Below are positions 1 through 64,000 of a stretch of DNA of 64,000 nucleotides, piece by piece (position 1 is the first letter of the stretch; each line of letters starts with the position of its first letter). Made by a program: the position numbers and the translations under genes. The stretch is from Argopecten irradians (lineage: Eukaryota > Mollusca > Bivalvia > Pectinida > Pectinidae): contig NC_091135.1 of assembly GCF_041381155.1 (NCBI RefSeq), positions 8,113,620 to 8,177,619 of the forward strand, read 5' to 3'. The notes below the pieces were generated by a model. That model made no database searches and was not told the DNA's origin. It saw nothing but the letters and a program-made list of their open reading frames with translations.

Positions 1-236
1 GTCAATACATCTACAAAGACAAAATAAAGTTCATGGTGTTAATGTTCACGCTGTAAAAATGTAAAAAGAAATGTATAAATGTTACGGGACATAAATTACA
101 TCTCGGAAAGCCAAAGAGATAATCTTTACAACAGCTTGGTATGGTTCAACATGTATCGTCTGAGTGTAGTAAGTCACCGCCATACAATAAATATCAATGA
201 TTGCTACATAGTTTACAATGCTATGACGGATATTAC

Positions 237-1717
237 CTGTTGACGTCACACTTGAATTCCCCAGCCTGACATGCCCCAGTGGTTGTCCGGAATGACGTCA
301 GGAGCAGTTTAAAGCCTGCCTTTTCTGTTGTCCCGTCGCTGTAGAAGATTATTGTGATGTTTTCCGAATCCGATACATACGCAGATATCGCTGATGGAAA
401 TACAACAGAGACACCAAGAGGTCATGTATTAATGTTTATATATTATGAGAAAAAAGACATTCATTATTTCTGTTAAAAAACGTAAACCCTCTTCAAATAC
501 ATCAGAAATCGGGTACCCCTGTCAGTATTGGACGGACTACTAGATTCTAACTGATCGCAAAATACTGCAATGATGACCAATTCTTGCCAAGTACCAATTG
601 TACCAGACGGCGGTGTATGTGGCAGGCGACAAGTTCTCGCCGAGTACCATTTCAACATGGATGTGTATTCTATCAGAAGATGACTTTATTGAGGTGAACG
701 TACAAATATACATGCTATGACTAGAATTGGTACTCGGCGAGAACTGGTTGCCTGCTAGTATCAAAATGCCATTTGTTATAAAAGACTCTTCAAATACTAG
801 AAGTGAGCCCTAGTAAGTACTACGCTTATACCAATTTTACAAAATAGTAGATTCTTAAACATTGAAGAACAAACGGAAGTATTCGCTTGTTTGTCCATTA
901 CCTTGGTTCCCGCAGCATGTAAAATTGCCATCCCTTCCAATCTCCTCGATTGTCAAATAATCCTGACATCCGGCTATGGTGGGCTCTTGGAGGTTAAACC
1001 GCAAGAACTGAACCAAAACTTGCTTATCTTTGGAGTAAAATAAATTAAAATGATGGATATTAAAACACCCAATTACATTTTTTAATATAGATTATTACGT
1101 TTCAATAAAATATATTGGTAGAAATAATTACTGTGTGTATTTAGAAGACAGATCGGACTTTGGTGGATCCATATCTATCCATTGCATTCGGCGAGTACTT
1201 ATCTCAATGTGATGGGTTTTTTTTTTAGTATTTAGTGTAATTAATGGAACGCATTGAAAAATAAACGTCGAGTTCCAAACAAATATGAAACATTGTTGGA
1301 AAATGAAGGCACGAACATCTACCATAACGGTTTGACGTTCTGTCAAGAAGTGTTCCAATATTTCATTATTATTTTAATATGTTTTACCATATTTTTATTA
1401 GCAGAAGGTCATGCAAACTCTGAATTGTAAACAAAAACAAGTTTCAGCAAACGAATACCTTGTCCGGCGTCAAATCCAACTGCACAGTCCTCATTGGCGC
1501 GGTATCCGATCAGACTTCCGATCTGATATGCTCCAACATGAGAACGCAAATAGGCGCTTGTCTCTCCTGTAATAACTTCCGAACAAGAGCCAAACCCATC
1601 CTGGGTATAATAATCAGAGATCAAATTAACAGATTCAACAGATGAAAGAAATTTACAAATAATAAAGCACATAAAGATAGCTACCATCCCATCGTGTTGC
1701 TTCCTGAAAGGCGTCAT
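237..1717 (-). CDS. Secreted CUB-LDLa protein, 5' part (gene continues off the left edge)
   Basis: Three exons are read on the minus strand: 1717-1459, 1027-902 and 390-237. All have GT-AG borders and compatible phases (1, 1, 2). The product starts with MTPFRKQHDG and then a hydrophobic stretch (MVAIFMCFIICKFL), a likely signal peptide; Met11 is an alternative start. A CUB domain follows. Its marks are the GxYxxG-like GAYQIG, an ANxDC-type motif (ANEDC), then GQ, FLRFNL, GCQDYLTI, ITIIFYSDG and a GFKLLLTS end. After the CUB, CQAGEFKCDVN looks like the start of an LDL-receptor class A repeat, and the exon ends in phase 2 at a good donor. CUB-LDLa proteins are extracellular binding proteins or protease cofactors; the ligand cannot be told. 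The rest of the gene is outside the window. The domain call is secure from the pattern; the full architecture is unknown. Confidence 0.85.
621..756. repeat. Inverted repeat (MITE-like) in intron 2 of the CUB gene
   Basis: The arms at 621-648 and 729-756 match in about 25 of 28 positions around a core of about 80 bp. The shared core of the arms is GTTCTCGCCGAGTACC. A TSD was not identified, so the family is open. Confidence 0.5.
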
Positions 1718-1746
1718 TTTGCATTATGTGTTCACCAACGATCGTA

Positions 1747-1754
1747 TGACGTCA
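1747..1754. promoter_or_regulatory. Perfect CRE palindrome upstream of the CUB gene
   Basis: TGACGTCA lies 30 bp upstream of the predicted minus-strand start, and a half-matching TGACGTTA follows about 20 bp further on. This is the consensus for CREB/ATF factors. Use in vivo is inference. Confidence 0.4.
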
Positions 1755-1824
1755 TAATGGTTGCGCGGGAAAAATGACGTTACATTTCCGCACTGAATCT
1801 GGAACCCGACATAATATTTCTTTT

Positions 1825-1842
1825 TGTGTGTGTGTGTGTGTG
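1825..1842. repeat. (TG)9 microsatellite
   Basis: A perfect TG dinucleotide run lies about 110 bp upstream of the CUB gene start. Confidence 0.9.
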
Positions 1843-1959
1843 TTCAATAAAATGATTCAGACTAAATAGTGCAACATCGCCGAAGCATATTCCCAAATAA
1901 ATCAACAACAAAAAACTCCACCTTGTCTATATTACAGATACCATTAGTCATGACAGATG

Positions 1960-3111
1960 CAGTGGCGTAGCGCCCGTGCATGCTTGCATGCTCAAGCATG
2001 CAAAAAATATTTGTACAGTCAGAAAAAACACAACATTTGAATACACGTAACGCTGCTGAATATAAATTACGTATAAATACATATGATACATGTATGTCCA
2101 ACTGTATGCCTAACATAACTTTGTGCACATTTGACAGACTTGAAGATTGGCCATTCTGGAAATTTATTAGAATAGTCTATATATTTCCGGTTACCACGTG
2201 CATTTAGTTGTTAAATTTGATTGTTTGAATCTTGTCGAAGACAATATTAGACTTCTTCACCAAATTCCCTCAAGCAAATGTGGATTTTGAATCGGGAAAC
2301 ACTTACGAATACCAAAATAAACAACATCGCATGAAAAGTAAGAAATATTCTAAAAACATATAACTATATTAAAATGATAGCAAATCAACTGAAATAGCAA
2401 TTGCAATATGTTCTTGGCCAAAGTGAATTTTTCAATTTTAGTTCACTTCCCGCCCCGTTAAAACGCGTGTTAATCCATGATTTTCGGTGTCTACTCACGA
2501 AATAGTTGACTTTTATTTTTGTAGAATATGAACAGATTGTTGATTAAGAAAATAATTTTTGTTATTGTAATTGTTAGAAATAAAACAGAATATGTAGAAA
2601 AATAGGTCATAAATACTATGTTTGATTTTTTTATTGAGGTGGTCGAGGACTGGTCCCTTCTTACGCAATTACGTTAACTTAATTTCAATTTTGTTTAAAA
2701 TATTCGCCATAAGTTTTTCATCAGTTGAAATAACACAAAATTCTCCCATTGCTTACTATTTTAATTTTTACAGACAAAAATCCGTTGTTTTTTGTTCGAG
2801 CACTTGTCAGGGGAGTCTAGTATATAAGATTATATGTATATAAAAAAATCACCACAGTTCTAATTTTGTGTATAGTTTTGCATGGTTATCAACTGAATAT
2901 CGTGACCTCCATTTAACCATTGGTATATACGTACGTTAAAAGTTACCATAGAAGTAAAATGGTTACTACATTGTAACAATTTCCCGTCAGCTTCTAGGGG
3001 CTTCGCACCCCATACCCCCTACCGGGGCGTCGCCCCTGGACCCTGAGCAGGGGGCTCTCGCCCGCTGCACCCCCAGGCATGCAGACCTATCCAGACCTTG
3101 CTACGCCACTG
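1960..3111. mobile_element. hAT-like non-autonomous transposon, 1.15 kb
   Basis: CAGTGGCGTAGC at 1960-1971 is repeated in inverted form at 3100-3111, a perfect 12-bp terminal repeat of the kind seen in hAT elements (CAGTGGCG class). A GC-rich block at about 2990-3100 sits at the right end, in contrast to the AT-rich interior. No transposase frame is visible. The 8 bp on each side (GACAGATG and GATGGCTA) do not match, so the TSD has decayed or the copy is rearranged. Confidence 0.65.
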
Positions 3112-3852
3112 GATGGCTAGCCGTTAAACCATTGTATGCAGGAATAGAAACTCATTTTTGTTTTATCCCTCAGTCTATACAACTGTGTCTCAGTGACAGA
3201 AGAACACGACGTTGAGAGCTCCTCACCCATAGGATAGAAAGTTAAAAGAAAGAAAAGAAATGTCATATTAAACGAACTTGCGTAGAGGATTTATAATCAT
3301 ACTTGTTATATATATGCATATCATATGTACTATATACCTGTGGGATGGTATCAACATACATGCACCTATAAAATACTCCGGTTCATTTGCTTCATAATAA
3401 GACCCTTCAATATTAAGCCAAGTCTTCGTTTTGGAAATGGTTACATGTAATATATAACATTATTTTAAAAAGTGAAATCTCGTACAGTGTAACAAAGTGA
3501 TTTTTTTTTTTTAAATATCTGTGAAATTTTAATTAAGTGTGTTGAAAAATAAAGTATTAAAATTTATTATAAAAATATCAAAATATTCATGCACGTTATG
3601 AGTGAATATTTGCATAGCAAAACATATAGAATAGTAGGCCTATAGTATGCTTTTGTTCGAAATATATTTGCACCAGTGCTATATTACAAGTTTCTAATTA
3701 TTATCTTTATTTCCTCCAAATATAGTGATGATTTTATAAACAGAATAAATAACATTTACAATTATATCATAAGCAACATGCAGGTGTGGCATTTTCATCT
3801 GCGACAGTTTTCAAGTGTGATTCTTGGGCACTATGTAACGCATGGGCTGGTT

Positions 3853-3970
3853 TAGTCCGCTAAACCTGCCTATATTATGAGGCTTTTTTTTCTTTTTTTT
3901 TCTGTTTTTTGCGTTATATATATTAGGCAAAAAAAAATGCCTAATAATATAGACAGGTTTAGCGGACTAG
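3853..3970. repeat. Hairpin repeat with TAGTCCGCTAAAC arms
   Basis: The left arm begins TAGTCCGCTAAACCTGCC; the right arm at about 3938-3970 is its inverse, with a T-rich loop. Two more copies of TAGTCCGCTAAAC lie at about 4103-4131, so this is a repeated family near the WDR75 promoter. Confidence 0.6.
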
Positions 3971-3977
3971 GGCTGGT

Positions 3978-4010
3978 TTAGTTTGGTTTTATTAGTTTAA
4001 CGTCCTAAGA
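3978..4010 (-). mobile_element. SINE tail fragment
   Basis: The stretch TTTTATTAGTTTAACGTCCT matches the tail of the SINE at 9651-9866. Only about 30 bp remain. Confidence 0.5.
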
Positions 4011-4376
4011 TTTTAATGAAAATGCCACACAGGCAAAGTCATCCAAAATTAGTGTTTTAATTATAAATATGTTGTATTGGAACCCAGAAACTAATTAGGC
4101 ATAGTCCGCTAAACATGGCATAGTCCGCTAAACATTATTTTTTTCTTCTATAGGCAGGGTTAACTGACTAATATAGACTCATAAAATCAAACAATTTAAG
4201 CAAAAAGTGTAAATGATAATAAAATAATGATTTATAAGCAGAAATTTTGATAATAAACTATTTAGATCTCTGATATAACTTATATATATATATTTGCACC
4301 CGTACGCACCAATGAATCATTATCCGGACTTTGTTGCACGCTAGCTTGAGTAAAAAATTACAATGTGCGTTTGTTG

Positions 4377-4384
4377 TGACGTCA
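4377..4384. promoter_or_regulatory. Perfect CRE palindrome just before the WDR75 start
   Basis: TGACGTCA ends 9 bp before the WDR75 start codon, so it lies in the core promoter or a very short 5'UTR. No TATA box stands at the usual distance. CREB/ATF control is plausible but unproven. Confidence 0.45.
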
Positions 4385-4393
4385 TTTTTCAAG

Positions 4394-7300
4394 ATGTCAG
4401 CCTCCACGGAAAACGTGGACGAGAAGAGAATAGTTGCATCTGTGCGTGCTGGAGCAAATCTGGTTCATGCAAAGCCACTATTTTCACACGATTCAAGGTA
4501 AGATATGAAAAGACGAAGTTCTAATAGTCTATGTTACACGCAACATACTCATTCTATGCGTGGAATGTTTTTCTTCTATCAAACCATGTTGTCAACATGG
4601 ACGAGATAATATAACGATATCAGCTGGATATATGAACTCAATCATTGTCATTTGATCATATAGCTTTTTATTCTGATCCTAGACGTGATCTTTTAGATTG
4701 TATAACATATGTGTATTGTATGCAGCTTGATGTACAGCATTCTATCACACATGTGTACATTCTATCACATGTGTATATTGTGACACACATTCAGGTTGGG
4801 CACATGTAAATTTATTGTTATTATAGCGATATATAGTTATAATAGCTATTTATCAGATAGATCATTCAAACATATTGAAAGCATATTTGATAAGGTATAA
4901 TTAAGCTAATTAAGTTAATTATTGCTCTATTGTTTCGAACGAAAAGTGGTTGCATAGTGTTCAAATGATCCTTATACACATTCCCTGCAAGTTTCAGGAG
5001 TCAGTTTTGAGAGCAAGCACTTTTATCTCCAGAAATGTTGTCTCGCTAGTTTTGTATAGCTATGAATAGCTATTATAGCTATATATTGCTAAAATAGCAA
5101 TTAATTTACATGTGCCCAACCATTTTTGTTTGCGTGGTATCTTACTATGTATTTAATTTGATTTGTTGAACAGATTCCTATTCTGCTGTGCTGAGACACT
5201 AATTAAAGTTTACAGTACTGCCAGTGGGGAATGTGTACATGATCTGAAAGGACACACTGACACGACTACAGGACTTGTCATCAACTCGCTCAACAAACTT
5301 CAGGTGAAAAAGATTTTAGAATCTGTAACTGGAAGGTCAAGGAAACATGCCCATACAAACAGAGCTTTGAACATGAAATCTTTCAGACCCTAGATCTACC
5401 TGAATGACAAATATGATGATATAATTGAGGTGCTTGGTCAAATTCCGCTATGTTTCTCTTACCTTTCTCAGTTTCGTCACATTCAGATGACACATATATC
5501 CGTAAACTAAGTCCATGTATCATCTTGTCAAGCATATAAAATGTTCACTTGTAAGCTGTCACTGAAAGTAATTAACTGCTATGTAGACGCTACGACAAAA
5601 AATTTATAGACATGATTTTGAGACTTTGCGTGAATGTCTATTTTTTGACAAAGTTTATTAATTTAAATCTGATCTGATTGGTCTAGTTTGTCAAATGGAC
5701 ATTTTTATGCAGTCAAGACATAACTATATGTATACTGTTTCAGTTATTATCAAGTTCATTGGACCAAACAGTGATTTTTTGGGACTATGCTGATTGTGTG
5801 CTGCTGAAGGTAAATATAATTAGTCAGATTTTTAGTGTAATCATGCATACAGTACTGGTTTATAAAACATTTTGCAGAAATCAGGTTTGTAGAAGCAGCT
5901 TTCCAAAGATTAACAGTGCAATAAGAGTATATATATATAAAAAAAATGCACTGTATATAACCCCTCTCCCCATGCCACTGTGTCGTATCGCTAATAATCG
6001 TCACTTTTGACGGATGGCAAAACCATAAAGAAGAAGAAGGGTAATTATATTATGGAAAATTGCACTAGAAAATCACAATTCTTGTTCTTTAGAAACAATA
6101 AATAGTCAATTTTAGGACAGAAGACAATGTATTATCAATGCCCACATGATACCATACTGAGCCACATTTTTGTGACATAATTGACAGATTTTAACAATTG
6201 TTTGTTCTAATGTTACTGTTTACAGAAGATACGACTACAGGGTCCCCTTCATGGAATCTGGTCACGCCCTGGTGAACAGGATAAGGTACAACTTCTCCAG
6301 CAATCTGGGAAAGCATGTAAGTTTATGGTTGGTTGAAGCTCAACTATTGAAAGAACGGAAATGTGTGTATTGAGAGAGAAGAGGAAACAATCTGAATACA
6401 ATAATATAGCCATTACTTCAAAGTTATAAAAAAACTGATGTATTATGGTGTGTTAGCATTAACTTTAATGAACAAAATATTAAATTATTTATGATCTCAT
6501 TTAAATTATCTTTATTTGCTTGTTCTATAGTTACCATCTGTTATATGGTTACAGTGAACCAGTCATCATTTTGATATGAAAATTTAAATTATTGTTAAAG
6601 TGAATAATTGATAATTCCCATATTGATATAATCTATTCCTATAATTTCACAGATGACCTAGTCCACTGTGATTTACTGACCACAAGTAAAGGGGAGGCTG
6701 TCACATCTATCACAGACATAACTCGGGTCTCTAAAGACCCACGATGTTCAGCTGTTGGCTGCAAGGTAAGTAGCTGAAACAACTGTTAGAACGACAAGCT
6801 TAGTAGCTGAAACAACTGTTAGAACGACAAGCTTAGTAGCTGAAACAACTATTAGTACGACAAGCTTAGTAGCTGAAACAACAATTAGAACGACAAGCTT
6901 AGTAGCTGAGACAACTATTAGAGTATTAAAATGTTTGAATGTTTACTTATTGATTTGGAGATTGATTAATTCTTGCTTAAAGTATAGACAGAATAATAGA
7001 TCAGTAGTTGGTAAATCTAGTTGTGTTAGCTATTGAGAGTTACATGTATGGCATGGTATCTACTCCTTGATTTATCATTTTTAGGGGAAATTCGTCACAG
7101 CAGTGAAGGGATCTATGCTATATGTTAAGTCAACATTAAAGTCATCAAAAGTGAAAAAGTAAGTACACAAATAAATTTTACTCCTAAATGTTGAACTTGG
7201 TTTTTCATTTTTCTGCGATATACTTTATATCTGATTAGATATCTCGATGGTAGAAGTCTTACTATTACAAAGAAATAATCATTTTGGGTAAAATCATGAA

Positions 7301-10300
7301 CTAGCCTTTATTTAATTTCTTTTGTGAAATCTCATGTTATATGTACAATATACATAATATACTACCAATATGATTTCATTAGGATTAATATCCTGAGTAC
7401 TTTGCAATAGTAAATGTGAATGTGTAATTTGATTAAAGTAATGGAAATTTTATGTTTAAGAAAACTAAAATAATGCACATGAGACATTTATGATTTAAAC
7501 TGGTTTGACAGAGTGTTTTTATTTAGTAAAGAAAATTAATGGTCTTGTATATGGTAACATTACCTAATCACCCATGGAAACAAAGATGAGACCTTACCCA
7601 ATCATTGATGTTACCTGTATTTACACGTATAGGATTAGTGGAAGTCTATTGTAGCAATAAGCTTAAAGTGAACAGTCGGGCAAGGATGGCTAAAGTCGGT
7701 AAAAATGGTGTGAATGTATCCAGTATAGTTTCTTATGAAATAGAAAAATAAAATCTCTCGCCAAAATCTGTCTGCGTACGAAGAAATTAATTTAAAGTAT
7801 AGGAATCCTAAAACGTCCTCCCGGCTGACTATGTCCGTGGTTACATTTACACGCAGCCTCGCTTTCAATGCTTTCAACTTTCCTTTACTTTAATGGTCAG
7901 AACTGGGAAACTAAGCAGAACTTGGCCGTCGTATTAATATGTGAGAACTTTTGGAAGGCCAATGAACGCATTTAGACTGGTTTTCTTTGCCCGACTATTC
8001 ATTTTAAATAACATAATTTCACAAATATTCATGTCAGATAAAAATTTGTGTCTTATAAAATGTTTGATTTATAGGTATTCGTTTCCGGACCTCACCTGTG
8101 TTGCCTGTCACCCTGTTGACTACTGTATCGCTACAGGAACTGACAGTGGCAAGATTATACTGTGGTATGTGCTGGATTTTATCTTTTACTTTAGGGAATC
8201 AAACAGATAGTGGTCAGATTAGAAAAAGATCATTTTTATGTCTCTATAGTAAAATTGTGGATAGCAATGGTAAGGGAGGATGCACTGTTACCTGCATCTT
8301 TCTCATATTCCATCCTGTCCCCACAACTCATACTGTTTGTCCTTGAGGAGGGGGATTAACGTCTTTTATGAATATATATTTCTGTAAATTTTTATGACAA
8401 TAGTGCTTTGTTTTTTACTATGTGCTGAAATCAAAATGTAGATGAGTAGTGAGATATTAAAGAATAAACAATGAATAGTTTTGTGTTGTATACACTTAAC
8501 GTAGAAAAAAATTTGGAACATCATTTTTTAGATTTTTGTACTTCTTTTAGGTGGAGTTTCCTTGGTGATCAGAGCCATGTTGTCAAGACGACACTTCACT
8601 GGCATGCCCTTCCTGTTCTTGATTTGACCTTCACAACAGAAGGTAGGTAAAAACTAAATCAATATTTAATAATGATAATTAATTATTTTGAAATTACACA
8701 TGATAATAGCTGGTAGGATATAGATCTACAATAGGGGTTTAAATTTTTCTGAGAAATAAAAGGACATAATTAGCATATATTTTGAACGTCTCCAATATTT
8801 GATTTTCTCTGTCCACAGGTTCCTACCTACTCAGTGGAGGACACGAATGTGTGCTAGTCAAATGGCAATACAACTCAGAGTACCGTGACTTCCGACCCCG
8901 CCTCGGGGCCCCACTGTGTCATGTGACCATCTCCCCAGACAACCTATTGTATGCCACAAGTCACCATGATAACGGTATGTCATGACAACGTTTGCAATGT
9001 TTAAGATTGATTTTGACCTATAAGAAAATTATAATTTATCGTTTTGCATACTTTGGTGTACTATGAACTCTAATACCAGTATAGCATACATTTGAAGTTT
9101 GATGTTACCAGCTTCATTTCTTCAAAAACTTTAAGTTAAAGAAATTTCTTTAACTTCTGTAATGGTTTCCTTTGGAAAAATTGGAGCTAAGGAATATTCT
9201 TGAAACTTGGGCATTAGTGTTTATTTTTGACTACGAGTGTTTATTTTTGACTGTGAATGTTTATTCTTGACACTGAGTGTTATTTTTTTAGTGTGAGTGT
9301 TTACTATTGACTTTGTTTATTTTTCCAGTGATCCATCTGCTGTCCAGTAACTTCTCTGTAGTTCAGGTGTTTCAAGGCCTCACGAAAACTAATCTCATCG
9401 ATAAACAAAATGGCTATCCTGCAGGACTCAACTTTGACCCCAGGTCCAAGGCTCTTGTGCTGAATGGCAAACCAGGACATCTACAGTTCTACTCAGTCCA
9501 TAGCGACAAACAGTTATACAATGTAAGCTGTTACGATGGTTACTGGTTTATATTTTTGTATCATAATAAATTGTATAAATGGTAAAAGGCATAGCATACA
9601 TCAGTCCAATTAGATTTAAGGTATTACTGCCACAAGAATTTGAATAGTTTTTGGTTTGATTAGTTTAACGTCCTATTAACAGCCAGGGTCATTTAAGGAC
9701 GTGCCAGGTTTGTTGGTGGAGGAAAGCCGGAGAACCCAGAGAAAAACCACCGACCAGCGGTCAGTACCTGGCAACTGCCCCACATTGGATTCGAACTCGC
9801 GACCCAGAGGTGGAGGGCATGTGGTAATATGTCGGTACATCTTAACCACTCGGCCACCGCGGCCCCGTTAATTGGAATAGAAATACAGCTTAAAATGGCA
9901 GCAATTAGAATAACTGTTTCTATTGCAACAAGCCATTGTTCAATGTAATGTGCAGACAAAAAAGTATTTACTAATTTAATCATGTTTCCGATTTCTTTTC
10001 CAGTTGGACATAGTTTGTCAGAACTATATTTCTGCAGAAAATGTGAAGCGTCCATTGGACGTGACTGAAGTTGTAAAAGCTGAATTCAACAGTACGGGCA
10101 GCTGGCTAGCAACTGTCGAGTACTGGGACAACAAGGTCATGACCCCAGAGTTACGACTCAAGTTTTGGCTGTACAACTCCGAAACACAAAGGTAGAAAAA
10201 TCATGTGTATGTTTGAAGGATTGTATAGAAGTAGAAATGATAAACTATACTCCTCCTCAAAGCTTACCAAAGAAGACAAGTCATATGTAGATTGTTTAGC

Positions 10301-13300
10301 AATAGAAATGTAACATTTCTGATATATTAGTACTGTAGCAGGATTGGACTGCATGGTCGTCGGTCATCAGTATCCAGGTAGCTCAATTAATAGGACATCA
10401 AGTTTGTATTTAAATGCTTTTAATATCTTGGAAAAGTATATTATTGAACAAGCGATTAAATATCTTAAATATGTCTACTTTCAGGTACACATTGAATACC
10501 ACAGTTGAAGTCCCACATGATAAAAAAGTAACGTGTTTACGTTTCCGTCCTGATGACTTCAGTGGTATCGACGAAGACCCGATGGTGGTAACAACAAGTT
10601 TAGATGGCAAATTCAAAATCTGGTCCAACATGGATGACACAAATATTTACAGTAAGTGTAGACATGAAGAGAGAAGAGACAATATAGAAATTATTTCTTT
10701 TCACTGTGCAGAGTTTTAATAATTTAGCTAAGCGTTGATGTTTTATCAATTTCATAGAGTATGAAAAAAAATTGTTTCCCAATTGTCTGAATCTGTGCCG
10801 TGGATTCTCACAAAAGTTTGCAAACAAAATAAATTAATGCATGATTAATTGTTTTGAATTACATGATAAAACTTTATTACTTTAAGAATCAGAAAGTGAG
10901 ATTTAGTAGGAAAACAAGCACAAATTCATTATTTAAACTTTCATTTTTGTTTGTTGTTTGCTGGATTTTGAAACAGACATTAATTGCCTTCTGGCTGTCA
11001 AACAAACAATAATACACTTTTAATTTGATATGTAAATTTTAGGAGCCAACACCAGATGGAGCTGTGAGTCTGTAGGGTTCTACCACGACCAGCCGGCTGG
11101 GACGTGTTCCTTCACAGCGGACGGATCTCTACTTGGGGTGGCGTTCGGGACCAGCATCACACTGTGGGACCCGGACAATAACGTACTGAGGGAGACAATG
11201 AGAAGTCAGCAAGGGCAGATAGTGTGAGTGAATAAATAGTCCCTGTATTACGGTCACTGGAAGAAAAATAGGCGTTGAAAACATATCAATCATGTACTGT
11301 TGAACCTTGTTATCATTGGTCTTTCAAGTGCTGGATTCAAATGTTAGATTTGAAGATTGATCAGATAAATAAATACATTTACAACGAACCTCTGGGGAGC
11401 AATAAAAATCACTTTATTATAAGCATAATTTGTGATACACATATTACAAATATCCTTGGCAGGGAATGAGAATTACTATATTAAAACCACAAATTCAGTG
11501 TAAGCATGTTCTTTATAAACATGTTTTAGAGTACTGTTTATGACCAGTGATCATCTTTGGTCAAAAATGCCTCAGTTGGAATGAATTGCATGTAAACCAT
11601 TTCTATTATTTCACAAATCAGATTTTCACCTTGATGTCTATCTGCTAGGGGCTGTTCCAGCAAAACATACCTTTATGGCACCCAGGGAAGGCACTTTAAA
11701 AAATAATATGTGTTGTGGTGGGTTCAAAATAAAATCACTTCTGTGCCAGGGTGTCATTTCAATAAAATCACTCTTTTGGGTGAGTCTATCTGAAGCATTT
11801 GTAACTTTTTGATATAAAATGCAAAATTTGCGTTTTAAAGTGTTGCTGTCAGTCATCCTGACTACAAAATTAACTGTTGAGAGAAATATTTATTTCTAAC
11901 AATACTAATGTGTGGTTAATCTTCAATAAAAAACAAATGTTTTATTTTCTGGGTGTTCTGATACAATAATGACAGAATATTTATCTAAAACATACTATAT
12001 TCAATCAAACTTGGCAATGATACAGAGAAACAATTGTTTAATTTGGGAAAAATACTGTTTTCATCAACAGATCTTTATTTAAATTCACTGGTATTAAGTC
12101 AAGGAAAAAGTGGCAGTTCACAAGTTTAAGTGTGAATATTCAAATGTCTACTCTTGCATTATGCTTGTGCAATACTTCGATATCTTTAGTAGGTTTTCCA
12201 CTGGCTCTAGGAAGATTGTACCTTTATACAAATTAAGTAATAGATGTAGCATATAAAACAATAGTTCACTGCACCATATACAGTACAATTTTGTCCTAGG
12301 ACTCATCGGTGATGGTAGAAATCTAAATATGTAAATCCAAAAAGAGATAGAGCAAAATAAAAAAATTAAATGGCTTCTATGCCATGGCCTCCTTCACAAA
12401 AAAAACAAACAATAGATATGTGGAGGGGGGGTGGCAACAAAATTGGGTGAAATCGCTTCTATCGGTAGGTCTCCCAATTTCAAAGTGCCTTCCCCCCTAC
12501 CATGTATGATTTGCTGGAACAGCCTTAATTTGAAGTCTCTAGAGTATTTCACTCTGACCTCCAGCTTTCCTCCCCATATCTTGCAACATCACTGTAATGA
12601 CCAAGGCTGTTCATTGGACCATCTAGGTATTGATTTAATGATACTGACATGAGCATTTTGATATGTTTACAGGTTTATGGAGTTTGGTAAGATGTCCTGT
12701 AGCCAATACCTCGTCACCACTACAAAGTCAAATGTAACGGTCTGGAACCTTATTACCTGTGCAGGTGAGCTGACAAAGTCAAAATTTAAAATAGAAAGTC
12801 ATTAATCTTATTAATACCAAGGACAGGTATCAGAAAATGTTGGTGTTTGTACTAACAGGGCCAAGAGTGGGATATCAGAAAATATTGAGTGCTTGTTCTA
12901 ACAAATAAAATGAACAAATGGAAATAATGTATAACCGTGATTGCGTTTCAGTTGTATGGAGTGCCAGTTTGAAGACGACACACTTAGTGGCTGACCCTCT
13001 CAGTGACATCATGGCCGTGTTTGGAGAAAATAGGGGTCGTAAGTAATTAATAGAATACAATTTTGGTCCGGATACTCTAATCCGGGACAAAGATATCTGA
13101 ACTTCTGGTGGTAATACGATATCTCAATCTTAGGGAAGACAGTCTGAACCTACTTTACAATTGTCATGTTATATTATTTATGCGATGACATCAAGGCAAT
13201 ACATGTTCTGTGTTGAGGTCATGGTAATAAAATTCCAGTGCATTTTGTCCATGTTTTAACATTTTTGTTAAGTTTCAAGTGTAAATTCAACAAGTGAAAA

Positions 13301-16300
13301 CGATAAGAGAAAACTAACCGCTTGCCCCCGTTGGAGTGAGAGAAAAAGCATATCCGGAAAAGATTTTTAGTCTCTGAAACACTGACAATTTAAAAAGCTT
13401 ACCTTTGAGTTGAGATTCCACTCTCACTATAAGAGTGGTTGAAATATTCTATAAATCTCAACTAAAGCCTTGTGTAAGAGTTAAGACTTTCAGCATAAAG
13501 CTTGCTGTGTAGTGACTAGCCATTATATACCAGGTAGTTTATTGTTTTTTTCTCTTTTGATTGGAACCAAATATAATTTTATGGTAAGATTTTTCATTCA
13601 ATTTCTCTATCTTAATTACGTAATCCATGAAATGTGCATCATATTTGAAGTTTTTGATGATGTTATGAGTGATATTGCAATTTTTAAACTGAAATAGAAG
13701 TGCAAACTAGCTGTCAGTTAATCCCAGTAAGGGCTGTTCTAGCAAAACATATATGGCACCCAGGGAAGGCACTTTAAAAAATAGTATGTGCCATGGTGGG
13801 TTCAAAATAAAATCACTTCTGTGCCAGGGTGGCGTTTCAATAAAATCCCTTCTGTGGGTGGGTCTATCTGAAGCATTTGTAACATTTTGAAAGAAAATGC
13901 AAATTTTATATTTTATAATATATATGTTGCTCAGTCATCCTGACTAAAAAAATACAAAAATAAATATTGAAAAAAATGTTAATTTCTGACAATATTTAAT
14001 GTGTTGTTCATCTTCAATAAAAAACAATTATTTTATTTTCTGAGTATTTTGATATAATAATGATAGACTATTTATCTAAAACATATTATATTCATTCAAA
14101 TTTGACAATGGTACAAAGAAACAATAGATTAGTTTTGGCAAAATAACAGATCTTCATTTAAATTCACTGGTATTAAGTCGAGGAAAAAATTGCAGTTCAC
14201 AAGCTTAAGTGTGAATGTTCAGATGTCTACTTTTGCATTATGCTTGCGAAACACTTCAGTATGTTTAGAAGATTTTACGCTGGTTCTACAAGGATTGTAC
14301 CCTTATACAAATTTAGTAGTAGATGCAGCATATCAAACAAAAGTTCACTGCACAATATACAGTGCAATTTTGTCCTAGGACTCTTTGGTGATGCTAGAAA
14401 TCAAAATGTGTAAATCCAAATACACAGGGCTCGAATTTTACATTTTTTGCCACTTGCTAAAAATAGCAAGTGCCATAAATTTTTACTTGCTAAAATATAT
14501 TTTTCACTTATAATTAATGTCCGTATTCAAATTACAGTTTTGTTATATATAAAAACCTTTATTTTTGCATGATGATGTGAGGTGTATAAGTACATAATAA
14601 ATATCAACAATATTACTGTAAGAACTGGGCCCCCATATTTTCCATTACAACAATTTTTCACAATCATTATGCCATTTTTACAGTTGTCCCTGATAAAAAC
14701 CACTTGCTAAAATAAGCAAGTGCATATTTTTTTCACTTGCTATTCTGGTATATCTACTGTCTTGCAAAAAGCAAGTAAAACAGCCTGAAATCCGAGCCCT
14801 GATACAAATCGGAGTGAAATAAAAAATTAAATCGCTTCTATGCCATGGTCTTGTTCACAAAAAAATAGATATGTGTGTGGGTCAACAAAATTGAAAATCA
14901 CTTCTATCGGTGGGTCTCCCAATTTCAAAGTGCCTTCCCCCCCTACCATATGTTTTACTGGAACAGCCCTAAACACTTTGTTGGAGTAATCCTATCAAAA
15001 TATGAAAATTTTACTCTGGATCACATCTTTTTCCCCCTTTTTTTTCAGTGTTTGTGTTTAAACCCTCCAATCCTACCTACGTGTATTCTCAAAGAAATAT
15101 TGGTGATGATATAGAAGGAGCAGCTTTTATTCCTCAACAAAACAAGAGTTCCATTGAACAAGGGGGACAACTTTCGTGGCAGTCAGAATCCCAGTTGTAC
15201 TGGATGACAGAGAACCAGGACTTGATGACCTTGACAAGGGAAGCAGACGAAGAAACAACATTAAAACAGGTACATTCTTCTGCTCATTCCATACCTTATT
15301 TCATATGAATATTCACATAGTTCAGAATACACGGACGTATCAATATTCTACTCTGAAAATTATAAGATTATTGTGTTTAGAAAACTTTCAAAATTATTGT
15401 ATTTAGGCAATTTTTTTCCGTTCCATGCTTTGGCATTTCATTTGAACTACATGTATTTTGGATTTTTATTTCTATACCGAAAAATTTTCCCTTGTTCTGT
15501 TGTTGTGAATATAGGCACCAGTAAGGAAGTTAGTAGCCATATTCTCCTAATTATACATTATGATATTTAATGTCTTTTCTGGTTTTACAATTCTAGATAC
15601 CTGTGAAAATCAACCTTCCACAAACTCCATTCAGTGTCCTACTGTCCAGCGAGCGCAAGAGAGGATTTGAACCGACGGAACATAAAGATTTAGATAGCAA
15701 AGTGTACACAACGGCAGCACAGTTTACGGCACAGGTAAGGGGAAATAAGATAAATTTTACTTTACATTCAGAATTATAATACAGTATAACCCCTCTAACT
15801 CGAACCCGCTTTCCTTGAATAACACCCATTCGTCAAACTTATCTCATGGTCATGACCGTGTCCCTATATATTTCATGTAACAAAACCCTGGATATCTCAA
15901 ACACCTTTTAATCAAATACCCCTTATTCCTCAAACAGAAATATATCCCTGTGTTTAAATCATGTATTCATTGAACAGGCTCCGATTTCTCGAAACAAAAG
16001 TACAGACTTAAGACTTAAGTTTTTCTCCTTATGTAACTTATGTTGATAAAATCGACTTAAGTCAAATTTTGACTTAAGTTTGTTTCGAGAAATTTTCAAA
16101 TGCTCATTTTATGTAATGCATATTTTTTAGCCTATTCAGAAAGTACTAAAGGGATCTTTTTCAAATTTCACATGTAAGTTCCCCTGAGGCCCTAGTTGTG
16201 CATATTGCATTTTAGGACGGATCGGTCAACAAAATGGCCGACAGGCGGCCATCTTGGATTTTGATAGTAAAAGTTTGTTACCGCTAATTCTCAGAAAGTA

Positions 16301-18618
16301 CTGAAGATATCTTTCTCAAATTTTATATGTAAGTTCCCCTAGGACCCTAGTTATGCATATTTTTAGCCCACCATCATCAGATGGTGGGCTAAATCGCCTT
16401 TCGTCCGTGGTCCGTCCATCCGTCCGTTAACAATTCTTGTTACCGCTATTTCTCAGAAAGTACTAAAGGGATCTTTTTCAAATTTCACATGTAAGCTCCC
16501 CTGAGGCCCTAGTTGTGCATATTGCATTTTGGGACGGATCGGTGAACAAGATGGTCGACAGGCGGCCATCTTGGATTTTGATAGTAAAAGTTTGTTACCG
16601 CTAATTCTCAGAAAGTACTGAAGATATCTTTCTCAAATTTTATATGTAAGTTCCCCTAGGACCCTAGTTGTGCATATTACATTTTAGGACTGATAGGTCA
16701 ACAAAATGGCTGAGAGGCGGCCTTCTTGGATTTTGATAGTTAAAGTTTGTTACTGCCAATTCTCAGAAAGTACTGAAGGGATCTTTTTCAAATTTCACAT
16801 GTAGGTCCCCTAGGGCCGTAGTTGTGCATATTACATTTTGGGACCGATCAGTCAACAAAATGGCCGAGAGGCGGCCATCTTGGATTTTGATAGTTAAAGT
16901 TTGTTACCGCTAATTCTCAGAAAGTACTGAAGGGATCTTTCTCAAATTTCATATGTGAGTTCCCCTAGGACTCTAGTTGTGCATATTGCATTTTGGGACC
17001 GATCGGTCAACAAAATGGCTGACCGGCGGCCATCTTGGATGTTGATAGTTAGAGTTTGTTACCACAATTTCTCAGAAAGTACTGAAGGGATCTGTCTCAA
17101 ATTTCTTATGGAATTTCCCCTAGGGCCCTAGTTTTGCATTTTGCATTTGGTAACTGATTAGTCAACAAGATAGCAGACCGGCCGCCATCTTGGATTTTGA
17201 TATTTATCACTATTTGTCAGAAATTATTGAAGGGATATCTCTCAAATTCCATGCATAGGTTCCCCTTGAGCCCTAGTTGTGCATAGTACCTTTGGGACTG
17301 ATCGATCAACAAGATGGCCAACCGGCCGCTATCTTGGATTTCACCGCTGTTTCTCAGAAAGTAATGAAGCGATCTGTCTTAAATTTCGTATGTAGTATGT
17401 TTGAAAAAGTTTGAAAAGCAGGGAAAAGATCCCTCTTTCCATTGTCAGACATAGATCATTCTTTGGTGGGTGCCAAGATCCCTCTGGGATCTCTTGTTCC
17501 AATTTGATATTGCTATCAAAAACCACTTTTATAGTAATTCAAAATGCTGAAAATCATGGTAATTAAAATGTCATTGACACAAATTGTTTGTCATAAACTG
17601 AGACCAGACATTTTGATTGTCGATGATCGTTCATTACCAACTTCGGATGGGTCGAATACTCTGTATTCCTCGGAATGTTGGTCCCCTGTTGTTCGAATTA
17701 TAGGGGTTTTACTGTATTATAATCAAAATAATCAAAACTTCACATCTTGAATGCTTCCAGATAACTGTTCTTAACAATTTTGTCTTGTAAAGAATACAAT
17801 CTTCATATACATGTATTTAGATTGAGCATTACTTGTAGTAATATTTTATTTCAGTTACTGGAGACTGCCTCCCATGTACAAGCCCCTGTGACAAGTTTAT
17901 GTCACACCTTTATAAACTCACTTCTCATCCGTGATGATGCACACAGGTAAGTTGGAAATTCAAAATTATTTGTGTATTTATGCTGCATAAAGCCTTTATA
18001 TATGTTAAATACAACAGTAAGCTGTCATTTAAATGTCGTTTCATTTTTTATTAAGGCCTAGTGAGATATTCATCTTGCATCATTCATGGAAAGAATTTAG
18101 TACTATTTAATGCATCTTAATCTTGATATAAGATCATGGGTTAAATATTCAATTTGCTTTACTAATAACCTGATTTCTGAAATCCACAATTTTATTTCAA
18201 TATTTAACACAACATGTACACACTGTAGATGAACAATGCAATTTGATTTGGTTATACATTGTAGTGAAATGTTGTCTTTGATTCCAGCATAAGTTTGTAG
18301 ACTGATAAAGCAGTCTTCTGTGTGTATACAAATGTTACATTGTATTTGTTATTTTATTTCAGCAGTGGAGAAGAAAGAAAGGATGAAGATGATGGTGATG
18401 CATCAGATGAGGAAGAAAATGTGACAAATTCTGATTCAGACTCGGACATGGAAGTTGATAACAAAGAGGAAGCTGTGGCAAAAAACAATGAAACAACCAA
18501 AGGAAAAGCAGACATACAGAAAATTGAAGGAAAAGGAGACACACAGAAAATTGTGGAACAAGTGGACTTGTGTGAGATTCCCAACTTAGACTGGTACTCT
18601 GCTGGACTTAAAACATGA
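4394..18618 (+). CDS. WDR75: WD repeat-containing protein 75 (UTP17/NAN1 homologue), complete
   Basis: Nineteen exons join in frame to 843 codons plus stop (human WDR75 is about 830 residues): 4394-4497, 5174-5303, 5744-5809, 6226-6316, 6653-6765, 7085-7158, 8075-8164, 8551-8642, 8819-8974, 9329-9522, 10004-10191, 10485-10651, 11043-11223, 12673-12764, 12952-13038, 15049-15269, 15597-15734, 17855-17946, 18363-18618. Every border is GT-AG. Diagnostic stretches shared with vertebrate WDR75 are [25 protein letters not shown]-like [40 protein letters not shown] and LFVFKPSNP. The protein forms WD40 propellers and ends in an acidic Asp/Glu/Ser tail ([13 protein letters not shown]). In the nucleolus WDR75 is part of the t-UTP arm of the small-subunit processome, which supports rRNA transcription and early 18S processing. 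The start has no rival ATG nearby. Introns 1, 5, 10, 13, 15 and 17 carry repeats listed separately. Confidence 0.96.
4794..5121. mobile_element. Inverted-repeat MITE in WDR75 intron 1
   Basis: The ends GGTTGGGCACATGTAAATT (left) and its inverse (right) begin arms of about 55 bp that continue through TAGC-rich sequence. Length is 328 bp and no frame is present. The right end lies about 50 bp before exon 2. Confidence 0.65.
6767..6914. repeat. 33-bp tandem repeat starting at the exon 5 donor of WDR75
   Basis: About four and a half copies of GTAGCTGAAACAACTGTTAG plus ACGACAAGCTTA run head to tail. The first copy begins at the intron's own GTAAGTAG, so the array is built from the 5' splice site outward. 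Confidence 0.85.
7663..8007. mobile_element. TTAA-flanked MITE, copy 1 (WDR75 intron 6)
   Basis: The copy starts TTAA-AGTGAACAGTCGGGCAA and ends with the near-inverse before TTAA; it is about 345 bp long and non-coding. It matches 48209-48553 almost throughout and 27649-28125 more loosely. TTAA duplications fit piggyBac-type insertion, but the terminal repeat is not a standard piggyBac one. It ends about 70 bp before exon 7. Confidence 0.75.
9225..9325. repeat. Degenerate ~22-bp tandem repeat before WDR75 exon 10
   Basis: About five diverged copies of GAGTGTTTATTTTTGACT run up to the polypyrimidine tract of the exon 10 acceptor at 9328, so the array forms part of the 3' splice region. Confidence 0.7.
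9651..9866 (-). mobile_element. tRNA-derived SINE, full length
   Basis: Read on the minus strand it begins GGGGCCGCGGTGGCCGAGTG with a GTGGTTAAGATG A-box region, then the B box GAGTTCGAATCC, then a conserved middle (CTCTGGGTTCTCCGGCTTTC) and the tail GACGTTAAACTAATCAAACC. It shares all parts with the copy at 19962-20180. It lies in WDR75 intron 10. Confidence 0.85.
10757..10833. repeat. Fragment of the hairpin family seen at 37.4-37.56 kb
   Basis: TATGAAAAAAAATTGTTT and GGATTCTCACAAAAGTTTGC recur in the arms of the long hairpin at 37445-37564. It lies in WDR75 intron 12. Confidence 0.5.
11649..12524. mobile_element. Harbinger-like non-autonomous element, copy 1 (WDR75 intron 13)
   Basis: The terminal repeat GGGCTGTTCCAGCAAAACAT has its inverse at the right end (GCTGGAACAGCC), and both subterminal parts carry GAAGGCACTTT. 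It has no transposase frame, is 876 bp long, and its interior is homologous to 13731-14969. A family name beyond 'PIF/Harbinger-like' is not possible by eye. Confidence 0.65.
13731..14969. mobile_element. Harbinger-like element, copy 2 (WDR75 intron 15), with a nested insertion
   Basis: This is the same family as 11649-12524, flanked by TAA at 13728-13730 and 14970-14972, a 3-bp duplication that fits PIF/Harbinger. It is longer than copy 1 because of the insert at 14425-14801. It ends 80 bp before exon 16. Confidence 0.7.
14425..14801. mobile_element. hAT-like MITE nested in the Harbinger-like element
   Basis: It begins CAGGGCTCGAATTTTA and ends with the near-inverse TGAAATCCGAGCCCTG. Inside, several CACTTGCTA / TAGCAAGTG segments form further hairpins. 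The homologous place in copy 1 (about 12330) lacks it. The flanks share ATACA but no clean 8-bp TSD. Confidence 0.7.
15976..16100. repeat. Hairpin repeat inside the Tigger-like shell
   Basis: ATTTCTCGAAACAAA and its inverse TTTGTTTCGAGAAAT bracket a run of GACTTAAG repeats, making a nearly closed palindrome of about 120 bp. Confidence 0.6.
16131..17498 (+). repeat. Minisatellite array A (~154-bp units), Helentron/pearl-like
   Basis: About nine copies, marked by CAGAAAGTACTGAAGGGATC at 154-bp steps, each with GCGGCCATCTTGGATTTTGA. A hairpin (TAGCCCACCATC / GATGGTGGGCTA) at 16373-16391 interrupts the array after two copies and looks like the 5' end of a second element. The 3' end is the hairpin GATCCCTCTGGGATC followed by TCTTGTT. 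Such arrays are known from bivalve pearl/Helentron elements; the assignment is inference. Confidence 0.7.
18363..18368 (+). promoter_or_regulatory. NAGNAG tandem splice acceptor at the last WDR75 exon
   Basis: The last intron ends CAGCAG (18360-18365). Both AGs keep the frame; choosing the second drops one serine just before the acidic tail. Similar sites are often spliced both ways. Confidence 0.6.
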
Positions 18619-19480
18619 TTCACGGAATAAGTGATATGTTATAGATTAAACGATTTGTTCATGACTTCTATCATGTTCACATTGTGAAGTATTAAGATGC
18701 ATATGGTGCATCCGAGTTTCTACCACAATAGGCGGTGTTGTTCAACTCTCAGGACATTGAATATACACTGCAGCTGTTGATTAACAATTTGTTAACACCA
18801 CACGTGGTATAAACTCTGTACACATTCTGATTAGCCGACATGGTGAACTTTGACCGAACAACTTCTTTCTCAGTGTCACGTCATCATTGTCAACGCCATC
18901 AATAATCAAATGATGCTATTCTATGTTGTGATCGCCGCTTGACGTCCAAAACTGCTGTTGGAAAGCATATGCGTCTTGGTCATTGTGTTAAAATATAAAT
19001 TTTAAAAAATGTGACATTTACATGTTAAATTGACACTAAGTACTGATAATACATATTGACGGACAAGAATTTCACAGATGAGTTTCGTAGATTTCACATG
19101 TATGAAACGAACTTGGTGATCTTGATGGTAATGGCTTGATGATTATCTGGCGGGAAATAGATGATGCTGTGTTGTGCGAATGCTTTTACATGTATACATG
19201 CAGTCCAACATTTAGTTTTATTTTCTGGAAGCAACTGAAGATTTGAACTCAATAAGACGTTGAATGAGTATTATTTCCCCCTATAGATATTCCTAATTAG
19301 AAGAATTTGATATCGATGATTTCTTTATCAAACGATGACTTTTGAATACTAATTAGTGTCTTTTTACTGTGATATATATATTACTACACCTTATTTGCAT
19401 ATTTCGGTAAATACACGTTACCGTATCCCCGCCGTATTTCTATCGGCTAAAAACGAATATCATTGTGGTAGAAACAGGTC
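18619..19480. other. WDR75 3'UTR and downstream spacer
   Basis: No frame, repeat or clear AATAAA signal was seen here; the first AATAAA noticed is near 19579 inside a hairpin. The 3' end of the transcript cannot be placed. Confidence 0.4.
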
Positions 19481-19490
19481 ACACTACTCT

Positions 19491-19603
19491 TGGTTGTTGA
19501 ATATTGAATTTATTCCACACTCGCAAGTTATTTTTTAAAAGTTTTTTTGTAACTTTTAAAAAATAACTCAATCGTGTGGAATAAATTCAATATTGAACAA
19601 CCA
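19491..19603. repeat. Long near-perfect hairpin (MITE)
   Basis: TGGTTGTTGAATATTGAATT begins an arm of about 50 bp whose inverse ends at 19603, with a short T-rich loop. Weaker symmetry (GGTCACAC / GTGTAACC) extends it to about 19465-19625. Confidence 0.7.
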
Positions 19604-19961
19604 CTCATTGTGTAACCTCTATGTATATGATGTAACACTCCAGCATATCGTGTCTTGGAGGTCAGTCGACAATACATGGTATACCGGTGCCCTGCATTAT
19701 TACAAATATTTTGTGCCTTCCAATATGGGGTTTAGATCCCAAAACGACATCAGTTAAGTATGATTTACCGTCGATTAGTGATTATGATGTTACACTTTCA
19801 TGTGATTTTGTCAAATGTCGTTGTCACCAAAAAGGTGGGACTAATCTATGGTCAATCATACTTTATCCACAGCATTTTGAGATCTCAAAACCACCATGTT
19901 CTTATCCTTTCTTACAAAGGTACTTATGCAATAAACATGCATCACAGGCATCACAGGTTTT

Positions 19962-20180
19962 GGGGCCGCGATGACCGAGTGGTTAAGATGCCTCGACATA
20001 TTACCACAAGCCCTCCACCTCTGGGTTGCGAGTTCGAATCCCGTGTTAGGCAGTTGCCAGGTACTGACCGCTGGTCGGTGGTTTTTCTCCGGGTACTCCG
20101 GCTTTCCTCCACCAACAAACTTGGCACATCCTTACATGACCTCAGCTGTTAATAGGACGTTTAACCAATAAAACCAATCA
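19962..20180 (+). mobile_element. tRNA-derived SINE, full length
   Basis: It starts GGGGCCGCGATGACCGAGTG, has GTGGTTAAGATG and the B box GAGTTCGAATCC, the conserved middle CTCCGGGTACTCCGGCTTTC, and the tail GGACGTTTAACCAATAAAAC. It is the same family as 9651-9866 in the other orientation. It lies between WDR75 and the caspase gene. Confidence 0.85.
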
Positions 20181-20980
20181 CAGGTTTCCTTGAGAATATT
20201 GATCTCTGGTAGAGTATATGGTTAAATCTGCTAGAGAATGGTTCTTCAAATTAGACAAATGAGGCTGTAAGTATATAGACACATTTAATGACGAATGGAT
20301 TTGATTACATGTATTTTTCACAAGTTAATGGTAATTTCACACCAAGTTTCACATTTCAGTTTATGCATACAAATGACTGAGAAAAACAAAACATACAATT
20401 TTGACCAGTTTTACACGATACATGGTCACAATCATTATATGTAAGCAAATATTGAAAATATAAAAATAATGTCATCCATCACTTTTGTAAAATATTTTTG
20501 TAAAAAAGTATTTTATTAATTTATAATATGTATGGCACACATTCATGTCATGAGGACAAATGTCTATGATTGTAACAACACAAAATTGGTCAGTTTACAT
20601 AATACATAAGTTATGTATACAATACAATTAAAACATTTACTGATTTAGAGTTTTAATAACTCAACATAATGCACATAGTTCATATGTATCACATAATCCC
20701 CCTGATATCCAGTGATTTCGCCCATGTAATATTTTTGCGTATGTCACTAGTAATATGACCTGGAGCGATTCTCATTGGCTGGAAATTCATTGTGACGTCA
20801 GACAGAAACAATAAAACAACGTCAGGAAAAATGACATGACATCAGGATTACGAGGACAGCGGGAAAAATGACATGACATCAGAGTGCCTCTGCTAGATTT
20901 TTGAAATACATATGCATTATGACATGAAATTCTTTGTTATGTAGGTATTGTAGTTATGTGAAAAAAAGTATCTTGAATTT
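20181..20980. other. AT-rich spacer
   Basis: No gene was seen. The only local repeat is GGGAAAAATGACATGACATC, present twice about 50 bp apart near 20825-20880. Confidence 0.5.
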
Positions 20981-21094
20981 GTGTTCATTTCATATGAGAT
21001 TTTATGAAACTCGTCTCGAAGTTTTAATTTTTACTCGCCAAGGCTCACAAAAAATAAAAAAACTTCTTCATAAAATCTCATATGAAATGAACAC
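20981..21094. repeat. Inverted-repeat hairpin
   Basis: A 28-bp arm beginning GTGTTCATTTCATATGAGAT at 20981 is perfectly inverted at 21067-21094, with a loop of about 58 bp. Confidence 0.75.
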
Positions 21095-21121
21095 CCATGT
21101 AAGATCCTATATGTAAAGCCT

Positions 21122-21243
21122 ATTAGGGTCACATTGAAAGCAAATATCATGTTATTTCATTTTAATGATAGCTACCGGTAAGTTGTTATTTCAAAACACT
21201 GGGTTGTTACAACGAGGTAATAATTTTTCAATGTGACCCTAAC
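21122..21243. repeat. Inverted repeat with TTAGGGTCACATTGAAA ends
   Basis: A 17-bp terminal repeat encloses an AT-rich 120-bp unit, MITE-like. It is followed at 21272-21326 by a separate hairpin with ATTGTAGCTC arms. Confidence 0.6.
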
Positions 21244-21739
21244 AGGTGTCACTATTTCGTGTAGCTGCAATATTGTAGCTCAAAAGACTTTAAGACAGAA
21301 AATGCTGTAGTCTTTAGAGCTACAATTGGTGCCTATATATTACTGCTAATGGAGCAAAGTGATGATTATGCAAACCATTATAAAACGTTAGTTTGCATTT
21401 TATCGTACTTGTTTGATATCACTTACCTTCTAGGCAATAAAACTGAACCACATAAAATATCAAATTCTCATCGAGGCATTTATTTTTTACATAATACATA
21501 TGAAAATAATATATATGATAAATATGGAATTTATACGGCAAGTTTACAAATTGTGAATTTGACGTCTTGTGAGGGGTACGGTAGATATTAAGAATGGTAG
21601 TTATGTTTGTTTTGGACAAAAATAATATATAAATGCATGTATACGCATAAAATAATTGGAAACCCACAAAAAAGTAAAGAAAACTGTGCCCGAGTGATTT
21701 TTGGAGGCAGTGCTCCACAACAACACATAGGGACCAATT

Positions 21740-21774
21740 CGTACCCGGCCGAAAGGTATAGTAGGCCGGGTACG
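21740..21774. repeat. GC-rich 11-bp stem hairpin
   Basis: CGTACCCGGCC and GGCCGGGTACG flank a 13-base loop in otherwise AT-rich spacer. No element borders were found. Confidence 0.5.
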
Positions 21775-22021
21775 TATATTCGTTCTATATTTCGTGTATC
21801 TATACTTATTCTGATAAAAACAAAATGTAAACAAGAAACAATACAATATTTGGTCAGTTATGCAAATGGAGTTATGCATATAAACTGCATAAGGGAAGTA
21901 CTTTTTTATCGAAGACGATTCTTATTGTTTCCAATCGTAAGAAAAAAATTATCTGAAAATGTTATAATCTATTTAAAAATGAACCCTCCGATTTATAACT
22001 AGATTGCAAACCTTGCATTGG

Positions 22022-22612
22022 TTTAAAGAGACAATTCAGTGAGGCGAATTCTGTTGAATAACCACAAAGCAAATATGACATAACTGTATTGTTCTACATT
22101 CCTTATGAAACATATAACAAGAAATATTGATAAATTTCACGATGTGGTTACACTAGGTAAGAATTTTGATTGATACCGTTGAAATTCCAAATTTTTGATC
22201 AATACGATATAGCAGGTACAAAATGTACGCTGTACCCATACCCGAGCCAAAGTCACACACGTTTAACAATTGCAATACATAACCACTAAGGAGTTGATGA
22301 AATTATTTTTTAGACTAAAACATGAGGTAAACGCAATACTATAAGAGCGATATGAGCTGTTCAAGACATAAATTCCTTTACTACACTATATATATAGCTA
22401 GCAAGGGTCAAGGTTTGGCATACAAGACATCCGATCACCATGTGTAATGGCGGACAGCGAGCAAGTTTGAACATTTCACATACATTTCACTACAATGGGC
22501 TTTTCTGGCATATCAAAGTAAAAACCAACTAATCTAATTTCTATTAGAACTGGTTTGTTTCCGAAATATGTGCAAATTTCAATGTACTCTTAGACTGAAT
22601 TGTTCCTTTAAA
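22022..22612. mobile_element. MITE with TTTAAAGAGACAATTCAGT-type ends
   Basis: TTTAAAGAGACAATTCAGT at the left is matched by the inverse of TTTAAAGGAACAATTCAGT at the right, with a 591-bp span and no frame. Family not assigned. Confidence 0.6.
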
Positions 22613-23998
22613 TTTAATTTTGACACTTTTAAAAGAACAAAAAATAGGAAATAGTGATTTAGATATTAATTAATGTAATTTACCAGGTACCAACTTCAAT
22701 ATGTTTACACATATAATATTTTAACAAAAAACATTACAATACTCATACAACTGACCTATAAGTGACTGTCTGAATGGTACAGTTGTTTGACATGCTACAT
22801 TTGTACCCCTAGCCCTCCTTGCTCAAAGTGGCAAATTCTGGGTGTTTACATATTTTAAAGCTTATGTAAATTGCTTGCCTCTGACTATTGGAATGTGTTT
22901 TTGTCTTGGAAGTTTGGCTTCCTACACCGTTACAATGTAAACACTAGCTGCCATAACTCTTAATCTTGAGCAACCACATATAATGTCTGGATGAAAATGT
23001 TAATACGCGTGACTACGATAAACACAATGATTTATTTTCTAAAAACTCCAAAATTCTTAAAATTTCCACCATATAAAAATGTATAAAAAATTGATAAAAG
23101 AGTAGAAATATTTCATTTTTGTAACAATGATATATTAAAACATAACTTGACAAAAGTCTATGACTTGATTTGTACATAATTCTCACAACAAGCAAATTAT
23201 AATTCAAGCACTTTTGTTCAAAAAATATTTCGAATCTCACTAACATGATTGAAACCCCAAAAAGTAGCATAAAAATATATTTTTACTTAAAAAAATAAAC
23301 CGAAAATAAAAAATCAACACCTACAAGGAGTTTTATTAGCACTAACAATAATTGGTTTTTCATTGTTCTATGTCTAGTACAAAAGTAGTTAAAAAAAGAA
23401 CACATGACCAGAATTCAGAAAACATTGCAAGTCTAAGCTGAAAAAATCAATCTCATTTTTTCCTGCTCATTAAAGATTTGAGAAATTTTCTAACTACCTA
23501 AGAATAGTTATGAATATTTACAAGAAAAACATAAAAGCCTTCAGCAAACAGAATTCAAGTGATTTCATCAAACATTAACATCAAACATCAAATTCTTTTT
23601 CATCCTCTGGATGAGTAAACTGGATGTTTAAGTTAGCAGTAAACGTTTGAATAAAATCATTATTGTAGATTATTTACATCAGCAGTACATTTATATCATA
23701 GCACTCTAAGGAGACAGATTGTATACAAACTTATTTTCATGTATACTAAATATTTTTCAAAATTGATTTAACTTCGCAATTTACAGCTTAATAATTCCAT
23801 TGTCCTTACAGCTGAAATATATGTTTTGCAATGATAGATTTTCACGAATTCTAATCGCCCGCAATATGTGCTCTATTGAACGGAGTGGTTATAAGAATCT
23901 GTATTTTAATCAGATTGTATATGCAAAATTTGATATTACACGAAAATAAGTTTGTTTAAAGCAGACTTTTTATCTGAATGTATATTTTAAAACTGCAG
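22613..23998. other. Spacer and probable 3'UTR of the caspase gene
   Basis: AT-rich, no gene. A minus-strand AATAAA lies at about 23331-23336, some 660 bp past the caspase stop, and is a candidate poly(A) signal. Confidence 0.35.
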
Positions 23999-26900
23999 TC
24001 ATTCAAGATAAAGAGATTTAGTCAAAGTTGTCCATGTACATGGCATCTGTACGGAGGTTTCTCTTACCATACTGCCATCTTTATCTCTCAATAATCTCGG
24101 CATACGATACTTGTTTGTGTGAGCGAATGTGTATCTAACCTTCATAAGCATTGTCTCCACAGAATCTGACCGGTAGTTGTCTTGGAATTGACTGACCACT
24201 TCCTGGAGGAAATGTGAGCCAGAGGACTGGTCTCTGAATGACAGGAAACCTGGAAAGAGAGTACCATTGCTATCAATTTTGATTTTAGAATTGATCCTTG
24301 GTTAGAATTTTGTTAAAAATAACATCATTTAGTTGTCCTAGACTGAAACGAGAAGTAATGGGCATATTAAATTTAAGTGAGTCATTGGCTTACACTTCTT
24401 GTTTTACAGTGTATAACCTACTCTCTGGAACAGATTGTGATAGAGTTACCTACCCTTGGAATCAGGTTTTGATTCATCCTCGATACTCTAGGGGTTCCAT
24501 TATACGACTCTTTTGATGTACATCAAAAGACTCAATTACCTGTTCTGTTGCCTCCAGTTTTACTATGAAATAGTTCAGGGGTGTAGAGATTGTAAGTGAT
24601 CAGAACCCCTGGAGTATCGAGGACGGTTTTGATTGTAAGTACAATATTTGTGATAGAGTTACCTACCCTTGGAATTGGAATTTGATAATAAGGTCAATAT
24701 TTGTGAGAGAGTTACCTACCCTTGGAATCGGATTTTGATTGTAAGTTCAATATTTGTGAGAGAGTTACCTACCCTTAGAATTGGAATTTGATTTAAGTTC
24801 AGTATTTGTGAGAGAGTTACCTACCCTTGGAATCGGATTTTGATTGTAAGAGCAATACTCTAGAATATTATAAGGTTTTTGGATTTTTGGTCCAACATAT
24901 AGAAAAGCCAATGATAATGTATTTTAAGGCTTTTTATCTGACAGATAGAATAGCCAATTGTAGAATATGATCTGACCAGGAGTAGTAGCCCACATGATGA
25001 GTAACTCAGCATCTACTGGGATGGATATTCTCACAGAAGCAGGAGGAATGGTTGTTCCCTGGGGCTCTACCTCCATAGGATCGTCGTCCGGAACTACTTC
25101 CCCTTGGGTTTGTTTGCCTCTACAAGCCTGTACCCTTTGGTTTGTCTAAATAAAACAACATAATCCATTATACATGGTTCGCACAGATTTTCAAACCAAA
25201 TTCAGCACTTTTCAAGCACTTTTCCAGCACCTTTTCTAGATTTTCAAGCACTACTTTTTCTTCTACATTGGACTTGAAATCAGAATTTCAGAAAACATGC
25301 TACAATTTTGCAAGCAATTGTTAGTACAATTTGTAAGAGTAATTAGATTCAATTACACATTCTTATCAAACAACAAGTCAAAAACTTACTGGATTGTGAC
25401 AACAAATAAAAAAAGCACTTTTAATGACCCATTCAAGCACTTTAGGACCCCAAACTCCAGCAACTGTACGAACCATGTTATAGGAAGAACTGTGATATTG
25501 AAACATACGCAAAGAAATAACTTCATCTATGGTACAGATTCTTTGAACCATACACATCAATACTTTAATCTTTTTATTTATCTTTTAATTTAATTAAATT
25601 GATTTTATTTGATTATTTGTTTGCCTCTAAGAGCCTGTACCAGAAACCCCATGGTGCTGTCTCAAATAAAATCAAAATATTCATAATTCTCATACACATT
25701 CAGTAGTTATTTTCATCATGCACCGTCCGTCGTCGTGCGCCGTCTGCCGTCCACCGTGCGGTAACTTTTCATTCTAACAACTTCTTCCCAATAACCAGAA
25801 GGCCAAGGGTACTGATATTTGGCCTGTAGTATGCTAGGATGAAGGGGTACCAAGTTTGTTCAAATGAATGACCTTGACCTTCATTTAAGGTCACAGGGTC
25901 TGTGGTATAATATATATAAATGATAAGAATTTTAGAGTTTGAAATTTGGACTCATATATTATTATTTACATGTGCGGCTTTCAAGTGAATATGTTACATA
26001 GTGTAGGTCAAGCACATGTGTTTCATATTTACAATAGTATATGTACGTACATGTAAAGTCTATTGGAAACCACCTTCTGTTAGGGTCATTGTATAACTAC
26101 TAATTACATAGCCATGTTGTTAATTATGATACAGGATAAGTCCTAATGATTAACCATGTTTCACTATGTTATACAGCAGCTACATTGGTATCAACTGTTC
26201 CAGGTATTGGGTATCATACCCAAATATTGACATATCTTATCCCGATGTACTGCTATATTAACTCGCCAATAATCTCTGTACAGAATCGATTCCTAAGACT
26301 CCAATAAACGTATCGTACCATTCACTTAATCTGCGTTGGAGTTCTACATCTACACACGCAACAACCTACGAAACTACATCATAGGTCAAATAGGCTAAAA
26401 TCTTTAAGCAACTTCTTCTCAAGAACCAGAAGGCCCAGGGCACTGATATTGGGCCTGTAGCATGCTGGGATGAAAGGCTACCACGTTTGTTCAAATGAAT
26501 GACCTTGACCTTCATTCAAGGTCGCAGTGGTCAAAAAGGCTAAAATCTTTAAACGACTTCTTCTCAATAACCAGAAGGCCCAGGGCACTGATATTGGGCC
26601 TATGGCATGCTGGGATGAAGGGCTACCAAGTTTGTTCAAATGAATGACATTGACCTTCATTTAAGGTCACAGGGTTCAAATAGGCAAAAATCGTTTAAAC
26701 AACTTCTTTTGAATAACTAAGAGGCCTAGAGACCTGATATTGGGCCCTTGACATCCTTGGATGAAGGGCTATCAAGTTTGTTCAAAGGAATGACCTTGAT
26801 CTTCATTCAAGGTCACAGGGGTCAAAAAAGCTAAAATCTTTAAAAACAACTTCTTAAGAACTAGAAGGCCAAGGATACTCATATTGGGCCTGCAACATGA

Positions 26901-29900
26901 TGGGATGAAGGGCTACCAAGTTTGTTCAAATGAATGACCTTGACCTTCATTCAAGGTCACAGGGGTCCAATAGGCTAAATTCTTTAAGCAACTTCTCTCA
27001 ACAACCAGAAGGCCCAGGGTACTCATATTGGGCCTGTAGCATGCTAGGATGAAGGGCTACCAAGTCTGTTCAAATGAATGACTTTGACCTTTATTCAAGG
27101 TCGCAGGGGTCAAAAAGACTAAAATCTTTAAACAACTTCTTCTCCAGAACCAGACGGCCCAGGTTACTGATATTAGGCCCTTGACATGCTGGGATGAAGG
27201 GCTACCAAGTTTGTTCAAATGAATGACCTTGACCTTCATTCAAAGTCACAGGGGCCAAAATGGCTAAAATCTTTAAATGACTATGTTGTATTGTGCCAAT
27301 AGTCAGATGACCGTTAAGGCCCATGGGCCTCTTGTTATTTGGAACATACCGTAATTTTCTTGTGATTATACTCCCATTGTATGAAACTTACCTGCAAATG
27401 TATTTATTTCATCATTTTTAAAAAAGCTGAAAATCCTGTCGTATGGGTATGTTTGTTTTTCCTCCTTTTCATTCATGGAATCATGTGGGTATATCCCTTC
27501 CTGTAACAGAACAGTGAGATAACAAACTGAATAACATTTTCTGCCAGTCTATACAAGTTCTAATGTCATCATACTAGAACATCATTACCTTATAATAAAA
27601 CAAGATATGGTTTGATTTGATTACTTTAACATCCTAGCCTAGGTCATTTAAAGTGAATATTCCTTTTGACCATTGAAATCATGTAAAAGCCCCGTGTGAT
27701 TTAAGCACAGTTATAACTATAAATTTGTACAACTCTTTAAAAGCAAGGCTGCGTTGAAATGTCAGCAAGGACATAGCCAGCCGAGAAGGTATTTTAGGAT
27801 TCCTATTCCGAATTTGCATATTACAGAGTTATCTGCACTTGCGGGTAGGTATTGATTGTGAGTCATGTGTTTGTGATCATAACGTCATACGTTTCGGAGA
27901 AAACAATGTGAATTGTGCTCACAAAATAATGACATAACAATCGATACCTACCCAAAAGGGAGCAAACTCTGTAATATGCAAAGAAGGAATAATAGAAATG
28001 AGTTTCTTCACATGCAGAGCAATTTTGATGGGATTTTTTTTTTTCTATTTCATAAGAAATTATAGTAGATATCTTTATGCCATTTTTACTGACTTAAGCC
28101 TTCCTCTGCTTGACTATTCCAGTATTATTCCAGAAAGTGGAACTTAATAAGAAGTCTTAAATAGGTCTGTCATTGGAAAATTGTGATTGGATAATTCTAC
28201 GTAACGGCCACCACAACTGCTATGGCAACACATTGTTTATTTGTGTGCCAAAAAGAAAAAAGAAGAATCCTTCACAAGATACAGTTGAGAAGATACCTTA
28301 TTTCCATGGCTCATAACTGTCACCACCAGACAGTAATACTTGTCAGCTGTTTCACTATCACAGAGACGTTCCTGCAAGCCTCCCAAATATCGGTCTAGTT
28401 TGTCGTATGTCAAATCTTGTCGAGTTTCCACTTCCCAATGTAGATTGTCTTTGAAAAATCCCTTCAACTGCCTCTCATCTTCCAATGTACCTAAACAATT
28501 TCAACAGAGAATAACATTTGAACAAAAAAAAATCACAGAAAAATTTAGATACTGCCACCATGAATTCCATTGAAACAGTTGATGATACCAGTTGTACACA
28601 TAAGTGCTGACCAAATCTGTAAAAATTTCAGAAATTTAGATATACAATGTACTATTAGTCTTTAGTATATTCAATTAAGAACCATAGCTACATATAAAAT
28701 TTAATATTCATTCAGCATTCCCTGAAAAACAGTAACAGTCTACATTTGTCAAAATAAACATTGGTGTCCTGATCATGATGGCTTGTTCTTTCTGATCACC
28801 CCAAAAAAAGGATTTACATAATAAGGAAAACAAGTGGGACCTGGATTTAAATTCTGAGAGGAATCCTAGACTAGTTGTCACATTACCTGCTCTTTTCTGT
28901 GTGAAGTTGAGAATCACCAATAACCCTTTTTTACCGTCACTTTTGTACTGGTAAGTGCTGTCATCACTTTCGTTACCTTCAAAAGAAAAAAAAGGATGTG
29001 ATACCTTCTTATTCATCACACAGTTAACCAAGTATATCAGAGACTGTGTGGTGAGGTAAGTCCTAAACTTTTTTATCAAACGCTTTATCTTACGCTATTT
29101 GTTCTCGTCAATAAAATGAAAACTAATAACAGAACAATAATTAATACCCGATTTGTAAATGACTCCTTTCTAAAAATATCCAACCACACTTCTGCAATCC
29201 CGTTTTTCAAAGATTAGCGATGATGGTTGCTTTTAAAAATTTTCTACCCTGATTAAAATATATGTAGATTGATATTCTTACTAACTCATGATAATATAGC
29301 AGCCAGACCAGGGCTCGAACCAGGACCTCCAAACACCAGCCCCATGCTCTACCATTTGAGCTACCTGGTCATCAATGTCCGCTACACTCCATTTGATTTT
29401 ATAGAGGATCTGAAAATTTCCCATCTGGGGTAACATTTTGGTAACCTTTAGCTCTTGCACCTGGCTAAATGAACTGAAAGCAAATTTTGTTCCAGCATGC
29501 TTTTCACCAAAATTGCTCATTTTCAACATGAGATAAATTCTAATGTTCTATTGCCACATCAGATTGGTTACATACACACCTTGAACTCCTCTCCCACGTT
29601 TTGGAGGTTGAGGTGAGTCAGGTATACCTGTAGAGGATCCAGACTGTCCACCTGTCAAATCATGTAACCATAGTGACAACAACATATCATAAATCATTAT
29701 AACATAGATGGCATAAGTTACAAACATACAGGTGTTCATGAGTAAGATACATTGTAGAAGATGTGGAGTACATTTTACAATGGAATCTGCTTTAAGTCAC
29801 ATTGGTTAATATCACATTTTCTTTAATATCACATTTTTTGATGTACCCATTTGGTGTATTTAAATATATTAATTCTTTGTATTGTCACAAGTGACATTAT

Positions 29901-30793
29901 CACTTACTTCTTTCATAAAACTACTAAATATCACTTTATCTGACTTACTATAATGTTGTAAGTTCCTAAAACCATACCCTAGGGCATTAGTTGATATGTC
30001 TGACCTATATAATCAATATGTCATCCTATCAACATTTATAACTGAGACATTGTTCAAAAAATAGATTTTTTAAGTTACCAGAACATTGTTATCTAACATT
30101 CAAATTGATTATGTATGATAGTAAAAAAGTCACTTTTTGGTGCATGAAAAGGGACTGAAAATACTTTCAACTTTTAATGTTACACTCTGCTTAATATCAC
30201 ATTTTATGACATTAAGAGGAATTCTACAGTACTAAGGAAAACACTTGAAAAAATGTAATTTATTTATAAACAAACTAAATTATTTGAAAGGTTGAAAATG
30301 CCCAGCTTGATAGTTTTGTAACAATTAATTAGAGTATTTTTTAAAATTATCATTTCTACTTCTGATATAAGAATTTTTTACCTGTGATAGTGGCGGGTAC
30401 ATTAAGGTTTCGTTTACGGCTGCTGGGCGGGTGAGAATCACTGTGGGTCTCTTCCTCGGGCGATTGATTGGCAGATTTTGGTTTTATATTGTCTATGTCT
30501 CTTTCAGCTTCTTCGATTATAGCCAGCAATGGAACGTTAAATTCTTTTATAATTTTCTTCAAAGCATCATAATTTCCTATTCTAATTTTACCTTTTTTTT
30601 CTAAACTCTGAAACACTGATAATGCATTAATAGCTTCTTTGATAACAATTGGTTTAACATCTAAGGCCCGACAAGAGTTCAAGAACTGTTCAAATTCTTT
30701 TTTGTTCACGACGGCATCAAAATGGTCGGACAGGTCATTGAGAAGTTTTGTATGGATTCGTTTCTCGTCTTCACTCGGGATGCGTGTTGCCAT
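23999..30793 (-). CDS. Caspase with a single death-effector-like prodomain; frame broken in the catalytic exon
   Basis: Seven exons on the minus strand: 30793-30382, 29651-29580, 28976-28887, 28490-28297, 27500-27392, 25145-24977, 24249-23999. The start at 30793 has a strong ATCACCATGG context. Residues ~15-95 resemble a death-effector domain (LSVFQSLEKKGKI...LLAIIEEAERDI). The protease part shows GLLVILNF, RAG..ED (S1 arginine), MSHG (catalytic His), QACRG (catalytic Cys), PVDAELLIMWATTPG and SFRD..SGSHFLQ of the small subunit, ending KSLYLE. Caspases are Asp-directed cysteine proteases of cell death or immunity. Exon 5 ends in phase 1, and exon 6 then opens with the expected KPK, but its QACRG is two frames off: about 8 nt are missing between them. 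As read, the normal splice gives a stop inside the QACRG region. A weak donor 20 nt downstream in intron 5 would restore the frame. Sequencing error, a null allele or a recent pseudogene are all possible. Confidence 0.88.
24436..24860. repeat. ~54-bp tandem repeat in the last caspase intron
   Basis: Five copies of GAGAGAGTTACCTACCCTTG plus GAATCGGATTTTGATTGTAA occur. The first is separated from the others by the MITE at 24475-24625. Confidence 0.8.
24475..24625. mobile_element. MITE with C(A/G)TCCTCGATACTC ends, inside the tandem repeat
   Basis: CATCCTCGATACTCTAGGGG and the inverse of CGTCCTCGATACTCCAGGGG bound a 151-bp element. GTTTTGATT stands on both sides (24466-24474 and 24626-24634), a 9-bp duplication. 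A 9-bp TSD would fit Mutator-like elements. Confidence 0.65.
25172..25479. mobile_element. MITE with ACATGGTTCG(C/T)AC ends, upstream of the catalytic exon
   Basis: ACATGGTTCGCAC and its near-inverse GTACGAACCATGT bound about 308 bp with repeated CAAGCACTTTT motifs inside. It ends only about 26 bp from the acceptor of caspase exon 6, so it may crowd the branch-point region. Confidence 0.6.
25617..25660 (-). pseudogene. Decayed duplicate of the caspase catalytic exon
   Basis: On the minus strand an acceptor-like TTATTTGAG is followed by a frame reading STMGFLVQALRGKQ. This has the normal caspase spacing before the active site but Leu (CTT) where the catalytic Cys (TGT) should be. Homology to exon 6 covers GTACAGGCT.TTAGAGGCAA and the intron end, then stops after AAACAAA. 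No donor follows, so it is probably not spliced as a working exon. Confidence 0.65.
25735..27336 (+). repeat. Minisatellite array B (~146-bp units), Helentron/pearl-like
   Basis: About seven copies are marked by GACCTTGACCTTCATTCAAG with AACCAGAAGGCCCAGGG at 146-147-bp steps. A unit at 25770-25915 is separated from the rest (from about 26385) by ~470 bp of unrelated sequence. The 3' end is the palindrome GGCCCATGGGCC followed by TCTTGTT. It fills most of caspase intron 5. Confidence 0.7.
27607..27655 (-). mobile_element. SINE tail fragment
   Basis: GGTTTGATTTGATTACTTTAAC, followed by a stretch like GGTCATTTAA, matches the tail of the SINE at 9651-9866. Confidence 0.45.
27649..28125. mobile_element. 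TTAA-type MITE, copy 3, split by a second MITE
   Basis: The ends TTAAAGTGAATATTCC and a matching inverse, plus GGCTGCGTTGAAATG, ACATAGCCAGCCGAGAAGG and TTTCTATTTCATAAGAAAT, are the inverse of the copies at 7663 and 48209. It is more diverged and interrupted at 27803-27991. It lies in caspase intron 4. Confidence 0.65.
27803..27991. mobile_element. MITE with TATTCC...GGAATA ends, copy 1 (nested)
   Basis: The arms TGCATATTACAGAGTTATCT and CGGGTAGGTATTGATTGTGA are mirrored at the right end. Relatives are 40800-40989 and the worn copy at 61744-61942. Comparison with the uninterrupted element at 7663 places the insertion after CCTA, with TA on both sides. Confidence 0.75.
29304..29370 (-). mobile_element. 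tRNA-derived SINE head or tRNA relic
   Basis: On the minus strand GTAGCTCAAATGG (A box) and GGTTCGAGCCC (B box) stand at tRNA spacing, with a pairing D arm (GCTC/GAGC). The anticodon stem does not pair, and the 3' acceptor strand overlaps the T arm, so it is not a working tRNA gene. Confidence 0.55.
29777..30222. mobile_element. Possible Tc1-mariner-like MITE in caspase intron 1
   Basis: The imperfect ends ATGGAATCTGCTTTAAGTCA and the inverse of TAGAATTCCTCTTAATGTCA enclose repeated TTAATATCACATTTT motifs. The borders are soft. Confidence 0.35.
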
Positions 30794-30864
30794 GGTGATG
30801 TGTGTCAATCAAGATGACCTTTGAAACAAATATTGTAAAGAAACGTAAGTCAGTAGATATAGAT

Positions 30865-30971
30865 CACAGGGACCTGGCACGAAAATTTTTAACCGACAGT
30901 ATACATATATATACTATAATATATGGTATATGTATACCGTGGGTTAAAAATTTTCGTGACAGGTCCCTGTG
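30865..30971. mobile_element. hAT-like MITE 'CACAGGGACC', copy 1
   Basis: CACAGGGACCTGGCACGAAA is mirrored at the right end. The core is TA-rich and the length 107 bp. The flanks ATATAGAT / TTATAGAT match in 7 of 8 positions, an 8-bp TSD. It sits 72 bp upstream of the caspase start. Confidence 0.8.
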
Positions 30972-31325
30972 TTATAGATCTTCACATTAATTTACAATAG
31001 TTAGTAATCCCTTTCTTCTTTGATTTTGTTTAATAGTACTTGGATATAAATGTATTATCATGGAAGTGTTTTAAATCTTTCTCTTTTTCAAACATTTTCT
31101 AAAATTCTCTATGATTTTGACTGGTCACCTGACCCTAAGTTGTTGATAAGGCTTTCTCGGCAGTGTTCTTTACTAGATTATCTCCCCTTAGTTTGAAACT
31201 TAGGTTCCAGACAAGTAGTAGAGACAAAAATAATCAAGCCATATTTTAGTGGTTTTTTTTCAATATTCTAGAGACTGGTGGCCAGTCTTACTATGATTCT
31301 GCACACATCATTGTATGCTGATATA

Positions 31326-31435
31326 CACAGGGACTTGGCACAAATTTCTAACCAACAGTATAAAGTATTGTATCTACATGTATACACATATACATGTATA
31401 TACCATTTGTTAGAAATTCGTGTCAGGTCCCTGTG
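31326..31435. mobile_element. hAT-like MITE 'CACAGGGACC', copy 2
   Basis: It has the same ends as 30865-30971 and is 110 bp. The flanks CTGATATA / CTAACATA match in 6 of 8 positions. Confidence 0.75.
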
Positions 31436-31737
31436 CTAACATATAATTTTGTAAATTTTGTTAATACTCTTATTAAAATATATGATATTTTACCCATTAT
31501 TCACACTATAAACGGGTCCCTCTCATTTTAAGCATCCTCAGTCTCAGGTGAAAACCACACTCTCTGGTATCTATAAATCATATCTGTACATATCTAGGCC
31601 ACAGTACATTTAGGTTGACTTATCGTGAATCTGTACATGTGCATACTATCCAAGTATTGTTACTTCTTGAGACACATATTTATAATCCATATAACGAGTC
31701 CATACCTCTTCCTTGTTGCATTAAATCATTATTTACA

Positions 31738-32333
31738 TAGTATTTAGAAATACTACAGCAGCTTGACGGTCTGACAATAATACATTTATACTATACATAT
31801 CTAGTACCCCTACTACTATATTATTTATATAGTATATATGGGGGTAATTTTCATAACTCATAATTATAGATACATTACAGTAGTCCCGCGTTGAACAACA
31901 ATTACGTTCAAAACCATTACAGACATGTAGGCTACTCCAACAATGTTAGAGGTATAGCACGACGAGACACTTTTGGAACATTACGTCGTGTCTAAGCAAA
32001 GTAACGTCCGATAAAAAAAACAGCTGACCAGTCGACTCTCATGTTATGGGAGTAATATGTAGGCCAACCTCTTATTAGAATGTGAAAGTTTACCTGGTAG
32101 GTGTTGCCAAAATGTCACACGTTTTAACCGATTTTTGAAGAATACACATATGTACGAACAGTTTGAATTCAGTCCGGTATTACCTCACTTCCGAGAAATC
32201 GTATCTTAAGCCTGTAGGGCATTTGAATTAGGGTTGTAAATTGGGCCGACACCGAGTTAAAAATAACTGGGGTGTCTGATTTCTCGTAGCAACCGGTGTG
32301 GATTCTAATGACCTCTTATGAATGTTTTGTTTA
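31738..32333 (+). repeat. Tandem triplication, unit A (both target sites empty)
   Basis: It begins TAGTATTTAGAAATACTACA. The two sites that carry insertions in units B and C are empty here: CTTCCGAG once at 32188-32195 and ATCTTAAGC once at 32203-32211. It has ~134 bp between two ATGTAGGC repeats that B and C lack, and lacks ~30 bp present in them. No coding frame. Confidence 0.85.
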
Positions 32334-32659
32334 TAGTATTTAGAAATACTACAGCAGCTTGACGATCTGACAATAATACATTTATAGTATACATATCTAG
32401 TACCCCTACTACTATATTATTTATATAGTATATATGGGGGTAATTTTCATAACTCATAATTATAGATACATTACAGTAGTCCCGCGTTGAACAACAATTA
32501 CGTTCAAAACCATAACAGACATGTAGGCCAACTTCTTATTAGAATGTGAAAGTTTACCTGGTAGGTGTTGCCAAAATGTCACACGTTTTAACCGATTTTT
32601 GAAGAATACACATATGTACGAACAGTTTGAATTCAGTCCGGTATTACCTCACTTCCGAG

Positions 32660-32772
32660 CACAGGCGTCTGCATTTGGTTTTGGAAAAATACAATGTCCT
32701 ACCCCTACTATATGTTCATATAGTAGGGGTAGGTTATTATATTTTTTATCAAACCAGAAGCAGACGCCTGTG
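32660..32772. mobile_element. hAT-like MITE 'CACAGGCGTCTGC' in unit B
   Basis: CACAGGCGTCTGC is perfectly inverted at the right end. The core holds CCTACCCCTACTATATG and its inverse. The TSD CTTCCGAG (32652-32659, 32773-32780) is perfect, and unit A shows the empty site. Confidence 0.9.
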
Positions 32773-32796
32773 CTTCCGAGAAACCGTATCTTAAGC

Positions 32797-33307
32797 CAAT
32801 CTCTCCCAGAGTGCATTGCGGTTACCTTACCAAGGATTTATAAGTGAGAAGGATTCGTGTCTGTCTCTTTACACTACTAAACACCACGCGAGACGCTTAT
32901 GAACCGGGAATAGAAACCGTTTTTCTCAACAAATACTTGTCTTATCGAGTCAAACGAAACGTCAATGTAAAGTAAATTAAATTTCACAACGTTTATAACT
33001 TGCTTTAAAGACGGAAGATTTAGAAGAAATGTCTTAAACTATCGTTAAAAAAATACGACCGCTCATGAAATGGCAGCACGCTTCAGAAAGTAAGACGGTA
33101 ACCCTCGCACCCCCATGCTACATCAAAGGCTGCGGCGGCGGATATCAAAGGAAATCAGTCGTCGCCCAACGTCACGGTCAGTGCACAAACACAAAAGCGC
33201 CTGCGCTGTCTTTGCCCAAAACTCAGTGTGACTTATCCTTCTCATATACGTCCTTGGTTTAACATAAACATATGAAGGGTAACCGCAATGCACTCTTGGA
33301 GAGATTG
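32797..33307. mobile_element. Mutator-like (9-bp TSD) element in unit B, long form
   Basis: The ends CAATCTCTCCCAGAGTGCAT and the inverse of CAATCTCTCCAAGAGTGCAT run on through GCGGTTACC. The TSD ATCTTAAGC is perfect (32788-32796, 33308-33316). The 440-bp interior is GC-richer than its surroundings around 33060-33240 and holds a 65-codon frame without recognisable domains. A 9-bp TSD suggests Mutator-like; captured host DNA is possible. Confidence 0.75.
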
Positions 33308-33788
33308 ATCTTAAGCCTGTAGGGCATTTGAATTAGGGTTGTAAATTGGGCCGACACCGAGTTAAAAATAACTTTAACGTTTTCAAAAAGCAATAACTGG
33401 GGTGTCTGATTTCCCGTAGCAACCGGTGTGGATTCTAATGACCTCTTATGAATGTTTTGTTTATAGTATTTAGAAATACTACAGCAGCTTGACGATCTGA
33501 CAATAATACATTTATAGTATACATATCTAGTATCCCTACTTCTATATTATTTATATAGTATATATGGGGGTAATTTTCATAACTCATAATTATATATACA
33601 TTACAGTAGTCCCGCGTTGAACAACAATTACGTTCAAAACCATAACAGACATGTAGGCCAACCTCTTATTAGAATGTGAAAGTTTACCTGGTAGGTGTTG
33701 CCAAAATGTCACACGTTTTAACCGATTTTTGAAGAATACACATATGTACTACAGTTTGAATTCAGTCCGGTATTACCTCACTTCCGAG

Positions 33789-33901
33789 CACAGGCGTCTG
33801 CATTTGGTTTTGGAAAAATACAATTTCTAACCCCACCTATATGTTCATATAGTAGGGGTAGGTTATTATATTTTTTATCAAACCAGAAGCAGACGCCTGT
33901 G
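33789..33901. mobile_element. hAT-like MITE 'CACAGGCGTCTGC' in unit C
   Basis: It has the same ends and the same TSD (CTTCCGAG at 33781-33788 and 33902-33909) as in unit B, so the insertion predates the duplication of B and C. Confidence 0.9.
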
Positions 33902-33925
33902 CTTCCGAGAAACCGTATCTTAAGC

Positions 33926-33998
33926 CAATCTCTCCCAGAGTGCATTGCGGTTACCTTCATTTATGAAGGGTAACCGCAATGCACTCTTGGAGAGATTG
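33926..33998. mobile_element. Mutator-like element in unit C, short palindromic form
   Basis: Only the two terminal repeats remain, meeting almost head to head at CTTCATTTATGAAGG. The TSD ATCTTAAGC is kept on both sides (33917-33925, 33999-34007). Confidence 0.85.
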
Positions 33999-34220
33999 AT
34001 CTTAAGCCTGTAGGGCATTTGAATTAGGGTTGTAAATTGGGCCGACACCGAGTTAAAAATAACTTTAACGTTTTCAAAAAGCAATAGCTGGGGTGTCTGA
34101 TTTCCCGTAGCAACCGGTGTGGATTCTAATGACCTCTTATGAATGTTTTGGACAACTTTTATGTAAAAATACATTCAATAATAATATTCATTTCACGTGT
34201 ATAATATGAGGCCTACTCAT

Positions 34221-35637
34221 CCCAGTGGGCACACAACATCCGGAGGACGTTTTTAATAGGTCCGATCGCAACGTTGCATTTAGGTTGCAAAAAGGTTGCA
34301 AATGAAAGTTTGGGGAAACGTTTTTTGACAACGTCCGCCGGATTTTTTCATATAATGTTTTCACAACGTTTGTGTGTTACGTTGTTAATGTTCATTATTC
34401 TAGTATTTTGAAGTACAATAACAACAAAATATAGTGTTTATATATTATTTTAATGTCTTCTGCTCATCCTGCATGAATGAGGCACATCAACTTCCACCCA
34501 GACTGTTTGTGTAGGAGCCATTTCACGTACTTCCGTGTGTACTTATGTAAGCATTTAAGCATTTTCATCTGTAAAAGAAAAACAGAATTAAACATTAAAC
34601 GTCCATATAATGATAAAGACGATATATTTTTCATATGCCGGTAAGTTATTACATAAATAAAAACACAAATAGGATACAGGCACATCAGGGAATTTGTATA
34701 AGTTACATGTATATGTGTATACATACTCATAATACTGACTACACACATAGATAAAATAACTTACCGCGATATAATATAATAAACACATTCTTTTAAAAAC
34801 AAGTTTGTATACGAATCAACAAATACTTACCTTGAAATATCTGTCGATATCTGGAAGTTATATATCCTGTTTGGATGCTGTCGAGGCTAAGAAATGTTAT
34901 CGGTGTGAAGCACGTGTGTACACAAAGTTTGAATGAACAAAGAACCGGAAGTGAAAATAACCGCGCAAACACCAAACAAATCTTTACGAGTTTCCACTCC
35001 TAGTTTCTGTAGTGTGCGGGGAAAATATGTAAAATGTCATATAAATAAAATCACAATTTATTGGTATAAAAAGACGCTTTATTCTAATGATTTTAATTTT
35101 TTGTTTTAAATAGTTAATACCGACCCCTAGCGGATAAACTTTAAAATGAAAGGGAGGTAACACAACTCTTTTATCATAACTCGGTAGTAGTTTACATATT
35201 TGACGTAATAATCGGTATGTAAACTTGGTATTTATAATTATACTTTTTGTTTTGTTTTCATCTATTCAATTAATACCTATAGTATCTGTAATTAAAAAAA
35301 TAAAACTATTTAAAAGTACAAAAAATGATTAATTATTTTTTCATTAGTTAATGATTATTGAAAAAAAATATAAGGCCTACTTGTATGTATCATTATTTGA
35401 ATAGATTCATTCGCTTCCTTTAAAAGTTGTTCCCAACAATAATACTTTTTGAAATATATTAAATTATTGTCAAAGTTTTTTTCCTAACCATATAAAAACA
35501 TTCTCAGGACGTCAAGTGCTAATGTCGTGAGGACGTTTGGAGAAAAACGTTCTCACAACATTTTCAGAATGTCCCCGACGTCGCAACCTAAATAAAACGT
35601 TGCCAAAATGTTGTCCGGACGTTATGTGCCCACTGGG
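34221..35637. mobile_element. 1.4-kb element with CCCAGTGGGCACA ends
   Basis: CCCAGTGGGCACACAAC and the inverse of CCCAGTGGGCACATAAC bound the element, and subterminal parts repeat AACGTTGC and GGACGTT motifs. AT stands on both outer sides, which fits a 2-bp TSD. No transposase frame. The superfamily is open (a short AT TSD would fit ISL2EU-type elements). Confidence 0.65.
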
Positions 35638-37111
35638 ATTGTACATAATAATTATAATTTGTCAACTATGTTACATAATATTGTACATTTTTGTATAATG
35701 TACACTCTGTACAGTGTAACACTCTGAAAGCTTCGGTAAAACTTTGTGAAATATTTCATTCGACTTGATTCAAAATTCAGAAACGTACGTAACATCTAAA
35801 AAACAGATAAATAAATATATAAATTGGTTGCACTGATTAAATACGATTCAATGCAAGTATATAACATACAATATGTATTCAAATTTCGGTCAAATCTTTT
35901 TGCCGATTTACCAGATTTTGTCTAAAAATGACCAGGCTGGGCTCAAATGATAGGTAGACTATTTCAATGAGATACATGGGTTTGGTGTGGACAGTGTATT
36001 TATATCATCATCATAGATTTAAATATCTATATCTCTGTTATCGCTAATGAAAAATCAATAGAGACGTTCAACAAGCGTCAAAACAACCTTCAGCGCGTGC
36101 CCTGAGCATGCAAGTATTTTACATTATTTTCAAGAGATGTTTATTATCCAACGTTACCTTATGACCCCTCTTTAATATGGAATTGTTTTAAACACAAGAG
36201 CGAAACATAAATCTTTTTAATTTATCATCAACGATAGGATCCATCGACATCCACAAGGCTCTGTCGTGGCTGTCTGCCTTAAAGATTGAATTTTCCATTT
36301 CTCTAAATAGCCATATGAACGTCCACCAAAAACACCACATCAATACTATACTGTATATAGCTTATAAGTATTAGAACAATCGAGTAAAGATTGGTTAAAG
36401 TAGCATTCAATCTGAATAAACATAAAATCATAACAGTCGCACTAAAAAGAATTCAATCCATAGGGATATGAGAATTAGTAGATTATATAATCATATGGAC
36501 CCACCAGAGTGCCCTAAGACCATTTTTAGACGTTTAAGAGGTCTAGATTAAAAAACGATAAAAATCATACGAGAAATAGAGCCTAATTGTGACATGGGGG
36601 TCCCGGGAAGCATGGACCAAGGAGAGAAACTTGTAATAAGCGGACAGGCATTTGCTAGACCCTGTGACATAGCATGGGGGTCCCGAAAAATATGGACCAA
36701 TGAGAAATCCTTGTAGTACCCATATAAGTATTAAGCACTGAATAGAGATACAGATATAAATGGTCCTGTGATATGGTATTAGCCTTTAGGGATTAATGCC
36801 TTTTTAGCAAGTCGCTTGTTAAGACCAGACCTTTGTCAATGATGTTAACATTATTTTAGAAGCTATAGTAATTGGCAGGTATTTTCAAGGATCCAATAAC
36901 TGAATTGTGCCTGTTCGTAAAAGGCGATTATATTTAGGAGCTTACCTTTTCTCTTCCTAACGTCTCCATTGACATCGCCTCAATTCTGGTCTTCAGTTGA
37001 GCGCTCGCCCCTTTGAAGAAGGCTATGATTTCTGTACCATGGCCAAGACACACCATTGTCTACAATAGTTACTCTACTCTTGCTTAGCTTTCATCATAAA
37101 GGGAGTGGGAC
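35638..37111. other. Intergenic spacer with small repeats
   Basis: About 36470-36560 is the inverse of part of the element at 53079-53224. 36590-36720 holds two copies of a 70-80-bp unit with CATGGGGGTCCCG and TATGGACCAA. No gene was seen. Confidence 0.5.
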
Positions 37112-37625
37112 CACAGGGACCTGGCACGATTTTTTTTAAACTAACAGTATACATATATATATATTATAGTATCTATAATATATACATATAATTAATTTTT
37201 CTTTGTTTTCATACCAAATCTGGCTTTCTGATTGGCCAATATTTTTTTTGCATACCACTATGAAAAAAAAATCCGAGAATGGCGCGAAACCCCGACGTTA
37301 ACGTGACGTCACAATAGAGACATTGACGTTGCGTATTGATTCGGAAAAAAGAATCCCTTGAAAAAACACTATAATGTTACATTTAAACATACTTCATTTT
37401 ATCAAATAGAGTATAAAATTAATTATAAGTATTGATGTCACTATTTTTTTATTTTATCGGGTTATGAAAAAAAAATTGTTTGCAAACTTTTGTGAGAATC
37501 CGCTACGCGGATTCACACAGTTTGCAAACAAATTTTTTTTTCATACCCCGATAAAATTAAAAAATAGTATCTATAATATATACATGTATACTATTGGTTA
37601 AAAATTTTCGTGCCAGGTCCCTGTG
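37112..37625. mobile_element. hAT-like MITE 'CACAGGGACC', copy 3, enlarged by a nested insert
   Basis: It has the same ends as 30865-30971, with a perfect 8-bp TSD AGTGGGAC on both sides. The ~107-bp element has been enlarged to 514 bp by an insert at about 37188-37564, flanked by a 21-bp direct repeat (TAGTATCTATAATATATACA). The target sequence without the insert is seen at about 62120. Confidence 0.85.
37445..37564. repeat. Long hairpin with ~59-bp arms
   Basis: The arms run from ATTTTATCGGGTTATG through TTGTTTGCAAACTTTTGTG to the centre CCGCTACGCGG, then back. A related fragment is in WDR75 intron 12 (10757-10833). Confidence 0.75.
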
Positions 37626-37771
37626 AGTGGGACGGCTGGTTTGCCCGTTGTCAGTATAATGTGACCGGATGCATCCTTGAGACTCCATGGGTTCCGATCA
37701 CTTACTATCTCTACACTCTTCTATCGCATGTCCTCTTAATCTAAACAATACTGATGTCCAGGCCAGATCTA

Positions 37772-38530
37772 AACAAGAGGTCCATGGGCCTTCTCGGTTA
37801 TCTGATGATGTTGTTGGTACATGCAACAACGTAGAAGTATGCCTTGTAACAAAATCCAAAAGACCAAATACGCTAAAGATACTCGCATTCCTTTTACTAA
37901 TAATTCAGAGATTGTAACGTTATATCAAGAACTCTTCATCAAAAATGTTAGTTTCGTTTCTGATACAATTGACTACTAATGTCGATAAAATGAACAATCT
38001 TGGAAGTGCTTTATCAAGAATGCAAAAGACCCAATGTCTGAGTATGTTAGGCCGTTAAACTATAGAGATGTTGATTCCCCACTGTACCTTTCAGAAGTAG
38101 GATAGTCTTTCACCCCAGCATGGAACAGGTCAAATATTACGTTTCATTAATTATCGACAGGAAGACCTGTAACTATTTTAGTCTATTTAATGTCACAGGC
38201 TAGCCTTTTATCAGAATTCTACCAGCCCAATAACAGGTCTCTAAGCCTCTTAGTTATTGAGAAGTTTAGACTTGGCCTAATTAATTAAACTGCGATCTTT
38301 AACAGAGGTCAAGATAATTTATTTGAACAAACTTGGTATCCCTTTACCCCAGCATTAGGTTCGCTTATTTGACCGTGTGACGTTGATTGAATGTCAAATA
38401 ATTCATTGGAACAAGCCTATTCTCCTTTCACCCTAGACCTTAAATGGGGTCAAGTAAATTTATTGAATAGACTTGGTTGCCCTTCACCCAAGCACAGACC
38501 CCATATCAGAACCATGGATCTTTCAGTTAT
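37772..38530 (-). repeat. Worn array-B element, opposite orientation
   Basis: It begins AACAAGAGGTCCATGGGCC, the inverse of the 3' end of array B, and continues with diverged units showing TTTGAACAAACTTGGTATCC and CCAGCATGG. Four or five units are discernible. Confidence 0.6.
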
Positions 38531-39391
38531 TCAGAATAAGTGAAAGGTTTACAAATGGCGGGCGACGGGGTCAATAGGTCATCATCCTGACCCTTCAGGA
38601 CAGATGATCTGAAAAGGTCAAATCAATCAGCTGTAAGTGATAACAGAACACAAATGGCTAACTATACACATTTTATTAAAATTTTGGTAAAAGTATATTA
38701 CAAAATAGTACATTGCATTGACAACAAATCAACCATGACCAAAGCATGTGCTCATCATCCTTGACTGAAGCTTCAGTTGAACACAAATGTGATATTGAAC
38801 TGTAAATATAATTATGTCTTTTTCAATAACAAGTTACACCATCTTCATCATGTGTTTACTAAGTTATTCACCACTGAACATGTTGATTCCAATCCTATGG
38901 ATGGAATATAGTACTTAAAATACTGATCTACCCTATTTAACCTGAAACAATCATTTAGACTCTTCTAGTACAAATACTGGAACAGTCCATTGTGGAATTA
39001 CAGGAGTGGACGAGTTAAACAGACTTGAGCTCCATCTGAATTAAAACGGATCTGGTAACAAACCATGTAGTTGCTGTGATTGAGCTGTGCATGTTCAGAA
39101 AATCACAGAAAATTGATTCTAGGCGTCAACAAGAAAAACATTCAAAAGGTAACCATCATGAACAGATCATTCTCAACCCACAACCAATCAGGAATGTCCT
39201 TTTAAATCAATGCAACCAATCAACAACCATCTTACATAACAAGAAAGTCAATGAATAACTCCCAATATCATCTGATAACAGTATACTTTGTTTAACAATA
39301 ATATCAATTATTTCATCCTGTTTATTATAGAAAACATTTCAAATCAACCCTGGGCACTAAATCCAGATGGGACTAGAAAACAATTCTCTAT
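38531..39391. other. Intergenic spacer
   Basis: AT-rich; no gene or clear repeat was seen. Confidence 0.4.
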
Positions 39392-39641
39392 AAGGCCAAA
39401 AAAAACATAAAATGTCTGTTTAGTGTTACCTGACGGACCCTCATTTTTTACACACGACCACAATTTTTCCCCACGTTTCTATTAAAAAATTTAATTACAA
39501 GTCGGGATTTCGATCTCAGACTCTGGTTTCGGCCATTACTTTAGGGTGAAAGACACACACAAAAATAAGAAAAAATCACGACCTACCGACCCTATTTTTT
39601 TGCCAATGTAACCTTAAACAGACAATTTTTTTTCTGCCTAA
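39392..39641. mobile_element. MITE with GGCC...TCTGTTTAG ends, copy 1
   Basis: GGCCAAAAAAAACATAAAAT then TGTCTGTTTAGTGTTACC is mirrored by GTAACCTTAAACAGACA and TGCC at the right. The middle shares GTTTCGGCCATTACTTTAG with the copy at 46804-47039. Confidence 0.75.
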
Positions 39642-40650
39642 TCTGTAATATATTTAGAACAAAAATGTTTAAATTTGCATTTATTGATTATCTTAACAGT
39701 AACATGTATTTCAGGACATTTTTTTTGTACTGACTATTGTATCATTTATCTCTCTGAGAAGTAGCACAATTTCTTCTCATTTACAAATGCTGTAACAATC
39801 CTAAGATACTCCCAACTCTGTAAAATAAAGACAACATGTGTACATGTATACAGAACATGTACTTGCGTACAAACAGCAAATATTATAAAAACGTCATACT
39901 TTTATTGGAACTAATCCTAAGTATATTTGTAAGATTTACTTGATTTTGCCCTTTTAGAAGCTGTATATGTTCCAAGCCTTTGTAGTGCAATGAAATAGAA
40001 AACAGAATTTCCTGGAGGTCCTAAAAGCTGTTTTCTTCAAAATAATAATGCATCATGAGTCTGCTTTAATTAATAAGTTGTTAATTAAGTACAGGTAGAA
40101 ATAGTGGTCACAAGTAAACCCGGACCTTAACTGCCTCCCAAATAAAGAGTACACATTCATGTGAAAATTCATGTTATTAACATTATCTTAAAAAAAATAT
40201 TTCAAGATAATACAACCTTATACTAAAACCCTGTATGAATTACAAGCATACATTTTTGTTGATTATTGAACAATACATATTACAACAACAACAAAAACAG
40301 ATAAAACAAATAAAAATTTTGGTTTATCAATAAATGAGTATATTGTTTTGAACAAAAGTGTAACATAAAAATTGCATTAATTGATAAAAATTACATGTGT
40401 TAATTATGAAAAAAGTATATAATACAATATAGTCCCACAAACTTTTAGCATTTAAACTTCTATGTCATGGAAATAGGTGTTTACCAGGTATTCATCGTGC
40501 AGTAGTTGAACCATAGTTTTTCTTGTTCAGAAATAGGAGCCAAAAGTTTTTTGAAGTATAAACATGAATAAAATCTCATTTTTTTTCTTTAATACTTGAT
40601 ATTTAAAGAAGTAAAGACCATTTTGGACAGTCTGGGTATATCGCTGAACC
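39642..40650. other. Intergenic spacer
   Basis: AT-rich with no open frame of note and no repeat recognised. Confidence 0.4.
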
Positions 40651-41170
40651 AATCTAATTAGAATCAGACTTGTAACTCCACTCCACTACGATACTCTACA
40701 TAAACCTCCAATACAAGATCTAACAACACCCCATTTGGGGTCATCTCAGCATGACCGGGGTCATCTCAGCATGACCCCTGGCCAAGAATCGGAACATCCT
40801 TATTCCGTAATTGCATATTACTGAATTATCTGCCCTTGCGGGTAGGTATTGATTGTGACGTCATGTGTTTGCGAGCGTAAAGTTATACTTTTCGGAGAAA
40901 ACGATGTGAGTTGCGTTCACAAAATAATGACGTAACAATCGACACCTACCCGCAAGGGAGCTAACTCTGTAATATGCAAAGACGGAATATATAGCTAATA
41001 GCTGTTTATACTTCAAAGAGAAGCAACCACACTGAAGATTTCATAGGAGACACAAAGATTGGCTAACCATAGGGGTCATGCCGAGGTGACCCCGAACAGC
41101 GAGTTGTTAGATCTTGTATTGGAGCGTAACATAGAGTACCGTAATTACAAGTCTAATCTTAGTTAAGATT
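40651..41170. mobile_element. ~520-bp palindromic element with a nested MITE
   Basis: The arms of about 140 bp include AGACTTGTAA, CTCCAATACAAGATCTAACA and GGGGTCATCTCAGCATGACC, mirrored at 41020-41165. The centre is occupied by the MITE at 40800-40989. Confidence 0.65.
40800..40989. mobile_element. MITE with TATTCC...GGAATA ends, copy 2
   Basis: It is the same family as 27803-27991, sharing TGCATATTAC, CTTGCGGGTAGGTATTGATT and TCGGAGAAAACGATGTGAG. About 190 bp, strongly self-complementary. Confidence 0.75.
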
Positions 41171-43013
41171 GTCTCTGAACAAGCAGTAAATTCTCAAAGT
41201 CTGCGTACAAAAATAATACTGTAGCTTTATGGTGAAGGCTGCACTGGCAAAATGAGATTACATTATAGTACCCTAGTCAAATTATGTAGCTTAATTCTGT
41301 TCACATAATAAAGAAATATCTTTCTTCAGGAATGCAGATATGATTACTAAATCTACCTTTGTTCATGAATTCCAGATTCACTCTATGTGTCAAGTGAGAA
41401 ATTAAATATTCCAGATTAAGTTATCAAACATTTCTCTAACGTCTGATTTACCAGTGCAGCCTAGTGAAATGATGTTGATAATATAAGGGTGAAATGATGA
41501 TATATAGTCCATTAACAAAACATTATGCATTGTAAAATAATGGTAGACTTTGCAACAAAATATCAACTGTATAAAGGTAAATGGCTTAAATATAAAAAAT
41601 ACAAATAAAAGTGGAATATACTTGTGAATAGCATACAATGTGTAAAATGTTTTTAAATCAATGCTTTTCGTGTATAAAAATGGTTACATTTTGTGTATAA
41701 TATTCTATATTTATGTATGACATATGACTTCAGAAGCGAAAGATGATATACTTTCCAAAAAAAAGGGTAAATATTGAAAGTAGTTATTGAAGCCCAATTT
41801 TTCTTCAGCATTTGAATTTGCATGTAAATTAATGTTGGACATGTATATAAATATCATCTACATCAATTCCACAGTACAACTGTATATAGGCACTGAACAA
41901 CACCATATATAAATATCTTTGCTGTGTTAAAATACATGTAGCAAAGCAAAATATTACATTACAAAATAAAATCATATAAAAATTTGGTATTTTTTTGACC
42001 AGACAACATATTAAAGGTCCGGTCTCTTCATCAAAATATAAGATTTCATTCCTTTAGACACTATATTTCACTAACCACTCAACCGTATACAATACGCTTC
42101 ACGGAACCCATATCCAACTTCAATATCGTTTTAAATCATATAAAGAAAGTGTCTGTGACAAAACCCAGTTCATCTAAGATGATCATATCTTTCTGTGCTA
42201 AATGGGTATATCTCAATTTATGTTAATCAAAAATCTATTTTTAGACAGGTTCCCTGTATTGATGTCAAAATTGAAATCAAAAACCTTGAAGGCTATTTCA
42301 CTGAGCCTAAATCTAACATTGGTATTTCACCGAGACATTATCATATTTGCTTGTTGAAGAAAAATAAATGTTGACTAGTTATAGCTACCTCATACCAGAC
42401 ACTACAGTTTTACAAGCAATGCACTAAAGTTCTAAACCTGCAACTGGTGTGGATTCTAATTCATATTCTGATATTTTTCAGAATCATAGTTTATAAGTAG
42501 CATGGGACTGCATACAGAAACTTTTTAATTGTCCACAAAAGCTGCATTTATATGTCCATAAAAACAGTGTTCATTTTTATTGTTCAATCATCAATATTTT
42601 GCAATATTTAGTAAATCTCTTAAAGAAATGGTACAATCAAACAACAAAATGTTACATTTAAGTTGCATCATGATTCATCAAACATGTTAATATTTTGTTT
42701 GTAAAAATAATACAATATCAGACATTGCTTAAATTCACATATTTTTGTTAATTGCAACATTTCATTATCAAAATTTTCCAATTTTCATTCAGGTAGTTGG
42801 TTATGAAACAATATTAAAGGCAATAACTAAATGCCAGATTTTTGGTCAACAGCTATATAACAATCCAGGAAACAACTTTTGGTTAACTGATATTTCATTA
42901 ATATCAAAATATTGCGAAATGAAATTTTTTGGTTCACTGCATCAAGTATTGCACAAACCATGACACCCCTATTCCCCTATAAACATTGATAACTAGAGTC
43001 ACCTAGTTGATAC
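41171..43013. other. Spacer and probable 3'UTR of the SDR gene
   Basis: Very AT-rich, with no gene seen. A minus-strand AATAAA near 42575 could serve as the SDR poly(A) signal. Confidence 0.4.
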
Positions 43014-46000
43014 CTAAGCTACAGTAATTTCCGCTGTGATGGGAGACGATTCTGCTATTTTCTTCCCTTCCTCTGTAGGTTCCATTTCCTTTGTTGTCTC
43101 TACTTCTTTCTCCACTTCTTTCTCTACTTCTTTCTCCTCACCTTTCTCAACTACTTTCTCCACTTCTTTCTCCTCTTCTTTCTCAGATTCCTTTACGTCC
43201 TCTTTGACAGCATCACTCACCTCCTTTACCTCTTCTTTCACTTCCTCTTCTATCTTTGTGTCCTTCACCTCTTCTTCTTTCCCTGTATCCTTGACGTCTT
43301 CCTCATTCCCAGAATCCTTCACTTCTTCCTTTGATTCTTCTGTCTTGTTTTCAGTAACTTCTTCTGGTTTGTCGTCCTCGTCAGCAAATTTAATTTCATC
43401 ATCAGTTTTATCTTCTGGTTCTAGAAAAGAAATCAAATATCAAATATTGAAGTTTTAAACGAATATCCTTGAATGCCTGTGTACCGATTCCCTTTCAGAA
43501 CTGTCATAAAGTCACATCATCATTTAGTTAAAATTTACAACAGTATATCATTTTTAAAAGTGGTACTTTATTCAACCCAATAAGTGCCTACGCCAAACGC
43601 CCTGGGTACTTATTGGGTCGAATACATCATTCATATGAAGAATAGTATATGAACTTGGTTTGAACACATGCTTGAGCTTTTTTTATAAAATTAAAAGTGA
43701 TGAGTTCTAGCTATTGAGGTCATTAGGTTAGTTACTTCATGAATACCAACTATTGAATTATTGTGTAGATGAATTCAAGCTTCTGCCTATCATGGGTCTT
43801 AGTGGCCGAGAGGTTGAAATGTCAGATGTTTTATTTTATTCCGGAATGAAGGTTTGAAACCAAACTGGAGCAAAGGTTGGTGATTTTTTTTCTAGATACC
43901 CTTTCCAGATATAGTTTGGCATAAAGAAAAAAAGTAGCTGAACTTCTGAGGTAAACTTTGCCGAATCCTCTAAAATTGATACCTCAGATTTTATGGTTTC
44001 AATATCTATTGATTTCAAAGTCAAGCTAGGTGATTTCATTTTAAATACCTGAAAAAAGGCTGATCAATAGTAAGTTAATGTTTATCTATATATCTCACCT
44101 TTGTTCTCCTCCGTCGCTGCCTCATTGTCTCCACTTGGGCCAGCTGTTTCCTCTGGAACCACAGCTTTCTTTCCCTTCTTTGACTTTTTAGGGCTTGGTT
44201 TGGGTTCCTCAGGGGGAGGGACAGGTGCATCAAGAGGTTCATAACCTTCCAAGTGACAGTAGCGGGCACTCAGCTCGTAAACTGCCGCCTGTAGCTCTTC
44301 ATTTCTCGACTCCTCCGAGGATACGGTCTCTACCATATCCTTGTAATATTTACCTGTCACACCTGAAATTAATTACGTAAAGAAGTGATTAAATTCACAC
44401 TATACCTAACTAGCAGCAAAATGTCAAGTTAGATTTGACCCTGATATTGTTGGCATTTGTAGATGTAGTTAAAATTGAGCTATATCAAAGAATATTGATA
44501 ATGATTTCTCAATTAATTTGATACAGCATTTGAAAGTCGATGCATGTAAACATGATCCATTCTTGGAAGAGTTTGAAAAGACATTACGTAGTTAAGGTAG
44601 ACACCTGGTGTTCTCGGCAACAATGATACAATGTCTGCTACCTTCGCTTTGTTTGAAAAGTGGGACCCACTTAGCCTTGTTCAATATTCATTTTGATTTT
44701 TTTTATCAAAATTTCAGAATCGCTACTGTCCATCTTGACTTCAATTTAGTCCTATCTCTGCAAGATTTACAACAGGATTTTTTTTTCAAAATTCTTCTGA
44801 ATCAAGAAGAAAATCAGACAGACACAGATAGTTTGGGCCTTTAATACGGAAAATAATTCTGAATAATAGTGATAATCAATTTCTGAATTTGCTGAAATCG
44901 TAAAGTCTGCGAGAAACACAGTAATATACATCTACATAACTGACCTTTAAACTCTTCGTTTACAATCAGGTCCACCACAGCTTTAGCACCGTCCTCTAGG
45001 GTCCTGACAGGTTTAAACACTGGGCGCAGCATGGTACCAAGAATGTATCGTATAAAAAACTTCTGGCCACTGCCAGCATGTCGACATAGCTCTGTACTCG
45101 GTATGAAACCTGAAACCAATTTACTTATTATTTATAGACTTCTTCTTCATTGTAAGATGTAATTTATGTTGTTTTTTTCCCCCCATTGAAGTTCAATGAT
45201 GGATAAAATATTGTCATAAATGATAACAGAGGCCCAGAGGGCCTGTATCGCTCACCTGGTTTAAAATGCCAAGTAATGTTCTGAATACAGGTCTCATTGT
45301 TTCTTTTCTGAAGGAATTTTAATATTAACCTCTAAATCCCCTATTTGGCCCCACCCCTCCCGCCCCCAGGGGGTCAGAGCCAAAATTTATACAAGTTCTG
45401 TTCCCCTTCCCCCAAGGATGTTTATGGCCAAATTTGGTCACAATCCAAGCAAAACTCTAGGACAAGAAGTGATTTATAGGATTTACTCTATTTCCCCTAT
45501 TTGGGGGGGGGGGGGGGGGGGGAGGCCCCACCCGTCCTGCCCTCGGGGGGCCAGAGTCAAAATTTATACAAGTTCTGTTCCCCTTCCCCCAAGGATGTTT
45601 GTGGCCAAATTTGGTTACAATCAATGCAGAACTCTATGACTAGTAGCGATTTAAAGGATTTACCTCTATTTCCCCTATTGGGCCCCGCCCCTCCTGCCTC
45701 CGGGGGGTCAGAGCCAAAATTTATACAAGTTCTGTTCCCCTTCCCCAAAGGATGCTTGTGGCCAAATTTGGTTACATTCCATTCAAAGCTCTATGACAAG
45801 AAGCGATTTAAAGGATTTACCTCTATTACCCCTATTGGGCCCCGCCCCTCCTGCCCCCGGGGGGTCAGAGCCAAAATTTATGCAAGTTCTGTTCCCCTTT
45901 CCCCCAAGGATGTTTGTGGCCAAATTTTGTTACATTCCATTCAGAACTCTATGACTAGTAGCGATTTAAAGGATTTACCTCTATTTCCCCTATTGGGCCC

Positions 46001-49000
46001 CGCCCCTCCTGCCCCCAGGGGACCAGAGTCAAAATTTGTACAAGTTCTGTTCCCCTTCCCCCAAGGATGTTTGAAGCCGAATTTGGTTACAATTTATGTA
46101 GAACTCTATGACTAGTAGCGATTTAAAGGATTTACCTCTATTTCCCCTATTGGGCCCCGCCCCTCCTGCCCCGGGGGGACCAGAGCCAAAATTTATACAA
46201 GTTCTGTTCCCCTTCCCCAAAGGATGTTTGTGGCCAAATTTTGTTACATTCCATTCAGAGCTCTATGACAAGTAGCGATTTAAAGGATTTACCTCTATTA
46301 CCCCTATTGGGCCCCGCCCCTCCTGCCCCGGGGGGTCAAGCCAAAATTTTATACAAGTTCTGTTTCCCCTCCCCCAAGGATGTTTGTTAAAAATAAATGA
46401 CTGATAATTATTTATTTTGTTATCAAGCAAATATCTTGGTATGAGCACTGTAAAGTTTATTCTGCTGTTCCATTATCTTCATGGGCCTGAAGAACGTCAG
46501 AACTGTGTCCTTATGATAACTGAGAGATAAGGGATTTGCATACTGATAGGCTTTAAAACTATGCTTATGAAATCAAAACTTCAGCTTCTTATCTGCATGA
46601 TAGTAGCAAGTACTAATGATGTATAGTATTAATATCTAACTAAACATATATAGAAATCCATTATATATCATTCCTGCTCGTATCTGAATGTAGCCATAAA
46701 TGAGTTAATGACATGTAATTTTCAATTTCAATTACTTACGAGATAAGTTAATATCTATGATAATCACTGTATAGATTATTAACATACCTTTTTGTTTTTA
46801 TTCAAGGCCAAACAAAAAATATATCTGTTTAGGGTTAACCGACCAACCCTAATTCCCCCCCCCCACTTTTTTTATGAAAAAAATTTAAAAGTCGCGATTT
46901 CAATATCAAACTCCGGTTCCGGCCATTATTTTAGAGTGAAAGACACTAAAAAAAAAAAAAAAAAAAAAAAACATGCCAACCTACCGACCCTTTTTTTTGC
47001 CAATGTAACCCTAAACAGACAAATTATTTTTTTGGCCTAATGAACAGTTTTAATCACATATTTCCAACAGATTATATAGAGTTCTGATTCATCTGTTCAA
47101 GGCCTATATAAAAAGATAATAGAACCTATATAAAAAAGATAATAGAACGACAGAATAATTCAGACTAGATGCCATGATATTACTGGGAACACTAGCTTCT
47201 TATGATGGCCTCTCAGCCAATAGAAACTTTGTAAGAATCAGAACCATCAATTCAATATCTGATATGTTTGTTGATGACTTACCTGGACAGACTGTGTTGA
47301 CCGTTACACCTGTGTCCTGTAGCCGCTTAGCTAACTCGTATGTAGTCATTACCATGGCAGCTTTAGAGTTCTTGTATCCCAACTGGTTGTTGTAGGTACC
47401 TTCCTTCTCCATAAAAAAATTCTCCACGTCAAATGCCTGCCCTGATTACCAAAATAAGCAATTTGTTAATATAAAGTAAAACGTGGACTAACATTCAGTT
47501 CAACTAATTAATGTCAAATTCCCATTTTATGGTGGCGGCACGAGAGAATTGTTAAATATTTCATATGAAATTTGGTATCAAGATCTGTTAAATCTGTGAC
47601 TGAATGTTCTTGCCTCTGAACGAGATTTAGAGCATATTAAAACTTTCAGAAATCATCAATCAGTTTGCTCATGATGGTCAACTCAACAAAACTGCAATCA
47701 GTGGTATCAATGTTTCAGATTTAGTAGACCTTTCAAACAACCTTGGGCTTTCTAAGAGACAACCAATTAAAATCACTTTATAACAAGTTTCAACTGAGCA
47801 ATAAAATACATCGTAACATCATTTTATCACACAGAATGTGTATGGGTGAATCTTTATCGTTGAATTAACTGTGATTTTATTCTTGTGATATCAACTTACT
47901 CCTTGCAGCATTCTTTGGGGGAGATGCTGGATCATGAAGGGACGATGTTACGTTGATGATACGGCAATCAGCCTCGCCCTCTGCTGCGGTCTTCTTCAGA
48001 TCCTCCAGTAATAGATGTGTCAACAGAAATGGCCCTAAAACATGACAAGACACGATTATTTACATGTACTTCTTTTTTTGTCTATTCTATAGGGACGGTA
48101 TGTGCCCAAATGTACCAGAACTGATTGTAGTAATCTCAGGAATAACAGGAGACAAAATGAATCTAGATACATTCCCTTATGATATATATTACTAGCAAAA
48201 CCTTAAACTTAAAGTGAACAGTCGGGCAAGAATGGCTAAAGTCGGTAAAAATGGTGTGAATGTATCCAGTATAACTTCTTATGAAATGGAAAAATAAAAT
48301 CTCTCGTCAAAATCTGTCTGCGTACGAAGAAATTAATTTAAAGTATGGAAATTCTAAAACATCCTCCCGGCTCACTATGTCCGTGGTTACATTCCCACGC
48401 AGCCTCGCTTTCAATGCTTTCAACTTTTCTTTACTTTAATGGTCAGAACTGGGAAACTAAACAGAACTTGACCGTCGTATTAATATGTGAGAACTTTTGG
48501 AAGGCCAATGAACGCATTTAGACTGGTTTTCTTTGCCCAACTATTCACTTTAATATTCTTAATAAACTGTTTAACTTGATACTCTGATGCTTTGATTTTA
48601 TCATACAGCATCAATTTCGACCGTATCATTTAACACATCAGTTCCATATACGTGTTAACTTTTTAGACTTTTTATATTATTCTGAGAAGATCACTTTTAT
48701 TGAAGATAGCAAAAGTAAGTTCCTTGTTATATTCAAGGTATAGTAGGGACATCTCAGAAATGTATATACATATTTTGAATATTTCTATTTTTTTATGATA
48801 TAATATTGTGTATAATTGTTACCAAATGTAATAAAGAATTTTTTTCTCCATTTCTGAATTTCACAGAATTCATAGATATAAAAAAATAGATTTATCAGTG
48901 GATTGTTTGTCAATCATCTCATCAATAAGATGGTAAGATTAGATAACCATACCAAGGTGATTAGTTCCCATGGTGAGCTCAAAGTTATCGGCTGAGAATT

Positions 49001-49927
49001 GTCTGCGGTTGTCTTTGGAGAGATATACACCAGCATTGTTCACCAAAACATGTAATTTCTTCCCTGTGGCATGGAAATCGTCGACAAATTTCCTTATTGA
49101 GGCAAGGTCGCTCACGTCACACTGCAAGACAAGATAGGTTTAAAGGTCAAACAAAATAACCAAGTTCTTAGTTTCTTCTTTCTTCTTCCAGATCAAGATT
49201 CAGGCTCAAAGTGTTGAGAGCATTTGACTCTGATTCTTTCTATAGAGTTCTCTAATTAAATACTTTATCAGTATGGAAAACTTCTCCACAAGTCATAAAA
49301 CACTATTGTATTGAAGTTATTTGGCGTTCCATGATATAGTTACGTAGTGTTTATAAAGTTTGCAAAATTTCATAGTTACTCTGTTTTAGCCCCATATGCA
49401 GAAGGCATGCACATTTTACATTCAAACTGGTCCTTATTACCAGCTGGTATATAAGATTTTCCAATGTAAATTTAGTATAAGTAGAAATCTGCAAAACATA
49501 TTCTTAATGCTTGCTGACAATTCCACTTCAAAAATAAATTAATACAACATATAAATGTATAAACAGAAGAAACATTGTAATTAATTACTTTTCAATGAGT
49601 TATCATTTGGACTGAAATCCTTAATAATCCATATTCTGAATCCCATTTCATTTTATAGATCAATAGTCAAGGTTTTGTGGAGGTCTTCAAGGTGCTTGAC
49701 ACATGATAATGCTTCTCATGTTTTATCAGATACACATAATTTATTACCTGCATAAATGTGGCCAGTGCATTTGGTGAGCGTTTGAAGATCTTCTCTATGG
49801 CAGCCTTGGCCCGTTCTTCACTACGACACGCCAGGATAACATCATTCCCAGCTTCACACAGCTGCTCTGCAGCACGGTATCCTATGCCAGAGTTTGCTCC
49901 AGTTATAATAATCACTCGCCCCGTCAT
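43014..49927 (-). CDS. Short-chain dehydrogenase/reductase with Glu/Lys-rich C-terminal tail
   Basis: Seven coding exons on the minus strand join to 492 codons plus stop: 49927-49748, 49121-48953, 48034-47900, 47441-47283, 45109-44945, 44362-44099, 43420-43014. The start at 49927 has a GCCATGA context; the exon itself begins at 49946 after an acceptor, so a 5'UTR exon lies upstream. SDR landmarks are TGANSGIG (residues 9-16, cofactor binding), CDVSD (61-65), NNAG (88-91), the serine in INVTSS (~147) and the catalytic YKNSK (Tyr184, Lys188), then VCPGFIPST. Sequences such as FELTMGTNHLGPFLLTHLLL resemble retinol-dehydrogenase- and protochlorophyllide-reductase-like SDRs, which reduce or oxidise carbonyls with NAD(P)(H). 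The substrate cannot be told. After about residue 310 a Pro/Lys linker (PSPKKSKKGKK) and about 140 residues rich in Glu, Lys and Val follow, unusual for this family. Confidence 0.9.
43573..43624. repeat. Short hairpin in the last SDR intron
   Basis: TTCAACCCAATAAGT and its near-inverse ACTTATTGGGTCGAA flank a 22-base loop. Confidence 0.5.
45224..46388 (-). repeat. Minisatellite array C (157-bp units), Helentron/pearl-like
   Basis: Seven copies are marked by CCCCAAGGATGTTTGTGGCC at exact 157-bp steps, each with GGGCCCCGCCCCTCCTGCC. The left border AACAGAGGCCCAGAGGGCCT is the inverse of a palindrome plus CTCTGTT, so the element runs on the minus strand. A run of 20 G lies at 45503-45522. It lies in SDR intron 4. 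Confidence 0.75.
46804..47039. mobile_element. MITE with GGCC...TCTGTTTAG ends, copy 2
   Basis: TCTGTTTAGGGTTA and its inverse TAACCCTAAACAGA lie inside outer AAGGCCAAA and TTTGGCCTAA. It holds an A-run of about 25 near 46950. Same family as 39392-39641. It lies in SDR intron 4. Confidence 0.75.
48209..48553. mobile_element. TTAA-flanked MITE, copy 2
   Basis: TTAA-AGTGAACAGTCGGGCAA at the left and TTGCCCAACTATTCACT-TTAA at the right bound the copy. It is nearly collinear with 7663-8007, so the two are recent relatives. It lies in SDR intron 2. Confidence 0.8.
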
Positions 49928-51109
49928 GGCTATTTCAGTTTTAAGTCTGTTAAAAAACAAGGTTTTTCTTATTTAAAAATAAAAACTTGTTTTAACTGTT
50001 ACAAAGCGAATCACTATGTGTTTATATCAATCAATATTCATTTTACGCTTGATGATTAACTATATATTTAATCATGACTTAATTTGCCTTTCTGGAAATG
50101 AAGTCCTCCATTTTCTGAGTGAAAACCAGGAATAAGTAGACCCTGGAGGTTGCATTGATGTTAAATAAATATATGATAAACTCAAGTATCATATAACTGG
50201 TCTGTTCAGCAATGTCATACAGTCATGTTATAATTATTAGAAGTATCATAAATTACATAAAGATATGTATTGTGACATCACAATCAATGCACAATGTCAC
50301 AAGTTTGTTTTCATATTTTGAAGGGGAAACATAAAATCTGAACTGCATTTCTACTATTTTATATATAGAAACAATATTGAAATTTTTGCTTATTGCTCTA
50401 TTAATAAAATTTATGTGAATATTAAATCATATGCACTCAAAGGTCTGTGACGGTCTTGCAAGTATATTAATATTAAGTCTAGAGTCTAGAGTCTGAATTC
50501 TTGATTATTGATATTAAAACAAGCTCCATTCATGCAAATATTAGTAAAGATTACTACCCAATTATAAATTTGAAAATGCTACCAATTTAGGGTTATTGTA
50601 GAAATTTAAATAAATACTACTTTTTAACAATAACTGAGATTACAAAAATACATGTGCACAATGTAAGTTTATGTTAATAGCAATATGACGATAATGTATC
50701 AAGTGAACAGTATGGCTTCATTCATTTGCGATCGGATTACCATTTCGACCCCGCCCATCTCTCTTCGACTTCTGTTTTGGCGTTTTTTATTGACAAATCA
50801 ACACATTTTTAAGTCAAACATTTACTAAAGTAATATTCAAATCTAAAATACATAGATTATTGTTGAACAGCAATGAATCAATGTAGAAAAAAGCTGAACA
50901 CAGTAAAATAAACAATGATTTACAAAACTGCGTCGTGCAATAAAAAAAGTGAAATTATTTCGAGTCCAGCTAAGCATCAACGTTATCGATAAATATACAG
51001 CCCTATCCGTACTAAAGTGTTAAACAGAGCATGCAACGACAGCTGATCCTGATTATGTTAATTCAATGAACACATGTTGCAACACAATCATAATTGCATG
51101 CATCGTTAC

Positions 51110-51200
51110 CTGAAGAAAATCTGTGATTTTTTTTTCTTTTCGGTTTTGGCGCGACACAGGAAGTGAAAAGGGCGATGACTGACCCGCGACGATCCAATAT
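51110..51200 (-). other. Probable 5'UTR exon and promoter of the SDR gene
   Basis: On the minus strand ATTTTCTTCAG-GTAACG is a good donor. The upstream part includes CACTTCCTGTGTCGCGCC, with an ETS-like ACAGGAAG on the plus strand. It would join to the acceptor at 49946. The 5' limit is a guess. Confidence 0.4.
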
Positions 51201-51896
51201 TACTACACTAAAACAATAGAATCGCACCACTGTTTTTACAGTATTTACGCTTCACATGGCCTATTCAAAATAAAAATATATCCAAGTCATATCATGTAAA
51301 AACATAATCCTTAATTTGATTACAAAACATATATTTAAATGGAACTATATTACACGTGAAGTCGTGATTAGGTTATAAAGCAAGACACTTCCGGGTGGGT
51401 TTCACGCGTCACTGATCATATCAGAGTTATTTCCCCTGGTCAACAGGTGCTCTTGTTCTCCGTTGTATATCAAGTTACTTCCCTTCCATCAAAGGTTATA
51501 TCACATTGATTTTAGACAACATTTATTTATGCTAATTTAAAAAGAGCATATAAAATAAAATATTACTAGGGATTCAGTTAAAGAGACAAATGATTTGGTA
51601 TACATTGGTTTTTCCCTATATTTTTGAACGACAGTTTTCAAAAAGGAAATAGTATTTTTCAATTATTTTGTTCCACATTTTTCTTCTATTTTTTTTTTAA
51701 TTTTCAAATCACTGAACGATAGGGTAATACTTCTTTCAGTAGATTCATCTTTCAATTTAAGTTATGAAATTAATATAAGTTATTTATCTATAACATCGAA
51801 GTTCTTACAATACTGTTGGCCACATCACTCTTATTTTACATTTAGTAGAGTTAACATAACGACGCGTTCTTGAACACAACAATAAGATATTCAAAT

Positions 51897-51930
<34 letters not shown>

Positions 51931-52752
51931 CATATATATATATATTTACACATTTTAGCATTCAAGTTAGAGTTCTGTTATAATACAAGATTATACATAG
52001 TTCATACAGAAGCAATCGTTTATTTGTATTACGGGCCAGGCCAATTTCATAGTAATGTATACGTTGTGCGCATTCCGATAAATAAATTACAATGATATCT
52101 TCAATTGCAATCTCTCCTATAATTCGAATTCAGACAAGACATTAAATCTCGGTCTGATCACCCATTATTTAAATTCGATCAATGTACGTACAGCAACCTT
52201 CTTATTTAGCTCAAATAAAGCTTTCGAAATCTTTCTATAATCCAAAATGACACAAGCACATGTATGTAAATGTTTATTGTCCTAAACCCTCATTCAGATC
52301 GCGTTCAGATCTTTAGACGTCTCATGTTTCTAATATAACTAACTACAAAATACGCCACTGATCACTGTTGTTGAGATAGATCTGTTACCGAAACAGTTCA
52401 CGTTCGCCCCAAATGACCAAGAAATTTTGTATGGAGTTGAGTTCCATAATCATTATTTTCCTGTTATGAGAGCTTATGTTTTTGATTGACTTAAAATACA
52501 AGAAGAAAGGAGACACGAAAAAAAGTAGAAATTGGTGGTTTGATAATAATAAAATGATACCTTGATGAAAATATTAGAAGGCTTCGGGAAAGCTTTTCAA
52601 TCTATTGTAAAGTAAAAAAAAAAAAAAAAAAAAAAAAATTATCCAAACGTTACAATATAAGTTAATATAACAGTGATCATATACAGCGATCTTTCTCTAC
52701 ACTTGGACATGGCTGTCGTCAAGGTGAACCTCTCACACTTTACTTTTTTTGC
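51201..52752. other. Intergenic spacer with homopolymers
   Basis: A T28 run lies at 51898-51925 and an A26 run at 52614-52639. Nothing else was recognised. Confidence 0.5.
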
Positions 52753-52908
52753 GATGGCTGGGAAAGGACACAGAAAATAGAAAGGTTTTGCGTGTGAACG
52801 CAATACTTTTGCGTGCGAAAGCAAAATATTTTGTGTAACGCAATACACGCAATACTATTACGTTCACACGCATTAAGATTTTATTTTTCATGTCCTTTCC
52901 CAGCCATC
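52753..52908. mobile_element. MITE with GATGGCTGGGAAAGGACA ends
   Basis: A perfect 18-bp inverted terminal repeat bounds 156 bp. The interior is built of TTTGCGTG / AACGCAATAC motifs that also pair with each other. Confidence 0.8.
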
Positions 52909-53078
52909 ATAGTTTTAGAATTGGGTCAAATAACTTTAATAAGCGACAGTAGAGTAAGATGTTTTGAGATTATAAGAAAGGATTTTTATTTGGTCAGTAT
53001 GCTGTTGATGCAAATAGATAATAAATTATTGATTCTATTGTTCGTATCATTCATGATTTTATTTATGGGCGAATGAAA

Positions 53079-53224
53079 ACAGGGGTCTATTTTTACACAT
53101 TTAAGGGGTCTAGGTCAATTTTTCTAGACCCCCAATCTATCTAGACCCTTAAAACGCATAAAATAGTCTTAGTGCACTCTTGTGGGTCCATTATATAATC
53201 TGTTACTAATTCTCAGATCCCTGT
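53079..53224. mobile_element. 146-bp element with ACAGGG...CCCTGT ends
   Basis: GCGAATGAAA is repeated directly on both sides (53069-53078, 53225-53234), a clear insertion footprint. The interior has GGGGTCTAGG and its inverse. Part of it recurs in inverse orientation at about 36470-36560. Confidence 0.75.
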
Positions 53225-54350
53225 GCGAATGAAAACATCAAACTCGGTACTTTGTAGATAGTGTAGACATTGAAGGCTTGGATAGTATCCGTTGTGCTTT
53301 ATGTATTATGATTTTTAAAATAAAGTACAAAATGTAGGTGAAAAGGGTAATTTGATTAATTTCATACATATATGAAAATGCTTTAAACATTATCTGAAGA
53401 TATTGACACCGTTTTCGAAATTTGGGGCAAATATAAAAATCTATTTTTTTTAAAGCTGAACTGACAACAGGATAATGATTAGTATAAATATACAGGACAA
53501 TAGACTCCAACAGAAGATTATAGGGTTCCTCCCAATGCTTATACAAGTATAATAGAACCGGATGCTCTCATTGCGTATCGTGATACATATATTTGTGTTA
53601 GCCAGAAGTCACTCTTTCTGTGGTTCTCACGATCGTATTCAATAGTCGGTGTCTAGATAAATATAATTATTTAAATTACAATCGCATCAGTTCCTTCACT
53701 TATCGAATGAATACAATATAATCGAGCACAGATAGGTAAACAGAACTATGTATGTAGCTAAGTTATGTGAAATTGCGTATCATTATTGGCGGTAGTTTTT
53801 ATTTGCTTCTTGTCGATAAGACGTCTTAACACCTTTTGGAATGAATTTAGACTCTTAACCAGACCATATCCCATATGTTATGTATTACAACATGTCATTT
53901 TATTTTAAAAAAACGAGCCAGGTACCTATGACCATACTAAAACTGACCAAAAATCTGTCTGAAATATTCGCTCGCATCAACATGTTTGAGGTGTGTTGGA
54001 ATTTCACTACAGTTGTATATCATTTGGAAACAGTTATATTCGCGCGTATCACCCGTCTGCTGATTAAATTACAATAGTATACAAGTATATCTTTTTGTAA
54101 CACCATATAATTACTCCAAACATCACCTGTGTTCTCGAAGAGGACAATAAACTTGTAAGTACAATTTACAATGTATACATGGATCTGAGAGAATAAGTTA
54201 CAGTTTATTCATATACATATATATTTGAACAGAATTCCTAAGACCATGGTTAGAGGTTTTAGGGGGCTAGGACAAAGATCAGTAAACACAGACCCCTGAA
54301 TCCATGTTAATGATCCATGCACACTCAGGCGGGCCCAACCATCAGTAAAT

Positions 54351-54770
54351 ATTCAGGGATCAATCTAGGTTTTGGGGGAAACTACCCTTTTTTTCAAAAT
54401 AGGGGAAAAGTTTGGCCAAAATTTATGTCCAAAATTAGATTCATTTTGACGAAAAAGTACTGTAAAACAACTAATTTTATTTTTAGATTTAGTAAAGCAA
54501 AATTTTAAGCTCAATAATGAAAAATTTGAGTTTATCATAAAATATGCAATAGCTATATGATAAATATGAAGAAATTTGCAAAAAAAAAAAGTATGAAAAA
54601 TTAATGAAAAATAAGTCACAGGGGAAACTGTGTTACAAAAACAGTCATTTTTAGCTTCAAATGGGGAATTTTTAAACTTCAGCGGAATTTTAGGCCTGAG
54701 GGGAATTCATTCCTTGAGGGGAAATTTACCCATAAACGGTAATAAATCAGAGCTAGATTGATCCCTGAAT
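54351..54770. mobile_element. 420-bp element with ATTCAGGGATCAATCTAG ends
   Basis: An 18-bp terminal repeat is perfectly inverted at the right end. The interior carries repeated GGGGAAA motifs and no frame. CAGGG ends suggest hAT, but the TSD is unclear. Confidence 0.7.
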
Positions 54771-54916
54771 TACAAATAAAATGTAGATCTACTTCTCAGG
54801 TCCTTGTGCTTATCTTGTGCGCTTGACGAACTTTGCAATAATGTGGATTAGATACACATTGAGTGTCATAACCCTCACCAAACAAAAATGCAATTGGCAA
54901 AGGAAAAAAATAACAA

Positions 54917-54951
54917 GAAAGAGAGAGAGAGAGAGAAAGGGAGAGAGAGAG

Positions 54952-54982
<31 letters not shown>

Positions 54983-54985
54983 CAT
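54917..54985. repeat. (GA)n microsatellite, imperfect
   Basis: About 70 bp of GAGAGA with a few interruptions. Confidence 0.9.
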
Positions 54986-55834
54986 GAAAACGTCTTAATC
55001 GAATGCCTAAGATGAGGTTTCAAACTCTAATAGTAAAGCTGGAAGGATAATTTCACTTTTTTTTTGCCGCGTGATGCGGTGATAATCAACTAGTTGTGGA
55101 CCATACATGTAAACACAAGACGACCCGCGTTATGGAAATTAATGAAGTTGATGACGTATCACTTATAAATTCTTGTGGAAATTAACATAGTTTTCATTGT
55201 TCATGAAGCGATGATAAGTGGTAGCAATAAAGATTAGCTTATAACTTTGCGACCCTTAGAAAATTAGAAAGCCCACATTTTTTTATTTACATTTTGAAAT
55301 TACGTTTGGGTTATGGTGTGTTCCTTTCAATTTACTATGTGTTGGCAATACGCAAGAATCAAATAAAATAATGAGTATATAACAAATAATAAATGTTTAG
55401 ATACGGCAAAAAAAATCAGCAAGCACGCTGGAATATTAAGGATAGGATTTCGATACAAACAAGGAGTGCCCACATAAATATCAGAAAAATCATTGACTGA
55501 GCATTTGATGATCTGAGTCATTTAAAAGCATTCATTAAAAAAAAGTTTAAAACTTGTATTACAGGCTTCCTGAATAGTTCCTGTTTGGTTCCCGAAACGC
55601 TTTAAAGGTATGATTTATATTTATATCTTAAATAAATAGCAATTTTAGATTAAAAGTCGTTTCGGTTGAGGTACGTCCCTTTAAACGTACAAACAAATGA
55701 AAAATCATGTTTTGCTTTAAAAATGTAAAAAAATATTTTCAGTTGCGATAATTTTTTCCGGCTAGTTGACTTTAAGACTGCTGCTGATGATGATGATGTC
55801 GACGAAGAAAGCGATAAAAGAAAAGATATTTATT

Positions 55835-55854
55835 TATTTTTTATTTCTTTATAT

Positions 55855-55921
<67 letters not shown>

Positions 55922-55923
55922 TT

Positions 55924-55962
<39 letters not shown>

Positions 55963-55968
55963 TTCTAT
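55835..55968. repeat. (ATTT)n tetranucleotide microsatellite
   Basis: About 33 copies with two length slips. It lies 170 bp upstream of the ceramide synthase start. Confidence 0.95.
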
Positions 55969-56139
55969 TAATTATTAACTGTTCATTTTTTCTTTATTTA
56001 TCTATAGGCCTATGCTTTATATAGTACTTTTCGAGATTTTTAGTACAAATATGATTATCGATGGGGAGGCAACCATTGTTACAATCCGGATATATTAACC
56101 AGCCTGCCGAGTTTCTCATTAGATCAGGACCCAGACAAG

Positions 56140-56333
56140 ATGGCGTTTCTTCGCGAAGCGTTTCAGGCATTTCATGCCTTCTTTTGGGATGAAAAATTTT
56201 GGTTACCAGAGAGTGTAACATGGAAAGACTTTGAAAATGTCAGTGACGATTTTTATCACCCTGTTGTGTCAGATTTAAAATACGTGATATTGTGTGGTTG
56301 TTTGCTTTTCGCCTTTCGGAAGCTGTATGAAAG
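56140..56333 (+). CDS. Ceramide synthase (CERS5/6-like), first coding exon only
   Basis: The exon reads 64 codons from MAFLREAFQAF and ends in phase 2 at AAG-GTGAGT. FFWDEKFWLPESVTW is the hallmark N-terminus of ceramide synthases (compare FWNERFWLPHNVTW in CERS6). It is followed by the sequon NVS and a hydrophobic stretch (YVILCGCLLFAFRKLY), the first membrane segment. These ER enzymes N-acylate sphingoid bases with fatty acyl-CoA. The Hox-like and TLC catalytic parts are not in the window, so acyl-chain preference cannot be judged. The start context is AAGATGG. Paralogue choice (5 or 6) is uncertain. Confidence 0.85.
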
Positions 56334-58875
56334 GTGAGTGACCGGATTTCCATTTCACCGGTACTGACTGAATACGCATTGTTTCGATAAAGTTTACTCA
56401 TATATCTGAATATTACAAATGTATATTTTTGCTATGAATATATAAAGGATAAAATTGTTAAGTTAAACTTAGTTTCATCAAATCTTAGATGTAATAGATC
56501 TGTTTACATTCATTTAGTTGATACATTCGATGGAGCCATTTAAAAACTGGCAGCGCCTCGTTTATAAATGCCTCACCATCCCTCTAGCTACTGCATGATT
56601 CATTCCCGCGACTCAGAATCAATCACCAATGGGAGAACTTTATCATCTATCATTCTGTTTCCATCTTAGTTTACACATGTTTACAGAGAACGGGATCTTT
56701 TGTTTTTGCTTTTTATCTAAAATTTATATCTGACAAAGTCAAAGGTATTTTAAGTGCATAGATCTATTTAATATTCATATGACCCAGTGATTAGGTATAT
56801 TGGAGCTACATTGTAAAATTATATGAGACCAAATCAATTAGTAGGCCAGATAGAGGTTTTTAAATATCAGACATTTTTCGTGTTGGGTCGTAATTATATT
56901 TATATAACTAGCCTTTTGTGAAGGGGTATTGTGTACTGTACACACACCTGTCCTGACTGGGACGTTTCTTTGTTTATCAAACAGCATTTCACCAATTGAT
57001 TTAATTAAACGTGCATATTTTTGTTTGTATTCTTTATTTATCATTAACATGTTCTCATTGTTTTACTTTGTTGATTTTTCATTCAATAGTTGTTACATGT
57101 ACGTATGACATTTATCTACATAACAGCATCATTCTATTGTTATGCATACAAAGGCCTTGAGAATGATGACTATGAAATCCTAAATTTCATTTATCATTAG
57201 CAACTGTACTAATCTGTATTAAGAGATAATTTTTTGAAGAAAACACATGGAATATCTGTGGAACTGGTAAAAATATGGATAAATAAATTGAAATCCTGAA
57301 AATATTTGATTAAAATTGTCAGATGAGTACGTAGGCCTAAAGTGATAAATGTAATATATGCAGTTTCGTACACAACATATTGTAATGTAATAGAATTTTG
57401 AAAGGACTTGCAGAATTTCTGGAAATGTGTCTTTTGAACAATGTAGGACCCACTAGCACATGTGTCTTTGGCGATATAGATAAAAAAGACCCATGAAAAG
57501 TAGTTTAAAGATTGTCACTGTATGCAAATTAATTTTGAAATTCCAAACTTTAATATAATTTGACCCTTTTGACCCCATCCTAGTTCATCCTCCTATAACG
57601 TGTTGGGGTCATATAATGTCATATGATCAGATTTAGGCTTAATCTTTTGTTTATTTTACACATCAGCATGTTTGTGGTAAACTTGTATCTTGATAAGTGT
57701 GCCCATCTGCCTTGGTATGTACAATGTATTGTGTAAATCAATTAGCCATATAAACCTGCTGAACATTCAACAGCTGATATTAACACCTGGATCAAAAATA
57801 ATTAATAAGAGATGTTTTCCTTTCACTGTCTAGAATTATATAGTAATGCTTTTTATAGATCTATGAAATATACATAATGTGTGTAATTACAGAAACAAAT
57901 CTAGCACTGTTCAATCTACGATTATTTCTCGTGGGTCCTTTTCAATGGTTTTCGTGAAAACAATGGGTCCCACAGTGTTATAGATACCCATTCCCAGAAA
58001 TTTCATGGTTCCTTTTAAAATTCTGTGAGTCCAGGACTCGGGATGCGCACGTAGATTTATCACTGATCTAGTCGTCAGCAAGATCAGTATGACCTTAGGA
58101 AAATGAAGAATACTAAAAACATATAAATTTATGCAAATTTTAAAAAGTGTCATTCCTACCTGGTAATTATGAGACACATATGTTTTTTTAATTTTTGCAA
58201 ACTTTAGCCTTGATTAATCTTAAGTTTTGATCAATCTCATAATCAATGCTAGCATGCAATTGGTTCTGACGGTTATATAATATTAATTTTGCCCTTAGTA
58301 CAGATCAGAGGAAAAGCATTGGGCAGTAAATTCAATGCGATGTCAAAAATGGAAAGTTGCTGATCATGATGATTATCCTTCAGCAATCCCCCCCAAGACA
58401 TTCTTCAATGCTTGCTTGCTTTTAAGATTTTGCCATTTTGTCTATCCTTTCCTAATAGCTTGGGAATAACATTTAATTATATAAGAATGGCTAAAAAGTC
58501 TGCTTGTTAGCCCTTCCATACTCATAAAAGAGGTTACCATATGGCATAACGCTACATAGTACTAATACATTCCCCAGGTTTTGAAACATTCTGCTTTTTG
58601 TTGGTAGTTGACCTACATTTAATGTTTATCCTGCTTCCATACTAATAATATATATAAGGTCCAGGGTCCTGATACAGAGCTCACCAGGACACTGTACACC
58701 AGACTTTGTAAAACATTTGTACAGCTGGGAACAGTTAACTAGATCTACTTTGGCTTCGAAGTTCAAAGAACTTGGTCATATATAGTGTTCAAATTTAATT
58801 GTTGGTATATGGACAAAAAAAAGTTAAAAAAAAAAACCAACAGATTTTGATATAATCTTTAATTTAGAGTGATGC

Positions 58876-58958
58876 AGTGTTCTCTCAAAATTAGTTTCCA
58901 AATAATTGTTGAATTATAATGGTAAATGATTATTTTGAAACTAATTTTGAGAGCACAC
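58876..58958. repeat. Inverted repeat with TCTCAAAATTAGTTTC arms
   Basis: Arms of about 33 bp with few mismatches meet near TTGAATTATAATGG. Confidence 0.65.
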
Positions 58959-61581
58959 TATATTCAATTAAGGCTCCATTACATATGTGTAGTGTATGTA
59001 AATGCTATAGTAAAATATGAGGCAGGTCCAAATACAAGTGAAAACTGCATATGGTTTGTCTTTTACTTGATCAAATAACATCAAAGTATAGTAAGATGAG
59101 AGAAAAGTACAAACTTCCCCTAAATCACTTCTGATATACAGGATATAGTCTATAACTTGTGTCATTTTATCAAATACAATGTATTGTTATTCTGATACAG
59201 CCATCATTGTATTACATTATTCATATCAAGTTGTATGTCATAATGGCATTTATGGAGTATCTGCTAATGTATGTAAACTCACTCAGCTGGTCACATCTGG
59301 TCGGTCAGAACTTTAACATTGTTACCACTAGTACTGTCCTTGTCAAAAGGTCTTTGATAATGTCTGTTTTTGCATATTACAGAGTTATATTGAAAAGTCA
59401 ACTTTTTCTAGTTAAAAATTACAAACTTAAAATAACCAGATTTTCATATGCTCTTATTGTCCTAGGCTCAGTTATAAGCCCCATCAATCAATCATATGTT
59501 CTTGGCATAAGACAGGTTGTTTATGCTTTATTGGTATTTACATTGTTTTTGTAGATTGTACGATTTTCTTGAAAATTGAAAATATATCTATAGAACTCTG
59601 TGAAAAATGGCAAAGCTAATAAAAGTTCTCTTTAATAAACATTTTTATAAAAATAAAGTGTTGAAACAACTGAAGAGAGTGATAAGCTTTCTTCTAGCAA
59701 TATTTTTATAGAAGCTTTTGTTCCTAATCCCATACAGGCATACACCTTAAGCTTGCTACACTTCTTATCGGAGATATGCTTTAAATTTAAAGCCATGCTA
59801 TTTTGTCAGAGTACAGACGGGATATACCTTAGCGAACCATGGCCTATATATAGCAGTCTGCAAAAATATACCAAGTACAACTAATGAAACTTTGAGAAGC
59901 TCTGTATATATATAGCTCTTTAAATGATGCACTGACTGGTTTCTTTTTAGATGAATTTCATTCATGAGGCTTTTATAAAAAAAGTTAGGTTTTCTTTTAG
60001 ATTATTCTTTTCAAATATTTGTGGATGAACATCCTGTTGATATAGGATTTACCAGGTAATCCCTGTCAGGGTCGGCCAAAGGCTATGGAGATGTCCTAAG
60101 TCTTGTTGTTTAAGTAGATATTTAGTGACCGATTGTATATATAGTATATGGTATTGAAACAGCTGACAACACACAGACAAGCTCTAGGTCAAGGTTTTTG
60201 TGTCTTAAAGGTCATCTAATACTCTTTTATATGATCTATAACAGTGTCGTAAGTCTTTTTCGGATCTTGAATGGATTTATTATTAGTTTAACTCACTGTA
60301 ATAAAGGTTCGCATCTTTAAACAAATTCAATTTTGTGACTTTTTTTTTACCTGTTTTTGCCTGTAACTGTAAGATTGCGTGGGAAAATAAGTCTTGTAAG
60401 GACTTGGGTATATGTAAGATCATGGTATGTTTTTTGTGATGTGGAATTTACATTCTGAGATGAATATATACAGTTAATTACTTTTAGAAAGCAGATCAAG
60501 TTTACTGAGGCTGCAATAGAGGATGGACTAAGATGGCTATAACACAAGTGCAAGCTACATAATATGTAGACCTAAAATAAAATGTTAGATCATAAGTTAT
60601 TTTGCCAATCCTATCTAAAATATATATATGTACTGGGTATACACAGTCACCAATGCCACACCTTTCATCTTGAATGCACATATATACATGTACAATGTAC
60701 CCTAATACCCCATATTTTTGACAGCCCACACAATCATTTCACACATCATCAACCATGGTGTTGTATTTACAAAGGGGAGAGTTTCAAAATTCAAATTCTT
60801 GAAAAATGATTTTGTTTACGTTGGATATCCTTCAGAAAATCTACCTTCATGCTAATAATGATATGAACTTTAAAAATGGAAATGCAAAAATTAGAAATTA
60901 ATGTTTTTTATAAAACTCAATTTTAGTTTGAGGCAATATTACATTTACAATTGAGCTTTTAGCCTTGAAGATGATTGATAGAACTTTATTTTACACTCGA
61001 TGAAATGTAGACTACCGGTGTAAAGAAAACTATGCCTCATTGACAACAAATATAGATATAACATTTTTATCCTTGCTCAATTTAACATTAATTTTACCTC
61101 CTAGGATAATGGGATACAAGTGTGTTGTTTTGTGTTTGATCTTGCAAAGCTTATGGTGAGTGTTGAGTTGTAGACATAGAACAGATCTTATAAGTTTAAC
61201 AAAAGTGAAGAAATTATTTTTGTAGTCAAATATGAAAGACTTTAACTTGTCCTCAATTTTAACACTACTTGATCCTATAATGGTTTTATGATATCTTATA
61301 TTTGTGTGGATATATTATTTACATATCAATGTCACTTCTACTATATATTATAAACTAACCATGCCAAGGCAAAGTGAAGTATGTGACGATATAACCGACA
61401 CCCAAAATGTGACCATTATGACGTCACTAATGTTGACGTGGTGACATCAACTTATCACCGTTAAAATGGCTGTTCAGTCTTGTGGATTAAATCATCGTTG
61501 ATAAACGGTTTTCCTGGTCTAGCTTAAACAATGTTAATGCAGAGACCCTAAAATGAGTTGATATAGTAAATATAAGTATTA

Positions 61582-61642
61582 AACTACCTTCCTATGGCAT
61601 CTATATATATAGACCATAGATGCCAAAGGAAGATAGTTTAAT
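61582..61642. repeat. Short hairpin with AAACTACCTTC arms
   Basis: AAACTACCTTCCTATGGCAT is mirrored with small changes around a TATATATA loop. A related single arm is near 62585. Confidence 0.6.
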
Positions 61643-61743
61643 GCTTAAATAACTGCTTTCTCATGAAAAATTATGCATAGCCAAATCTGAAAATGATAGG
61701 ATTTTGATAAAATCTGAAGTTAAATCCATGTGTTCTATATGTA

Positions 61744-61942
61744 TTGGCATATTACAGTGTAATTCTTCTTGGGAGGTATGTACATGTACCTGCACCATTG
61801 ACACTGACGATTATGTGGATTTAGTTATCTGCTGTTACGGGTATAGTTATTGATTGTAATATCATATGTGTGTGGGCGTTACATCATATATTTTTCATCA
61901 CAGAGAAAGATGATTTCTGTAATATATGCAAAGAGGGAATAT
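61744..61942. mobile_element. MITE with TATTCC...GGAATA ends, copy 3 (worn)
   Basis: GCATATTACAG, GGTATAGTTATTGATTGTAA and TATATGCAAAGAGGGAATAT match the family at 27803 and 40800 with many changes. Confidence 0.5.
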
Positions 61943-62113
61943 TAATGTAAAGTTTGGTAGAGAATAATAATTTGAACCTTCATGATGACTTAGATGAAAT
62001 GTTAACAAACTGAAACTTAACAGTATTTACATTTTTCAAAATTATGTCTTCCCTAAAATTTTCATTAAGAAAAAGGTCGTTTCTTCTGCTGCTTCTAATA
62101 ATTAGGGCTCATT

Positions 62114-62330
62114 ATTAAGGGAGTGGGACGACTGGTTCGCCCGTTGTCAGTATAATGTTACTGAGTGGGGTGTGCTGCTTGGTGTCTTCGGCAGCATGCT
62201 TCAGCGATATAGCACTATAAAAAGGACAAGAGTTCCACTATACAAGAAGACACAACATGAATATACCACAGTCTCCCAAAACACGCACATCGTAGTTCAC
62301 ACACACAAGATACCACATACATGATATGGT
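62114..62330 (+). repeat. Dispersed repeat GGGAGTGGGACGACTGGTTC
   Basis: It matches the sequence that flanks the MITE at 37112-37625 (GGCTGGTTTGCCCGTTGTCA), without the insertion. It continues with CAGCATGCTTCAGCGATATA and CACTATAAAAAGG. The repeat type is unknown. Confidence 0.6.
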
Positions 62331-63914
62331 AGGACGCCCTTGAATGATCCTGGCTGTTAATTCTAAGGACGTCAATTTAATAAACCACACCAAATATCAT
62401 TAGAAATTTCTGTCTCAAATATTAGTGAAAGCCCATTATCTCCCCCTGGGTTTAAATAGGAAATATGACTGTGACAGTCCAGAATTAAAATGCTCTTTAC
62501 TTTAACAGTGACAAGGGCATACTTACGGTAGTACTATAAACAATGTGTTTCAATGTAACTTCAGTCATAAGGTGTTAATATATTCTATGGATGTCAAAGG
62601 AAGTTAATAGGAAAGCTAAACAGACATGTGTAAGCATATATATCGAGTTGTATGGCCAACCTTCAAATTACTATACATATGTATAAGAGTTTAAATATTT
62701 ATAGGCTTGGGTGAAATCCCTATTGGAATTTCCAACCGCTAATTTCCTGAGAGAAATATTGGTTTTTGAAAGAACAAGTTTTATGAATAAATCATTTCAG
62801 AAATGCTATATATATATATAAACACATGTCTACTTCGATCAAATAGCAAGTGTAAGTATACATATACCATGCATAAATTTGCTGGAGTGAGGTTATCCTA
62901 GAGGAATTACCATTTAGAAATTGCTCTGTCAATGGATGGTTCCCAAAGACATATAAGATATTGGGCACCTTATACTTTACATTGCAGACTGTACTGTACA
63001 CCTGTTTTGTCTTTCTATGTACATATGTCTCACTATCATAGTAAATGATACTAAAATACAAACCGATTTAATGTGAGTGCTGATCGACAAAAATTGAAAC
63101 TTGAAATAGATAATAGAAATACTAATTAAGTGGAAATGGAAAAATGCAAATAGAATTCATTATTCATCAACTTCAGTTCTGTCACTGTCACTTTGTAAAT
63201 AATTAGGTATTAAAACTCCTTTAAAAAAATTAAATGATAAAATGCGTCCCATGTTTGCTATATAAATTGATTCCATTGTCTGTTTTGGATCAGTTACCAA
63301 ATACTGTGACTGTATTATATATGCTAATTAACATCAATATGTTTCAGCTAATTATTGTTATCTACTCAACCTGTATATGCTTTAGCCAGCTGTCTGTCAA
63401 ACAATTTTTGCTTCATCTTAATTATAAACTTGTCTAAACATATGGTACTATAGTCTACTTCAAATAACGTGTGGACTCTGGCTCCTGATGTTTTTTCAAA
63501 GAAATGCTTCTATTTTCCTTCCTTATTTTTATTTGTTAAACAGATGCTACAACGTAACCTTACAAATATAAATGGTAGACCTCAAGCTGCTTGAATTACT
63601 CAACTGCAAAACAGGTGTCGCATACATCAACACTACAGATAATATATAATTGCAAAATGGATTACTAACAACAATAGGGCAACCATTGATTTTCTAATAC
63701 CATTCTACATCATCTGTAATAAAGTATACATTGTATATTGTTTTATAAACTATATGTACAAGTCTGACAGGTGCTAATTCTATCATTATAAATCAAATTA
63801 ACTGAAATTTATATATAATGACAATAAGTTGTCAAGTTAATTATTAGTTTTCATCAACATTATTATAACCAAGAGCTACAAAATCATGTTAGTTTTGGTT
63901 GTCCTTTGAGAATA

Positions 63915-64000
63915 TCAGACACCTTAACCATTCTGCCATTATGGCCGAGGATTTTGGTCCAGAAGTACATGTTGAATATCAGACATCTTAACCACTCTGC
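63915..64000 (-). mobile_element. tRNA-like SINE heads, two partial, at the window edge
   Basis: On the minus strand GCAGAGTGGTTAAGATGTCT and, about 55 bp on, GCAGAATGGTTAAGGTGTCT are A-box-like starts of a tRNA-derived SINE. The remainder is cut off by the window end. Confidence 0.45.

Follow-up and report, generated by a model that had tools for sequence, protein, structure and literature searches.

The half-kilobase segment triplicated in tandem at positions 31738-34150 is a case of ordinary transposon stratigraphy, although not quite as it was first read. To judge from comparison with the dispersed copies of each family, unit C holds the usual form of the palindromic element E2 and unit B the same element with a second one nested in it, which is the reverse of the internal deletion proposed by the first-pass annotation. 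The window, that is, the whole stretch of 64,000 nucleotides that was analysed, corresponds to C2:8113620-8177619 of an 846-Mb assembly of 1508 contigs. The tandem units are designated A, B and C, X denotes the putative precursor of B and C, and TSD stands for target-site duplication. The features considered here, all on the forward (+) strand, are the following.

31738..32329 (+): unit A, composed of the backbone and E4, without E1 and E2
31925..32064 (+): E4 in A, a 122-bp element (31933-32054) between ATGTAGGC repeats (31925-31932 and 32057-32064)
32188..32195 (+): empty E1 target site CTTCCGAG, single in A
32203..32211 (+): empty E2 target site ATCTTAAGC, single in A
32333..33460 (+): unit B, composed of the backbone, E1 and an E2 carrying the nested 426-bp element
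32652..32780 (+): E1 in B, a 113-bp miniature element (32660-32772) with the 8-bp TSD CTTCCGAG
32788..33316 (+): E2 in B, with the 9-bp TSD ATCTTAAGC around arms 32797-32828 and 33272-33307
32831..33256 (+): 426-bp element CAAGGA...TCCTTG nested in the E2 of B, from a separate, young dispersed family, here without TSD
33257..33271 (+): filler of 15 bp, GTTTAACATAAACAT, separating the 426-bp element from the right E2 arm
33374..33398 (+) in unit B, with 34065-34089 (+) as its counterpart in unit C: tract of 25 bp flanked by AATAACT repeats, lacking in A according to the backbone alignment
33464..34150 (+): unit C, composed of the backbone, E1 and a full-length 73-bp E2
33781..33909 (+): E1 in C (33789-33901), with its 8-bp TSD
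33917..34007 (+): E2 in C, a 73-bp hairpin (33926-33998) with the 9-bp TSD ATCTTAAGC
about 34217 to at least 35000 (+): another dispersed repeat, outside the array, starting ~65-70 bp to the right of unit C

The triplication is genuine in the assembly. Three direct units followed each other in tandem, and the shared backbone reported by the first-pass annotation was recovered in all of them. Once the inserts were removed, it measured 460 bases in A, 486 in B and 484 in C. Unit divergence was 1-2 %, ten sites being variable among 459 gap-free columns, and the backbone likeness was far beyond chance. Five of the variable sites set A against B and C, four set C apart and one set B apart; the distances amounted to six (A-B), five (B-C) and nine (A-C) differences per 459 columns, with overlapping intervals. 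Beyond these ten sites, the units differed by the 25-bp tract missing in A, by a single B/C difference within that tract and by a 1-bp gap in C. The junction between A and B and that between B and C displayed the same sequence, GTTTTGTTTATAGT, and the array was bordered by TTTACATAGT on the left and GTTTTGGACAA on the right. Genome-wide, full-length matches to the backbone were confined to the three local units (40 of 41 candidates scored for the left part, three of three in the other search). A satellite or a large transposon family was ruled out as the nature of the backbone, since no full-length match was found elsewhere in the assembly. The first ~100 bp of the unit resembled an old dispersed palindromic element (71-82 % identity). 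Given the low divergence of 1-2 %, the population may be polymorphic for the array.

The sites CTTCCGAG and ATCTTAAGC occurred once each in A and were duplicated around an element in B and C, exactly as previously described. E1, the first of these elements, was 113 bp long in both units and formed an imperfect hairpin. With 40 of 541 candidates scored, at least 38 other places harbored it. An exact TSD of 7-8 bp was displayed by 22 of the 28 fetched copies, compared with ~1 % at 7 bp among mismatched flank pairs taken as a control, some loci being copies of each other (TATGTAT was encountered three times). In the left hairpin arm of the E1 copy of C, five private substitutions were clustered in a stretch of 17 columns, an arrangement expected with a probability of ~0.001 for five random sites. 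At those 17 columns the copy of B agreed with the family, and the pattern in C was of the kind left by a template-switch or conversion event.

E4 was present in A alone among the three units, its right ATGTAGGC repeat being preceded by an extra AT. At least 40 other matches were found (40 of 1305 candidates scored). Five of nine full-length fetched copies displayed an exact TSD of 9 bp, a tenth, partial copy being left out, and no mismatched pair matched above four bases in the corresponding control. The element ends encountered at the locus were CAAGGA...TCCTTG, CAATCTCTCCC..., CACAGGCGTCTGC and TACTCCAAC. Neither E4, nor the 25-bp tract of B and C, nor the composite nature of the E2 of B had been listed by the first-pass annotation, which credited A with the ancestral empty sites. 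A does hold the empty E1 and E2 sites, but with an insertion of its own, E4, and without the 25-bp tract it is not wholly ancestral.

In agreement with the first-pass annotation, the E2 of B measured 511 bp and that of C 73 bp. The copy of C was a near-perfect palindrome, for which folding of the single strand yielded -35.4 kcal/mol (z -15.35), with none of 200 shuffles being as stable. The family was dispersed: scoring of 40 of 73 candidates gave at least 79 matches, most places being counted once per strand. All 16 other full-length copies fetched were 64-92 bp long, in a sample of best matches to the 73-bp query that favours short forms. Five of the 16 were flanked by an exact TSD of 9-10 bp, five displayed one with a single mismatch (by eye) and six had none that was clear; among mismatched pairs, 0.8 % matched at four or more bases, half of these over 9 bp and probably originating from related loci. 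At 11 other places among the matches listed, a single arm was matched over at most 55 of 73 bases, and longer E2 forms are thus possible elsewhere. Two of these 11 places were inspected, both at C1:7725600-7729450 (L066), which had looked like a promising candidate for an autonomous partner of E2. It proved to be a tandem repeat of 3692 bp in which each unit holds a single E2 arm, its sole domain match was to a DEAD helicase, and its interior contained no inverted partner arm at up to four mismatches.

Between the E2 arms, unit C displayed the five loop bases CATTT, and unit B displayed AC (32829-32830), the 426-bp element and GTTTAACATAAACAT, the last without counterpart in the E2 of C. The 426-bp element was thus situated at the tip of the E2 hairpin, and 426 of the 511 bases of E2 in B belonged to a separate dispersed repeat. 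With the whole of unit B as query, at least 43 near-full places were found elsewhere, 39 of them at 97-100 % and four at 91-92 %, along with at least three partial ones (40 of 2377 candidates scored). Near-full matches started within 7 and ended within 18 bases of the element's own termini; none of the scored matches extended over the E2 arms, nor was E2 seen by eye in the 30-base flanks of 17 fetched copies. These 17 copies, from 16 loci, displayed an exact TSD in 16 cases (7 bp in 13, 8 bp in three), the remaining one agreeing at six of seven bases by eye, and in the control only 0.7 % of mismatched pairs matched over 4-5 bases and none over six or more. The copy of B had no TSD: its left flank, ACCTTAC, and its right flank, GTTTAAC, were alike at three of seven positions. 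It differed at two of 426 sites from the majority of 14 ungapped copies, three gapped ones having been dropped. Some copies of this family were encountered as close pairs (C15:14084346-14085198, C6:34925640-34926516, C1:8981471-8982766 and C5:12279958-12280968), lying a few hundred bases apart in the same or opposite orientation, with one member at 97-99 % and the other at 91-92 % relative to the query.

These observations bear directly on the length difference between B and C. Had E2 originally been 511 bp long, as the first-pass annotation supposed, unit C would have lost its interior, and internally deleted derivatives are indeed common among DNA transposons. The E2 ends and the TSD are common to B and C, and the 11 single-arm places leave room for a longer E2, though not for one with this interior. 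This reading nevertheless appears extremely improbable. All 16 other full-length copies that were fetched were of the usual 73-bp form, and the loop of one of them, L010, was identical to that of unit C save for one lost base C. The interior of B moreover belongs to a separate dispersed family that has ends and TSDs of its own, and among the 40 candidates scored no match joined it to E2 arms elsewhere.

E1 and E2 predate the duplication that produced B and C, because both copies carry them with the same TSDs. Descent of B and C from one copy already holding both elements, another earlier proposal, was upheld: the E2 arms of the two units were identical across 68 bp and shared a missing base C and a G-to-T change relative to most family members (by eye). 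It had likewise been claimed that the locus records which of the two elements was inserted first, but E1 and E2 lie side by side, un-nested and equally shared by B and C, so that their mutual order is not recorded. The nested element is later than E2 and, by parsimony, later than the B/C split. E4 belongs to the lineage of A. The 25-bp tract was either lost from that lineage, or never present in it, or else gained by the other; these events cannot be placed relative to E1 and E2. Since one and the same junction sequence separates A from B and B from C, while the array edges differ, the second duplication would have reused the junction created by the first, as in-register unequal exchange would. 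The intervals of the backbone distances overlap, so that, judged from substitutions alone, the B/C split is not clearly younger than that of A. A crossover chimera of A and C as the origin of B was ruled out: sites setting C against A and B and sites setting A against B and C alternate along the unit, and B is therefore not a simple A/C chimera. A runs test on the variable sites gave P = 0.29, obtained from an earlier alignment with an error close to the E1 site.

Taken as a whole, the following history is, in our opinion, very probable. A single-copy half-kilobase segment would have been duplicated in tandem between non-homologous ends. The miniature DNA transposons E1 and E2 would then have entered one of the copies, X, or the allele from which it arose. 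The other copy, A, would have received E4, the 25-bp tract having been lost from it or never present. X would subsequently have been copied in register into B and C with reuse of the unit junction, as by unequal exchange. Finally, a 426-bp element of a young third family would have been gained at the tip of the E2 palindrome in B, C keeping the canonical 73-bp E2.

Other histories differ from this one mainly in how the units came to share their elements. A and X may have diverged as alleles, the array being formed by unequal exchange between the two; a unit divergence of 1-2 % falls within the allelic diversity of highly heterozygous marine invertebrates and is compatible with such an origin. 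This is rather doubtful, the locus having been found once in the assembly. Gene conversion could also have carried E1 and E2 between units. In the version in which the triplication came first and the two elements, having entered one unit, reached its neighbour in this way, the A-B, B-C and A-C backbone distances would be expected to be alike, as they are within error. A single conversion tract would then have to take in both elements, the 25-bp tract and the backbone sites between columns 32 and 440. As this is almost an entire unit, such a conversion would be a duplication in effect, and we regard this version as unlikely. Even less probable is an assembly artefact in which collapsed or joined haplotypes gave rise to a false third unit. 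The units differ at an allelic level and the assembly alone, rather than the reads, was examined, both of which would accommodate an artefact; however, private changes were present in each unit and private inserts in A and B, the B/C junction was exactly that of A/B, and the searches yielded no further copy of the locus on any other contig. The stepwise duplication of X into B and C remains the preferred account.

Within that account, the 426-bp element could have reached B by either of two routes. It may have transposed into the loop, its flanks being reworked later on both sides, or it may have been captured during repair of a break at the hairpin tip without transposing. In the repair route, an extruded 73-bp palindrome would have broken at its tip and lost five loop bases, the gap being filled by a 426-bp element along with pieces of the sequence that formerly flanked it (AC to its left, GTTTAACATAAACAT to its right). 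We put this forward tentatively, as a possibility on the weaker side of even. The missing TSD counts against normal insertion. The AC left of the element corresponds to the last two bases of GTTTAAC, as capture would leave, although two bases prove little. An assembly-wide search for a donor, in which the 15-bp flank and the adjoining 8 bases of the 426-bp element were matched with up to two mismatches, retrieved B itself only, and so did a search for a long-loop E2 variant holding most of the 15-bp flank and an E2 arm with up to three mismatches. No donor and no E2 ancestor with a variant loop thus turned up in the assembly; the donor may be polymorphic.

The surroundings of the array contained further repeats and a candidate gene. 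The dispersed repeat on the right of unit C displayed 84-95 % identity to at least 39 other places (40 of 61 candidates scored). Tandem arrays at 16136-17341, 26384-27277 and 45324-46387 differed in their consensus units, with a period of ~145-157 bp and a higher-scoring dimer of 289-315 bp. Two minus-strand open reading frames, 23999-24301 (-) and 30356-30808 (-), matched a caspase domain (E 5.7e-8) and a death effector domain (DED; E 4.1e-5, below the Pfam cut-off) and perhaps belong to one predicted DED-caspase gene. Its likely ATG was situated near 30793, the triplication lying ~0.95 kb upstream.

E1, E2, E4 and the 426-bp element all resemble MITEs in being short, dispersed and of fairly homogeneous length, with TSDs and inverted termini or hairpins. 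In the case of E2, dispersed copies of homogeneous length, a TSD of fixed length and a hairpin were found; TSDs were likewise found at dispersed copies of E1, E4 and the 426-bp element, the last family also displaying its own termini. TSDs of 9 bp are a class feature of Mutator-like MITEs, and those of P elements are 7-8 bp long. E2 and E4 share the 9-bp TSD with the former group, a likeness in TSD length. TSDs of 8 or 9 bp are mentioned for the hATm group in PMC6004678, so that 9 bp is not exclusive to Mutator-like elements, and the same source mentions 8-bp TSDs for hAT elements. E1 and the 426-bp element, whose TSDs are 7-8 bp long and whose termini begin with CA, are comparable to hAT or P-type MITEs, their TSDs being mostly 7 bp rather than the 8 bp mentioned there for hAT. 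A considerable proportion of MITEs is mentioned for bivalve genomes in PMC10294476. The stratigraphy of nested transposons is an established method, of which REANNOTATE, as introduced in PMC2672092, is an example. The order of events was likewise obtained here from nesting; in contrast to the approach as introduced there, a tandem duplication supplied the empty-site outgroup within one genome. In titles and abstract openings of the transposon/MITE and palindrome-repair literature, no description of this locus was found.

Tandem copies of this kind provide the empty-site controls for which a second species is usually required. They also indicate that a length difference between tandem copies is easily mistaken for a deletion unless the extra DNA is checked genome-wide. 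The missing TSD at the palindrome tip is the only part of the locus that might lead further. If it does reflect capture at the tip, miniature palindromic transposons would be docking points at which repair plants other transposons without TSDs, and a genome-wide count could test whether miniature hairpins seed further insertions.
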